Positions 1 to 64,000 of a stretch of 64,000 nucleotides of DNA are shown in pieces. Position numbers and translations under genes: made by a program. The DNA comes from Alphaproteobacteria bacterium (GTDB taxonomy: Bacteria > Pseudomonadota > Alphaproteobacteria > Rhodospirillales > Casp-alpha2): contig JAJRRU010000022.1 in NCBI GenBank assembly GCA_024279135.1, positions 62,001-126,000 on the forward strand. Direction: 5' to 3'. How positions within the stretch are numbered: position 1 is the first letter of the stretch; each line of letters opens with the position of its first letter. The notes under the pieces are model-generated. The model had not been told where the DNA came from, searched no databases, and worked only from the letters and a program-made list of their open reading frames with translations.

Positions 1-50
1 CCGGGTTGATACCGGATTAATATAGGGTTGATATAATCGGTGATATGGGT

Positions 51-74
51 GGGCAATCGTAATTGCCCGGCATT
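51..74 (+). terminator. Possible intrinsic terminator of the gene left of the window
   Basis: A perfect 7-bp stem (GGGCAAT at 51-57, loop CGTA, ATTGCCC at 62-68) is followed by a short, weak T run (cattttgg). It probably ends the gene upstream of clpX, usually clpP, which is outside the window. The T run is short, so it could be only a dyad. Confidence 0.4.
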
Positions 75-146
75 TTGGAACCGAAAATATTATATCCTGA
101 ACCCTGTCTGGCAATCACACAAATACGCGAACGTGCAATTAAGTGT

Positions 147-176
147 TTGTCCGAACCGCTGGACAGTGTCTATGAT
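147..176 (+). promoter_or_regulatory. Putative sigma-70 promoter of clpX
   Basis: TTGTCC (147-152) and TATGAT (171-176) are separated by 18 nt. The predicted start is about 35 nt upstream of the clpX ATG. This is a pattern match only; no operator is evident. Confidence 0.35.
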
Positions 177-220
177 AATTAAGAACATAAGAGTATTTGT
201 GCTAAAATGACGGAGCATAC

Positions 221-1489
221 ATGAGCAAGAATAGTAGCAGTGATACGAAGAATACCTTGTACTGCTCATTTTGTGGCAAGAGTCAGCATGAGGTTCGCAA
301 ACTGATTGCCGGACCGACCGTATTCATCTGTGATGAATGTGTCGAATTGTGCATGGATATTATCCGTGAAGAACACAAAACCAATCTGGTTACGACCAGT
401 GATGGCATTCCGGCCCCAATGGATATCTGCACGGTACTAAACGATTATGTCATTGGTCAGTTTCATTCCAAACGGGTTTTGTCGGTTGCGGTGCATAACC
501 ACTATAAACGCCTGAACCACATCCAGAATGCATCCGATGTGGAATTGTCAAAATCAAATATTTTGCTGATCGGCCCGACTGGTTGCGGTAAGACGCTGCT
601 TGCCCAGACGCTGGCGCGAATTTTGGATGTGCCGTTTACCATGGCCGATGCGACCACACTGACCGAGGCCGGCTATGTTGGCGAAGATGTGGAAAATATC
701 ATTCTGAAATTGTTACAGGCTGCGGATTATAACGTGGAACGCGCCGAGCGCGGCATTGTCTATATTGATGAAGTGGACAAGGTATCGCGCAAATCGGACA
801 ACCCGTCGATAACCCGTGATGTATCGGGCGAGGGCGTTCAGCAGGCCTTGTTGAAAATTATGGAAGGCACGGTTGCCAGCGTTCCCCCGCAAGGCGGACG
901 TAAACATCCCCAGCAGGAATTCCTGCAAGTCGATACCACCAATATCTTGTTTATCTGTGGTGGGGCATTTGCCGGGCTGGAAAAAATTATCGCCGATCGG
1001 GGCAAGGGAACCAGCATCGGATTCGGTGCCGATGTGCGCTCAAGCGATGAACGCAAGACCGGTGAAATTTTGCGTGAAATAGAACCGGAAGACCTATTGA
1101 AATTCGGCCTGATCCCTGAATTTGTCGGTCGTATGCCCGTCCTTGCTACGCTTGAAGATCTGGACAAGGATCATCTGGTGGAAATCCTGACCAAGCCCAA
1201 AAACGCACTGGTCAAACAATACCAGCGTTTGTATTCCATGGAGAATGTCAATCTGAGCTTTACCGATGGTGCTCTCGATACCATTGCAGAGAAGGCTGTT
1301 GAACGCAAAACCGGTGCCCGTGGACTGCGTTCCATTATGGAAACCATTCTGCTTGATTCGATGTTTGAACTGCCCAGTACGGATAATGTGGAAGAAATTG
1401 TAATCAACCAGGAAGTCGTTGAAGGCAATGCCGAGCCCATGTTTATCTACGGTGAACGCAGAGATGAAGTCGAAAGCAGCGCTTCCTGA
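221..1489 (+). CDS. clpX: ATP-dependent Clp protease ATP-binding subunit ClpX
   Basis: A AAA+ unfoldase that feeds substrates to the ClpP peptidase in the cytoplasm. The 422 residues match the family length. The N-terminal C4 zinc finger has Cys15, Cys18, Cys37 and Cys40. Walker A is GPTGCGKT (118-125), the pore loop is GYVG (151-154), and Walker B is IVYIDEVDK (179-187). An IGF loop for docking ClpP follows in the middle of the protein. The ATG has GGAG 5 nt upstream (212-215). It is followed by lon, as in most alphaproteobacteria; clpP should lie just left of the window. Confidence 0.97.
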
Positions 1490-1518
1490 ACGAATATACG
1501 CATTTCTCACGTGCAAGC

Positions 1519-1547
1519 CTTGAAATATCCATCAAACTGAACCATCT
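1519..1547 (+). promoter_or_regulatory. Putative sigma-32 (RpoH) heat-shock promoter of lon
   Basis: CTTGAAA (1519-1525) matches the sigma-32 -35 element exactly. ACCATCT (1541-1547) fits the CCCATNT -10 at 6 of 7 positions. The 15-nt spacer is in the accepted range. It lies 137 nt upstream of lon, which is a classical heat-shock gene. Confidence 0.5.
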
Positions 1548-1683
1548 TTCTGTTCGTACATGCTGATACACGGCAGGAAGTCCGGTTTTAAAGAATGTTT
1601 AAGGCCTTTCGTTGTTATATGATCCCATGCGATAGGTGATATCCGTGAATTGGGATTAAAAAATCCGTATAAAAGGGACTAAA

Positions 1684-4095
1684 ATGAGTTCAATTACGCC
1701 CCCGAAATCTTATCCTGTTCTTCCTTTGCGCGACATCGTTGTGTTTCCGCACATGATCGTCCCGTTATTTGTTGGCCGCGACAAATCCGTCCGCGCCCTG
1801 GAAGATGTCATGAAGGATGACAAGCAGATTCTCTTGGTTGCCCAGCGAAACGCGACCCAGGATGAGCCCGAAACCGATGACATTTATGACGTTGGAACGG
1901 TGTCGACGGTTCTGCAATTGCTGAAACTGCCCGATGGAACCGTCAAGGTTCTGGTCGAGGGAACCCAGCGTGCGCGTATTGAACGCTACGATGACAATCC
2001 GAATTTCTTCCAGGCCGAAGCCCGGATCATTGACGAGAACAGCAATACCGACCCCCAGGAGCTCGAAGCCCTGTCGCGCTCCGTGGTGTCTCAGTTCGAG
2101 CAATATATCAAACTGAACAAAAAAACCCCGCCCGAAGCCCTGGTTTCCATTAACCAGATCGACGACCCCAGTAAACTTGCCGATACCATCGCGTCCCATC
2201 TTGCCCTGAAAATCTCGGAAAAACAGGAATTACTGGAGTGTGAAACCGTCAACGAGCGGTTGGAACGGGTATACAGTTTCATGGATTCCGAAATCGGTGT
2301 CTTGCAGGTGGAAAAAAAGATCAGGAACCGTGTCAAACGCCAGATGGAAAAAACCCAGCGTGAGTACTACCTGAACGAACAGCTGAAGGCTATTCAGAAA
2401 GAGCTGGGCGAGACGGAAGACGGTAAGGATGAGAATGCCGAGCTGGAAGAAAAGATTGCCAAGACCAAGCTGTCCAAGGAAGCCCGTGAGAAATCCCTCA
2501 ATGAGCTTAAAAAGCTCAAATCCATGAGCCCCATGTCGGCTGAGTCTGCGGTTGTGCGCAACTATCTTGACTGGATGCTGACTATCCCCTGGAAGAAACG
2601 CAGCCGTAATTCCAAGACCATACGTCAGGCCATGGAAATCCTTGATGCCGATCATTATGGTCTGGAGAAGGTCAAGGAACGGATTATCGAGTATCTGGCG
2701 GTGCAAAAGCGCACCAAAAAACTGAAGGGACCGATTTTGTGTCTGGTGGGGCCTCCCGGTGTGGGCAAGACCTCGCTGGGTAAGTCTATCGCCAGGGCGA
2801 CGGGACGGAATTTCGTTCGCATGTCGCTTGGCGGGGTCCGCGATGAGTCCGAAATTCGGGGCCACCGGCGCACCTATATCGGTTCCATGCCCGGCAAGAT
2901 CCTTCAGGGCATGAAAAAAGCCCAGACATCAAATCCGTTATTCCTGCTCGATGAAGTGGATAAAATGGGCAATGACTGGCGCGGAGATCCGTCTTCGGCC
3001 TTGTTGGAGGTGCTTGACCCTGAACAGAACACCACCTTCAACGATCACTATCTGGAGGTTGATTACGACCTGTCTGACGTGATGTTTGTGACCACGGCAA
3101 ACAGCCTGAACATCCCCGGTCCGCTGCTCGACCGTATGGAAGTCATCCGCATCGCCGGTTATACCGAAGACGAGAAAATTGAAATCGCCAAACGGCATTT
3201 GATGGATAAACAAATTGAAGCCCATGGTCTGAAAGAAGGGGAGTGGTCTATATCTGACTCCGCAATTCGCGATATTATCCGATATTACACCCGCGAATCA
3301 GGGGTTCGTAATCTGGAACGTGAATTGGCTAATCTGACCCGTAAGGCCATTAAAGAAATCCTCATGGGCGATGCAAAGGTTATTCACATTACCCATAAAA
3401 ATCTGGAAAAGTATTCCGGGGTGAAAAAATTCCGATTCGGTGAAGTGGAAGAGCATTCCATGGTCGGGGTTGTGACCGGGTTGGCGTGGACCGAAGTCGG
3501 CGGTGAGTTGTTGTCCATCGAGAGTGTCATGCTGCCCGGTAAGGGGCGTATGACCATCACCGGAAAGCTCGGTGAAGTGATGACCGAATCCATCCAGGCG
3601 GCACGGTCATATGTGCATTCGCGCGCGACCGATTTTGGCATCGTGCCGACCTTGTTTGAGAAAAAAGATATTCACGTCCATGTGCCCGAAGGGGCCACGC
3701 CAAAAGACGGTCCATCGGCCGGTGTTGGCATGGTTACCTCAATTGTCTCGGTGTTGACGGGGATCCCCGTCAACAAGACCGTAGCCATGACAGGTGAGAT
3801 TACCCTGCGCGGACGCATCCTGCCCATCGGGGGGCTCAAAGAGAAGCTCCTGGCCGCCCTGCGTGGTGGCATCAAAACGGTTATAATTCCGGCTGACAAC
3901 GAAAAAGATCTGGCAGAGATACCTGACAATGTGAAAGAACACATTAAAATTATCCCGGTTTCGAGTGTCTCTGAAGTCCTGGAAGTGGCCTTGACCCAAC
4001 CCCTGACTCCCATTGAATGGGACGAGGATAAACAGGGGGCCGTGCCGGTTTCCAGTGATGATGAAGATACGGACAATGAGATACTCCGGCATTAA
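1684..4095 (+). CDS. lon: ATP-dependent protease Lon
   Basis: Degrades misfolded and regulatory proteins in the cytoplasm. It has 803 residues, the usual length for LonA. The N-terminal substrate-binding domain (about 1-200) is followed by a coiled-coil segment, then an AAA+ module with Walker A GPPGVGKT (356-363) and Walker B LFLLDEVDK. The C-terminal protease domain carries the Ser-Lys dyad: Ser678 in GPSAG and Lys721 in the GGLKEK motif, spaced 43 residues apart as in E. coli Lon. The start is ATG with a purine-rich AAAGGGA upstream. A heat-shock promoter precedes it and a strong terminator follows, so it is probably a single-gene unit. Confidence 0.97.
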   Translation: MSSITPPKSYPVLPLRDIVVFPHMIVPLFVGRDKSVRALEDVMKDDKQILLVAQRNATQDEPETDDIYDVGTVSTVLQLLKLPDGTVKVLVEGTQRARIERYDDNPNFFQAEARIIDENSNTDPQELEALSRSVVSQFEQYIKLNKKTPPEALVSINQIDDPSKLADTIASHLALKISEKQELLECETVNERLERVYSFMDSEIGVLQVEKKIRNRVKRQMEKTQREYYLNEQLKAIQKELGETEDGKDENAELEEKIAKTKLSKEAREKSLNELKKLKSMSPMSAESAVVRNYLDWMLTIPWKKRSRNSKTIRQAMEILDADHYGLEKVKERIIEYLAVQKRTKKLKGPILCLVGPPGVGKTSLGKSIARATGRNFVRMSLGGVRDESEIRGHRRTYIGSMPGKILQGMKKAQTSNPLFLLDEVDKMGNDWRGDPSSALLEVLDPEQNTTFNDHYLEVDYDLSDVMFVTTANSLNIPGPLLDRMEVIRIAGYTEDEKIEIAKRHLMDKQIEAHGLKEGEWSISDSAIRDIIRYYTRESGVRNLERELANLTRKAIKEILMGDAKVIHITHKNLEKYSGVKKFRFGEVEEHSMVGVVTGLAWTEVGGELLSIESVMLPGKGRMTITGKLGEVMTESIQAARSYVHSRATDFGIVPTLFEKKDIHVHVPEGATPKDGPSAGVGMVTSIVSVLTGIPVNKTVAMTGEITLRGRILPIGGLKEKLLAALRGGIKTVIIPADNEKDLAEIPDNVKEHIKIIPVSSVSEVLEVALTQPLTPIEWDEDKQGAVPVSSDDEDTDNEILRH

Positions 4096-4147
4096 AAACG
4101 TCACAATTTCTTCGAATCGCTTGGCTGGATTCTTGTTATAATCGTTT

Positions 4148-4186
4148 AAAGTCCCCCCATATAGGTTATGGCGGGGACTTTTTTTC
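4148..4186 (+). terminator. Rho-independent terminator of lon
   Basis: A 9-bp stem (AAAGTCCCC at 4148-4156 with GGGGACTTT at 4173-4181) runs directly into a T tract. It lies 53 nt after the lon stop codon. Confidence 0.85.
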
Positions 4187-4258
4187 TAAAATAATCGGGT
4201 GTAAGTCCTTAAAACCCCGGAATTCTGCGAAATATTACGTTATTTAGGCGTTCTGGCG

Positions 4259-4288
4259 TTGACCTTGTGTTCCAGTCACTCGTACAAT
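4259..4288 (+). promoter_or_regulatory. Putative sigma-70 promoter of hupB
   Basis: TTGACC (4259-4264), an 18-nt spacer and TACAAT (4283-4288). It would give a leader of about 70 nt before the TTG start of hupB. It lies downstream of the lon terminator, so hupB is independently transcribed. Confidence 0.5.
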
Positions 4289-4362
4289 TTGCCCACTCTG
4301 GAAGCCGACTTTTTTCCAGCATTATTTTTTAACAGTCACTTTCAGCTAGAGGGAATAATCTA

Positions 4363-4635
4363 TTGAACAAAAATGAACTAGTCGCAGCCGTAGCCGAGAA
4401 ATCCGGTTTGTCTAAATCCGATGCTGCAAAGAGTGTTGATGCAATCATTGATTCAATTACTGATTCGCTGAAAAATAAATCCGAAGTCCGTCTCATCGGT
4501 TTCGGTACTTTCAGTGTTGCACATCGTAAAGCAACCACAGGACGTAATCCACGTACCGGTGAAGCTATTCAGATCAAAGCCTCTAACCAGCCTAAATTCA
4601 AAGCTGGCAAAGCGCTTAAGGATGCCGTTAATTAA
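4363..4635 (+). CDS. hupB: DNA-binding protein HU
   Basis: A small histone-like protein of 90 residues that bends DNA and organises the nucleoid as a dimer. The alpha-helical dimerisation body (1-45) is followed by the GFGTF turn (46-50). The beta-arm tip is RNPRTG (61-66), with the intercalating Pro63. The start is TTG: the RBS AGAGGGA (4348-4354) sits 8 nt before it, the family's N terminus (MNKNEL) begins exactly there, and the nearby ATG at 4373 is out of frame. A strong terminator follows. Confidence 0.95.
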   Translation: MNKNELVAAVAEKSGLSKSDAAKSVDAIIDSITDSLKNKSEVRLIGFGTFSVAHRKATTGRNPRTGEAIQIKASNQPKFKAGKALKDAVN

Positions 4636-4658
4636 TTCGGATATTTACTCTGGATAAA

Positions 4659-4696
4659 AAATTGGCCGTCGGATATCCGGCGGCCAATTTGTTTTG
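4659..4696 (+). terminator. Rho-independent terminator of hupB
   Basis: ATTGGCCG (4661-4668) pairs perfectly with CGGCCAAT (4681-4688). The loop can extend the stem, and tttgtttt follows. It begins 25 nt after the hupB stop. Confidence 0.85.
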
Positions 4697-4795
4697 AACA
4701 ACCGGTTTTTTAAAATCCAATATTTCCTGATTTTTTTTAAGATCAGGGCTTGTATTACCCAACGGTTTGAAGCAAATTACCGCCGTCCACTATGG

Positions 4796-4871
4796 GGGCG
4801 ATTAGCTCAGTTGGTAGAGCGTCTCGTTTACACCGAGAATGTCGGGAGTTCGAGTCTCTCATCGCCCACCA
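4796..4871 (+). tRNA. tRNA-Val (anticodon UAC)
   Basis: A full cloverleaf. The acceptor GGGCGAT (4796-4802) pairs with ATCGCCC (4861-4867), followed by discriminator A and an encoded CCA. The D stem is GCTC/GAGC. The anticodon stem TCTCG/CGAGA encloses loop TTTACAC with anticodon TAC at 4829-4831. The T arm carries TTCGAGT. It lies between hupB and tRNA-Asp. Confidence 0.97.
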
Positions 4872-5014
4872 TTTACAGATGATACAAGAAGGTTTTCAGA
4901 TAAAATCAATGTCCACAAACCGGTGATTTTAAAATCCGGTACCGATTGTTCCTATTGCTTTTAGAATCAGTCAAATTAGCGGACAGATGATTGAAAATAT
5001 TTATGTAACATTGC

Positions 5015-5043
5015 TTGACACTTAAACTGGCGAAGGGCTAAAC
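5015..5043 (+). promoter_or_regulatory. Putative promoter of tRNA-Asp (and possibly the nuo operon)
   Basis: A perfect TTGACA -35 (5015-5020), a 17-nt spacer and CTAAAC (5038-5043) as -10, with a G/C-rich discriminator after it. The predicted start is about 30 nt before tRNA-Asp. No other good promoter is visible before nuoA. Confidence 0.5.
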
Positions 5044-5079
5044 CTAGGCCCTAACGTCAGGCACAAAACGATGCGTTAT

Positions 5080-5156
<77 letters not shown>

Positions 5157-5195
5157 TTCGTATCGTATATGCCTCAATCTTGGAGGGTGAATGCA

Positions 5196-5561
5196 GTGGA
5201 CGCCTTACTTATAGAATATCTGCCCATCCTGGTATTTCTGGCTATTGCGATTGTGGTAGCCTGCGGTGCCGTGGCTGCTTCATACATCGTTGTGCCCCAG
5301 CATCCCTATGCTGAAAAAACCGCAGCCTATGAATGTGGTTTTGACGCCTTTGGCAATGCCCGCCAAAAATTCGATGTGCGGTTCTATCTGGTCGCAATTT
5401 TATTCATAATTTTTGACCTGGAAGTCGCATTCCTGTTTCCATGGGCGATTTCTCTTGGTAAAATCGGTATGTTCGGATTCTGGTCGATGATGTTGTTCCT
5501 GGTAATCTTGACGATTGGTTTTATTTACGAATGGAAAAAAGGGGCCCTGGAATGGGAGTAG
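5196..5561 (+). CDS. nuoA: NADH-quinone oxidoreductase subunit A
   Basis: A membrane subunit of complex I at the junction with the quinone site. It has 121 residues and three predicted membrane helices. The conserved loop [20 protein letters not shown], about residues 45-64, contains the cysteine that becomes exposed on enzyme deactivation. I chose GTG at 5196 because GGAGGG (5182-5187) is 8 nt upstream and the length then matches the family; an in-frame ATG at 5169 has no Shine-Dalgarno. It is the first gene of the 14-gene nuo operon and overlaps nuoB. Confidence 0.95.
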
Positions 5562-6106
5562 AGAGCAACTCTCCTGGTCAATATAGCGCGCCTCTGGCGC
5601 CTGGATCGGCCCAGGACGAGGTTCTGCGTGGTGTCACGGGCGAACTGATGGATCAGGGGTTCGTGATCGCTAACATGGACAAGCTGGTAAACTGGGCCCG
5701 TACAGGCTCATTATGGCCCATGACATTTGGTCTGGCCTGCTGTGCCATCGAAATGATCCATGCCTATATGCCACGCTACGACCTTGACCGTTTCGGTGTT
5801 GTGCCCCGGCCCAGCCCTCGACAGTCGGATGTCATTATCGTGGCCGGTACCCTGACCAATAAAATGGCTCCGGCGTTTCGCCGGGTATATGACCAGATGT
5901 CTGAACCGAGATATGTCATTTCTATGGGTTCTTGCGCAAACAGCGGCGGGTATTATCACCATTCCTATTCCGTCGTTCGCGGATGTGACCGAATCGTTCC
6001 GGTCGATGTTTATGTGCCGGGATGTCCACCGACCGCCGAAGCACTGGTATACGGCATTCTACAATTGCAGAAAAAAATTAACAGAACAGGCACGCTGTGG
6101 CGTTAA
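5552..6106 (+). CDS. nuoB: NADH-quinone oxidoreductase subunit B
   Basis: Carries cluster N2, the last iron-sulfur centre before quinone in the peripheral arm. It has 184 residues. The N2 ligands are all present: tandem Cys63-Cys64, Cys128 in GSCANSGG and Cys158 in VPGCPP. The start at 5552 overlaps the nuoA stop and has a purine-rich stretch upstream. An alternative ATG at 5531 would add seven residues. Confidence 0.96.
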
Positions 6107-6165
6107 CTCCCGTCAGGGGAATACCATGACCATAATGGCCATAAATTTAAGGAAACTGCATACAA

Positions 6166-6777
6166 ATGGATGACGCGCTTCAGGAATTAGGGGAACTCAT
6201 TGGCATTTCGCTGCCAAACGGCATTACCTCTTCAGAGATTGTCTGTGGTCAACTTGTCCTTAACGCCAACCGCAGTGCCATCGTCAAGGTGCTAACTTTC
6301 CTGCGCGATGATGCCCATTGCCATTTCAAGCAACTGGTTGATATTTGCGGCGTTGATTATCCCGAGCGTGAAGAGCGTTTTGATGTGGTTTATCACCTGC
6401 TCAGCATGTCCCATAATAACCGCGTACGGGTGAAAGTCCGGACCGACGAAAACACACCGGTACCGTCCGTTGTGGGATTGTTCAGTACGGCAGGCTGGTT
6501 TGAACGCGAAGCCTGGGACATGTTCGGCATCTACTTTGACAAAAACCCCGATCTGCGCCGCTTGCTCAGTGACTATGGTTTTGAAGGCCATCCTCTGCGC
6601 AAGGATTTCCCACTTTCGGGCTACGTCGAACTGCACTATAGCGAAGAACATAAACGGGTGGTGTACGAACCCATCAGTATGACACAGGAATATCGTTCCT
6701 TTGATTTCCTAAGTCCCTGGGAAGGTGACCAGAAAACGGCGCCCGACGATGCCGGCGACGAAGAAGGAGCATCGTAA
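6166..6777 (+). CDS. nuoC: NADH-quinone oxidoreductase subunit C
   Basis: The 30-kDa subunit of the complex I connecting module, 203 residues and no cofactor. The family signature spans about 111-150: the [12 protein letters not shown] segment, then a conserved [10 protein letters not shown]. It is a separate gene, as usual in alphaproteobacteria, not the NuoCD fusion of enterics. It overlaps nuoD by one base (TAATG), which suggests coupled translation. Confidence 0.95.
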
Positions 6778-7955
6778 TGGTCGAGACCAGTATCAAGAAT
6801 TACAATATCAACTTCGGCCCCCAGCATCCCGCAGCCCACGGTGTTCTGCGTATGGTGCTGGAGATGGACGGAGAGGTCGTTGAACGTGTGGACCCCCATG
6901 TGGGCCTGTTGCACCGGGGCACGGAAAAACTAATCGAAAACAAGCCCTACATTCAGTCGGTACCCTTTTTCGACCGGCTTGATTATGCGTCACCGCAGAA
7001 TCAGGAACACGCTTTTGTGCTGGGCATCGAAAAGTTGCTGGATATCAAGCCTCCCTTGCGGGGCCAGTATATCCGGGTGCTGTACGCTGAAATTGGCCGT
7101 ATCTTGAACCACATCATGAACATAACCTCTTATGCCATCGATGTGGGTGCCATGACGCCTATGCTGTGGGGATTTGAGGAACGCGAACACCTGATGGAGT
7201 TCTGCGAGCGGGCTAGTGGCGCGCGTATGCATATGGCTTATTTTCGCCCCGGTGGTGTGGCGTTTGATATCACCCCGAAGCTTTGCGAAGACATCATGAC
7301 CTGGGCCGAGCGGTTCCCCAATTACATTGATGACATGGAAACCCTGTTGACTGGAAATCGGATTTTCAAACAACGGACGGTCGATATCGGCATTGTTTCG
7401 CCGCAACAAGCACTTGACTGGGGATTTACCGGCCCCAACCTGCGGGCTTGCGGGTTTGCCTGGGATCTGCGCAAGGCCCAGCCCTATGATTGTTATGACA
7501 AGATCGATTTCGATATTCCGGTTTCCAAAATGGGCGACTGTTATGATCGTTATCTGATCCGGGTCGCGGAAATGCGCGAATCCACCAAGATCATCAAACA
7601 ATGTCTCGAACAGATGCCCAAAGGCCCGGTAAAACTGTCGGACAATAAAATCACGCCCCCGGCCCGCGATACCATGAAACAGAATATGGAATCCCTGATC
7701 CATCATTTTAAACTGTTCAGCGAAGGGTTTCATGTTCCGGCGGGTGAAACCTATACGGCCGTCGAAGCCCCCAAGGGAGAGTTTGCGGTTTATCTGATTT
7801 CTGATGGCACAAACAAACCCTACAGGTGTAAAATCAGGCCGCCGGGCTATGTTCATTTACAGGCCATGGAAATGATGTCCAAAGGGCATATGCTGGCTGA
7901 CGTTGTGGCCAACATTGGGTCTATTGATATTGTATTTGGTGAGATCGACCGATGA
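6777..7955 (+). CDS. nuoD: NADH-quinone oxidoreductase subunit D
   Basis: The 49-kDa subunit (392 residues), which with NuoB forms the quinone-reduction chamber and is related to [NiFe]-hydrogenase large subunits. The N terminus has the conserved [11 protein letters not shown], whose His residues line the quinone site. [11 protein letters not shown] and the C-terminal region ending VFGEIDR are family hallmarks. The stop overlaps the nuoE start (ATGA). Confidence 0.97.
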
Positions 7956-8572
7956 ACGAACAAAACACCATAGTGGAACAACCAACCAGTTTCGCCTTTA
8001 CCCTGGAAAACATGGAACGGGTTAAAAACCACATTGCGAAATATCCTGACGGTAAACAGGCCAGTGCCTGTATGCCGCTGCTCGATCTGGCCCAGCGCCA
8101 GCATGATGGCTGGTTGCCCCGTGCAGCCATGGATCATGTGGCCGAGGTTCTCGATATGCCCCCCATCCGGGTCTATGAAGTGGCGACGTTCTATACCATG
8201 TATAACCTGAAGCCCGTGGGCAGGCACCATGTCCAGGTGTGTACCAGCCTGCCGTGCTGGCTGCGTGGCTCCGATGAGATCGTCAAACGGTGCAACGAGG
8301 TGACCGGTACGGAATTTGGCAAGACATCGAATGATGGCCAGTTCACCATGACAGAGACCGAATGTCTGGGGGCTTGTGTCAACGCGCCCATGATGCAGAT
8401 CGGCGATGATTTCTATGAAGATTTAACACCGGATGACGTGGAACGTATTCTGAATGCGCTTAAAAACGGCGAGACCATTAAACCCGGCCCGCAAAATACC
8501 CGACATGGTTCCGAACCGGTTGGCGGTCTGACGACCCTGACCCAGGGTGCGGCGAAAGGGGAGGGCAGCTGA
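7952..8572 (+). CDS. nuoE: NADH-quinone oxidoreductase subunit E
   Basis: The 24-kDa thioredoxin-like subunit carrying [2Fe-2S] cluster N1a in the NADH-input module. The ligands are Cys97 and Cys102 (CTSLPC) and Cys138 and Cys142 (ECLGAC). At 206 residues it is longer than the E. coli protein, because of a Pro/Gly-rich C-terminal tail typical of alphaproteobacteria. It overlaps nuoF by one base (TGATG). Confidence 0.95.
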
Positions 8573-9861
8573 TGCTGAAAGATATTGATCGAATCTTCAC
8601 CAATATATACGGCCTGAATGACTGTACCCTTGCCGGTGCGCTGTCTCGCGGTGACTGGGATGGTACCAAGTCAATCCTGGAACGCGGCAATGATACCATC
8701 ATCGATGAGATGAAAGTCTCGGGCTTGCGGGGACGTGGCGGGGCTGGTTTCAGCACCGGCATGAAATGGTCCTTTATGCCCAAGGTGGTCGGTGACCGCC
8801 CGCATTATCTGGTGATCAATGCGGACGAAGGTGAACCGGGAACCTGTAAGGATCGGGATATTCTGCGCAATGATCCCCATAAGCTGATCGAGGGCGCCCT
8901 GATTGCCGGTTTTACCATGCGTGCCCATGCTGCTTACTGTTATGTGCGTGGCGAGTTCTTCCGTGAGGCCGAAGCCCTGCAACGGGCTGTTGACGAGGCC
9001 TATGCCGCTGGTTTGATCGGTAAAAATGCCTGTGGATCTGGCTGGAAATTCGATTTTCATATTCATATGGGGGCCGGCGCCTACATTTGTGGTGAAGAAT
9101 CAGCCCTGATACAAAGTCTGGAAGGCAAAAAAGGCCAACCGCGCCTGAAACCGCCTTTCCCGGCCAATGTGGGTGCCTGGGGGTGCCCGACAACGGTCAA
9201 TAACGTAGAGTCAATTGCCGTGGTTCCGGCGATCCTGCGTCGCGGTCCGGGCTGGTTCAGCGATCTGGGCAAACCAAACAATACGGGCACCAAGCTGTTC
9301 AATATTTCCGGACACGTGAATACGCCGTGTACGGTTGAAGAAGAAATGGGTATTCCGCTCAAGGAACTGATCGAAAAACACGGTGGTGGTGTCCGTGGTG
9401 GCTGGGATAACCTGCTGGCGGTCATTCCGGGTGGTGCGTCGGTTCCCATGTTGAAAAAAGAAGTCTGCGAGACCATTACCATGGATTTTGACGCTCTCAG
9501 CGCGGTTAAATCCGGGTTGGGAACGGCTGCCGTCATGGTGATGGATAAATCCACCGATGTGATTGCGGCAATCACCCGTTTATCGAAGTTTTATCGTCAT
9601 GAGAGCTGCGGTCAGTGCACACCGTGCCGTGAAGGCACCGGTTGGATGTGGCGCATGATGGAACGCATGAAAATCGGCAATGCCACCATTGATGAAATTG
9701 ATTTGCTGGAAGAAGTCAGCCGCCAGATTGAGGGCCACACAATTTGTGCGCTGGGCGATGCCGCCGCGTGGCCGGTTCAGGGGCTGATCAAGAATTTTCG
9801 TCCCTTGATGGAAGAACGAATTACGCAGTATCAGGCCGCCCAAGCCAATGCGGCTGAGTGA
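8572..9861 (+). CDS. nuoF: NADH-quinone oxidoreductase subunit F
   Basis: The 51-kDa subunit that binds NADH, FMN and [4Fe-4S] cluster N3. It has 429 residues. The glycine-rich nucleotide loop is GRGGAGF (54-60), and the FMN site region has the conserved [13 protein letters not shown]. The N3 ligands are Cys346, Cys349 and Cys352 ([12 protein letters not shown]) plus Cys392. nuoG follows after 10 nt. Confidence 0.97.
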
Positions 9862-9871
9862 GAGTAACAAT

Positions 9872-11938
9872 ATGACCAAGCTTACGATTGATGGACAGGA
9901 AGTAGAAGTCGAAGCAGGCGTTAGCGTCTTGCAGGCCTGTGAGTCCATTGGCATCGAAATACCGCGTTTTTGTTATCATGAACGCCTGTCCATTGCCGGA
10001 AACTGCCGCATGTGTCTGGTTGAAATGGAACGCGCACCCAAACCCATCGCATCATGTGCCATGCCGGCCAGTGAAGGCATGGTGATTACCACAAACAGCC
10101 CCAAAGTTCGCAGGATGCGTCAAAGCGTCATGGAATTCCTGCTCATAAATCATCCCCTTGACTGTCCTATTTGTGATCAGGGCGGCGAATGTGATTTGCA
10201 GGACCAATCCATTGGCTATGGTTTTGATAAATCGCGCTACACCGAAGAAAAGCGCATCGTCGAAGACAAATATATGGGCCCGCTGATCAAAACCAGCATG
10301 ACCCGGTGCATCCAGTGCACTCGTTGTATCCGGTTTGCCCGCGAAATTGCCGGTATCCCTGATATTGGTACCATTGGACGCGGCGAGCATCTGGAAATTG
10401 GCACTTATGTGGAAAAGGCCCTGACCTCGGAACTGTCGGGTAACCTGGTTGATATATGCCCGGTCGGCGCATTGAATTCCGCACCGTATTCCAACAAGGC
10501 CCGCTCGTGGGAAATGCGCAATACGGAAAGCATTGATGTGATGGACGCATTGGGATCTGCGATCCGTATCGACAGCCGGGGCAATGAAATCCTGCGAATT
10601 CAGCCGCGACTGAACGAAGACGTCAATGAAGAATGGATTTCCGATAAAACCCGTTATGCCTGCGATGGCCTGAATAAACGCCGTCTGGACCAACCCTATG
10701 TGAAACGGGACGGTAAACTTCAGCCAGCGACATGGCCGGAAGCTTTCGATGCCATTGCCAAACAGCTTGAAGGCAAGGATGGTTCAAAAATTGCCGCTCT
10801 GGCGGGCGATCAGGCCGATGTGGAATCCATGACCGCCCTGAAAGATCTGATGGGCTCTCTGGGATCGCAAAACATGGACTGTCGCGGTGAAGGCTGGGCG
10901 CTGGATGCTGCGCAACGGGCTTCTTATATCTTTAATACAACCATCGCCGGTATCGAGCAGGCCGACGCCTGTCTGTTGGTCGGAACCAACCCACGTATCG
11001 AAGCACCGGTATTGAATGCCCGTATCCGCAAGCGTTACCTGATGGGTGGATTTTCCGTTGCAGCGATCGGGCCAAATGTTGATCTGACCTATAAACACCA
11101 GAATCTGGGTGCCGGTCCGCAAAGCCTGCACGAAATCGCCGAAGGGCATGGTGAATTTGCCCAGGTTCTTGAAAACGCTGAACGGCCCATGCTGATTATC
11201 GGCATGGGTGCCATCGAACGGGGTGACGGTGCACAGGTACTTTCCCTGGCGCGGCTCATTGCCGAACGGTATGGCATGGTGGTTGATGGCTGGAACGGGT
11301 TTAACGTACTGCAAACCGCTGCTGCCCGTGTCGGCGGCCTGGATGTGGGGTTCGTTCCGCAGCAAGGCTCGCTTGGTCATGGCGGTATTGTTGCCGGGGC
11401 AGCAAACGGCGATATCCATACGGTTTATCTGCTGGCCTGTGACGACTTCGACAGCGCCGCTCTGGAAAACACCTTTGTCATCTATCAGGGCCACCATGGT
11501 GATCGTGGTGCCCACGTAGCCGATGTTATATTGCCCGGCGCGGCCTATACGGAAAAAACCGCAACGTATGTAAATACCGAAGGCCGGGTGCAATTGTCGT
11601 CCCGCGCCGTCTTCCCTCCGGGTGATGCGCGTGAAGACTGGACGATCATCCGCGCTCTTTCTGACGTACTGGGTAAACGGCTGGGTTATGACAGTGCCCC
11701 GCAACTGCGTTCCCGGATGGCCGAAATCAATCCGGTTTTTGCTGCTTATGACACGGTAAGCCCGGCGGCCTGGGGCACCTTTGGCGAATCGGGTAATCTT
11801 GTTGATCTGCCCTTTACCTCAAACATTGAAAATTTCTATATGACGGATCCTATCAGTCGAGCCTCGCAAACCATGGCCGAATGCTCGGATGTGTTTGTCA
11901 CCCAGACACACGGAGGCAAGACAGGGACCAATGGTTGA
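9872..11938 (+). CDS. nuoG: NADH-quinone oxidoreductase subunit G
   Basis: The 75-kDa subunit that passes electrons through several iron-sulfur centres. It has 688 residues. The N-terminal [2Fe-2S] ferredoxin domain (about 1-80) has [15 protein letters not shown]. It is followed by the His/Cys region ([18 protein letters not shown]), a second ferredoxin region ([14 protein letters not shown]) and a molybdopterin-oxidoreductase-like C-terminal half without cofactor function. I take ATG at 9872, with a weak GAG upstream, rather than an upstream in-frame ATG inside nuoF. Confidence 0.95.
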
Positions 11939-12977
11939 TTTGTTTATGGAACTCTGGGTCAGCACCATCTGGCCGCTGGCCTGGATCATCATCAAGATCG
12001 TTGCCATTGTCGGCCCGGTGATGCTTTCCGTTGCCTACCTGACACTGGCTGAACGCAAGATTATCGGCGCCATGCAATTGCGCAAAGGCCCCAACGTGGT
12101 TGGCCCGTTTGGGCTGTTACAGCCCATCGCCGATGGCCTCAAGCTGTTTTTGAAGGAAACCATTATTCCAACCGGTGCCAATCGCGCGGTGTTTATTCTG
12201 GCACCGTGTCTGACGCTCATACTGGCCCTGATTGCCTGGTCGGTTATCCCGTTCAGCGCAGGGATGGTGCTGGCTGATCTGAATGTTGGTGTGTTGTTTA
12301 TTTTTGCCGTTTCGTCGCTGGGTGTGTATGGCGTGTTGATGGCTGGCTGGGCATCGAATTCGCTCTATGCGTTCCTCGGGTCGCTGCGTTCTGCGGCCCA
12401 GATGATATCCTACGAACTGGCCATGGGGTTTGCCATGATCACCGTGTTGATGTGTGTCGGCTCGCTGAACCTGAGCGACGTGGTGATGGCGCAAAAAGGC
12501 GATTACGGCATCTTTAACTGGTATGTCTTCCCGTTGTTTCCCATGGCTGTGATCTTCTTTATCGCCACCGTGGCCGAGACCAATCGCCATCCCTTCGATT
12601 TACCCGAAGCGGAGTCAGAGCTGGTTTCCGGATTTAACGTGGAATATTCAGCCATGACGTTTGCCCTGTTTTTCCTGGGTGAATACGCCAACATGATCAT
12701 GATGTCGGCCATGACCTCGATCCTGTTCCTTGGCGGCTGGCTGCCACCGTTTGATATCGCACCGTTTAACTGGTTACCCGGTCCGTTGTGGCTGGCGTTA
12801 AAAATTGCATTCTGCCTGTTTGTGTTTATATGGTTACGAGCATCATTCCCGCGTTACCGCTATGATCAATTAATGCGCCTTGGCTGGAAGGTCTTTTTAC
12901 CGCTGACCCTGGCTGGTGTATTCGTGGTGGCCGGAATTTTGGTGGCTTTTGATCTGGCACCCGGAATGGCAGGATAA
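11931..12977 (+). CDS. nuoH: NADH-quinone oxidoreductase subunit H
   Basis: The membrane subunit that closes the quinone chamber and links it to the proton pumps. It has 348 residues and about eight helices. Typical segments are [16 protein letters not shown] and, in the acidic loop, [17 protein letters not shown]. The start at 11931 overlaps the end of nuoG by 8 nt and gives the family length. An upstream in-frame ATG at 11889 would add a hydrophilic stretch inside nuoG and is rejected. Confidence 0.95.
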
Positions 12978-12988
12978 GGAAAACGATT

Positions 12989-13477
12989 ATGAGCTTTATT
13001 TCTCGCAGTATACGTTCCGTCTTCCTTGTGGAGTTGCTCTCAGGCATGGCCTTGACGTTGCGCTATATGTTCCGTCCGTCAATTACCCTCAATTACCCCT
13101 ATGAAAAGGGATATCTGAGCCCGCGTTTTCGCGGCGAACACGCCCTACGTCGTTATCCCGATGGCGAGGAGCGCTGTATTGCCTGTAAATTGTGCGAGGC
13201 GGTCTGTCCGGCTCAGGCGATTACTATCGAGTCTGAACAGCGCCATGACGGCACGCGCCGCACCACGCGCTACGACATAGACATGCTGAAATGCATTTAT
13301 TGTGGTTTCTGTCAGGAAGCCTGTCCGGTCGATGCCATCGTCGAGGGGCCAAATTTTGAGTACTCCACGGAAACCCGTGAAGAACTGATGTATAACAAGT
13401 CCAAGTTGCTCGCCAATGGCGAACGCTGGGAAACAGAGCTTGCGGCACGGATCAGTGCCGATGCTCCGTACCGTTAA
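12989..13477 (+). CDS. nuoI: NADH-quinone oxidoreductase subunit I
   Basis: A ferredoxin-like subunit (162 residues) with [4Fe-4S] clusters N6a and N6b. The two motifs are Cys63/66/69/73 ([12 protein letters not shown]) and Cys102/105/108/112 ([12 protein letters not shown]). An N-terminal amphipathic region anchors it on the membrane arm. The gap to nuoJ (113 nt) is the largest within the operon, but no promoter or terminator is evident in it. Confidence 0.97.
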
Positions 13478-13590
13478 TAGACAAATAAGAGTTAATACGT
13501 ATTGAAACGACTAATACATGAGGAGCATTGGGGGAGCATGACGAACATTGCGACCGGCAACGACGCGATAACGAAGGGGGAAACAGCCAT

Positions 13591-14196
13591 ATGGTAGCTT
13601 CTCTTGCATTCTATCTGTTTGCGATCATAACCGTTGCCGCATCGGTGATGGTTATTACCGCCCGTAATCCTGTGCATTCCGTCCTGTTCCTTATACTGGC
13701 GTTTTTCAATTCGGCCGGGTTGTTTATCCTGCTGGGCGCGGAATTTTTGGCTATGACCCTGATCATCGTCTATGTGGGGGCTGTGGCCGTCCTGTTCATG
13801 TTTGTGGTTATGATGCTCGACGTCAACTTCGTGGAACTGCGCCAGGGTTTCCTGGATTACCTGCCCATAGGCGGCACGGTCGCTTTCATCTTGCTGGCTG
13901 AATTGGCCATGGTGCTCGGTGGCTGGATTATCTCGCCTCAGGCGGCCTCAAGCGGTGCTGCGCCGATCCCGGCAGATTTGACCAATACCCACGCCATCGG
14001 GCGCATCCTTTATACAGATTATCTATACCTGTTCCAGGGCGCCGGCATGATCCTGCTGATCGCCATGGTGGGTGCCATTGTGCTGACCCACCGTCGACGC
14101 AAAGGTGTGCGTAAACAGGTCATCGCCGACCAGATCGCGCGCCGTCCGGAAGATACCATTAAAATGGTCAAAGTAGAATCGGGGAAGGGCATCTGA
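13591..14196 (+). CDS. nuoJ: NADH-quinone oxidoreductase subunit J
   Basis: A membrane subunit of 201 residues with five helices. The third helix region [20 protein letters not shown], the conserved segment that takes part in proton coupling, is clear. ATG 13591 has AAGGGGG (13574-13580) 10 nt upstream. An in-frame ATG at 13528 would prefix a charged, non-family stretch. It overlaps nuoK by one base. Confidence 0.94.
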
Positions 14197-14507
14197 TGTT
14201 TGAAATCGGTCTATCCCATTATCTGACAGTCGCCGCCATTGTTTTTACAATCGGTGTGTTCGGAATTTTTATTAACCGCAAGAACATCATCGTTATCATG
14301 ATGTCGATCGAATTGATGCTGCTCGCCGTAAATATCAATCTGGTGGCTTTTTCGACCACCTTGCAGGATCTGGTCGGCCAGGTCTTTGCGATATTTGTGT
14401 TGACGGTTGCGGCTGCCGAGGCAGCTATCGGACTTGCAATACTTGTCATCTACTTCCGCAACCGTGGTTCCATCGCGGTTGAGGACATCGATTTGATGAA
14501 GGGCTAG
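14196..14507 (+). CDS. nuoK: NADH-quinone oxidoreductase subunit K
   Basis: A small MrpC-like proton-channel subunit, 103 residues and three helices. The conserved membrane glutamates are visible in [12 protein letters not shown] and [12 protein letters not shown]. The start overlaps the nuoJ stop (TGATG); nuoL begins 9 nt after its end. Confidence 0.96.
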
Positions 14508-14516
14508 GGAACACGC

Positions 14517-16481
14517 ATGATTATCAAAGCCGTCGTTTTTCTGCCGCTTTTTGCCGCAATTATTGCCGGAATTCTGGCGTTTATGCGTCATGGCAATGAC
14601 AGCGAAAGCAGCCGCCGGGTCGATACCATGTCGCAATGGATCACCAGTGGCGGGCTGTTGCTGTCGGCCGTATTCGCTACGCTGGTATTTATCGATGTCG
14701 GTCTCAATGGCAACGCCAGGACCATTCACCTTTTCACCTGGATTGATTCCGGCTCGTTCGATGTGGCGTGGGCCCTGAAGGTCGATACCCTGACCGCCGT
14801 GATGATGATCGTCGTGACCTACGTCTCGGCAATGGTTCATGTATATTCCATCGGTTATATGCATCACGACCACCACGTCCCGCGTTTCATGTGTTATCTC
14901 AGCCTGTTTACGTTCTTTATGCTGACGCTGATCACGGCCGATAATCTGGTCCAGATGTTCTTTGGCTGGGAAGGCGTGGGCTTGTGTTCGTACCTGTTGA
15001 TCGGTTTCTGGTATCACAAACCATCGGCCAATGCGGCAGCCATCAAGGCTTTTGTGGTTAACCGTGTGGGTGACTTCGGTTTTGCCCTGGGCATCTTTGC
15101 CGTCTACATGATTTTTGATACGGTCCATCTCGATACGATCTTTGCCACGGCACCGGAAAAAGCCGACACCATGCTGGTGGTCTTCGGGTATGAATTCCAC
15201 GCCCTGACCATTGCGTGTCTGCTGTTGTTTGTGGGGGCCATGGGTAAATCAGCCCAGCTCGGCCTGCACACCTGGTTGCCGGACGCCATGGAAGGGCCAA
15301 CCCCGGTTTCCGCCCTGATCCATGCAGCGACCATGGTCACGGCCGGGGTGTTCATGGTTGCCCGCCTGTCACCGATTTTCGAGTATTCTGATCTGGCGCT
15401 GACGGTGGTGACCATTGTAGGGGCCTCGACGGCGATCTTTGCCGCGACCATTGCGTGTACGCAAAACGATATCAAGCGGGTGATTGCCTATTCCACGTGT
15501 TCCCAACTCGGTTATATGTTCTTCGCCCTCGGTGTATCGGCTTATTCCGCCGGTATCTTCCATTTGATGACCCATGGTTTTTTCAAGGCCTTGTTATTCC
15601 TTGGTGCCGGTTCGGTCATTCATGCCATGTCGGACGAACAGGACATGCGCAAGATGGGCGGTATCTGGAAACTGATCCCGGTGACCTACGGTTTGATGTG
15701 GATTGGCAATCTGGCCCTGGCCGGTATCCCGCCATTTGCCGGTTATTATTCCAAGGATATCGTGCTGGAGGCAGCCTATGGAGCCCACACAGGTGTGGGT
15801 AGTTACGCATTCTATATGGGATTGCTAGCCGCCTTGCTGACTGCATTTTATTCCTGGCGTCTGTTGTTCATGACATTCCACGGGAGCCCACGGGCCGACG
15901 AAAAGGTCATGGCCCATGTCCATGAAAGCCCCAAAGTCATCCTGTTTCCGCTGATGTTTCTGGCCACCGGTGCCGTGTTGTCGGGGTGGGCCGGGTATTC
16001 ATACTTCGTCGGAGAGGGTGCCGTTGAGTTCTGGGGCAATTCCCTGCTGATTCTTGATAGCCATCCGGCTCTGGAAAATGCCCATCATGTTCCCATGTTG
16101 GTTAAATACGCACCGTTGATTGTCGGGGTGATCGGGATCGGGCTGGCTTATGTGCTTTATATCAAGCGTCCTGACCTGCCCGGGAAAATTGCTGCAAGCA
16201 TTCCAACCATTTATGCCATTTCGTTTAATAAATGGTATTTCGATGAGCTGTACGACCGTATCTTTGTCCGCCCGGCGTTTTATCTGGGGCGCAATCTGTG
16301 GAAGGTCGGCGATGGTACATTGATCGATGGCCTCGGTCCGGATGGTATTTCTTCTGCGGTACGTATAATGGCTCGTCGAGCTGCCGCCCTTCAAACGGGT
16401 TACCTCTATCACTACGCCTTCGCCATGTTGTGCGGTGCGGTGGTGCTGGTTTCCTGGTATTTGTTCTCAAACGTCGGATGA
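14517..16481 (+). CDS. nuoL: NADH-quinone oxidoreductase subunit L
   Basis: The distal antiporter-like proton pump with the long lateral helix. It has 654 residues and about 16 helices. The family core GWEGVGLCSYLLIGFWY and the KSAQLGLHTWLPDAMEGPTP segment, with its conserved Lys, are present. The hydrophilic C-terminal stretch and last helix match the lateral-helix architecture. Confidence 0.96.
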   Translation: MIIKAVVFLPLFAAIIAGILAFMRHGNDSESSRRVDTMSQWITSGGLLLSAVFATLVFIDVGLNGNARTIHLFTWIDSGSFDVAWALKVDTLTAVMMIVVTYVSAMVHVYSIGYMHHDHHVPRFMCYLSLFTFFMLTLITADNLVQMFFGWEGVGLCSYLLIGFWYHKPSANAAAIKAFVVNRVGDFGFALGIFAVYMIFDTVHLDTIFATAPEKADTMLVVFGYEFHALTIACLLLFVGAMGKSAQLGLHTWLPDAMEGPTPVSALIHAATMVTAGVFMVARLSPIFEYSDLALTVVTIVGASTAIFAATIACTQNDIKRVIAYSTCSQLGYMFFALGVSAYSAGIFHLMTHGFFKALLFLGAGSVIHAMSDEQDMRKMGGIWKLIPVTYGLMWIGNLALAGIPPFAGYYSKDIVLEAAYGAHTGVGSYAFYMGLLAALLTAFYSWRLLFMTFHGSPRADEKVMAHVHESPKVILFPLMFLATGAVLSGWAGYSYFVGEGAVEFWGNSLLILDSHPALENAHHVPMLVKYAPLIVGVIGIGLAYVLYIKRPDLPGKIAASIPTIYAISFNKWYFDELYDRIFVRPAFYLGRNLWKVGDGTLIDGLGPDGISSAVRIMARRAAALQTGYLYHYAFAMLCGAVVLVSWYLFSNVG

Positions 16482-16487
16482 TCCTTT

Positions 16488-18002
16488 ATGGCTGAATTTC
16501 CTATTCTGTCGCTTTTGATTTTTATGCCGCTGATCGGTGCCGGATTTATTCTGGCTATTCGCGGGGATGAAGAAGTCGTCGCCCAGAACGCCCGTAACGT
16601 GGCGCTCTGGACTTCTGCGGTTACTTTTATCCTGTCTTTGTTCCTGTGGAACGGGTTTGATCAGAGCACGGCAGACTTCCAGTTCATCGAGAAATATGAA
16701 TGGATGCCATCGTTTGGTATTTCCTATCATCTCGGTCTGGATGGTATATCCGTCCTTTTCGTGTTGTTGACCACCTTGCTGACGCCGATCTGTATTCTGG
16801 CCAGCTGGACCTCCATCAAGGATCGGGTCAAGGAGTACATGATTTCCTTCCTGATTTTGGAAACCATGATGATCGGCATGTTCAGTGCCCTGGACATCAT
16901 GATTTTCTATATCTTCTTCGAGGCCGTATTGATCCCCATGTTCCTGATTATCGGGGTCTGGGGTGGCAAGCGCCGGGTCTATGCGGCTTTCAAATTATTC
17001 CTGTATACCCTGCTTGGCTCGGTATTGATGTTGCTGGCGATTTTCGTGATGTATGCCAATGCCGGAACCACGGATATGACGGTGTTGTTGACCCACGCAT
17101 TCCCGGCTGAAATCCAGCCCTGGTTGTGGCTCGCTTTCTTTGCATCGTTTGCCGTCAAGGTGCCCATGTGGCCTGTTCATACCTGGCTGCCCGATGCTCA
17201 TGTGGAAGCCCCCACGGCCGGTTCTGTCATTCTGGCTGGTGTGTTGTTGAAATTCGGCGGTTACGGGTTCCTGCGGTTCTCGCTGCCTATGATGCCCCTT
17301 GCATCGGCTGACTTTGCCCCGTTGATTTATGCCTTGAGTATCATAGCGGTGGTTTATACCTCTCTGGTCGCCCTGGCGCAGGAAGACATGAAGAAGCTGA
17401 TCGCGTATTCCTCCATTGCCCATATGGGGTTCGTTACCGCAGGCACGTTCACCCTGACCACCCAGGGCATCGAGGGCGCAATTTATGTGATGTTGAGCCA
17501 TGGTGTTGTCTCAGCCGCCCTGTTCCTGATCGTCGGTGTTGTTTATGACCGGATACATTCACGGGAAATATCCGATTATGGCGGGCTGGTCGAACGAATG
17601 CCTACGTATGCCCTGTTTTTCATGGTCTTCATGCTGGCCTCCATCGGATTGCCTGGAACCGGCGGATTTGTCGGTGAAATTCTGGTCCTTGTAGGTTTGT
17701 TTGCCGTTAATACCTGGGTCGCAGCATTTTGTGCGCTGGGTGTTATCCTGGGCGCGGCCTATATGCTGTATCTCTATCGCCGGGTTATTTTCGGGAAACT
17801 GACCAAAGAAAGCCTGAAGCAGATCGCCGATATGAACAGACGCGAGGTCGTTATCTTTACCCCGTTACTGGTGATCACACTGTGGATGGGGATTTATCCG
17901 CCTGCCTTCCTGGACTTTATGCATGTCTCGGTAGCAAACCTTATTGAACACGTACAAACAGCTCAAGCCGCGGCCGGTATGCTCGTCGCAGTTTCTCCGT
18001 AA
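16488..18002 (+). CDS. nuoM: NADH-quinone oxidoreductase subunit M
   Basis: An antiporter-like proton-pumping subunit, 504 residues and about 14 helices. It has the conserved [13 protein letters not shown] (key membrane Glu) and [20 protein letters not shown] (channel Lys and broken helix). It starts 6 nt after nuoL. Confidence 0.96.
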
Positions 18003-18023
18003 TTGAGCAAGAGGTAAAGAGCA

Positions 18024-19499
18024 ATGCCCATGAGTGAATTTCCTAATCTGATACCGGCGATGCCTGAGATTTTTCTTAGCATCACCATCATGGTGTTGTT
18101 GATGGTCGGTGTTTTCCAGAATTCAGATACGGTCGAAACCTCTGTGCGGGTCAATCGTCAGATACTCTCTCTCAGTGTTATAGCGTTGATTGTTACCGGA
18201 TTTCTGGTGCTTAGCGTTTCGGGACCGACAATCACCACCTTCAACGATCTGTTTATTCTTGACCCGTTTGCCACGTTCAGCAAAATCCTGGTCCTGATCG
18301 GCGCTGCCCTGACCTTGTATATCTCGCGTAGTTATCTGGAATTGCACCAGATGGCGCGTTTTGAATTCGGTGTGCTGGCCTTGTGTGCCACCCTGGGCAT
18401 GATGATGATGATTTCGGCTAACGATCTGATGTCGTTGTATGTTGGTCTGGAAATTCAATCGCTTTCGCTCTATGTGATCGCCGCCTTCCGCCGTGACGAT
18501 CTACGCTCTACCGAAGCCGGTCTGAAGTACTTTGTGCTGGGTGCGCTGGCATCGGGTATGTTGTTGTATGGCAGCTCGCTGGTTTACGGTTTTGCCGGTA
18601 GCACCAGTTTCGCGGTTCTGGCAGACACCTTCGCCCAGTCAGATGGTGCCCCGGCGGTCGGTGTTATTATCGGTATCGTGTTTATTCTGGCCGGTTTGGC
18701 TTTCAAGGTCTCGGCTGTTCCTTTCCATATGTGGACACCCGATGTTTATGAAGGTGCGCCCACACCAGTCACGGCCTTTTTCGCCGTCGCCCCAAAGGTC
18801 GCGGCCATTGCCCTGTTCATGCGGGTCATGGTCGGCCCGTTCGGTGAGCTTGATGACCAGTGGCAGCAAATCGTCTGGCTGGTCGCCATTGCCTCAATGG
18901 TATTGGGCTCGCTGGCGGCTATTAACCAGACCAATATCAAACGTATGATGGCGTACAGCTCCATCGGCCATATCGGTTTTGCCCTGATCGGTCTGTGCAT
19001 CGGCAATCAGGCCGGTATTCAAAGCGTGCTGGTCTATATGGGGATTTATGTATTTATGACCGTGGGCACCTTTGCCTGTATTTTGTGTATGCGCCGGGGG
19101 GACCGCATGGTCGAGGATATCAGCGAACTGGCCGGGTTATCCAAAAGCCGCCCGTTGCTGGCGCTGGCCCTGACCATCTTCATGTTCTCCATGGCGGGTA
19201 TTCCGCCACTGGCCGGATTTTTCGGTAAATTATATATTTTCCTGGCCGCCATTGATGCCGAACTATATGGACTGGCCATCATTGGTGTTTTATCCAGCGT
19301 GGTTGGATCGTTCTATTACCTGCGCATTGTCAAGGTCGTGTATTTTGATGAGCCCGGTGACGCTTTCGATCAACCCATTCCAAAATCCATCGTCACTGTT
19401 CTGGTGGGAACCACGGTCCTGGTTGTCTTTTTCATCTTTTATCCGGCACCGTTGCTCGACAGTGCGGCGGCCGCTGCGGCGTCCTTGATCGGTGGATGA
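18024..19499 (+). CDS. nuoN: NADH-quinone oxidoreductase subunit N
   Basis: The third antiporter-like subunit, 491 residues. It has the signature [18 protein letters not shown] and [20 protein letters not shown], with the conserved pumping Lys. A second ATG two codons in (18030) is possible. It is the last complex I gene and overlaps birA by 8 nt, so the operon continues into cofactor and RNA-processing genes. Confidence 0.95.
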
Positions 19500-20340
19500 T
19501 ACGACAAACCTGCCCCATGGCTATAACCTGATATCCTATTCGAGCCTGGACAGTACCAATGACGAGGCTCTGCGTCTGCTCGCCGGTAACCACACATCGC
19601 TGGACAAATCCGTTATTTGTGCCGCCGAGCAAACCGCTGCCCGGGGCCGACGTGGTCGCTCGTGGTCTGCCCCTTTGGGTAATCTGTATTGTTCGCTCAT
19701 CCTGACCCCCCGTGTTGAAATAGCTGATTTACCCCAATTGGGTTACGTGGCGGCCCTGGCTATCGTCCAGGTGTTAAAAGAACTGTGCCCGGCGGGCTGT
19801 GATGTGGCCTGTAAGTGGCCCAATGATGTGTTGATAAACGGGCGTAAAGTTTCCGGGGTGTTGCTGGAAACCTCCCATGAGGCCCATGTGACCCATGCAT
19901 CAGCCAATGTATCAGCCAATGCAGCCAATGTTTCAGCCAATGCGATTGTGGTCGGTGTGGGGATAAATATATCGTCCTTTCCGCAAAATACCCCGTATAA
20001 AGCGACCAGCATGAACCAGGAAGGTGCCAGTGATCTGTCGCCGCCCCTTGTACTGGCGCGGTTTATCCACCATTTTGATTACTGGCTGGTTGCGTGGCAG
20101 TCCAGGGGATTTGGCCCGCTGCGCAACGCCTGGCTTGCCTGTGCAGCGGGTTTGCAGCAAAAAATTCTGGTTCGGCTGGAAAATCAGGAACTTTCGGGTA
20201 TCTTCAAAGGTATCGATCAGTCGGGTGCCTTAATTTTGCAACAGGACGGCAATGACAAACAGCGCCTCATCACCGTCGGTGATGTATTCTTTCCCGATCC
20301 GTCATGCAGTGGAAACACAGACAATGCTTCTCGCCATTAA
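19492..20340 (+). CDS. birA: Biotin--[acetyl-CoA-carboxylase] ligase (class I BirA)
   Basis: Attaches biotin to carboxylase carrier domains through biotinyl-AMP. The motif [10 protein letters not shown] is the biotin/AMP-binding loop, WPNDVLI is the central motif, and KVSGVLLE and GVGINIS follow. There is no N-terminal helix-turn-helix, so this is an enzyme only, not a repressor. It has 282 residues. The start is GTG 19492, overlapping nuoN; the ATG at 19496 is out of frame. An in-frame Ala/Ser/Asn-rich repeat (about residues 128-151) lies in the surface loop between KVSGVLLE and GVGIN. Confidence 0.9.
19874..19942 (+). repeat. Two adjacent 9-bp-period tandem tracts inside birA
   Basis: CCCATG occurs at 19874, 19883 and 19892 (period 9). 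The unit CAGCCAATG then occurs four times, at 19901, 19913, 19922 and 19934 (steps 12, 9, 12). All steps are multiples of three, so copy changes would lengthen or shorten the protein without a frameshift. The tracts encode a His-containing run followed by Ser-Ala-Asn repeats. Confidence 0.9.
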
Positions 20341-21124
20341 TGTTAACAATACAAACGTAAAATTCGCCATCTATGATGGTGATACCATGGCCGGGCAATG
20401 GCGCATCGCCATGAAACCAACACGCACGTCCGATGAATACGCGGTGTGGCTGACACAGCTCATGGCCCTGAAAGACCTCAACCCATCCCATATTGATCAT
20501 GCGATCATTGCCAATGTAGTGCCCCAGGCGATGTTTGAGATTAAAACATTGTGCCGGACATATTTTGGCTGTGACCCTCGGGTGATCGGCGACAAGGATG
20601 TTGATCTGAACATCTCGGTAAAAATCGATCAGCCGAATGAAGCAGGCGCGGACCGTCTGGTTAACGCCGTGGCTGGTTTCAAGTTCTATGGCGGCCCGCT
20701 GATCATCGTCGATTTCGGCACGGCGACCACCTTTGATGTGATTAATCAGGACGGCGATTATATCGGCGGCATTATCGCTCCGGGCATTAATCTTAGTGTG
20801 GAGGCACTGTACGTGGCGGCGGCAAAATTGCCACGCATTGCTATTGAGCGACCCAGACACATCATCGGACAGAATACGGTTGATGCCATGAAATCCGGTG
20901 TATACTGGGGCTATATCGGACTGATAGAAGGCCTGATAGAGCGTATTCGCCAGCAATATAACAAAGACCATGGTGAGGCGAACATGAAGGTGATCGTTAC
21001 CGGCGGGCTGGCCCCGTTGTTCGTCGATGCGACAGATGTTTTTGATGTCATCGATGTGGATATCACCATGAAAGGCCTGTTGGAAATTCATCGCAACAAT
21101 ATGACGGACAAAGGATCTCAATAA
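20324..21124 (+). CDS. coaX: Type III pantothenate kinase (CoaX) with altered first motif
   Basis: Catalyses the first step of coenzyme A synthesis, ATP-dependent phosphorylation of pantothenate. It has 266 residues, the family size. The start ATG 20324 overlaps the end of birA by 17 nt and fits the family N terminus (MLLAI). GADRLVNAVAGF, VDFGTATTFD and IIAPG are intact. The first phosphate-binding motif, normally D-x-G-N-T, reads N6-V-N8-N-T, so both the usual catalytic Asp and the following Gly are Asn. Some alphaproteobacterial CoaX proteins are known to vary here, so it may still be active. Confidence 0.88.
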   Translation: MLLAINVNNTNVKFAIYDGDTMAGQWRIAMKPTRTSDEYAVWLTQLMALKDLNPSHIDHAIIANVVPQAMFEIKTLCRTYFGCDPRVIGDKDVDLNISVKIDQPNEAGADRLVNAVAGFKFYGGPLIIVDFGTATTFDVINQDGDYIGGIIAPGINLSVEALYVAAAKLPRIAIERPRHIIGQNTVDAMKSGVYWGYIGLIEGLIERIRQQYNKDHGEANMKVIVTGGLAPLFVDATDVFDVIDVDITMKGLLEIHRNNMTDKGSQ

Positions 21125-21126
21125 AT

Positions 21127-22791
21127 ATGGCGGCCCCTGACGACAAAGTTTTATTCCTACCTTTGGGTGGTGCCGGTGAGATCGGCATGAACCTTAATCT
21201 TTACGGTTATGGATCGCCGGAAAATGCGCAATGGATCATGATCGATCTGGGGGTGACATTTGCCGATCCCGGTATGCCCGGGGTCGATGTCATTATGCCC
21301 GATCCGACGTTTATTGAAGAACGCCGAGATGACCTGATCGCCCTGGTTCTGACCCATGCCCACGAGGATCATCTGGGGGCCGTGCCGTACATGTGGCCGC
21401 GTCTGAAATGCCCCATATATGCCACACCTTTTACCGCCGCGATCCTGCGCCGCAAGTTATCGGAGGTACCCTGGGGCAATCAGGTGCCCATTCATGTCAT
21501 CGAGCTGGGCAGTACGTTATCTTTGGGGCCGTTTGATCTGGAAATGATTACTCTGACCCATTCCATACCGGAACCCAATGCTATCGCCATTAGCACACCT
21601 CATGGCATGATCCTGCATACCGGGGATTGGAAGTTCGATGCGGACCCTGTGGTGGGTGATACCGCCGATACGGATCGGTTGCGTCAATTGGGTGACGATG
21701 GCGTGCTCGCCATGGTGTGTGATTCCACTAATGTGTTTTCCCCCGGCGAAAGCGGTTCGGAAGGTGACCTGCAAGCATCCCTGGCACGCATCATCGCCGC
21801 GTGCCAGGCCCGGGTCGTGGTGTCGTGTTTTTCATCTAACATCGCCCGCTTGAAAACTGTAGCCCTGGCCGCACGGGCCAACCATCGCGATGTGGTGGTT
21901 TCCGGGCGGTCCATGCGCAATATGATCGATGCGGCGCGCGAGACAGGCTACATCCCGCAAGACATGGTATTCCTGGATGAAGATGACGCGGCGTACCTAC
22001 CGGCCGACAAAATGCTGCTGATCTGTACCGGTTCGCAAGGCGAGCCGCGAGCCGCACTGTCTCGCATCGCCAGTGGCAACCACCCACGGATTAAACTGCA
22101 CAGCGGTGATACGGTGATCTTTTCATCGCGGGTTATTCCGGGCAATGAGGTTTCCATATCAAGCTTGCAAAACAGGCTGGTCTCCAGCGGGATCAAGATC
22201 ATCGACTGGCAGGACGATTTTGTCCACGTATCGGGTCATCCGGCCCGCGATGAATTGTCGCAGATGTATCAACTGGTGCGACCACAAATCGCCATTCCCG
22301 TTCATGGTGAAAACAGACACATGATCGAACACGCCGCCCTGGCCCGTGAATGTCAGGTATCTGCCACTTTCCTTGCCCAGAATGGCACCATGGTTTCCAT
22401 TGGCAAGAAAGGCGTTGCGAGCGTTGATCAGGTCCCTTTCGGGCGTTTGGCCCTTGAGGGTAAACGGCTGGTATCGATCGATGGTTCGCTGGTGCGTAAC
22501 CGCAAGCGTGCTCTTTATAACGGATTTGTGGTGGCGACCATCGTCATCAATGATCATTGTGAGCTTTTTGAAGAACCCCTGGTCACCGATACCGGGTTGT
22601 TGGAAGAGGGTGAAGTTGCGCTGGAAAATGCTATTACCGATGCCATCGCCGGGGCCTTGGAGAACCTGCCCAAAAAAGTCCGCCGCGATGATGATGCCGT
22701 AACCGCTTTGATCCGCATCGCCATGCGCCGGGTCTATAAACAGAAACTGGGCAAAAAACCATCGACCCATATCCACCTTGTCCGTGTCTGA
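21127..22791 (+). CDS. rnj: Ribonuclease J family protein
   Basis: A metallo-beta-lactamase/beta-CASP RNase with 5'-exonuclease and endonuclease activity, acting in mRNA turnover and rRNA maturation. It has 554 residues, the standard size. The zinc motif HAHEDH is at 77-82. The beta-CASP domain and late motifs (SGHPARDEL, PVHGENRH) follow, then a C-terminal domain. It starts 2 nt after coaX. The birA-coaX-rnj-mce order is a common alphaproteobacterial arrangement. Confidence 0.93.
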   Translation: MAAPDDKVLFLPLGGAGEIGMNLNLYGYGSPENAQWIMIDLGVTFADPGMPGVDVIMPDPTFIEERRDDLIALVLTHAHEDHLGAVPYMWPRLKCPIYATPFTAAILRRKLSEVPWGNQVPIHVIELGSTLSLGPFDLEMITLTHSIPEPNAIAISTPHGMILHTGDWKFDADPVVGDTADTDRLRQLGDDGVLAMVCDSTNVFSPGESGSEGDLQASLARIIAACQARVVVSCFSSNIARLKTVALAARANHRDVVVSGRSMRNMIDAARETGYIPQDMVFLDEDDAAYLPADKMLLICTGSQGEPRAALSRIASGNHPRIKLHSGDTVIFSSRVIPGNEVSISSLQNRLVSSGIKIIDWQDDFVHVSGHPARDELSQMYQLVRPQIAIPVHGENRHMIEHAALARECQVSATFLAQNGTMVSIGKKGVASVDQVPFGRLALEGKRLVSIDGSLVRNRKRALYNGFVVATIVINDHCELFEEPLVTDTGLLEEGEVALENAITDAIAGALENLPKKVRRDDDAVTALIRIAMRRVYKQKLGKKPSTHIHLVRV

Positions 22792-22808
22792 AACCTGAAA
22801 GAAACATC

Positions 22809-23213
22809 ATGATCGGCCGTTTAAACCATATTGCTATCGTTGTTCCTGATCTGGAGGCCGCTGCGGCTTTGTACCGCGATACGCTGGGGGCTGATGTGTC
22901 GGCGGCACAAGATATCGCTGAACATGGCGTCAGCGTGGTGTTTATCAATTTGCCCAACACCAAGATCGAATTGTTACGCCCCCTCGGTGATGGCTCTCCC
23001 GTTGCCGGGTTTCTGGCGAAGAACCCTGACGGGGCCATGCATCATATATGTTACGAAGTCAGTGACATACTGGCCGCCCGCGACAGGCTGATTGAGCGTG
23101 GTGCTCGTGTTCTGGGTAACGGTGAGCCGAAAACAGGTGCCCATGGCAAACCTGTACTGTTTCTCCACCCCAAGGATTTCTGTGGCACCCTCATCGAACT
23201 TGAACAGGAATAA
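22809..23213 (+). CDS. mce: Methylmalonyl-CoA epimerase
   Basis: A vicinal-oxygen-chelate enzyme that interconverts (R)- and (S)-methylmalonyl-CoA in propionate metabolism. It has 134 residues, two beta-alpha-beta-beta-beta modules and family metal ligands His7 (LNHIAIVV), His79 (AMHHICYEV) and a C-terminal Glu near 130 (GTLIELEQE). It is tightly linked to rnj (17 nt) and the DUF1467 gene (6 nt). Confidence 0.92.
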   Translation: MIGRLNHIAIVVPDLEAAAALYRDTLGADVSAAQDIAEHGVSVVFINLPNTKIELLRPLGDGSPVAGFLAKNPDGAMHHICYEVSDILAARDRLIERGARVLGNGEPKTGAHGKPVLFLHPKDFCGTLIELEQE

Positions 23214-23219
23214 ACCACC

Positions 23220-23477
23220 ATGTCGTTTACAAGTGCCATTGCTATCTATGTGATCTTCTGGTGGTTAATATTATTTATGGTTTTGCCTTACGGAGCCCGT
23301 AAAAAAATAGATTCGTCCAGTGTCAAGGATGGCCAGGACTCCGGTGCGCCGGCCAAACCCATGATCAAGCCTAAGTTATTGGCGACTACTGTCATTTCCG
23401 GGGTGGTGTTCGGCCTGTTTTATTACATGGTTGATACAGGCTTGATTAATTTCAGACCGCCGGACGCCGGTGGATGA
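23220..23477 (+). CDS. DUF1467 family membrane protein
   Basis: An 85-residue inner-membrane protein with two predicted helices (about 7-24 and 55-72) around a short basic loop. The N-terminal pattern IYVIFWWLILFMVLPYGAR is typical of this alphaproteobacterial family, whose function is unknown. It usually follows mce. Its stop overlaps the tag start (ATGA). Confidence 0.85.
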   Translation: MSFTSAIAIYVIFWWLILFMVLPYGARKKIDSSSVKDGQDSGAPAKPMIKPKLLATTVISGVVFGLFYYMVDTGLINFRPPDAGG

Positions 23478-24028
23478 GCACGTATTGTCAGTATGCCGCC
23501 GAAAATCCTGTTCACCGGCATTATCATGATTTCGATTATGGTTTTCCCCTGGAACAGGAAAACCTGCTGTTGGAACGTCTGGCACTGGAGATTTTTCAGG
23601 CCGGATTATCCTGGGATTTAATCCTGAAAAAACGCGCAGGGATATTTAAAGCCTTCGAGGGTTTTGATGTGGACCGGGTTGCAGGCTACGGGCAGGGTGA
23701 TACGGAACGCTTATTAGGCAACGCAGACATCATCCGCAATAAATTAAAAGTCGCCGCCATCATTCATAATGCCAACTGTATGATAACCATGCGAGAGCAG
23801 GGGGGATTTACCGCCTGGCTTGCTCGTCATCACCCCCTGAACCGTCAAGACTGGGTAAAATTATTCAAAAAAACCTTTAAATTCACCGGCGGTGAAATCG
23901 TCAATGAATTTCTCATGAGCATTGCCTACCTGCCCGGCAGTCACGAGCCGTCGTGTACCGTTTTCAAACAGATCGAAAAGCTTGATCCACCCTGGGCCCG
24001 TGTGGACCCGGCTATATTTACCGTTTAG
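23474..24028 (+). CDS. tag: DNA-3-methyladenine glycosylase I
   Basis: A base-excision-repair glycosylase that removes 3-methyladenine. It has 184 residues. Family features are the YHDFDYG segment near the N terminus, ERLALEIFQAGLSW with the catalytic Glu, and a C-terminal HEPSC that with Cys5 and an N-terminal His would form the structural zinc site. It is somewhat diverged: CQYA replaces the common C-x-W pattern. It is co-transcribed with its neighbours by overlap. Confidence 0.87.
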   Translation: MSTYCQYAAENPVHRHYHDFDYGFPLEQENLLLERLALEIFQAGLSWDLILKKRAGIFKAFEGFDVDRVAGYGQGDTERLLGNADIIRNKLKVAAIIHNANCMITMREQGGFTAWLARHHPLNRQDWVKLFKKTFKFTGGEIVNEFLMSIAYLPGSHEPSCTVFKQIEKLDPPWARVDPAIFTV

Positions 24029-24030
24029 CC

Positions 24031-24933
24031 ATGGCCTCACCCCAGACAAAAGTGCTCGTTAAATCCTATTGTTTGTTGACCTTCACGGCTTTGTGCTGGG
24101 GTGCCAATACCACATTTGGCAAATTGGCCGTCCATGAGATACCGCCCATGATGCTGGTCTCCATGCGTTGGCTGGGTGCCTTGATGTTGATGCTTGTATT
24201 TGCCCGTTCCCATCTTGTGCGTGACTGGCCGGCCATCCGGGAGCGTTTGTTTTTCGTCAGTTGCCTGGCCACTATGGGATTTACCGGGTTTAACGTGTTG
24301 TTTTATAAAGCCGCATATTTGACCACGGCCCTGAATATTGGAATTATCCAAGGCTCAATTCCAGTCTTTGTACTGGTGGCGTCATTTTATCTGTACCGCA
24401 TCCACGTCAGTCCTTTACAGCTTGGCGGGGTTATTACTACCCTTGCCGGGGTGGTGATCGTGGCCTTTAAAGGCGATCTTTCACAGATCGGCGATCTGGT
24501 CCTCAATCATGGTGATTTGTTGATCCTGGCGGCGTGCTTTCTTTATGCTGCGTATACGACGGGGTTGCGCAAGCGACCAGATGTCTCCTCGCTGGGTCTG
24601 TTCACGGTTCTGGCCGGGGTTGCTTTTATCGTATCGCTGCCGTTTAGCATGGTAGAATACGCGGTGGGGCAGGCATACTGGCCTTCCACACAAGGCTGGG
24701 TCGTGGTCGGGCTGATAACCTTCTTCCCGTCCTTCCTTGCACAGATATTCTTTATTCAGGGCGTCGAGGCATTGGGGCCAAACCGGGCAGGCGTGTTTAT
24801 CAACCTGGTCCCGGTTTTTGCCGCCATATTCGCCGTGGTCATTCTGGGCGAGCCCTTCGAAATGTTCCATGGCGTGGCTCTGGCCCTGGTGCTGGGCGGG
24901 ATCTGGCTGTCGGAATACGGCAAACAGGCATAA
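24031..24933 (+). CDS. EamA/DMT-family transporter
   Basis: A drug/metabolite-superfamily permease, 300 residues and about ten membrane helices in two EamA repeats. The N-terminal CWGANTTFGKLAV and the second-half PVFAAIFAVVILGE segment are typical. The substrate cannot be predicted. It starts 2 nt after tag and ends the long plus-strand run that began at nuoA; gltA converges on it. Confidence 0.85.
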   Translation: MASPQTKVLVKSYCLLTFTALCWGANTTFGKLAVHEIPPMMLVSMRWLGALMLMLVFARSHLVRDWPAIRERLFFVSCLATMGFTGFNVLFYKAAYLTTALNIGIIQGSIPVFVLVASFYLYRIHVSPLQLGGVITTLAGVVIVAFKGDLSQIGDLVLNHGDLLILAACFLYAAYTTGLRKRPDVSSLGLFTVLAGVAFIVSLPFSMVEYAVGQAYWPSTQGWVVVGLITFFPSFLAQIFFIQGVEALGPNRAGVFINLVPVFAAIFAVVILGEPFEMFHGVALALVLGGIWLSEYGKQA

Positions 24934-24992
24934 CCCGGAAACCCAGTTATATCAGGCCCCAATCAGACCCCAATTACCCCCCCATGACCCGG

Positions 24993-26306
24993 TCAGGTCC
25001 GCATATGAAGCGGCACAAAATCGCGTTGTGTTTTGCCGATATAAAGCTGACGCGGACGACCGATCTTCTGTGATTTGTCTTCGATCATCTCGTTCCACTG
25101 GGCGACCCAGCCAACCGTACGGGCGACCGCAAACAAAACGGTAAACATGCTGGTGGGAATGCCAATGGCGCGGAAAATAATGCCCGAATAGAAATCCACA
25201 TTGGGGTAGAGTTTTTTCTCGATAAAGTACTCGTCCTCGAGGGCGATGCGTTCCAGTTCCATGGCGATTTCCAGCAAGGGCTCGTCATGCACACCCAAAG
25301 CATCGAGCACCTCGTGACAGCTTTGCTGCATGACCTTGGCCCGGGGGTCGAAGTTTTTGTAGACCCGGTGACCGAAGCCCATTAGTCGGAAGGGATCGCT
25401 TTTGTCCTTGGCGCGTTTGATAAATTCCGGAATCCTGTCCTTGGTGCCGATTTCCTCCAACATATTGAGAACCGCTTCGTTGGCCCCACCATGGGCTGGA
25501 CCCCAGAGCGAGGCGATACCGGCAGAGATGCAGGCAAACGGATTAGCCCCCGATGATCCGGCCAGACGGACGGTGGATGTGGAGGCATTCTGTTCATGAT
25601 CGGCATGCAGGATAAGGATCCGGTCCATGGCACGGGCGATGATCGGATCGACCTTGTAAGGCTCGCACGGCGTGCCAAACATCATATACAGGAAGTTCTC
25701 GGCATACCGCAGGTCATTGCGCGGATACATAAACGGCTGACCAATGGAATATTTATAAGCCATAGCTGCCAGGGTGGGCATTTTGGCAATCAAGCGGTAT
25801 GACGCTACCAGACGATGGTGGGGGTCATTGATATCCAGGCTGTCATGGTAGAACGCCGACAAGGCACCGACCACACCACACATTATAGCCATGGGGTGGG
25901 CATCGCGGCGGAAACCACGGAAGAAGGTGCTCATCTGCTCATTGACCATGGTGTGATAGGTGATGCCGGTCTCAAATTTCCTTTTTTGTTCCGGCGAGGG
26001 TAATTCGCCGTAGAGCAACAGGTAACAGGTTTCCATGAAATCGGAATTATCGGCCAGTTCGCCGATGTGATACCCGCGATACAACAAGACACCCTTGTCA
26101 CCGTCGATAAAGGTTATCTTGGACTCGCAACTGCCCGTGGACGTGAAGCCGGGGTCATAGGTGAAGCAGTCCGTTTCGGCGTACAGTTTTCGAATGTCGA
26201 TCACATCCGGTCCAACCGATGCCTCGAAAACGGGCAGTTCAATTTTTTCATTTGTTCTGTTGTCAATCAGGGTAAATGAATTGTTGTTATTTTTGGCTTC
26301 ACTCAT
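24993..26306 (-). CDS. gltA: Citrate synthase (type II)
   Basis: Condenses oxaloacetate and acetyl-CoA at entry to the TCA cycle. It has 437 residues, the hexameric Gram-negative type. Catalytic segments visible are [26 protein letters not shown] and a C-terminal Asp region ([13 protein letters not shown]). The start is ATG with GGAG upstream. It is 65 nt downstream of gltX on the same strand. Confidence 0.96.
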
Positions 26307-26371
26307 GTTTTTATCTCCTAATCATCCCGCCCTGAGAATCCAGAACGGCAGCCCCATACCCCCGCGTGACA

Positions 26372-27787
26372 TTATGCCTGGGTATTAAGGGCGTCCTTGA
26401 TGCGGACAAGGGTTTCATCCTTGCCTAATAATGCCATCACATCAAATATTGGTGGTGAAACGGTTGACCCACTGAGCGCGGCTCGCAGTGGTTGAGCAAT
26501 CTTGCCAAGTTTGATGGCCGGGTCATGTTGATCACCATAAGCACGGATATGTGCCTCGATGGTTTCGGCTTCCCATGAAGCCAGTTTATCCAGGGATGAA
26601 GTTAGATTTGATAAATGTGAACAACCTGCCTCATCCAGTTGTGCCCGGGCCTTGTCAGTAAATTCAAGGGGGCTGGAATTAAAATAAAATTGTGCAGAAT
26701 CAGATAGTTCATTAATATTCTTCGCGCGACCCTTTAAGCCGTGCATGGCGCGTGTAAGCAAATCCATCTCACCATCGTTTAAGTCCTTGCCGCGATTATC
26801 GGCGATAGTGGGTGCGATCATCCGGGCCAGTTCGCCATCATCACCATGGCGGATATAGTGGCCGTTCAGGTTGGTCAGCTTGGTAATATCAAAACGCGAC
26901 GCCGAGCGGCCAATGCTTTCGAGATTAAACCATTCAATGGCCTGTGCGGTACTGATGATTTCCTCATCGCCATGGGCCCAGCCAAGCCGGAGCAGGTAAT
27001 TTCGTACCGCAGCAGGCAGGAACCCCTGGTCGCGATAGGCATCAACACCCAGGGCACCGTGGCGTTTCGATAATTTGGCACCATCGGGGCCGTGGATCAG
27101 CGGGATATGGGCAAATTCCGGTATATCCCAACCGAGCGCCACATAGAGCTGGTACTGGCGAGAAGCATTGGTCAGGTGGTCATCGCCCCGTATTACGTGG
27201 CTAACCGCCATGTCATGATCGTCAACCACCACGGCCAGCATATAGGTCGGTGTGCCGTCTGCGCGCAGCAGGATCATGTCATCCAGGGTTTCATTGGCGA
27301 CCCGGACCTCGCCCTGGACCAGATCTGTGATCACGGTTTCACCCTCAAGCGGTGCTTTCAGGCGAATAACCGGCTCCACTCCATCCGGTGCGTCCGCGGG
27401 CTCACGATCACGCCACCGTCCATCATATTTCCAGGGCTTGCCAGCGGCACGGGCGGCTTCTCGCATTTCGGTCAGCTCTTGCTTGCTGCAATAACACCGG
27501 TATGCCTTGCCTTGTTCCAACAGGGACAGGGCGACCTGGCGGTGGCGATCAACACAGGAGAATTGGGAAACTGCCTCACCGTCCCAGTCCAGCTCCAACC
27601 ACGTCAGCCCTTCGTAAATAGCCTCCACGGCGTCCTGGGAGGAACGCTTGCGATCGGTATCCTCGATGCGTAACAGAAATTTTCCCTGATGATGTCGTGC
27701 AAACAACCAGTTGAATAATGCGGTACGAGCCCCACCAATATGCAGGTAGCCAGTAGGTGAGGGGGCGAAACGGGTAACGACAGTCAT
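26372..27787 (-). CDS. gltX: Glutamate--tRNA ligase
   Basis: A class I aminoacyl-tRNA synthetase, 471 residues. The ATP-binding HIGH-type motif is HIGG at 16-19 ([17 protein letters not shown]) and the KMSKS-type loop is KLSKRHG near residue 245. Alphaproteobacteria often have two GltX proteins, one sometimes relaxed for tRNA-Gln. Which kind this is cannot be told from the sequence alone. Confidence 0.95.
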
Positions 27788-27884
27788 ATTCTTAAACTGG
27801 CCTCATGTGTGTTACAGTGACAATTCAGTGTGAATTAATCGTGTACAGGTTCTACCATACCGGAGCAGGGTAATCCATCATGCA

Positions 27885-30110
27885 GTGCAATATAAATGGC
27901 GCGATTTTGTGAAATATTTAACATTTAAAGAAAATAATCCTAAAATTTCTATTGCGGTGCACAGTCACGGCCATTCCGGTCGTCCCGGTTTATTTGGGGT
28001 CGAAGGAGGGCTCTATCAAGATTATCATCGTTGGATATTATGGTTTCCGGTGTTGATGGCCGTGGGTATCGGGTTGTATTTCTCGTTAACTTCTGAACCG
28101 GCGTGGGGCCTCGGCATCACTCTTTTCAGCGTGTTTCTGGTGGCCGCGTGGATGTTTAACAAAAATCACGTCTGGTTCCTTTTATTGGTCGCTTTTTGTA
28201 CGATATCCCTCGGGTTTACCGCAGCCCAGTTCCGCACCATGAACCTGGCGACTATCACATTGCAACGCAGCATTGGCCCGGTGAGTGTGTCGGGCCGCGT
28301 GGTTGCCATTGAAATCATGCCCACCGGGTCCCGCATTATGCTGGAAAAACTGAATATCGATGGCAAAATTAAAGCCTATGAGATTCCCCAAAAAGTACGC
28401 ATCCGGGTCAACACGTCCAAGGGTGAAGCCTTGCAGCCCGGCGATTGGGTCGATGTCTATGCGGTCTTGCGTCCTCCATCACCACCAGCAAGCCCCAATG
28501 CCTTTGATTTTCAGCGTTACGCCTATTTCAAGGGGATCGGGGCATACGGGTTTTCCTATAGCGCGCCGGTTATTATAAAAAAATCAGGTCAGGATGCGGA
28601 CTTGCAATCATTCGATATCTTGCAATCACGCTTGCGCCAGTTGGTCAGTACCCGCATTCGAAATGTCCTGCCGGGCGAGACCGGTATGGTTGCAACGGCA
28701 CTGATCACGGGTGAAAAGAAGGGTATCCCACGTGATATTTTTGAGGCCATGCGAGACGCCGGACTGGCCCATTTGCTGGCAATTTCAGGCCTGCACATCG
28801 GGTTGATAGCCGGACTGGTGTTTTTTATGGTTCGTGCCGGCCTTGCCATGATACCCGCAATTGCGGTGCGATACCCGATCAAGACATGGGCGGCAATCAG
28901 CGCCCTTGTGGCAGCACTGGGTTATACCATCCTTGCCGGGTCAACAATTCCGACCTTGCGGGCCTTCACCATGATGGCCTTGGTACTGGGGGCCATTGTT
29001 CTGGGTCGTCGGGGCATCACCTTGCGCCTGGTTGCCTTTGCCGCCGCCATAATTTTGTTATTCCAGCCGGAAAGCTTGCTGAGCGCCAGTTTCCAGTTAT
29101 CCTTTGCTGCCGTTACGGGGCTGGTTGCTTGTTATGAGGAAATCTCGCAGCGGTATTACCAATCTGCACGGGATCGACATTTTATGATCCGCTTTTTATA
29201 TTATTTGTTTGGCATCGCACTGACCACCGTGATTGCCGGGCTGGCGACCGCCCCTTTTGTCGCCTTCCATTTCCACCAAATAGCGAGTTATGGCAATATT
29301 TCCAACCTGGTGGCCATACCCCTGACGGCCTTGTGGATCATGCCGAGCGCGCTGTTAGGCATGATATTAATGCCGCTGGGGCTGGAAGCCATTGGGTTTG
29401 CCGTCATGGGGTGAGGTATTGAGGCCCTGATTTATTCTGCCCGATCCGTTGCCGATCTGCCCGGTAATGTTCAGATTATGCCAGCTTTTTCCACATTTTC
29501 CATGGTTGTCATGGTGATCGGGGCCTTATGGGTGTGCCTTTGGCAGAGCAATATTCGCTGGCTTGGTGTCACCGCCATCGCCGCCGGGCTCGTGCTTGCC
29601 ATATCCACACCGCAACCGGTATTGCTGGCTGGCAACAATGCCAGTTTGTTTGCCATACAGGACCACAAGGCCATCACCGTGCTGGGGCCGGGGGCTAATG
29701 CCAACCGGTTCGTGCGTGGCATCTGGGTTGAACGGGCCGGATATCTGAAACAACAAAAACACGGCAGCAAAAATGCCGCCCTCAGCGAAACCATCAAATG
29801 TGACACCCTGGGGTGTATGTTTCAGAAAAATGGCCTGACCATCGCCCTGGTCTGGCAGGAAGCCGCTTTGAGCGAGGATTGCTGGGTCGCCGATATTATC
29901 ATCAGCCGTGTTCCGGTGCGTGGAGATTGTTCCAAACCCCAATATGTTATTGACCGATATGATTTATGGAAAAATGGCGCTCACGCCCTATATCTGGACG
30001 GGCAACGGGTAAAAATCGTCAGCACCACCGACGTGCGCGGTACTCGTCCATGGACAGTCATACCGTCACCACGTCGTAACCGCAGTCCATCTTCAGGTCT
30101 GGCTAGTTAG
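27885..30110 (+). pseudogene. comEC: comEC, DNA-uptake channel gene interrupted by one in-frame TGA
   Basis: Homologous to ComEC/Rec2, the membrane channel for single-stranded DNA uptake. The GTG at 27885 opens a frame that stops at TGA 29412-29414 after 509 residues. The same frame then runs on, open, to 30110 (740 residues if the TGA is skipped). The competence domain, with AHLLAISGLHIGL and about ten helices, is in the first part; the last hydrophobic segment and the soluble C-terminal domain are beyond the stop. The codon sits in MG-stop-GIEAL, where a Trp (TGG) is expected. No other lesion is seen. Confidence 0.85.
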
Positions 30111-30117
30111 TACCGTC

Positions 30118-30840
30118 TCAATAACGCCGGAACAGGCCCACAAGCCGTCCTTGAACCTTGACCTGATCGGGGCCACAGATTCTGGTTTTGTATGCCGCAT
30201 TGGCTGGTTCAAGGGCTATGGAATTACCCTTGCGGCGCAAGCGTTTCAGAGTAACTTCCATATCATCGACGAAGGCCACCACGATGGTGCCGTTTTCTGC
30301 ATTGTCACAGCGGGCGATAATTACCGTATCACCGTCGTGTATGCCGGCTTCGATCATGGAATCGCCTTCAACTTCCAGGGCGTAATGCTCGCCAGAGCCC
30401 AGCATGGAAGGCGGGATATCGATCATGGATGTCGGGTCGCTTAGGGCCTCGATCGCCGTACCGGCTGCGATCCTGCCATAAAGGGGTAACTGTACCGTCG
30501 GGGAGCCATTGACCTGGGATGGTGTATGTTGTTTGAATTTACCGCTTACGATGTTGGACTCTATTCCAACGGGTTGATTGCTTGTTTGTTGTACAGAAGA
30601 CAGAGAGGCTGGTACGGGACGAACATCTTCCGGTAATTTGAGGATTTCCAGGGCTCTGGCCCGGTGGGGCAGGCGGCGGATAAAGCCACGTTCCTCTAAC
30701 CCGGTAATCAGGCGGTGAATACCGGATTTTGAGCGCAACCCCAGCGCCTCTTTCATTTCATCGAATGAGGGTGATACGCCATTATGGGAAAGCCTGGTTT
30801 CTATAAAACGTAGCAGCTCATACTGTTTTTTTGTTAACAC
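30118..30840 (-). CDS. lexA: LexA repressor
   Basis: SOS-response repressor and self-cleaving serine peptidase of 240 residues. The N-terminal winged helix (about 1-65) has [23 protein letters not shown]. The cleavage site is Ala126-Gly127 (GRIAAG), and the catalytic dyad is Ser161 (GDSM) with Lys199 (EVTLKRL). A long Ser/Gln-rich linker (70-115) is typical of alphaproteobacteria. A GTTC-N7-GTTC box lies upstream, indicating autoregulation. It converges on comEC with only 7 nt between. Confidence 0.95.
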
Positions 30841-30930
30841 CAGAATCTCCCATCACCAAGTTTGTACGTTGAAAGCCATGAAACTCATTAAAACCGTGAA
30901 ATTCATGAAAGCCACGAAATGTTCACTTAT

Positions 30931-30945
30931 GTTCTACTTTAGTTC
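30931..30945 (-). promoter_or_regulatory. LexA box (alphaproteobacterial GTTC-N7-GTTC)
   Basis: GTTC at 30931-30934 and GTTC at 30942-30945 are separated by exactly 7 nt, the alphaproteobacterial SOS operator. A further GTTC half-site lies at 30921. It sits about 90 nt upstream of lexA, between lexA and ccoS. Confidence 0.7.
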
Positions 30946-30955
30946 CTGATAAACG

Positions 30956-31162
30956 TCAATGGTTTTCTGGATTTTCCTGTTTCAAAGGCTCTTTTGGTTC
31001 CGTATCTGATGGTTTCAGGGCATCTTCATCATCGATCAGGATACGCATGGCCGCCCCTTCCAGGTCATCATACTGATTGTTTTTCAGGGACCAGAAAAAC
31101 GCTGCCAGACCGATCCCGCCGAGCAGCAGAGCCACTGGTATCAAAATGGCCAGGGCGTTCAT
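30956..31162 (-). CDS. ccoS: cbb3-type oxidase maturation protein CcoS
   Basis: A 68-residue single-helix membrane protein needed for cofactor insertion into the cbb3 oxidase. The helix is about 4-24, followed by the family signature FFWSLKNNQYDDLEGAAMRIL. A charged tail of about 25 residues rich in Glu, Pro and Asn follows. It is the last gene of the cco cluster and overlaps ccoI (4 nt). Confidence 0.93.
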   Translation of the reverse strand: MNALAILIPVALLLGGIGLAAFFWSLKNNQYDDLEGAAMRILIDDEDALKPSDTEPKEPLKQENPENH

Positions 31163-33399
31163 TTTGTACGGACCTTCCAGCTCATGCCGCGCAACCTGAG
31201 GGCATTCAGGGTTACCACAATGGAACTCAATGACATGGCTACCGCGGCGATCAGTGGTGTCACCATACCGGCGACGGCCAGCGGTACGGCGATGGTATTA
31301 TAGGCGAACGACAGGCCAAAGTTGATTTTTATCAGCCGGTCGGACTGGCGCGAGGTGTTGATGGTGGCCGGAATCGACATTAACCCATCACCCTGAAATA
31401 TCACATCGGCCACGGTTTGCGAGATATCGGCTGCCGTGGACGGCGACATGGAGGCAAAACCGGCGGCCAGGGCAGGGGCATCGTTGAGCCCGTCACCCAC
31501 CATAACCACCTTGTGGCCTTGTTCAGCCAGCATCTTCAAATAATCGACTTTTTTGGCGGGCAGGCATTGCGCAACGTATTGTTCAATGCCCAGTGTTTCG
31601 GCAACCAGACGAACGTTTGCGGTCCGGTCGCCCGATAACAAGATGGGTTTGATCCCCATGCCTCGCAGGGCCGAAATAGCCTCTGCGGCGTCATGGCGCA
31701 GGGTATCAAAGAAGCAGAACCGCACGCCATCACAGCCGTCCAGACGGAGCCACAACTCGATCTCGCTGTCATTCGGCTCACCAGCCTGCACGGCGCACCA
31801 GTCAGCCTTACCCAGTTTGACCGTCTTGCCATTAAAGGATGCCTGCAAACCAAATCCCGGCACCTCTTCAATCTGGTTTAACTCAATATCAGGGGCGGAT
31901 GTGGGGTTATCACGCAAAAACTGTTTGCCATAGCGCACAATGGCGCATGACAGGGGGTGGCGGGAATGCTGTGCCAGGGCAACGGCAAGCCGTACATCTT
32001 CAGCCCTTAAATGCTCGCCGTTGACCAGATCCAGCTTGCCACGGGTCAGGGTGCCGGTTTTATCGAACACAATGGTATCAACCGCAGCAATCCTTTCCAG
32101 CCCGTCCGGTGATTTCAACAACACCCCATGGCTCAGCAATCGTCCCGAAGCGACCACCTGAACGGCTGGGACCGCCAGCCCCAGTGCGCAGGGACAGGTC
32201 ACGATCAACACGGCAATGGCCACCATTAACGAGGTTTCCCATCCGGCGTTCATATAAAAAAACCAGCCAAGGAACGCCGCGGCGGATATGATATGTACCG
32301 CCGGGGCATAATAGCCTGCGATCCGGTCAGCCAGGCGCACATAATTTGCCCGACCCTGTTCGGCCATTTCCATCAATCGCACGATTTCGGCCAGCAAGGT
32401 GCCTTCGCCACAAGCCGTGACCAGGATCTGGAAGGGGCGGGTCATATTCAGGGTTCCGGCATAGACCCGCTCGCCGACAATCACGGTTTGTGGCAGGCTT
32501 TCGCCGGTCACCAGGGCGGTATCAATATCGCTCTCGCCAGTATGAACCGTCCCGTCCACGGCGATCCTCTCGCCTGCGGCCACGCTGATGCGCATCCCGG
32601 CACTGATCTGGCTCAGCGGCACACGGGAATGGCTGCCATCGGGGTTGATGAGGGTGGCACTGGAGCTGGAAAGCGACAACAGGTGCTGTGCAGTCGAGCG
32701 TGCCTTGGCCCGGGCCCGGTGATCCAGGTAACGCCCGATCAACAGGAAAAACAGCAGCGTCACCGACGCATCAAAATAGGTATGCAGCCCGCCTTGCACG
32801 GTCTGGTACAGGCTCATGCCAACGGCCAGCAGGACCGCCAGTGATATGGGCACATCCATGTTCAGCGAGGCGTTGGACAAGGCCTTGGCCGCCGAGCGGA
32901 AAAACGGCTGTCCGGCGTAGGCTACGCTGGGAATGGCAATCAGGGCCGATATCCAGTGAAACAGGGTGCGCGTGGCATCGCCCATGCTGCCATCTTGACC
33001 CGACCAGACCGATATGGATAACAGCATGATGTTGGCCGCGGCAAAACCGGCAACGGCCAGCGAGCGCAGCAGTATCTTTTCCTGCTTATCGCCGATACTA
33101 CCGATCTTTCCCGGATCGAATGGTGCGGCGGGGAACCCGAGGGCTTCGAGTTTTTCCACCAGTCTGCCAGCATCGGCCTCGGCCTTGCGCCAGTCTACAA
33201 CCAGCCTGCGCGTGCTTAAATTTACCCGCGCCGAAATAACCCCGGGGGTGGTATGCATGGCCGTTTCGATTTTACGAATACAGCTCGCACAATGAACGTT
33301 CTCGACCATCAGGTTCAGGCGTCTGACACCTTCGGGTAAATCGACAATAAACGGCAATTCCGGGTGGACTTCGTGCATAATTCTTGCCTGTTGGCTCAA
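31159..33399 (-). CDS. ccoI: Copper-translocating P-type ATPase CcoI/FixI
   Basis: Exports Cu(I) across the inner membrane for assembly of the haem-copper site of cbb3 oxidase. It has 746 residues. The N-terminal heavy-metal-associated domain has Cys37 and Cys40 (CASC). The membrane metal site is CPC near residue 402 (TCPCALGLAVP). The phosphorylation motif DKTGT is near 447, and the C-terminal GDGLNDAPALAAG is the hinge. It overlaps ccoS and ccoH by 4 nt each. Confidence 0.95.
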   Translation of the reverse strand: MSQQARIMHEVHPELPFIVDLPEGVRRLNLMVENVHCASCIRKIETAMHTTPGVISARVNLSTRRLVVDWRKAEADAGRLVEKLEALGFPAAPFDPGKIGSIGDKQEKILLRSLAVAGFAAANIMLLSISVWSGQDGSMGDATRTLFHWISALIAIPSVAYAGQPFFRSAAKALSNASLNMDVPISLAVLLAVGMSLYQTVQGGLHTYFDASVTLLFFLLIGRYLDHRARAKARSTAQHLLSLSSSSATLINPDGSHSRVPLSQISAGMRISVAAGERIAVDGTVHTGESDIDTALVTGESLPQTVIVGERVYAGTLNMTRPFQILVTACGEGTLLAEIVRLMEMAEQGRANYVRLADRIAGYYAPAVHIISAAAFLGWFFYMNAGWETSLMVAIAVLIVTCPCALGLAVPAVQVVASGRLLSHGVLLKSPDGLERIAAVDTIVFDKTGTLTRGKLDLVNGEHLRAEDVRLAVALAQHSRHPLSCAIVRYGKQFLRDNPTSAPDIELNQIEEVPGFGLQASFNGKTVKLGKADWCAVQAGEPNDSEIELWLRLDGCDGVRFCFFDTLRHDAAEAISALRGMGIKPILLSGDRTANVRLVAETLGIEQYVAQCLPAKKVDYLKMLAEQGHKVVMVGDGLNDAPALAAGFASMSPSTAADISQTVADVIFQGDGLMSIPATINTSRQSDRLIKINFGLSFAYNTIAVPLAVAGMVTPLIAAVAMSLSSIVVTLNALRLRGMSWKVRTK

Positions 33400-33887
33400 G
33401 GAGATACCATGAATTTATGTTCCATGCGATAGTTTACACCATCATCACGCACAGCTTCAATAACGCCGTACCAACGCCCTTTTAACGGCAGGATCAGATC
33501 GGCTGTATAACTGCCGGGATTCGCCGGAACTCCTTGTAATACAAGCTTAATATCGGCGATGTCGTTGACCGGACGGCGTAAAGTCAGGTTGATGCCAAGC
33601 CCCACAAGGGGGGCTTGAGACTTGTCGGTCAGGCTAACCACGACTGATTTGCCATCATATTCCAATATGCTCGACCAACCCCGGTCACTCTGTAGCTTGG
33701 CGGCGTTCAGGGTGTCGTTGTATTCAAGGCCATCGAGATACGCACGCTTGGAAACCAGTTCCGGCCAACTGTTTAAGGCGAGGTACATAAATGTCATGTT
33801 GACCGCAAGGATCACACCAAAGAACGCGAGCATACCAATCAACACTGTTTTGCCGGTTATCTGTTTCACTGGTTTGGGGGCGCTCAC
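33396..33887 (-). CDS. ccoH: cbb3 oxidase accessory protein CcoH/FixH
   Basis: A membrane-anchored protein of 163 residues. One helix (about 15-37) is followed by a periplasmic domain ending in YRMEHKFMVSP. FixH is needed for assembly or stability of the cbb3 complex. It overlaps ccoG by 4 nt and ccoI by 4 nt, so the maturation genes are translationally coupled. Confidence 0.9.
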   Translation of the reverse strand: MSAPKPVKQITGKTVLIGMLAFFGVILAVNMTFMYLALNSWPELVSKRAYLDGLEYNDTLNAAKLQSDRGWSSILEYDGKSVVVSLTDKSQAPLVGLGINLTLRRPVNDIADIKLVLQGVPANPGSYTADLILPLKGRWYGVIEAVRDDGVNYRMEHKFMVSP

Positions 33888-35377
33888 TTTTTGGGGCCTC
33901 TGAAAACACTGTCATAATCGGTTGAAGATTCCGATGATATATCCTTGATCAGGAATTGAATATCGGTGGTGTCGGCGCTCAAAGCTCCCTTTGGGGCGTT
34001 CAGGACCATACGAAAGGTTCCCAGCTGGTCGGCATTAACCGATACAAGTGGCTTGTACGATGGGCCTGTGCCCGAAGCACCGATAACGTTAATGGTCATG
34101 CCGTCGATACCGCTCACTGAAATGGCAAAAGTCCGGATAGAATGGACCTTGTTGAGAATTTTGACCGTAAAGCCATTACTGATGCTGCCATTTGATTGCA
34201 GGGTAAATAATGGATTGCGATCACGCAGCACATTGATGTCCAGATCGGGGCGCCATAAAATCGTTACCAGCATGATCAGGCCGGCCAGCACCCAGGCGGT
34301 GAAATAAAACACCGTGCGGGGGCGTATGATCTTCATTTCACTGGGTTGGCCTTTGGCTTTGCGGTCGATATTGGCCAAAGAGTCATAATCGATCAAACCG
34401 GGCAGCTGGCCAATTTTTTTCATCACCGTATCACAGGCATCAATGCACAGGGCACAGGTGATGCATTCCAATTGCTGACCGTCGCGGATATCGATACCGG
34501 TCGGACACGCCGCAATACAGGCCTTGCAATCCACACAATGTCCCCGGTTGTCCCAGCTATCGCCTTTTTTGTAGGGTGCGCGTGGTTCGCCGCGTGCCTC
34601 ACGATAGGTCACGGTGGCAGATTCCTCATCCATCATGACCGCCTGAATGCGCGGCCAGGGGCACATGTATATACAGACCTGTTCGCGCATCAATCCACCA
34701 AGCGCATAGGTCAGGAATGTCAGTACCGCTACTGTACCGTACGCCACGCTGGAGGCTTGCAGGGTAAACAGCTCAATAAACAGGGTTGGTGCATCGGCAA
34801 AATAGAAAACCCAGGCGCCACCCGTGAGCAGGGCAATTATTAACCAGATGGTATGCTTGATAATACGTTTGAAGGCTTTTTGTACGGAATTTGGTGCATT
34901 ATCCAGTCGAATACGCGCCGAACGGTCTCCCTCAATGGCGCGTTCTACCACTAGAAACAGGTCCGTCCAGACGGTTTGCGGGCAAAAGTATCCGCACCAT
35001 GCCCGACCGATCATGCTGGTGATCAGGAACAAGCCAATGCCGGACATTATCAATAACCCGGCAATGTAGTAAACTTCTTGTGGCCACAGTTCGATAAAAA
35101 AGAAATAGAACCGCTGGTTCACAAAGTCGATCAGGATCGCCTGATCGGGGGCTGAGCCTGCCCGTTCCCAGCGCAACCATGGGGAAATATAATAAACCCC
35201 CAGGGTCAATCCCATAATCCACCACTTCAGGGTACGGAAGGTTCCTTTGACCCGTTTGGGATGAATCTTTTTGGTCGCAACATACAGGCTGCGTGATTCT
35301 CTTTTATTGACTGCTTCGACATCAAAATGCTCAACAGCCGTTGCTTCAGGGGCTGGGGGTGCGCCTCTGTCAGTCAT
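33884..35377 (-). CDS. ccoG: Cytochrome c oxidase accessory protein CcoG (ferredoxin-like)
   Basis: A membrane iron-sulfur protein of 497 residues. CcoG (RdxA/FixG) is reported to act in Cu(II)-to-Cu(I) reduction during cbb3 assembly. It has about five helices and a dicluster ferredoxin region near 278-315 (CVDCKACIAACP and CITCALCIDAC). A C-terminal Ig-like periplasmic domain follows. A 56-nt gap separates it from ccoP upstream. Confidence 0.94.
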   Translation of the reverse strand: MTDRGAPPAPEATAVEHFDVEAVNKRESRSLYVATKKIHPKRVKGTFRTLKWWIMGLTLGVYYISPWLRWERAGSAPDQAILIDFVNQRFYFFFIELWPQEVYYIAGLLIMSGIGLFLITSMIGRAWCGYFCPQTVWTDLFLVVERAIEGDRSARIRLDNAPNSVQKAFKRIIKHTIWLIIALLTGGAWVFYFADAPTLFIELFTLQASSVAYGTVAVLTFLTYALGGLMREQVCIYMCPWPRIQAVMMDEESATVTYREARGEPRAPYKKGDSWDNRGHCVDCKACIAACPTGIDIRDGQQLECITCALCIDACDTVMKKIGQLPGLIDYDSLANIDRKAKGQPSEMKIIRPRTVFYFTAWVLAGLIMLVTILWRPDLDINVLRDRNPLFTLQSNGSISNGFTVKILNKVHSIRTFAISVSGIDGMTINVIGASGTGPSYKPLVSVNADQLGTFRMVLNAPKGALSADTTDIQFLIKDISSESSTDYDSVFRGPKK

Positions 35378-35433
35378 CGGTTGTGCTCCGTAATAACCGT
35401 CTGGACAGACGGGTGTTTCTCAATGACGGGGTC

Positions 35434-36306
35434 TTACTGACCACCGCCAAGCGAATGGACATAAATCGCCAGTTGTTTGATTGTAGCGGAATCTAGTTTT
35501 CCACCCCAGGCAGGCATCACGCCAGCCCGGCTGTTGGAAACAGTTTCCACAATCGTATCCAGGTTTCCACTGTACAACCAGATACCATTGTTTAATGCAG
35601 GTGCTCCCATATCGCTGAGGCCACTGCCATCTTCGCCATGACAGGCGGCGCAATTTTCTTCGAAAAGTACGGTTCCGCGAGCCGCTGCTGCCTGATCATG
35701 TTCCTGCGAGGAAATTTTCAGAACATGGTTTGCCACATCTTTGATTTCATCGGCGCTCAGAATTTCATCGCGCAGGAATGCGGGCATATCGCTCAGCAAG
35801 GCATCATCGTCATCCGTGTTACGCGCTCCGTGGGTTATACTGTAACTGATTTGTTCAATTTCTCCGCCCCATAACCATTCGTCATCATTCAGGTTGGGAT
35901 AGCCAAAACTACCTTGTGCGCCCGAACCATGGCACTGTGAACAGTTTACGCTGAAAGCAGAGCGGCCACCGGCAAGGGCGAAATTAAACAGATCGGTATC
36001 GTTTCTGACTTCTTCAAGGGTTGCTGCGTCCAATTTTGCAACAAAGATAGCCCGTGAGCTTTTTACGGCTTCCAGTTCGATGGCCAGTTCCGTGCGTTCG
36101 GAAGTTTCCAGGAACCCCTTGGTATAACTGCTGATGAGCGGATAAGCTGGGTAGAACATCATATAGATGAAGCCCCAGATAACCGTCGCATAGAAAATAT
36201 TTATCCACCATTTGGGCATGGGGTTGTCTAATTCTTCGATACCATCCCAATTGTGACCGGTCGTTTCGACACCGCTGAATTCATCAATTTTTCTGTCGTC
36301 AGCCAT
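35434..36306 (-). CDS. ccoP: cbb3 oxidase subunit III, dihaem cytochrome c CcoP
   Basis: Accepts electrons from soluble cytochrome c and passes them to CcoO/CcoN. It has 290 residues. An N-terminal cytosolic segment and one membrane helix (about 35-58) precede two periplasmic haem c domains, with Cys122/Cys125/His126 (CSQCH) and Cys219/Cys222/His223 (CAACH). Met ligands lie in DMPAF and VMPAWGG. It starts 3 nt after ccoQ. Confidence 0.96.
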   Translation of the reverse strand: MADDRKIDEFSGVETTGHNWDGIEELDNPMPKWWINIFYATVIWGFIYMMFYPAYPLISSYTKGFLETSERTELAIELEAVKSSRAIFVAKLDAATLEEVRNDTDLFNFALAGGRSAFSVNCSQCHGSGAQGSFGYPNLNDDEWLWGGEIEQISYSITHGARNTDDDDALLSDMPAFLRDEILSADEIKDVANHVLKISSQEHDQAAAARGTVLFEENCAACHGEDGSGLSDMGAPALNNGIWLYSGNLDTIVETVSNSRAGVMPAWGGKLDSATIKQLAIYVHSLGGGQ

Positions 36307-36309
36307 CTC

Positions 36310-36459
36310 TTAGTCCTCTCTCAGGGGGATTTGGGCAGCATCGTCGAACTGCTTTTTTGCGCCGGGTCGCAAGGCATAAAACAGGACCGCAACAAACAGG
36401 ATGATGAGGTAAAAAAGTCCCCATGTGCGAGCAAATACGGCGAGAGTTTCATAGGACAT
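36310..36459 (-). CDS. ccoQ: cbb3 oxidase small subunit CcoQ/FixQ
   Basis: A 49-residue membrane protein read on the minus strand from ATG 36459 to TAA 36310. It starts MSYETLAVFARTWGLFYLII, has one helix (about 8-29), then LRPGAKKQFDDAAQIPLRED. The position between ccoO and ccoP and the basic-acidic tail are those of CcoQ, which stabilises the CcoP interaction. GGAA lies upstream as an RBS. Confidence 0.92.
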   Translation of the reverse strand: MSYETLAVFARTWGLFYLIILFVAVLFYALRPGAKKQFDDAAQIPLRED

Positions 36460-36471
36460 GATATTTCCTTC

Positions 36472-37197
36472 CTAGCGCAGATTTTCTTCAGCTTTGTAGA
36501 CGCTGAAATCGACCATGGTACCGAGCACCTGAAGATAGGAGATAAGGGCGTCCATCTCCGTTGGTTTGCCCGGCTGGCCATCGAAATTCCTGATTTGAAC
36601 GCCGCCGTACCTTGCGGCAAGACCCTCGGCCTGATCGGAATCCGGGTCGACCTGAGCCTCCAGGTCTGCCATGGCATTGGCTAGCATCTCGTCGTCATAG
36701 GGAACACCGACCCTGACGTTGGCCACAAGATGATCTTCTATATCGGCATAGGAAAGTTCGGTTTCCAGCATGAAGGCATAACCCGGCATGACAGATTCAG
36801 GAACCACCGCCCGGGGGTCAATCAGATGTTCACGGTGCCAGTTATCGGAATACCGCTTGCCCACACGGGCAAGGTCCGGTCCGGTCCGCTTGGACCCCCA
36901 CTGGAACGGATGATCATACATGCTCTCGGCCGCCAGTGAGTAATGGCCATAGCGTTCCACTTCGTCGCGGAATGGCCGGATCATCTGGCTGTGACAGTTG
37001 TAACAGCCTTCGCGGATGTAGATATTGCGCCCTTTCAGCTCCAGCGGGCTATAAGGGCGCATGCCCTCAACTTTTTCGATGGTGCTTTCCAGATAGAACA
37101 GCGGGGCAATTTCCACGATCCCGCCTATGGATACCACAAGCAGGATAAGCACTGTCATAAGAATCGAATTTGTTTCAACTTTTTTATGGCTAAACAT
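36472..37197 (-). CDS. ccoO: cbb3 oxidase subunit II, monohaem cytochrome c CcoO
   Basis: A membrane-anchored cytochrome c that delivers electrons to the CcoN active site. It has 241 residues, one N-terminal helix (about 11-35) and haem motif Cys65/Cys68/His69 ([12 protein letters not shown]). MPGYAFM supplies the probable Met ligand. It lies 11 nt after ccoN. Confidence 0.96.
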
Positions 37198-37208
37198 TAT
37201 TTCTCTCC

Positions 37209-38819
37209 TTATGCCTGAGCCGGTTGGGGGGCTGTTATGTAGGGTTTTTCATCACGGATATCACCACGGGCCGTCCGGTAAACATTATAGGCCATCACGA
37301 TGGAACCGAGCACGAAGACCCCGCCACCAAGGGCACGAATAACATAGAACGGGAACATGGCGGCAACGGTTTCGGCAAAAGAATATTCCAGGAAACCGAG
37401 ACTGTCATAAGCCCGCCACATCAAGCCCTGCATGATGCCCGATACCCACATGGAAGAGGCATAAAGCACGATACCGATGGTCGCCAGCCAGAAATGGGTG
37501 GAAACCAGACGCAGGGAATATAACCGTTCGCGGTTATACAACTTGGGAGCCAGGAAGTAGATGGCACCGAAGCTGACCATACCGACCCAGCCCAGAGCAC
37601 CGGAATGTACGTGTCCAATGGTCCAGTCCGTATAGTGGCTGAGCGCGTTGACCGACTTGATGGCCATGAGCGGTCCTTCGAAGGTGCTCATGCCGTAGAA
37701 GGCCAGTGAAATGGTCAGGATACGCAGTACCGGATCGGTCCTGAGTTTGTCCCAGGCACCCGACAGGGTCATCAGCCCGTTGATCATGCCGCCCCACGAT
37801 GGCATCCACAGCATGATAGAGAACGTCATGCCGATGGTCTGTGCCCAGTCTGGCAGGGCCGTATAATGCAGGTGATGGGGGCCAGCCCAGATATAAAGGA
37901 AAATCAGGCTCCAGAAATGCACGATGGACAGCCGGTAGGAATAAATCGGACGTTCGGCCTGCTTGGGTACGAAATAGTACATGATGCCCAGGAAACCGGC
38001 GGTCAGGAAGAACCCAACCGCATTATGACCATACCACCACTGGATCAGGGCATCTTGAACGCCGGACCACAGGATGTAGCTTTTGGCACCAAAGAAACTG
38101 ACGGGCATGGCAAGGTTGTTGACGATGTGCAGCATGGCGACCGTAATAATAAATGCCAGATAGAACCAGTTGGCCACATAAATATGGGGCTCCTTGCGGC
38201 GCCTCAATGTGCCCAGGAAGACCAGCAGGTAAACTACCCAGACGATGGTCAGCCAGATATCAACGTACCATTCCGGTTCGGCGTATTCCTTGGACTGGGT
38301 GATGCCCAGAACGTAACCCGTTGCCGCAAGCACGATAAACAGGTTATAGCCCAACACCACAAACCAGGGTGCCCAACCACCGGCAATCCGTGCCCGGCAG
38401 GTGCGCTGAACCACCCAGAAAGAGGTACAGATCAGCACATTACCACCGAAGGCAAAAATAACCGCCGAGGTATGAAGCGGGCGCAACCGGCCAAACGTGG
38501 TCCAGGGTAAATCCAGATTAAGTACCGGGAATGCCAGTTGCAGGGCGATGGTCAGGCCAACCAGGAAGCCGATAACGCCCCAGAACACCGATAAAATCAG
38601 CCCAAGGCGTATGATGTCGTCATTATAATCAACCACCGAATTGGGATCAGCCGGTCCTCCGGTATTGCCGTTGCGCTTCCATATCCAGAATGCAAATCCG
38701 ACACAGAATACGACCAGTAACATCCCGTGGAAATAAATTCCCGAGTCTACCGCATTCATACTTAAAAAGAGGCCCAGCACAGCCCCAAGGCCGAGTGCCA
38801 ACATGGTAATAACGTTCAT
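37209..38819 (-). CDS. ccoN: cbb3-type cytochrome c oxidase subunit I CcoN
   Basis: The catalytic haem-copper subunit, which reduces oxygen with high affinity and pumps protons. It has 536 residues and about 14 helices. It contains conserved metal-ligand His segments ([34 protein letters not shown]). RBS AGAGGG lies 7 nt upstream. It is the first gene of the eight-gene cco cluster; an FNR/FixK-type box upstream points to induction at low oxygen. Confidence 0.97.
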
Positions 38820-38898
38820 AATGAAACCCTCTGGTTAACCCCTAAACTTTATTTTAAATTTAATGCCGTAGCTATGCATCATCGAAAAAAAATCTGTG

Positions 38899-38940
38899 TT
38901 TATATTATGCAATGTGGGGTGGAAAAATGACATAAGTCAT
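38899..38940 (-). promoter_or_regulatory. FNR/FixK-type class II promoter of the cco operon
   Basis: On the minus strand ATGAC-TTAT-GTCAT (38940-38927) is a perfect dyad with a 4-nt centre, an FNR/CRP-family box. Exactly 22 nt later comes TATAAA (38904-38899) as -10. This places the box at -41.5, the classical class II activator position. The predicted start is near 38892, with a leader of about 73 nt to ccoN. Confidence 0.6.
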
Positions 38941-39011
38941 AAAATACAATATAAACTACCTTAACTGAAATTTTGACTATAAATCACGCTTATTTCCGTA
39001 CATTTCAAGCA

Positions 39012-39043
39012 TTATAATTATAAACAATTATTTATAATTATAA
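39012..39043. repeat. AT-only palindromic repeat in the ccoN-EthD intergenic region
   Basis: A perfect 13-bp inverted repeat (39012-39024 and 39031-39043) with a 6-nt loop, CAATTA. Each arm also contains the self-palindrome TTATAATTATAA. It lies in a 328-nt A+T-rich gap (38820-39147) whose only other recognised content is the cco promoter. It could be a weak terminator for the EthD gene or a protein-binding site. Confidence 0.7.
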
Positions 39044-39147
39044 CAAATTACAAACACCCTTTAATCTCATGAAAATAAAGAAATAATATGCCCCTCGGTT
39101 TAGTTTGCGCGTAGCAACTTCAATTTCACCGTAATTTTATTTGCTAT

Positions 39148-39510
39148 TTAAAACTCATGCTGCTCGACAATGAAGGCTGACGATTTTGAGTGATCAATAA
39201 AATTTTTCTCATCTTCCAACAACGCGATACTTAATTTCTGGCCTTCCGGTGTACTCATTGCTTGCACCAGTTCTTCCTCTGATTCAAACCACACTTCAGC
39301 GACTCCATCGTATTCTGGTTGCATACCTCTAGAGCTTCTTAACCCCTCGTTTAAAGCAGTATCCAAGGTATGTAATTGCACATATTTTTTTGCCCTCATC
39401 GTACCGGCATTTTCCATAAAGAATGGACCATGTTTGTTCATCCAATAATCTTTAAATTCTTCGCGGGTCATATTCGGGTGCCGGGTTAAACACATGATAA
39501 ATTTAATCAT
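39148..39510 (-). CDS. EthD-domain protein
   Basis: A 120-residue dimeric alpha+beta-barrel protein. The N terminus MIKFIMCLTRHPNMTREEF, then WMNKHGPFF (conserved His) and a C-terminal region with FESEEELVQAMSTPEGQKL, are typical of EthD-like proteins. These occur in ether or aromatic degradation and polyketide pathways. A TAGGA RBS lies upstream. Only 73 nt separates it from the SnoaL-like gene upstream, so they are probably co-transcribed. The substrate is unknown. Confidence 0.82.
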   Translation of the reverse strand: MIKFIMCLTRHPNMTREEFKDYWMNKHGPFFMENAGTMRAKKYVQLHTLDTALNEGLRSSRGMQPEYDGVAEVWFESEEELVQAMSTPEGQKLSIALLEDEKNFIDHSKSSAFIVEQHEF

Positions 39511-39583
39511 TATTATATTTTCCTATATCCGTTCGATTTTTCGTGATTAAAAAAATATCTCAGGTTGGATACGCTTACATGCA

Positions 39584-40348
39584 TTAAAATTTACCATTAT
39601 CATTCTTCCACTCACTTCGTGGCGGGATCGCTTCGATCGTATCCCAGTGTTCAACCAATTTGCCCTCAGCTACACGAAAGAGATCATAGAAAGAGGAATG
39701 GACGCCATTCAGGGAACCTTCGCTCACAGAAAGAACAAAGTTACCTTCGGCAAGCACACGATGGGAGCGTTCATATTCCATTACGAAGCCGGAGCTGAAC
39801 TTATCTTCCAGAGCCGAACAAAAGGCCGAAAGGCCGTCTGCTATCTGTGAATTGTGTTGCGTAAAATGCGCTCCGTTAATGTAGCTTCCAAGTCTCTCAA
39901 GCTGTCGATCTATGAGTACGTCCCTAACGAAGGCGTACACGAATTTTCGGTTCGTTTCAGTTAGTGCTTGGTCCGTTGCTTCGGTCGGTCCATCGACCAT
40001 GGTTCTGCCGGATTCGTTTGGCCCCTGTCTCTTTTGTATGTTATCCCAGTGTTCGACGATGTGATCACCTTCGAACCGGAAAACTTCAAAGCCGATATTT
40101 GAATTCGCGAAGTCGTACTCCGTATGGGCAAAGACATAGTCTCCATCCTCGAAGGCGCGCACGATATTTACCCGGGGAGACGTTTTTGAAAGCCGCTTGA
40201 ACAACGTCTCCAACCCTTCGCTGCCTTCATGGGTTTGAGGATTGTGTTGAATGTATTGTTCCTGATTAACCACAGCAATTGGTGTCGGGTCACCCGTTTC
40301 GATGCTTTTGAGCAACTCGCAAACCTGGTTTTTTCTAGTTTGGATCAT
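39584..40348 (-). CDS. Tandem SnoaL-like (NTF2-fold) protein
   Basis: A 254-residue protein made of two SnoaL-like domains. Both halves share a pattern: YIQHNPQ...G / FTQHNSQ...G, and FRFEGDHIVEHWDNI / FRVAEGKLVEHWDTI. Such domains bind or isomerise small hydrophobic molecules; some are polyketide cyclases. I choose ATG 40348, with GGAG 6 nt upstream, over the in-frame GTG at 40360. The setting is A+T-rich and lies beside a large inverted repeat, which suggests acquisition. The function is unknown. Confidence 0.82.
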   Translation of the reverse strand: MIQTRKNQVCELLKSIETGDPTPIAVVNQEQYIQHNPQTHEGSEGLETLFKRLSKTSPRVNIVRAFEDGDYVFAHTEYDFANSNIGFEVFRFEGDHIVEHWDNIQKRQGPNESGRTMVDGPTEATDQALTETNRKFVYAFVRDVLIDRQLERLGSYINGAHFTQHNSQIADGLSAFCSALEDKFSSGFVMEYERSHRVLAEGNFVLSVSEGSLNGVHSSFYDLFRVAEGKLVEHWDTIEAIPPRSEWKNDNGKF

Positions 40349-40450
40349 TGCTTGCTCCACATATCCGCTCTTGGATAAAATTTACAATCTTTACCCCACT
40401 TATTTATGACTTTACCTCCCCGTTCAACTGACCTCAAGGGTGCCGTAATC

Positions 40451-40534
40451 GTCACCGTAATTAAGTAAACTGTCACCGAATTAATTAAACTGTTGAGGAA
40501 TTCGGTGTGGATTCGGTGACAGTTTACTTAATTA
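40451..40534. repeat. Tandem 20-21-bp repeat inside a perfect 24-bp inverted repeat
   Basis: Two tandem copies begin at GTCACCGTAATTAAG (40451) and GTCACCGAATTAATT (40472). The arm 40458-40481 is perfectly inverted at 40511-40534 across a 29-nt loop. A competing shorter hairpin pairs CACCGAATT (40475-40483) with AATTCGGTG (40499-40507). It lies between the SnoaL-like gene and moeA. It resembles the repeat-rich ends of an insertion sequence, but no transposase is present. Confidence 0.75.
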
Positions 40535-40559
40535 TGGCGCACTACTTTCAGCAGGATCA

Positions 40560-41774
40560 TCAATATGTTTCACAGCCAAGGGCGAGAATCGCAATGTTGA
40601 CGGTGTCCCCCTTTTTTGCCCCACTGGCATGAGGTGGGCGTATGATCAGACAGTCGGCCCGGGTAAAGTTAGCCATCATGGCGCTGTCCTGCCTTGAATA
40701 CGGCGTGGCGATAAGGCTGCCCGAAGCATCACGGCTCAATTGGGCCCGCAAATAATCCTGTCGCAAATCATTGGGGTTGAGATCACACCCCAGTTCACCC
40801 TGCATGATCATCTCGCTGAACGGGGCCAGGCCCAACATACGTTCTATGGCTGGGCGCAGGAACAGCAAGGCCGTAATACCGGCCGATACCGGGTTGCCGG
40901 GCAAACCGAGCAGGGGGATGCCCGAAATCGTGCCAGAAATAAGCGGTTTTCCGGGGCGCATGGCGACCCTGTAAAAATTCATCTCCAGACCTTCCTCGCC
41001 GAGCACCTGACGGACCAGGTCATAATCGCCCACGGACGCCCCGCCTATGGTCACCAGAAAATCGCTGTCATCCAGACGGCCCAGGGCCTGACGCAATGAC
41101 TCCGGTGTGTCGCGGGCAATGCCCAGATTGTAAGGTTCGCCGCCAAACGCCCGTATGTAAGCATCCAAGGCGACGGAATTGGAGCTGATAATCTGATCAG
41201 GGCCAATCTGCTGGCCCGGCATGACCAGTTCGTCGCCGGTCGCCAGATAGGCAATTTTGGGTCGCCGAACCACGTTTACCTGAACCACGTTGGCCGAAGC
41301 CAGCAATCCCACGGCCCGCGCCGTGATCCGGGTACCGGCCTTGAGCAGGCAATCGCCTGCCATATAATCCATGCCCAACGGGCGAATGAAATGATCCGTT
41401 GTCACGGCTTCATTGATGGTGATCTGCTGGCCATCAGCCGTGACATTTTCCTGCATAACCACCGCGTTGGCGCCACGGGGCAGAGGGGCGCCGGTAAAGA
41501 TCCTGACGGTTTGTCCGGCCTCCAACTCGCCGTCGAACCTTTTGCCGGCCTGTGATTCTCCAATCTGGCGCAAGGTTACCGGGCAATTCTGGGTGTCGCT
41601 GGCGATCACGGCATAACCATCCATTGCCGACATATCACTGGGCGGATAGCTTATGGTGGCACAGGCATCGGCCCCGAGTACGCGGCCATGGGCCTGTTCC
41701 AGGGAGACAGTTTCAATGTCGAGACACTTTAATTCGGCTAGTACCGTCGACAGGGCTTGATCAACAGGGGTCAT
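40560..41774 (-). CDS. moeA: Molybdopterin molybdotransferase MoeA
   Basis: Inserts molybdate into adenylylated molybdopterin, the last common step of molybdenum cofactor synthesis. It has 404 residues, the family length. The N-terminal YPPSDMSAMDGYAV, the GDELVMPGQ segment and GLPGNPVSAGI are diagnostic. It lies 3 nt after moaC in a trpGDC-moaC-moeA operon. Confidence 0.95.
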   Translation of the reverse strand: MTPVDQALSTVLAELKCLDIETVSLEQAHGRVLGADACATISYPPSDMSAMDGYAVIASDTQNCPVTLRQIGESQAGKRFDGELEAGQTVRIFTGAPLPRGANAVVMQENVTADGQQITINEAVTTDHFIRPLGMDYMAGDCLLKAGTRITARAVGLLASANVVQVNVVRRPKIAYLATGDELVMPGQQIGPDQIISSNSVALDAYIRAFGGEPYNLGIARDTPESLRQALGRLDDSDFLVTIGGASVGDYDLVRQVLGEEGLEMNFYRVAMRPGKPLISGTISGIPLLGLPGNPVSAGITALLFLRPAIERMLGLAPFSEMIMQGELGCDLNPNDLRQDYLRAQLSRDASGSLIATPYSRQDSAMMANFTRADCLIIRPPHASGAKKGDTVNIAILALGCETY

Positions 41775-41777
41775 AAT

Positions 41778-42254
41778 TTATTCAGCCTCGAACAGTCCGG
41801 ACTTTCCGCCCGATTTGTGTACCAGTCGGATATCACTGATTTTCATGGATTTGTCCATGGCCTTGCACATGTCATAAACCGTCAAAGCGGCTATGCTGAC
41901 CGCGCTCAAGGCTTCCATTTCCACCCCGGTCTGGCCGGTTATTTTACATGCTGCGGTTATATCCACCGCGTTGCGCTGGGGGTCGCAAACCAGATCAACC
42001 TTGACGGAACTCAGGTTCAAAGGGTGGCATAAAGGGATTATATCGGGGGTCCGTTTGGCACCCATGATCCCGGCCAGTTGCGCGATGCCCAGCACATCGC
42101 CTTTTTTGATGCCGCCTGCCATGATCCGGTGCAGGGTTTCGCCGCTCATAAAGACCGTGCCTTTGGCCACGGCAACCCGTTCGGTTGATGATTTTTCAGA
42201 AACGTCAACCATGACCGCATTTCCCTCTGCATCGATGTGGCTTAAATCTGACAT
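41778..42254 (-). CDS. moaC: Cyclic pyranopterin monophosphate synthase MoaC
   Basis: Forms cPMP from the MoaA product in molybdenum cofactor synthesis. It has 158 residues. The family signatures LSHIDAEGNAVMVDVS, IPLCHPLNLSSVKVD and TGVEMEALSAVSIAALTVYDMCKA are present. It is co-transcribed with trpC (30 nt) and moeA. Confidence 0.96.
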   Translation of the reverse strand: MSDLSHIDAEGNAVMVDVSEKSSTERVAVAKGTVFMSGETLHRIMAGGIKKGDVLGIAQLAGIMGAKRTPDIIPLCHPLNLSSVKVDLVCDPQRNAVDITAACKITGQTGVEMEALSAVSIAALTVYDMCKAMDKSMKISDIRLVHKSGGKSGLFEAE

Positions 42255-42284
42255 GTCATATATTGTTCCTGTTATTGCTGTAGC

Positions 42285-43073
42285 TTAGGCGAGCAGGGCG
42301 ATGGTTGCGGCTTCTACATCATCACACCGCATTAACGATTCACCGACCAGAAAACACTGGGCCCCGGCGCGTTTCATGCGGGCCAGGTCCTGGGGTGTAT
42401 AGAGGCCGCTTTCACTGACCGCCATACGACCCTCAGGTAACTTGTCGAGCAAGTGTTCCGACGTGGCGATATCCACCTTCAGGGTCTTCAGATTTCGATT
42501 GTTAACCCCGATCAACGGAGAGGCAAGCAGCAAGGCGCGTTCCAGCTCGCCAAGGTTATGGACTTCGATGAGAACATCCAGCCCCTGTTCAATAGCGGTT
42601 GTTTCCAGCTCCATGGCCTGGCTATCGCTCAGGGCCGCCATGATCAATAAAATACAATCGGCCCCCAGGGCGCGTGCTTCGATAATCTGATAGGGATCGA
42701 TCATGAAGTCCTTGCGCAATACAGGCAATGACACGGCGTTGCGGGCCTCCATAATGTATCTGTCCATGCCCTGGAAGTAGGGCTCGTCGGTCAGTACCGA
42801 CAGACACGTGGCACCACCATTTTCGTATGATATGGCTAGTTTTTCCGGGTCAAAATCAGCCCGAATCAGGCCTTTGGAGGGTGATGCTTTCTTGATCTCG
42901 GCGATCAGGCCATACCGTCCGGCCGCAACGGCCTCGCGCAAGGCCGCAATAAACCCGCGGGTCTGTGGGGCCAGTTTGGCACGGGCCGTAATGTCGCTCA
43001 GGGACGTGGTTGCGCGGCAGGTTCGTACATGGTCGTATTTGGCCTGACATATTTCAGCAAGAATATCTGACAT
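42285..43073 (-). CDS. trpC: Indole-3-glycerol-phosphate synthase
   Basis: Closes the indole ring in tryptophan synthesis. It has 262 residues and a TIM barrel. The signature IAEIKKASPSKGLIR carries the catalytic Lys, and VLRKDFMIDPYQI and VSESGLYT supply active-site residues. It is monofunctional, not fused to TrpF. It starts 10 nt after trpD. Confidence 0.95.
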   Translation of the reverse strand: MSDILAEICQAKYDHVRTCRATTSLSDITARAKLAPQTRGFIAALREAVAAGRYGLIAEIKKASPSKGLIRADFDPEKLAISYENGGATCLSVLTDEPYFQGMDRYIMEARNAVSLPVLRKDFMIDPYQIIEARALGADCILLIMAALSDSQAMELETTAIEQGLDVLIEVHNLGELERALLLASPLIGVNNRNLKTLKVDIATSEHLLDKLPEGRMAVSESGLYTPQDLARMKRAGAQCFLVGESLMRCDDVEAATIALLA

Positions 43074-43083
43074 GATCCAAGTT

Positions 43084-44100
43084 CTATTGATTGCTTATTG
43101 AAATCAGTTTTTTGAGCACGGCTGACGCCGCTCCGTTGTCGATCGACTGATTTGCCAATTCAACACCGTCGATCAGGTTCTCAGCCTTGCCCGCTACGAT
43201 TAATGCCCCGGCGGCATTTAATAACACGATGTCGCGAAACGGCCCGTGTTCGCCTGACAGTAAGTCGCGAATAGCATTGGCATTAAATTCCCCGTCACCG
43301 CCCTTCAGGTCTTCGGGTCTGGCCGTTGGTAATCCGGCGTCCTGCGGGGTCACCTCAAAGGTTGTGATCTGGCCATCCTTCAACTCGGCGACCATGGATG
43401 GGCCGGTGGTGGTCAGTTCATCCATACCATCCGATCCGTGCACGATCCACGCCCGTTTTGATCCCAGCCGTTGCAGGACCTGGGCCATGGGTTCGACCCA
43501 TTTGGCAGCATTTGTTCCGGTGAACTGATAGATGACACCGGCCGGGTTGGATAGGGGGCCGAGCAGGTTGAATATGGTGCGCGTTCCCAACTCCACCCGG
43601 GACGGTCCCACATGACGCATGGCCGCATGATGACGCTGGGCAAACATAAAGCCCACCCCGGCCTGGGAAATGGCTTGTTCGATAAGCGGGAAATCAGCAT
43701 CCAGGTTAACCCCCAGACAGGCCTGGGCATCAGCCGTGCCTGACTTGGACGACATGGCCCGGTTGCCATGTTTGGCCACGTGAACACCACAGCCAGCCAC
43801 CACATAAGAGGCTGCCGTGGAGACGTTATAGGTTTGCAGACCCGATCCGCCGGTTCCCACGATGTCCATGGCACCATCGGGAGCACTGATCCGGTGCGCC
43901 TTGGCGCGCATGATGCGTACTGCCCCGGTAATTTCATCGACGGTTTCCCCTCGCACCCGCAAGGCCATCAAAAATCCACCGATCTGGCTCGGTGTTGCCT
44001 CGCCCGACATCATGATCTCGAAGGCTTGTGAAGCCTGATCCTCGCTTAACGAGGTTCCATCGGCGACGATGGCCAGCAAGGGTTTCATCTGGTCGCTCAT
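43084..44100 (-). CDS. trpD: Anthranilate phosphoribosyltransferase
   Basis: Transfers the phosphoribosyl group to anthranilate. It has 338 residues. The glycine-rich [18 protein letters not shown] is the PRPP-binding signature and [14 protein letters not shown] follows. It overlaps trpG by 4 nt. Downstream are trpC, moaC and moeA. Confidence 0.96.
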
Positions 44101-44681
44101 GCGGCTTGCCTGGTTTTAGTCATATTCATAAAATTCCGCAGCAGATCATGGCCGTGTTCCGACAGGATGCTTTCGGGGTGAAACTGGACCCCGTAAACGG
44201 GCAATTCACGGTGGGCGATGCCCTGGATAACGCCATCTTCGCTGTAGGCGGTAACCTCCAGACAGTCCGGCATACTATCCGGATCGATGGTCAGCGAGTG
44301 ATAGCGTGTAGCCGTAAAACTTTCTGGAATACCCGCCAGCACGCCTTTGCCGGTATGGGTGATGGTGCTGAGTTTGCCATGCATACACTTGGGAGCGCGA
44401 ATAATCCGCCCACCAAAGGCCTGACCGATGGACTGGTGTCCGAGACACACCCCGAGCAGGGGGATTCGCCCGGCGGCACGCTCCACGAGTTCCAGACATA
44501 TTCCAGCCTGGTCGGGATCGCACGGTCCCGGCGAGATGACGATGCCATCGGGGGCCATAGATAAAACCTGATCCACGCTGATGGCATCATTGCGGTGGAC
44601 TTCAACAGTCCCGCCAACCTCGCCAATGTAATGCATAAGATTGTATGTAAAGCTATCGTAATTATCTATTAATAAAATCAT
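44097..44681 (-). CDS. trpG: Anthranilate synthase component II (glutamine amidotransferase)
   Basis: Supplies ammonia from glutamine to TrpE. It has 194 residues and a class I amidotransferase triad: Cys in [15 protein letters not shown] and His-x-Glu in [17 protein letters not shown] opens the protein. It is the first gene of this minus-strand operon; its partner trpE lies 5.6 kb away, at 50255. Confidence 0.96.
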
Positions 44682-44842
44682 ATCAAAGTCTTACATGGAA
44701 TGTCTGATGTAATCAACGAGCTAATCCCGGGGCCGGGAATTATCATGCTGATACAATGCCAAGGCACGCTATAACCGTCAAGTTCAGACATCAAATTATC
44801 ACTACCATAAACTTGCAATTTTCATGGGTTGGGGCTATGTTA

Positions 44843-44866
44843 AACATTCTAGTAAGATGGAATGTT
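44843..44866 (+). promoter_or_regulatory. Possible MerR-type operator dyad upstream of cueR
   Basis: AACATTC (44843-44849) and GAATGTT (44860-44866) form a perfect 7-bp dyad with a 10-nt centre, 37 nt upstream of cueR. CueR-type regulators bind dyads inside long-spacer promoters and autoregulate. I cannot place convincing -35 and -10 elements around it, so this is tentative. Confidence 0.35.
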
Positions 44867-44902
44867 CCAATTTTACAGTTGCCGATAACAAGGACCAAGC
44901 TA

Positions 44903-45304
44903 ATGAATATTGGAAAAGCATCCAGTCTTTCAGGTGTGGCGGCCAAAACCATTCGGTATTATGAAGGCATTGGTTTGTTAACCCCGGCCGCGCGAAAGGC
45001 TAACGGCTACCGCGATTACAGCGATAGTGATGTGGCAAACCTGCAATTTATCTTTCGTGCCCGAAACCTGGGGTTTACCCTCAAGGACACGGAAAACCTC
45101 ATTAACCTGTGGCAGGATCAACATCGTGCAAGTGCCGATGTCAAAAAGATGGCCCTTGATCATATTCGTGACATTGAATTACGCATTGAAGAATTGTCTG
45201 AAGTGCGCGATACACTGGTAGACCTGACAGAGAAATGTCACGGTGATGATCGTCCGGACTGTCCTATTATTCAGGGACTTGCAAATCGGCAACAAATGAT
45301 CTGA
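44903..45304 (+). CDS. cueR: Cu(I)-responsive MerR-family regulator (CueR type)
   Basis: A 133-residue MerR-family activator. The N-terminal winged helix contains AAKTIRYYEGIGLLTPAAR. The metal loop has Cys112 and Cys120 (C-x7-C), and Ser77 is present: the same positions as in E. coli CueR, which selects monovalent copper, silver and gold. ATG 44903 has AAGGA upstream; an in-frame ATG at 44756 would add a non-family stretch. No obvious copA or cueO target is adjacent. It starts the block inserted between trpG and trpE. Confidence 0.9.
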   Translation: MNIGKASSLSGVAAKTIRYYEGIGLLTPAARKANGYRDYSDSDVANLQFIFRARNLGFTLKDTENLINLWQDQHRASADVKKMALDHIRDIELRIEELSEVRDTLVDLTEKCHGDDRPDCPIIQGLANRQQMI

Positions 45305-45331
45305 GACAATCGATATGGAATTGCAAAGACA

Positions 45332-46684
45332 ATGTCACTGGAAGATGAAATTATTCCGACCATGCCATCGTCATCCCGGCGCGATAATCCAACTCGCCGC
45401 CTAGATCAACATTCCAGTGGCATTCTGGTTCCATCGTGGTGGCGATGGAAGGTCGTCCTGCCGGTGGCGGTTGTTGCGCTGGTTTCCACGGCATTCAGCG
45501 TTTCCCTGCTCAGTGGAACCAAACAGCGCGTTGCGCAACAGGTGTCCCAGGCACCGACCCCGGTTATGGAAACGCCCAAGCCACAATCTCGCCAGGCAGA
45601 AACACCGGATCAGCAAAGATCACCCACATATCAGTTATACGAAGAGAGCTTGCCGCAGGGTATATATGAGCAGGCACCGGTGATTGCGGGGATATCTGAA
45701 ATTGCCAAGATAACCGAGCCTGGCAACAGCGGTACAACGCGGGTCGTCATACCAGAAGAAAATATTCCCTGGACGGGTACCGCAGAAGCGCCGGATGGGC
45801 CCTCAGAAATTGTTTCCTTGCCCACGTCAGAACCTGAACAAGCCACGATTTCGGGAGATACCCTTGTAAGTAAGCCGGTAAGCACGCCGGTCGTGGTGCC
45901 GGATTTGACAGTGCAGCCGATACCGCTACCAGACAAGACACACCAGCCCTGGCAGCGATACGCCCTGCCATTTTCCATTCCTGCCACAGCCCCGATGATA
46001 GCGATTGTCATCGATGATATGGGGGTTGACCGGCGGCGTTCACTGCGCGCGACCACCTTGCCGGGACCGTTGACATTATCCTACCTGACTTATGCCCGCG
46101 ATATCGTTGAACAAACCAACCGCGCCCGCGCTGCAGGCCATGAACTGATGCTCCATGTGCCCATGCAGCCGGGCAGCTCTACCATTGATCCGGGCCCCAA
46201 TGTCCTGACCACCAGCAACAGTGCGCAAGAAACATTGCGCAAATTGCGCTGGGGGATGGAAAAATTTGACGGGTATGTGGGGCTGAACAACCATATGGGC
46301 AGCGCATTTACACAAAACAAAGAGGGTATGCGCGTGGTTTTAAATGAAATCAAGCGCACCGGCCTTCTGTTCCTGGACTCTCGTACGGCGGGTGGCTCGG
46401 TTGCTTCTGAAATAGCCCGAGAAACCGGCGTTACCTTCGCATCGCGCAATGTGTTTCTTGACCATGTGGAAGATCGCGATACGGTTTATCAACAACTGGC
46501 TCATACAATCAGGCTGGCCCATAAAAATGGTTCGGCCATCGCCATTGGTCATCCTCGCCAGTTAACCCTGGATATTCTGGAAGAATGGCTGCCAACGCTG
46601 GCGGCTCAGGGCATCGTGCTTGCCCCTCTTAGCGCCATTGTGATCCGGACACACCAGAATGCCCTTCATGCACGCGCGGAATAA
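45332..46684 (+). CDS. Divergent polysaccharide deacetylase family protein (PF04748)
   Basis: A 450-residue protein with a cytoplasmic N terminus, one membrane helix (about 32-54), a Pro/Thr/Glu-rich periplasmic linker (60-205) and a C-terminal NodB-like TIM barrel. The barrel has the family's IAIVIDDMGVD, LMLHVPMQP, GLNNHMGSAFT and IGHPRQLTL. Related YibQ-type proteins are linked to envelope or peptidoglycan processes, but the activity is not established. It follows cueR after 27 nt. Confidence 0.85.
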   Translation: MSLEDEIIPTMPSSSRRDNPTRRLDQHSSGILVPSWWRWKVVLPVAVVALVSTAFSVSLLSGTKQRVAQQVSQAPTPVMETPKPQSRQAETPDQQRSPTYQLYEESLPQGIYEQAPVIAGISEIAKITEPGNSGTTRVVIPEENIPWTGTAEAPDGPSEIVSLPTSEPEQATISGDTLVSKPVSTPVVVPDLTVQPIPLPDKTHQPWQRYALPFSIPATAPMIAIVIDDMGVDRRRSLRATTLPGPLTLSYLTYARDIVEQTNRARAAGHELMLHVPMQPGSSTIDPGPNVLTTSNSAQETLRKLRWGMEKFDGYVGLNNHMGSAFTQNKEGMRVVLNEIKRTGLLFLDSRTAGGSVASEIARETGVTFASRNVFLDHVEDRDTVYQQLAHTIRLAHKNGSAIAIGHPRQLTLDILEEWLPTLAAQGIVLAPLSAIVIRTHQNALHARAE

Positions 46685-46858
46685 TTCATATAATATTTAA
46701 TACATCGGCAAGATAATGTGCGAATGCTCCGTTCTCACGCACCCAATTGAACGATAATAAAATTCACCCGTTATCAACCTCAGCCAAAAGCATTCTATGG
46801 AAGTTTGTCATCAGTTTTGTCATTGGCTATGATACTGATCTTGCCTGATGGAGCTGGT

Positions 46859-48280
46859 ATGGCCCGAATTAATTTCTTAAAGAAACGTTTTGACGAAAAC
46901 CTTAGCTCATTGTTTCCGGAGTTGGAGGCTACAAAAGGGAATGTGGGAATCATCCGGCTGCAAACCCTGGTATTGATGCGGTGGATTGCGATCAGTGGCC
47001 AGGCATCGACTGTCCTTATCGTCAGTTTATTATTAAAATACGATCTTTATCTGACGCCGGTTTTGCTGACAATCGGGGCGTCATTATTTCTGAACATCTT
47101 TCTCACCTTCCGCTATCCGGTATCGAAGCGTCTGAACGAATCCGAAGCTGTGGCCTACCTGGTTTATGATACGACACAACTTGTCGTGTTGCTGTTCCTG
47201 ACAGGCGGGCTGCACAATCCGTTTTCGTTTCTGATGCTGGCACCTGCCTTGATATCGGCTACGGCCCTGAGTGTGCGCAGCACGGTAATGCTGAATGGAT
47301 TGGTTCTGGTTTGTGTCTCGGCCCTGGTATTCTTTCATTTACCCCTTCCTTTGTACGGTGAACCGTATCAGGTTGGACATACGTACGTGCTGGGTATCTG
47401 GAGCTCCATTGTCATCGGCGTGATCTTCTTCTCGGTCTATGTCATGCGCGTGACGGGAGAAAGCTGGCGCATATCGAACGCGCTGATGGAAACCCAGATC
47501 ACTCTCGTGCGTGAACAACGACTGTCGTCCATCGGCGGACTGGCGGCAGCGGCGGCGCATGAACTCGGGACTCCGCTGGGAACGATTTCGCTCGTCGCCA
47601 AGGAACTGAGCCGCGAATTCAAGGATGACACCCCCCATGGCGAAGACATCCGTCTGCTGATAAGCCAATCTGAACGCTGCCGGGAAATTCTCAAGCGTTT
47701 AACCCTGCATTCAAACGATGGTGGTAATCATTCTTTCGATCACCATACCCTTTTAAATCTAGTGAAAATTGCTGCCAAAACGCATAATCAAAGAGATATC
47801 GAAATCAAGGTGGTGCATGACGCCTTACTGAAGAGCGACGATGACAGCAGATCAAACGATAAAAAACCGCACCTGGCATCCCCGGTCGTGACACACAGCC
47901 TGGAGATTATCCACGGCCTTAATAACCTTATCGAAAATGCCGTGGATTTTGCCAGCACCCGGGTATTGGTAGATGTCGGCTGGTCAGAAACCAGGGTCGT
48001 CGTCAAAATTACCGACGATGGGCCGGGGTTCAGACGCGATATATTTCGCGCGCTTGGCGATCCGTATGTCTCATCGCGCCGCGACAAAGGCGGCATGGGC
48101 CTCGGTGTCTTCATATCCAAGACCCTGCTGGAGCGAAGCGGGGCGGATATTAAATTCGAAAATCCCGCCACCGGGGGAGCCCAGATCATTGTCAGCTGGT
48201 CGCGCCCGCTTTCTTTTGAGATATCTCCGGAGCCCGGCAAGGGGTTGACTGACGGTGACTGGGAACCCCACCTCTCATGA
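46859..48280 (+). CDS. regB: Redox sensor histidine kinase RegB/PrrB
   Basis: A membrane sensor of quinone-pool and thiol redox state that phosphorylates RegA. It has 473 residues. Six predicted helices (to about 195) include the quinone motif GGLHNPF (116-122). The H-box AAAAHELGTPLGT has His234, and the redox Cys274 lies in SERCREIL. The C-terminal ATPase domain has NLIENA and DGPGF. ATG 46859 with GGAG 5 nt upstream is preferred to a TTG at 46805. The stop overlaps regA (ATGA). Confidence 0.94.
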   Translation: MARINFLKKRFDENLSSLFPELEATKGNVGIIRLQTLVLMRWIAISGQASTVLIVSLLLKYDLYLTPVLLTIGASLFLNIFLTFRYPVSKRLNESEAVAYLVYDTTQLVVLLFLTGGLHNPFSFLMLAPALISATALSVRSTVMLNGLVLVCVSALVFFHLPLPLYGEPYQVGHTYVLGIWSSIVIGVIFFSVYVMRVTGESWRISNALMETQITLVREQRLSSIGGLAAAAAHELGTPLGTISLVAKELSREFKDDTPHGEDIRLLISQSERCREILKRLTLHSNDGGNHSFDHHTLLNLVKIAAKTHNQRDIEIKVVHDALLKSDDDSRSNDKKPHLASPVVTHSLEIIHGLNNLIENAVDFASTRVLVDVGWSETRVVVKITDDGPGFRRDIFRALGDPYVSSRRDKGGMGLGVFISKTLLERSGADIKFENPATGGAQIIVSWSRPLSFEISPEPGKGLTDGDWEPHLS

Positions 48281-48861
48281 ACATCAAGAGCTCGGATGGG
48301 CCTCTGAATAAAGCCAATGGCGAGGATGCCCACCTTGAAGATCGAAGCCTTCTCATCGTCGATGATGACAAACCGTTTCTCAGCCGATTAGGCAGGGCCA
48401 TGACCGCTCGGGGTTTCGACGTTAGTATGGCCACAACTCTGTCTGAGGCCATGGAAATAGTTGAACATTTCGCCCCGGCCTTCGCTATCGTCGATCTCCG
48501 GCTCAGTGATGAATACGGCCTCGATATTGTTCCCGTCCTGCGCCAACGCCGCCCGGACATGCGAATTATCATGCTCACCGGATATGGTAATATCGCTTCG
48601 GCCATTGCCGCCATCAAGATCGGAGCCGTCGATTATCTGGCCAAGCCTGTCGATGCCGACGATATCGAAGCCGCCTTGCTGGCGGTTGGGGAACAAAAAC
48701 CGCCGCCGCCCATTGATCCCATGTCGGCGGACCGAATTCGCTGGGAGCATATCCAACGGGTCTTTGAGTTATGCGACCGGAATGTCTCTGAGACGGCCCG
48801 CCGCCTCAACATGCACCGCCGGACATTACAACGGATACTCGCCAAGCGCTCCCCGCAATAA
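48277..48861 (+). CDS. regA: Response regulator RegA/PrrA/ActR
   Basis: The partner of RegB, which in alphaproteobacteria controls respiratory, photosynthetic and carbon- or nitrogen-fixation genes. It has 194 residues. The receiver domain has an acidic pocket near 29-31 and phospho-acceptor Asp73, with Lys in LAKPVD. A Pro-rich hinge precedes a Fis-type helix-turn-helix (NVSETARRLNMHRRTLQRIL) that is highly conserved in RegA. It is coupled to regB. The senC/prrC gene often found with this pair is not here. Confidence 0.95.
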   Translation: MNIKSSDGPLNKANGEDAHLEDRSLLIVDDDKPFLSRLGRAMTARGFDVSMATTLSEAMEIVEHFAPAFAIVDLRLSDEYGLDIVPVLRQRRPDMRIIMLTGYGNIASAIAAIKIGAVDYLAKPVDADDIEAALLAVGEQKPPPPIDPMSADRIRWEHIQRVFELCDRNVSETARRLNMHRRTLQRILAKRSPQ

Positions 48862-48998
48862 ACAGAGATTTAGAATAAATTATGTTCGTCTTTGGTTTTG
48901 CCAGGGTGCGACAATTTGTCATATATGAGCGCCCGACGTTATTTGGCATAATAACACACTGAAAATGTAAATAATTTACCAAGCACGGAGTTAGATCA

Positions 48999-49592
48999 AT
49001 GCGTATAACATTCCCAAAACCAACAACCATGAGCGCTATTTTAGTCGCTGGTGTGTTTTTTCTTACATTCGCGCAAAGTTCTTCTTTTGCCGGAAGTGAA
49101 GTGGCCTCCCACGGAACCGAAATGAAAATGGCTTCCTCAACTGAATCATCCGGAACCATGATGATGCCAGGCATGTCCATGGGCCGATTGATGATGCCTG
49201 AAATGGACCCGGTAAATGGCGCCAAGGTATTCGTCAACAAGGGGTGTATTTCCTGCCATGCCGTTAATGGCGTCGGTGGTCACGATGCGCCCGCCATGGA
49301 TGCGCACGAGATGGACCAGAACATGAGTCCGTTCGACTTCGCCGCCAAGATGTGGAACCACGCACCCGGCATGATCGCCGCCCAGGAAGAAGCATTTGGT
49401 GAAATGATCAACTTCACCGGTCAGGAGATTGCGGACATCATCGCTTTTGTTCATAACGATGAAATCCAGCATGGGTTTAACGAAAATAACTTGACCCCCA
49501 TGGCTTTGGAAATGATGGAGCATGGGCACGGTGAAATGACGGCGCCTGTTTCCCACGCCGAAGAGGTTGGTCACGGCCATGCGGATAATTAA
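48999..49592 (+). CDS. Secreted monohaem cytochrome c with Met-rich and His-rich regions
   Basis: A 197-residue periplasmic protein with a signal peptide (about 1-32). Residues 42-69 contain ten Met, including MMMPGMSMG. One haem c site follows: Cys83/Cys86/His87 (CISCH). The C-terminal 30 residues are rich in His, Met and Glu. Met and His clusters of this kind often bind Cu(I). It follows regA by 137 nt, has GGAG upstream, and is followed by a second cytochrome c. The electron partner is unknown. Confidence 0.85.
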   Translation: MRITFPKPTTMSAILVAGVFFLTFAQSSSFAGSEVASHGTEMKMASSTESSGTMMMPGMSMGRLMMPEMDPVNGAKVFVNKGCISCHAVNGVGGHDAPAMDAHEMDQNMSPFDFAAKMWNHAPGMIAAQEEAFGEMINFTGQEIADIIAFVHNDEIQHGFNENNLTPMALEMMEHGHGEMTAPVSHAEEVGHGHADN

Positions 49593-49666
49593 ACCAAAAC
49601 CAGGCACCCATAGAATGTAGCAATTCTTCAAAATCACATAATAGCTAACCGTAGGATATTCAGTTG

Positions 49667-50221
49667 ATGTCTGGTTCAAATAAATCCCCATCATGGTTGC
49701 CAGTCATGGTGGGGGGTATTGTATTGATTGCAATCGTTGTCATTTATAACAGAGGCCCGTCATTTGACATTGGTTCGAATTCGGGTCGTGGCAACTGGCC
49801 GGAACAGTTTCAGAGCAACGGCGAGCAGATCTATTTTACCGCAAGAAGTTCGTCGGGTATTCGGATCAATGCGGAGGGCGGCGGTATGCATATGCAGATG
49901 TACCAGAGCAGTTGTGTTTCATGTCATGGTGCTGACCGGCAAGGGCGGCGGCTTATGCCGAGATTCTGGATTACGGCTCCTGCGTTGACGCCGGAATCCC
50001 TGTTTGGTGGCCACGACGACAATTCGGAAAAAGACGGGCATGGAGACCACATTAAATATGATGCCGTGACCCTGAAAAGGGCCATTACCGGAGGCATTGA
50101 TCCGGCTGGTAACTCTCTTGATCGGGAGATGCCGCGCTGGACCATGTGGCAAGGGGATCTTGCGGACCTCATCATGTATCTCAAGAGCCCGGTTCAAGCC
50201 TCAAGTGTCGCTGTTAAGTAG
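49667..50221 (+). CDS. Membrane-anchored monohaem cytochrome c
   Basis: A 184-residue protein with an N-terminal uncleaved helix (about 11-27) and one haem c site, Cys83/Cys86/His87 (CVSCHGADRQG). REMPRW probably gives the Met ligand, and GGHDDNSEKDGHGDH is a His/Asp-rich loop. ATG 49667 with AGGA upstream is chosen over TTG 49664. It probably pairs with the preceding cytochrome as an electron-transfer unit. I cannot assign a pathway. Confidence 0.85.
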   Translation: MSGSNKSPSWLPVMVGGIVLIAIVVIYNRGPSFDIGSNSGRGNWPEQFQSNGEQIYFTARSSSGIRINAEGGGMHMQMYQSSCVSCHGADRQGRRLMPRFWITAPALTPESLFGGHDDNSEKDGHGDHIKYDAVTLKRAITGGIDPAGNSLDREMPRWTMWQGDLADLIMYLKSPVQASSVAVK

Positions 50222-50254
50222 TCGACAGGGTGCTGGTATCTTGAACAACAGGGC

Positions 50255-51817
50255 TTAATCAGGTTTGCGGCGCAGGTTGGGCGAGGCAAACCTGACGGCT
50301 TCCTCGGCTGCCCGGAACAGGGCTTTGGCCTTGTTACAGCTTTCCTGATATTCGTATTCCGGGTCGCTGTCGATCACCACGCCGCCGCCAGCCTGTACGT
50401 ACATGGTTTCATCCTTGATAACGGCTGTGCGCAGGGCAATACAGGTATCCATCTCGCCATTAGCCCCAAAATAGCCGATGCAACCGGAATAGATACCACG
50501 TTGTTCCGGTTCCAGTTCGTCGATGATCTCCATGGCCCGCACCTTGGGTGCCCCCGATACGGTTCCGGCCGGAAACCCGGCCAGTAAAGCATCAACCGCG
50601 TCGAAATCATCCGCCAGATCGCCTTCCACATTGGAAACGATGTGCATCACATGTGAATAAAATTCGATTGTATTGCGCGCGGTCACCGTAACCGACCCGA
50701 TATCAGCCACCCGGCCCACATCATTGCGGCCCAGATCAAGCAACATCAGGTGTTCTGCCAGTTCCTTGGGGTCAGACAGCAGATCATCAGCCAGTGTCTG
50801 ATCTTCCTGGGCATTTTTGCCCCGCGGGCGCGTGCCGGCGATGGGTCGGATGGTGATTTTGCCATCGCGTACCCGGACCAGGATTTCCGGGCTTGAACCA
50901 ATGACCGAAAAGTCACCGAAATCCAGAAAGAACAAAAACGGTGACGGATTAAGCCGTCGTAACGAACGGTAGAGGGCAAACGGCGGCAATTCAAAGGGGA
51001 AACGAAAGCGCTGGGATGGCACCACCTGAAAGATATCGCCGGCCAGGATGTATTCCTTGGCCTTGTTCACCATGGCGTGATATCCGGCCCGCCCGGTGTT
51101 GGAAACCGGCTTCGGGGTGTTGGGCTGGTAATTCCCTTGAGCCGCCCCGGTCTGGGCCGGTGATACGTTCTGTTCCAGATCAGCGACGGCCTGGGATATC
51201 CGCTTGCGGACCTGCTCATAAGCCTGCTCGGCACTGGGGGCCAGATTGGCATTCTTACCAGACCACAAGGGCGAGATAATCATGATTTCATCCTGGATGT
51301 TATCGAACACCGCCATGATCGTCGGTCGCACGAATATACCGTCCGGTACATCGAGCACATCGGGGTTTTCGTTGGGGATATTCTCCACCAGACGGACAGT
51401 ATTGTATCCCATGTAACCGACCAGTCCGGCGGCCATGGGCGGCAGACCTTCCGGCAGTTCGATGCGGCTTTCTTTCAGCAAGGCACGCAATGAACCCAGG
51501 GTGCCTGATTTTTGCGAGACCGGGCACGGTGCAAAACCACTGTCATGGAACAGTGCCTGGCGGTTAATCTCGGCCGAGTTGCCAAAACAGCGCCAGATCA
51601 GGTCGGGTTTCAGGCCGATGAATGAATAACGGCCACGAATGGCACCGCCTTCGACGGATTCTAGCAGGAAACTGTTGGGCTGGTCCTTCGATAGCTTGAG
51701 CATGGCCGAAACGGGTGTTTCCAGATCGGCGATCATTTTAGTCCACACAACCTGAGGCGAACCCGCCTCATAGGTGGCTCGGAATGTGTCAAAATCCGGG
51801 ATGAGAGTGATCGACAT
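50255..51817 (-). CDS. trpE: Anthranilate synthase component I
   Basis: Converts chorismate to anthranilate with ammonia from TrpG. It has 520 residues. The LLES element near 50 is the tryptophan feedback site. The chorismate-binding domain has PSPFLFFLDF, RPIAGTRPRG, LDLGRNDVGR and the C-terminal ALRTAV...AGGGVV. It lies 10 nt after the ppiD-like gene. It is separated from trpG by the cueR-regBA-cytochrome block and is probably transcribed with ppiD. Confidence 0.96.
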   Translation of the reverse strand: MSITLIPDFDTFRATYEAGSPQVVWTKMIADLETPVSAMLKLSKDQPNSFLLESVEGGAIRGRYSFIGLKPDLIWRCFGNSAEINRQALFHDSGFAPCPVSQKSGTLGSLRALLKESRIELPEGLPPMAAGLVGYMGYNTVRLVENIPNENPDVLDVPDGIFVRPTIMAVFDNIQDEIMIISPLWSGKNANLAPSAEQAYEQVRKRISQAVADLEQNVSPAQTGAAQGNYQPNTPKPVSNTGRAGYHAMVNKAKEYILAGDIFQVVPSQRFRFPFELPPFALYRSLRRLNPSPFLFFLDFGDFSVIGSSPEILVRVRDGKITIRPIAGTRPRGKNAQEDQTLADDLLSDPKELAEHLMLLDLGRNDVGRVADIGSVTVTARNTIEFYSHVMHIVSNVEGDLADDFDAVDALLAGFPAGTVSGAPKVRAMEIIDELEPEQRGIYSGCIGYFGANGEMDTCIALRTAVIKDETMYVQAGGGVVIDSDPEYEYQESCNKAKALFRAAEEAVRFASPNLRRKPD

Positions 51818-51827
51818 GAACTACCCG

Positions 51828-53720
51828 TTAAAAAGCCTGGCGAAGCGTATTTTCATTGACGTTAAAGGTCGTACGCTGTTCAAGGGATCGGGCCAGTTGT
51901 TCAAAAATATCGAAGCGCATAGCCTGGGTCAGCTCAAACTGGATTTTATCTACGGCCGATGGGTCTGTATTTGAACTGTTCACTTCATTAATCGCCGTTA
52001 AATGGGCAACCACATATCCATCAGTGCTGCGGACCATGGTGGCCTTGCCGATGGTCTTTTCAAACACCGCATCGGCCAGATTTTTCGGCAGGTCCGCTGG
52101 TATGCCGCTGCCATCTCTTTTCAAGGCCTCGATTAACCCGACTTGGGCGCCGTCACCATATTGCGCCATAACGGTTGTCATGGCTGTTGAGACATTCAGG
52201 CTGTCGATGGCTTGCTGGGCGACTATACGGGCCTGCTCACGGCGGTATTTTGCTTTGATGGCTCCAATGATGCTGTTTCGGACCGTATCGACCGGGCGCA
52301 GGGCAGGGGCGTCAATGCTATTGACCCGCAGCACAAAATAGGCACTGTCATCGGTTTCAATTAATGCAGAGTCCGTGCCTTCCGGTGTTGCGAAAGCCGT
52401 GCTGACGAAATTATTTGCAGGCAGATCGGTAATAATCGCCCCGCTGCGATCAGCAGCGTTGCGATCCACGCTATCCATCCGTTTCACTATCAGGCCAAGA
52501 ACCTGAGCGGCTTCTTCCAGGGTTGCACCTGAACCCAGTTCATCGTCGAGCTTGTTGGCCTGATCAAAAAGAGTATCGATGGCATTTTCAAGGGCCACAT
52601 CTTCCCTTAATCCTTCGCGAACTTCGGCGAATTCCTGAATGGTTTCTTCCTGCGCGTCGATAACCTTGAAAACATGCCAGCCCAGCATTGAGTTAACGGG
52701 CTGCGAGGTTTCGCCAATACCGGTGGCAAAAAGCACGTCGGCAATATCCTGGCTCAGCATATCGTCCCGGGTGACCCATCCCAGATCCAGCGAGTCCGCT
52801 GCCGCACCGGTAAGTTCATTGGCAGTTTCGGCAAAATCACGGCCCTGGTTGATCATGTCTACGGCTTTGATGGCGGTTGCTTCGTCACTATAGATAGACT
52901 GCAACACCTGACGGCGGCCGAGCGAGACAAAACTTGCCTTGCGATTTTCATAGGCATCGAGGATTTCCTGTTCGCTGACCGCCGATACTTCGGCAAAGTC
53001 GGAGGCAGAGAAGGTGATATAACTTACCGAACGATATTCAGGGGCCATGAACTGGTCCTGGTTATCGTTATGATAGGTCGAGATTTCAACGTCCGACGGT
53101 GTCGGGGCATCGCCAAAGCGGCTATCGTTAATCTTGAAATATTCCATGGAACGTGTTTCGTTGCGATATTCGTTGAGTAATCTGGACATATACAGTGAAC
53201 CGACCGTGCCACCGTTGAGGCTGTCGACCAGAGAAGAGCGTTTCAAATCGTCACGTACCAGTCGAACGTACATCTGTTCGCTGAATCCGGCATTTGCAAT
53301 GGTCATAAGGAATGCGCTTTTGTCGAACTGTCCCGTCAATCCGTTGAAAGCGGGAATTGACCTGATTTCCTGGGTAACAAGTTCATCGTCTATCACGATG
53401 CCCAGATCACGGGCCACTTCCAGAAACAGAGCTGAACGCATCATGCGCGCCAGAACCTGTTTGGGCAGGCCTATGTTGCGGGCCATTTCAGCGTCCAGCG
53501 AGCCACCGAAGTAGCCTCGTAACCTGTTCATTTCCCGTTGCATTTCATTATTGAATTCGTATTGCGTAATATCCACTTCGCCCACTTTTGCAACGCTGCC
53601 GGTGCCGACACCGGTGTTAATGTAATCACCGACCCCCCAGGCACCAAAACTCATAATCAGGAATACCAGGAGTACTTTGACAACAATAGAACCGGAACGC
53701 TTGCGGATGGCTTCCAACAT
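51828..53720 (-). CDS. ppiD: SurA N-terminal/parvulin foldase (PpiD-like)
   Basis: An inner-membrane-anchored periplasmic chaperone for outer-membrane and secreted proteins. It has 630 residues. A short cytoplasmic N terminus and one helix (about 12-33) precede a SurA_N-like domain, then a parvulin-type PPIase region (about 260-370) containing LGWVTRDDM and GWHVFKV. The C-terminal domain is less conserved. It is the first gene of a ppiD-trpE pair; this adjacency is common in alphaproteobacteria. Confidence 0.92.
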   Translation of the reverse strand: MLEAIRKRSGSIVVKVLLVFLIMSFGAWGVGDYINTGVGTGSVAKVGEVDITQYEFNNEMQREMNRLRGYFGGSLDAEMARNIGLPKQVLARMMRSALFLEVARDLGIVIDDELVTQEIRSIPAFNGLTGQFDKSAFLMTIANAGFSEQMYVRLVRDDLKRSSLVDSLNGGTVGSLYMSRLLNEYRNETRSMEYFKINDSRFGDAPTPSDVEISTYHNDNQDQFMAPEYRSVSYITFSASDFAEVSAVSEQEILDAYENRKASFVSLGRRQVLQSIYSDEATAIKAVDMINQGRDFAETANELTGAAADSLDLGWVTRDDMLSQDIADVLFATGIGETSQPVNSMLGWHVFKVIDAQEETIQEFAEVREGLREDVALENAIDTLFDQANKLDDELGSGATLEEAAQVLGLIVKRMDSVDRNAADRSGAIITDLPANNFVSTAFATPEGTDSALIETDDSAYFVLRVNSIDAPALRPVDTVRNSIIGAIKAKYRREQARIVAQQAIDSLNVSTAMTTVMAQYGDGAQVGLIEALKRDGSGIPADLPKNLADAVFEKTIGKATMVRSTDGYVVAHLTAINEVNSSNTDPSAVDKIQFELTQAMRFDIFEQLARSLEQRTTFNVNENTLRQAF

Positions 53721-53844
53721 GGTGATTTCAATCTCTTTTGCGGGTTATCTGAATAGAATTTGCGGCATCATAGGGACCATACAGGCTCCCTGCAATAACA
53801 GAATACCACGTTATTCCAGAGGCTATCGATTATGTAGCGTGAAA

Positions 53845-54513
53845 TTATTGATCAGCAAACGTCAAAACAGGATACTGCGGGTCATCGTTATTGATAACTG
53901 CATCGGCTTTTGATTTTGGATTTACCCTTGAAATATATAGTTGCTGTCCCGGCACGTAGCGTTTTTCATAGCTCAGACGAACGGCTGCCTTTTCCTCTGT
54001 GCTGTGTGCATCGCGCATAACGCCCCGTTCAACAGAAGTTTCAAAGCCAATATCAAGAAACATTCGGTAGTCCCAATAATCGTTGATTTCAGGCCGGAAC
54101 AGGAAAATTCCTTCAAATATTAAAATTGTATCAGGGGTAAATTTCATTTTAACAGTGTTAATTTCCCGGTCTTGACGGTGATCATAGCAAATGATCGGCA
54201 ATTCAGCGGAATTTCTGTTTAAACGTGTAACAGGATCAAGAAGTGCGGAGCGCAATAAAGGGTAGTTAAAAGAATCCTCATAATATCCGGTTGGTGACAT
54301 GCTGCCTTTTTCATAACGTTGGGTTCTGGGATTGTGAAAACCATCGATGGAAACATAAACTGTCGGGCGTCCCGAAGTATTAATAATCTCAGCTAGTTTT
54401 TTTGCCAGGGTAGATTTCCCAGAGGCATCAATACCGTCAATGGCGACACAATACAGGCGTCGCGACGAGCGTGACAGAATTTGTTCGGCCAGCGTCTGAT
54501 AAACAATACTCAT
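53845..54513 (-). CDS. Uridine-kinase-like P-loop kinase
   Basis: A cytoplasmic P-loop NTPase of 222 residues. Walker A is GIDASGKS (27-34). DGFHNPR and the Walker-B-like ILIFEGIFLF match the uridine kinase/phosphoribulokinase family. A lid region with basic residues follows (LSYEKRYVPGQ). The exact phosphate acceptor is uncertain; it could act on a nucleoside or another small metabolite. It overlaps the upstream methyltransferase remnant by 4 nt (ATGA). Confidence 0.8.
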   Translation of the reverse strand: MSIVYQTLAEQILSRSSRRLYCVAIDGIDASGKSTLAKKLAEIINTSGRPTVYVSIDGFHNPRTQRYEKGSMSPTGYYEDSFNYPLLRSALLDPVTRLNRNSAELPIICYDHRQDREINTVKMKFTPDTILIFEGIFLFRPEINDYWDYRMFLDIGFETSVERGVMRDAHSTEEKAAVRLSYEKRYVPGQQLYISRVNPKSKADAVINNDDPQYPVLTFADQ

Positions 54514-54713
54514 GGGCAGCGCACCCGCAACAGCATGATAATATCCAGATGGATAAAATCCTTGTCGATCAGCTTGCCGCCCGATAGTCCATCAAACACA
54601 ATGGTTCTTAATTTCCGGTAGCGCAGATACTCAAACGGCAGATCAAGCAGGTTATAGAGCCAAGCAATGCGGGCATAGATTTGTATTTTACGGGTTGCAG
54701 ACATTGTAGGCAC
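54510..54713 (-). pseudogene. N-terminal remnant of a SAM-dependent methyltransferase
   Basis: A 67-residue frame. It begins like small class I methyltransferases of the ubiE-like group: YARIAWLYNLLDLPFEYLRYRKLR, with the region near residues 43-49 (LSGGKLID) corresponding to the start of the SAM-binding motif. After LID the usual glycine-rich motif is missing and the rest (KDFIHLDIIMLLRVRCP) does not fit. It therefore looks like a gene deleted after about 50 codons. Its stop overlaps the kinase start, so it may survive as a translated leader. Confidence 0.6.
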
Positions 54714-54739
54714 AATCCCAAGCGTTAATCCTCATGGTT

Positions 54740-55294
54740 CTATACAGAAGAAACCGGGATCTGACAAAAACCCTGGGACGGCACATCGAGGGCCGAATTG
54801 AATTTACTCGACAGGTTCTGGAAGGCGATCAACCCGGTCAGTTCAACTATGGCATCGTCATCAAATGTGGCTTTCAATTTTTCCCTTTGGGCAGGTGTAA
54901 CAGTTCGTTCTGTATAGGTAATTGTTTCGGCATAATCCAGGGCGAGGCAGTCCGTATCGTCAAACAGATCGCTTTCCCGCCAGTTGTTCAAAGCCAGAAC
55001 CTTTGCTTCGTCTGCACCGTGTTTTAACAGTGTGGCGGCATTCACATCGACACAGAATTCACAGTGATTGATCTGTGATATCCTGACCGTCACCAGCGAG
55101 CGAAGGGCGGGCGGCAAGGGCGATGATTTCCTGTTCAACGCACCATACAGCAGAGCAACAGACGAAAAGACCAAGGGAGAACGGGCCCATAACAACCCTG
55201 GATCGAGCACCGCGCCATAGGTCTTCTTCTGTTTCCAGAAAAACAGGCGTACATACCAAGGATAGTTATGTATTGGTTTGGGATCGATGAACAT
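54740..55294 (-). CDS. Carboxymuconolactone decarboxylase family protein (AhpD-like)
   Basis: A 184-residue all-helical protein. The core LRSLVTVRISQINHCEFC carries Cys78 and Cys81, a CxxC as in AhpD. The AhpD proton-relay His three residues after the second Cys is Asn85, and the upstream Glu is Ser66. So a redox role is possible but the peroxidase relay is incomplete. It lies 27 nt after the aminotransferase on the same strand. Confidence 0.82.
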   Translation of the reverse strand: MFIDPKPIHNYPWYVRLFFWKQKKTYGAVLDPGLLWARSPLVFSSVALLYGALNRKSSPLPPALRSLVTVRISQINHCEFCVDVNAATLLKHGADEAKVLALNNWRESDLFDDTDCLALDYAETITYTERTVTPAQREKLKATFDDDAIVELTGLIAFQNLSSKFNSALDVPSQGFCQIPVSSV

Positions 55295-55321
55295 TGAATT
55301 GCTTTCAGGATTGATGCTGGT

Positions 55322-56506
55322 TTATGATTTGGCAGCGGCCAGGCTCTCCACGGCCGCCATGACACCGCCTTGACCATGAGCAATACCGAGCACCTTGAAG
55401 GCCGTTTCAATTGATGCCAATGCACCGAGGATCATGGGTTCATTACAATACCCCATATGGCCGATGCGAAACGCCTTGCCGTCCAGCGCGCCCAACCCAT
55501 GGCCAATGGCGACCCCGAAATCTTCACGCAGCAATTTCTGTAATGCGTTAACATCAATACTGTCATCGACAAGGATGGTTGTGACACCATTGGCGGCCTG
55601 TTCTTGAACCTGGGCGTTCATTTCTATTGTCCCGGCCTCACCCCATTTCCCAATTGCTGCCCGCGTGGCATCTGCCAGCCGTTGATGGCGGGTGGCCGCA
55701 CCCTCGAGGGTTTCCTCCAGGATCATATCAACCGCTTCGCGCAGACCGAATATCATATTTATGGGCCCCGTGCCACAATACCAGGTGTAATGAATTTCTC
55801 CCCGGCGTGTTCTCCAGTCCCAGTAGTTGCGTCCCAAACGGGCATTCTCGCCAACTTTCCGGGCCTTGTCGTTTGCCGCGGTAAAGCTCATGCCCGGTGG
55901 CATCATGATGCCTTTCTGACAGGCGGCAATCGAAACATCCACGCCCCATTCATCCATGCGGTATTCGGTCGTGACCAAAGATGCAATGGTATCAACCATC
56001 AGCAACGCCGGATGTTTTGCGCTATCCATGGCTTTGCGAATGGCCGGAATGTCACTGGTTATGGCACTGGCTGTGTCCGTGTGGACCATCAGCACGGCCT
56101 TGATTTTATGGCCGCGATCTTCTCGCAGTTTCTGTTCAACCTCGCCCGGATCAATTGAGTTCCGCCAGTCATTTTCCAGATAAATGCTTTTTACACCCAG
56201 ACTTTCGGCCAGTGCAGACCAGCCCATGGAAAACTGCCCGGTTCCCGGCACCAGCACAGTATCACCCGGCGACAGGGTATTGCTTAAAGCCGCTTCCCAG
56301 GCCCCATGGCCGTTGGAAGAATAGAAAAAAACCTCACCTTCCGTGCGGAACAACTTTTTCATATCCTCGTGAACACCCTTAGACAGGTCCTCGAATTCAG
56401 ACCCGGCGTATTCCAGTGCAGGTCGGTTCATGGCGGCTTGTATGCGTTCGGGTATATTGGTCGGCCCCGGTGTCATCAGGAAATTCCATCCTCGGTGAGC
56501 GTTCAT
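55322..56506 (-). CDS. Serine/alanine--glyoxylate aminotransferase family protein
   Basis: A class V PLP-dependent aminotransferase of 394 residues. FLMTPGPTNIPERI is the family N terminus. MVDTIASL carries the PLP-binding Asp, and Lys198 in CQKGIMMPPG is the probable Schiff-base lysine. In methylotrophs a relative is SgaA of the serine cycle; in others it handles glyoxylate from photorespiration or purines. No serine-cycle genes are nearby. The 277-nt gap to tpiA is divergent and holds both promoters. Confidence 0.88.
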   Translation of the reverse strand: MNAHRGWNFLMTPGPTNIPERIQAAMNRPALEYAGSEFEDLSKGVHEDMKKLFRTEGEVFFYSSNGHGAWEAALSNTLSPGDTVLVPGTGQFSMGWSALAESLGVKSIYLENDWRNSIDPGEVEQKLREDRGHKIKAVLMVHTDTASAITSDIPAIRKAMDSAKHPALLMVDTIASLVTTEYRMDEWGVDVSIAACQKGIMMPPGMSFTAANDKARKVGENARLGRNYWDWRTRRGEIHYTWYCGTGPINMIFGLREAVDMILEETLEGAATRHQRLADATRAAIGKWGEAGTIEMNAQVQEQAANGVTTILVDDSIDVNALQKLLREDFGVAIGHGLGALDGKAFRIGHMGYCNEPMILGALASIETAFKVLGIAHGQGGVMAAVESLAAAKS

Positions 56507-56783
56507 ATATTTATCCAGTTTTTTAAGTGAGTTTCTTCATGCGATGTCTAAACTTGAAACGATCATAGATAATTGCACCGATTTTTGAAGAACTATTTTC
56601 AATTGCCAAAACATTGTCGGTTTTGATAAATTAATGGCGTTGTGAACGCAATTCGTGGCTGGGTTAGGGCTTGCAGGAGCTGTTTGTTATCTCATGTCGG
56701 GTCATTGTATATGAAAACTTGAAAGCTGGGTAAAACCGTCTTATCAAAGCCTTAGCAATTTTAATATCAGGAGTATTGATCCC

Positions 56784-57548
56784 ATGAACACCCGTCGTCC
56801 TTTGATTGCCGGCAACTGGAAAATGAATGGTCTGGCCGCCGATGCTGCAACCCTGGCCGGTGATTTAGCCAAACGCCTGCGTGGCTCCCATAATCCATCC
56901 TTCGATATGGTGGTCTGTCCACCGTATACCAATATTTCTACGGCCGTAGAGGCCGCCCAAGGCACCGCCCTGGCCATTGGCGGGCAGAATTGCCACGACG
57001 CGGAAAAAGGCGCCCACACGGGCGATATCAGTGCTGCCATGCTGGCCGATGCGAGGTGCTCCTATGTTATCACCGGACATTCGGAACGCCGGACAGATCA
57101 TGGTGAAACCGATGGTATGGTCAACGCCAAGACCCGGGCCGCCTGGGCCGCCGGATTAATCGCCATTGTCTGTGTGGGCGAAACCGAAACCCAGCGTGAC
57201 GCCGGACAGACCCTGGATGTTATCGGTGCGCAAGTTGCGGGCTCCATGCCCGATGGTGCCACGGCCGCCAATACCGTCATTGCCTACGAGCCGGTCTGGG
57301 CTATCGGCACCGGTCGTACCGCGTCCCCGCAAGAAGCACAGGATGTTCATGGTTTCATCCGCCAGCAGTTAACAGACCGTTTCCCTGAACAGGCCGGTGG
57401 TATGCGAATCCTGTATGGTGGTTCCATGAAACCCGGCAATGCGGCGCAGTTGATGGCGTTGGCGGATATCGACGGAGGACTGATCGGCGGGGCCGCTCTG
57501 ATCGCCGATGATTTTTGGGCCATCGCACAAAGCAGTGGTCAGAAATAA
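56784..57548 (+). CDS. tpiA: Triosephosphate isomerase
   Basis: Interconverts glyceraldehyde-3-phosphate and dihydroxyacetone phosphate. It has 254 residues. The active-site Lys lies in AGNWKMNG, His in GHSERR, and catalytic Glu in [11 protein letters not shown]; the phosphate loop is [18 protein letters not shown] is 9 nt upstream. Its stop overlaps the next start (TAATG). It is divergent from the ppiD/aminotransferase side. Confidence 0.97.
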
Positions 57549-58162
57549 TGGCTAAAACCGTAATATTCGACCTTGGCTGTGTCCTGATCAATTGGGATCC
57601 GGTTAATTTGTACCGAAAATTATTCTCCGATAAGGCCGAGATGGATTATTTCCTTACCGAAGTGTGCAATCAAGCGTGGAATTTGAAACAGGATGCCGGG
57701 CGTACCTTGAAGGAGGCCACGGCTGAACGCATCGCGCTGTTTCCCCGGCACAAGGCCATGATTGAGGCTTTTTATGATCGTTGGGAGGAAATGCTCGACG
57801 GCGCTATCGAGGAAACCGTCACCATATTGCGTGAACTGAAGGCCAAGGGTGACCCTGTGTACGCCCTGACCAACTGGTCGGGTGAAACATTCCCGGTTGC
57901 CCTCGAGCGGTTCGATTTTCTGCGCTGGTTTGATGGTATCGTGGTTTCCGGTGATGAAAAACTCGCCAAACCAGACCCGGAAATATTTCACCGGCTGCTT
58001 GATCGGTATAATTTGCGCCCACAAGACTGTTTTTTTATCGATGATTCCGAAGCCAATATAGCAGCCGCCCATAAAATCGGCTTTGATACCCACCACTTCA
58101 CCCGCTCATCCTTGCTCCGTGAACATTTGGTTGAAGATAATTTATTACAAAGTTACGTATAA
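57548..58162 (+). CDS. HAD-family hydrolase
   Basis: A phosphatase or dehalogenase-like enzyme of 204 residues. Motif I is FDLGCVLINWD, with nucleophile Asp and Gly where phosphatases often have a second Asp. Motif II is LTNWS, motif III Lys is in LAKPDPEIF, and motif IV is FIDDSEANI. It resembles the YihX/2-haloacid-dehalogenase-like group. The start ATG 57548 overlaps the tpiA stop; an in-frame ATG at 57515 lies inside tpiA. The substrate is unknown. Confidence 0.88.
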   Translation: MAKTVIFDLGCVLINWDPVNLYRKLFSDKAEMDYFLTEVCNQAWNLKQDAGRTLKEATAERIALFPRHKAMIEAFYDRWEEMLDGAIEETVTILRELKAKGDPVYALTNWSGETFPVALERFDFLRWFDGIVVSGDEKLAKPDPEIFHRLLDRYNLRPQDCFFIDDSEANIAAAHKIGFDTHHFTRSSLLREHLVEDNLLQSYV

Positions 58163-58312
58163 ACGCCAGGATGTGTATGACATTCCTGTTGTTTGAAAAT
58201 TAGTCGATCATTGTCAGGAAATGCTGGATATTTGCTGGTGAAGGTTATAGAACACTGCGCAACCGTATAGTAATTTACGCTGTTTTAGCTCAAACGATGG
58301 AATACTGAAATC

Positions 58313-58633
58313 ATGGACACAGTCCTTCTTGTCATTCACTTGTTAATCGCCATCGCGCTGGTTGGCGTGGTGCTCTTGCAACGCAGCGAAGGCGGCGGGC
58401 TCGGCATGGGTGGCGGTGGCGGCGGTGGCGGCGGTTTCATGACCGGGCGGGCAACGGCCGATCTATTGACCCGGACCACGGCTATCTTAGCGGCAGCATT
58501 TATGGTGACTAGTCTCACTTTGTCGATTATGGCAAACAATGACCGTCCAAAAGGATCGATTCTCGATCAATTACAGTCGGAAAGTCCACTACTTCCAGAT
58601 ACGGGCGAACCATCCGTTCCACTTGCTAATTAA
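58313..58633 (+). CDS. secG: Preprotein translocase subunit SecG
   Basis: A small membrane subunit of the SecYEG channel, 106 residues. Two helices (about 3-22 and 52-74) flank a Gly-rich loop (GLGMGGGGGGGGG near 28-40) followed by FMTGR. The loop is the family hallmark. A short C-terminal tail follows. It sits between tpiA and pyrG, a conserved order in alphaproteobacteria. Confidence 0.93.
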   Translation: MDTVLLVIHLLIAIALVGVVLLQRSEGGGLGMGGGGGGGGGFMTGRATADLLTRTTAILAAAFMVTSLTLSIMANNDRPKGSILDQLQSESPLLPDTGEPSVPLAN

Positions 58634-58722
58634 ATCATTACGCACACCATGTTGATTACAAAGGGTTATTTCGCAGGGCAAAAAATAATGCTCTGGCGAT
58701 CCCACTTGCCTGTAGGAATTTC

Positions 58723-60375
<1,653 letters not shown>

Positions 60376-60418
60376 TCGCACGGACTCTTGCTTTATTTAT
60401 TGAATTAGGGGTAACCCC

Positions 60419-60973
60419 ATGTCCATCATGCCCGACCACTGGATACGTGACCAAGCCAGTCAGCACGGAATGATCGAACCTTTTGTCGAGGCCCAGAAAC
60501 GCGAAGGCTGCATTTCCTATGGCGTTTCATCCTATGGCTATGATGCGCGTGTGGCCGATGACTTTATGATCTTTACCAATGTGGATAATGCGGTGGTCGA
60601 CCCGAAGGATTTTTCGGACGATACGTTCGTTAAGCGTAAAACCGATATTTGCATCATCCCGCCCAATTCCTTTGTATTGGCCCGAACCATCGAATATTTC
60701 AAGATTCCCAACGATGTTCTGGTGATCTGTCTCGGCAAGTCCACCTATGCCCGGTGTGGTATCATTGTTAATGTAACGCCGCTGGAACCGGGCTGGGAGG
60801 GCCATGTCACCCTGGAATTTTCCAATACGACCACCCTGCCGGCCAAGGTGTATGCCAATGAAGGTGCCTGTCAGTTCCTGTTTTTTAAGGGTGATACGCC
60901 TTGCGAAGTTACCTATGCCGACCGGGCCGGTAAATATATGAAACAAACCGGTGTCACCCTGCCTAAGTTATAA
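60419..60973 (+). CDS. dcd: dCTP deaminase
   Basis: Deaminates dCTP to dUTP, feeding dTMP synthesis. It has 184 residues, the trimeric dUTPase fold. [10 protein letters not shown] and [17 protein letters not shown] (catalytic Glu) are conserved. It lies between pyrG and kdsA, which are directly adjacent in many relatives, so pyrimidine synthesis is extended here. The pairing with CTP synthase makes metabolic sense. Confidence 0.94.
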
Positions 60974-61017
60974 AGTAATTTAAAACAATACGTTATGAGA
61001 AGTTCTGCGGAAAGGCT

Positions 61018-61869
61018 ATGACCATGTTTAGTGTAAATATCGGCTCCCTCAACGTCGCCAACAATAAACCGCTGACCCTGATCGCCGGTCCGTGTGCCAT
61101 GGAAAACCGGGGCCATGCCCTGAAAACCGCCCAGGCCCTGAAAACCATGACCGATGATCTGGGGTTGGGGCTGATCTATAAATCATCCTTCGACAAGGCC
61201 AACCGAACCAGCGTGGAGGGCGCGCGCGGTATTGGCATGGATGAGGCACTGGACGTATTTGGCGAAATCCGCGAGACCGTTGGTTGTCCGGTTATCACCG
61301 ATGTGCATGAACCATGGCAGTGCGATAAAGTCGCCAAAGTCGTCGATGTGCTGCAAATCCCGGCCTATTTATGCCGCCAGACCGATCTGTTGGTGGCTGC
61401 CGGTGAAACCGGTTGCGCCATCAACGTTAAAAAGGGCCAGTTTCTGGCACCATGGGATATGGTCAACGTCATTGGCAAAATCGAGAGCACCGGGAACAAG
61501 AAGATCATGTTGTGTGAACGTGGCGCCAGCTTTGGCTATAATACGCTGGTCTCTGACATGCGCTCGATCCCCATTTTATCGGCAACCGGATATCCGGTGG
61601 TGTTTGATGCCACCCATTCGGTACAGCAACCCGGCGGGCAGGGCGGTCATTCCGGCGGGCAGCGCGAATTTGCACCGGTTTTGGCGCGCGCCGCAATTTC
61701 TATCGGCGTGGCAGCGGTCTTTATTGAAACCCATGAAGAGCCTGACCTCGCACCAAGTGATGGCCCCAATATGATCCCGCTGGACAAACTCTCAGGCGTT
61801 CTGGAAACCCTGATGGCTTTCGACAAACTGGCCAAGGAAGACCCGGTTGATCTGGATGCCTTGCGATAG
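61018..61869 (+). CDS. kdsA: 3-deoxy-8-phosphooctulonate synthase (KdsA)
   Basis: Condenses PEP and arabinose-5-phosphate to KDO-8-phosphate for lipopolysaccharide. It has 283 residues and a TIM barrel. LIAGPCAME has Cys26 at the position that ligates metal in the metal-dependent class; the E. coli metal-free enzyme has Asn there. FDATHSVQQPGGQGG and ETHEEPDLAPSDG are conserved. A second ATG two codons in (61024) is possible. It indicates a Gram-negative outer membrane with KDO. Confidence 0.95.
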   Translation: MTMFSVNIGSLNVANNKPLTLIAGPCAMENRGHALKTAQALKTMTDDLGLGLIYKSSFDKANRTSVEGARGIGMDEALDVFGEIRETVGCPVITDVHEPWQCDKVAKVVDVLQIPAYLCRQTDLLVAAGETGCAINVKKGQFLAPWDMVNVIGKIESTGNKKIMLCERGASFGYNTLVSDMRSIPILSATGYPVVFDATHSVQQPGGQGGHSGGQREFAPVLARAAISIGVAAVFIETHEEPDLAPSDGPNMIPLDKLSGVLETLMAFDKLAKEDPVDLDALR

Positions 61870-61931
61870 CATTGTAATAAGGAACAGTTTTGAGTAGGGT
61901 TGCCGCCATCAAATTTGTTCAAAAATTTTAA

Positions 61932-63233
<1,302 letters not shown>

Positions 63234-63249
63234 TCGGATTTTACGCGCC

Positions 63250-63283
63250 GTAAACGGTCCGTTTACCATAGCCTGATTTTTTC
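63250..63283 (+). terminator. Possible terminator of eno
   Basis: A perfect palindrome, GTAAACGGTCCGTTTAC (63250-63266), lies 16 nt after the eno stop. A T run (gattttttct) comes about 10 nt after the stem. The gap weakens the call; it could equally be an operator. Confidence 0.35.
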
Positions 63284-63422
63284 TAGTGTATTGAATTTAT
63301 TGATATTATTGTAAAATAATTAATATTTTCGGGCAATAATAAGTTGTTAACACATCCCCGCCACCATAGGGGCTGGAATTAATGCTGCCGCATGTACAGA
63401 AAGTCGTTGCGAAGGGCAATTT

Positions 63423-63758
63423 ATGGGTATGTTTAACGAGATCCGTCTGCGAACCGGCAGGCTGATCGGTCCTGTTGCTGGTCTGTGTTCAATCGTCTAT
63501 TTTGGCTTTCATATTGTCAATGGTGACCGTGGATTACAGGCTTACTGGCAACTGAAAACGCTTATTTTTGAGACGCGACCGCTCGTGGACTTAACCCGCG
63601 AACGGCGCTTGCGTCTGGAAAAAAGGGTTTTTCTCCTGCGACCGGATAGTCTGGATCTGGATATGCTCGATGAGCGGGCCAGAATTATGCTGAATTTTGC
63701 CGATGCCAACGATGTGGTGGTTTTTTATGATAAGGAACTGCCAAAAGGCACTCCATAA
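63423..63758 (+). CDS. ftsB: Septum formation initiator family protein (FtsB/DivIC)
   Basis: A small bitopic division protein of 111 residues. One N-terminal helix (about 12-31) is followed by a periplasmic coiled-coil stretch with GLQAYWQLKTLIFE and LTRERRLRLEKRVFLLRPDSLDLDMLDERAR. The eno-ftsB order is standard in alphaproteobacteria, where pdhA usually follows. Confidence 0.88.
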   Translation: MGMFNEIRLRTGRLIGPVAGLCSIVYFGFHIVNGDRGLQAYWQLKTLIFETRPLVDLTRERRLRLEKRVFLLRPDSLDLDMLDERARIMLNFADANDVVVFYDKELPKGTP

Positions 63759-63827
63759 AGACCTATCCACAAGTCTCCATCTATATTTAAACTGGCAATC
63801 CTGGCGGCTGGTCTCTACGGTCAGGCT

Positions 63828-64000
63828 ATGGAAACTGTTATAGCCTCAATTGGCATTTCTCCACCATATTATGCCGTCATATTCACCAGCCTGCTTAAGG
63901 ATGATGACACCGGTCTGTATGATCAGAGCGCGGCAAAAATGGTCGAACTGGCGCAAGCGCAACCAGGCTTTCTGGGGGTGGACAGTGCGCGTGATTGCCA
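63828..64000 (+). CDS. Antibiotic-biosynthesis-monooxygenase-like protein, partial
   Basis: An open frame from ATG 63828 that runs off the window after 57 codons. The sequence YYAVIFTSLLKDDD, followed by MVELAQAQPGFLGVDSARD, is typical of ABM-domain (dimeric alpha+beta barrel) proteins. The RBS is weak. The C terminus is missing, so the family call is provisional. Confidence 0.65.
   Translation, partial: METVIASIGISPPYYAVIFTSLLKDDDTGLYDQSAAKMVELAQAQPGFLGVDSARDC

Follow-up and report, generated by a model that had tools for sequence, protein, structure and literature searches.

One in-frame TGA interrupts the comEC gene of this alphaproteobacterium at codon 510, two thirds of the way along. 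The gene was probably inactivated recently (a probability of roughly 0.7), by a nonsense mutation in a Trp codon; this young allele would be either fixed or strain-specific. The window, i.e., the whole stretch of 64,000 nucleotides that was analysed, is part of contig C31 of a draft genome (3.65 Mb, 39 contigs, 98% complete).

Table 1. Position of comEC, its interrupting codon and its neighbours in the window
Feature	Coordinates	Strand	Description
comEC, N-terminal part	27885..29414	+	begins at GTG and runs for 509 codons up to the TGA; contains the OB-fold (DUF4131) and the larger share of the Competence channel domain; Pfam Competence 1.2e-59, DUF4131 3.5e-20
In-frame TGA, codon 510	29412..29414	+	site is TGG in 88/125 homologous loci
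Rest of comEC, same frame	29415..30110	+	231 codons, TAG at 30108-30110; encodes the remainder of the interrupted helix, two further putative membrane helices and the C-terminal beta-lactamase-like domain
ORF that an annotator could call separately	29478..30110	+	first ATG/GTG/TTG past the stop, 21 codons downstream; 210 aa
gltX-like glutamyl-tRNA synthetase gene, intact	26372..27787	-	divergent upstream neighbour of comEC
lexA, intact	30118..30840	-	convergent downstream neighbour of comEC

The GTG start, the TGA and the reading frame lie exactly where a preliminary description of this DNA had placed them, and the local context is M-G-stop-G-I-E. The open continuation reported there also exists, although it has 231 sense codons; the 232 given earlier included the terminal TAG. 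A single frame runs through the whole of comEC, which rules out a frameshift and leaves one nonsense codon, as had been proposed. The codon score was 0.189 bits per codon before the stop and 0.163 after it, whereas the other two forward frames scored -0.28 to -0.38, and GC3 was 0.573 past the stop versus 0.591 before it. When the TGA was read through, the Pfam Competence match was extended from residues 273-503 to 273-554, and its score rose from 202 to 226 bits (a gain of ~23 bits; E-value from 1.2e-59 to 1e-66). Relatives with 35-53% identity also aligned through the codon to the C-terminus. Together with the coding-like codon score, these alignments confirm the ComEC character of the part beyond the stop.

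Both the Competence channel domain (PF03772) and the N-terminal OB-fold domain DUF4131 (PF13567) are present in this protein. The equivalog cut-off of NCBIfam TIGR00361 was not reached (164 vs 190 bits), and the assignment to the ComEC family is therefore based on the Pfam domains and the structure. Foldseek with the whole read-through model gave no match under E 0.001; the NMR structure of a ComEC OB-domain (9iew) was among the rows returned, with a probability of 0.97 and an E-value of 0.2.

To learn what relatives carry at codon 510, we used all fetched loci that cover it, 125 in number, at least three of which represent the same contig present in two collections. The codon was TGG in 88 loci, another sense codon in 36 and a gap in one, and no locus had a stop; hence Trp, which had been expected at this site, is favoured there and not invariant. 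In the nearest genera the codon was TGG (G002 and G015) or GTG (G013). None of the 125 loci encodes Cys at this position, and no homologue ends there. The preliminary description had named close homologues with a natural end at this residue as the observation that would overturn it, and a natural C-terminus followed by a separate gene is ruled out, because relatives align past codon 510 with no stop at it. Of 61 genomes searched with the read-through ComEC, 54 gave a match, as did 187 of the 198 genomes of the order, counting its own. In the second genome of the genus (G001) only residues 525-740 are present, at a contig edge, and this fragment, which does not reach codon 510, is open and ∼60% identical. 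There the comEC part is followed by a cysK-like gene and then by lexA, so that lexA lies near comEC in both genomes. A search of genome contigs for close strains gave no match with the single protein as query, and with an alignment as query it returned relatives at 34-44% only. In the same family, comEC was without a match in five genomes that are 91-96% complete (G009, G010, G017, G022 and G196), so this family may lose comEC more often than other members of the order do. In a Rhodospirillaceae bin (L059, 2501-5683), a short additional segment that matches ComEC residues 289-359 was found ∼0.9 kb past the intact gene.

The part of the protein that lies beyond the stop was analysed on an AlphaFold2 model of the read-through product (mean pLDDT 88, pTM 0.88). 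In this model residue 510 falls inside a helix (501-523), which is followed by helices 537-552 and 556-573 and then by a domain comprising residues 578-715. By analogy with the family, these three helices are predicted to span the membrane. VIA-align matched the domain to 9ic4, a crystal structure of the beta-lactamase-like domain from Moorella glycerini ComEC, with a Z of 9.7 over 133 residues at 2.9 Å. Pfam gave no match in this domain, and its beta-lactamase-like identity comes from structure only. The HxHxDH motif was absent from this protein and from 40 relatives, so that in this group the C-terminal domain probably does not act as a metal nuclease. HxHxDH is not required of all ComECs, and some are known in which the nuclease domain is inactive or missing (PMC12455585). 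In the 41-sequence alignment of this alphaproteobacterial group the domain (window 29619-30107) has four near-invariant cysteines (639, 644, 666 and 682, in 39-41 of 41 sequences), and its Trp 614 is invariant. One possibility is that disulphides hold this domain together and that it is no nuclease.

The age of the lesion was addressed with a 26-ComEC tree, for which the pre-stop and post-stop parts were each given their own fit. For the post-stop part, the path length to L006 was 1.85 for this ComEC, compared with 1.86, 1.84 and 1.76 for sister genera, and the pre-stop path to outgroups likewise matched that of the sister genera. Within the genus, the comparison with G001 over the post-stop part gave a dN of 0.31; dS was saturated even at this distance, and dN/dS is thus without use. 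Every conserved residue checked past the stop is kept. The tree thus showed no acceleration that would indicate relaxed constraint, a sign expected only in an old pseudogene. Since there is no acceleration and the conserved residues are kept, any loss is recent on this scale. That the gene shows no additional decay would be expected of a very young allele and, to the same degree, of a sequence error. As in a nonsense pseudogene, the in-frame stop is absent from homologues and the frame past it is open and conserved.

The genetic code of this genome was examined as well. Thirty-six of 101 long open segments end in TGA, while their Trp residues are encoded by TGG (499 codons), and RF2 is present. 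ARAGORN found 34 tRNAs, among them a single tRNA-Trp, with anticodon CCA. No anticodon reading UGA was found among the 34, from which a few ordinary tRNAs are missing in the assembly, and no tRNA-Sec scored over threshold in the genome, the weak matches falling on ordinary tRNAs. tRNAs for Tyr and Ile are absent from this set, as is Ala-TGC, so that rRNA operons and part of the tRNA clusters are probably missing from the assembly. An alternative code or selenocysteine insertion was ruled out by the TGA terminators, RF2, the CCA anticodon and the lack of a tRNA-Sec over threshold. When 221 kb of this genome were screened for coding continuations, comEC stood out most clearly as a long gene that is broken in frame and whose next start lies far off; the screen is rough, and its other rows, judged by eye, look like same-frame neighbouring genes or antisense shadows.

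The main rival to a young nonsense allele is a consensus or assembly error, in which case the cells would carry a sense codon and comEC would be intact. We regard this as unlikely, but it carries some weight: the lesion is one substitution, with no other lesion and no faster downstream evolution, and some essential tRNAs, such as those for Tyr and Ile, were not found in the 39-contig draft assembly. Against it, the rough 221-kb screen turned up no second long gene that is as clearly broken in frame, so that such errors are not common in this genome, and substitution-type consensus errors are rare in short-read data. It is improbable that the near-cognate tRNA-Trp reads the UGA and yields some full-length ComEC, with the truncated form in excess. 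Trp is among the residues inserted when UGA is read through, and the downstream part has been under long-term constraint; recent loss, however, explains that constraint equally well. No relative has a stop at codon 510 (0 of 125 loci), so there is no conserved programmed stop. No suppressor was found among the 34 tRNAs, and basal readthrough would give only traces of product. The readthrough that the preliminary description had listed among its options thus gained nothing positive in this genome with its standard code and no suppressor or Sec tRNA found, whereas recent loss or a strain polymorphism, also listed, fits best, with no second lesion, no post-stop acceleration and the conserved residues kept.

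That residues 1-509 and the ORF starting at 29478 are two cooperating proteins is very improbable. An ATG does follow the stop after 21 codons and opens 210 codons, but in the AlphaFold2 model the break cuts through a predicted membrane helix instead of falling between domains, a start at 29478 would forfeit the remainder of that helix, and no homologue has a stop at codon 510. A real and used stop, whereby low-level UGA readthrough or a cooperating split protein keeps ComEC activity scarce and the lineage tunes DNA uptake through a leaky stop, is also improbable. The chance that TGA stands for Trp or selenocysteine here is negligible: codon 510 does align with Trp, but no relative has Cys there, and the code and tRNA results above contradict recoding, apart from the gap left by a few tRNAs that the assembly lacks.

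If comEC carries a young nonsense allele, a single substitution would have turned a conserved Trp codon into TGA. The product would be 509 residues long, would stop partway through a predicted membrane helix and would be missing the last two such helices and the beta-lactamase-like domain. A protein cut in mid-helix in this way is unlikely to work and should not form a functional DNA channel, so that any uptake of free DNA would probably be lost in this strain. The dprA and comM genes and a comF-like gene, whose match is below the family cut-off, are all open in this genome and would persist beside the broken gene. Rhodobacter capsulatus uses ComEC, ComF, ComM and DprA to receive DNA from gene transfer agents (PMC10883770). 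The gene transfer agent TIM-barrel gene (PF13547) had no match in this genome, and all secretin matches for PilQ were sub-threshold.

A nonsense mutation of this type is readily supplied by mutation, since the 17 Trp codons of the present comEC coding sequence account for 34 of the 66 transitions that would create a stop in it. The most likely reading is an ordinary loss of a gene, and nothing points to a new mechanism. If the base is real, then: i) this is a clean and very young loss of comEC in a lineage that keeps other competence genes, and ii) it adds a small data point on how frequently DNA uptake is lost and on the use of dprA and comM in cells without comEC. For annotation, both pieces should be joined as one interrupted comEC.

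Relative to the ComEC/Rec2 DNA-uptake channel, the gene studied here encodes the same two Pfam domains (PF03772 and PF13567) in the same order, but is interrupted by a stop at codon 510; its C-terminal domain is short, as are those of its relatives, and the HxHxDH metal motif is found in none of them (0/41). Broken comEC copies also occur among the relatives. L008 (TGA at 75) and L087 (TAG at 188) resemble the present case in having one in-frame stop at a Trp-favoured position with the frame open on both sides; their stops lie at codons other than 510, and they are hence independent events, although the true start of L008 may lie after its stop. L048 carries TAG at 50 and 75 plus a frame change, and L044, L046 and L049 have two-frame copies or a large internal deletion. 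In Piscirickettsia salmonis, comEC is broken in all genomes while dprA, comM and other competence genes are intact (PMC12955456), a likeness to the genome described here. The breaks themselves differ: in P. salmonis, transposable elements with deletions, frameshifts and stops affect all strains, whereas here one substitution is seen in one genome (PMC12955456).
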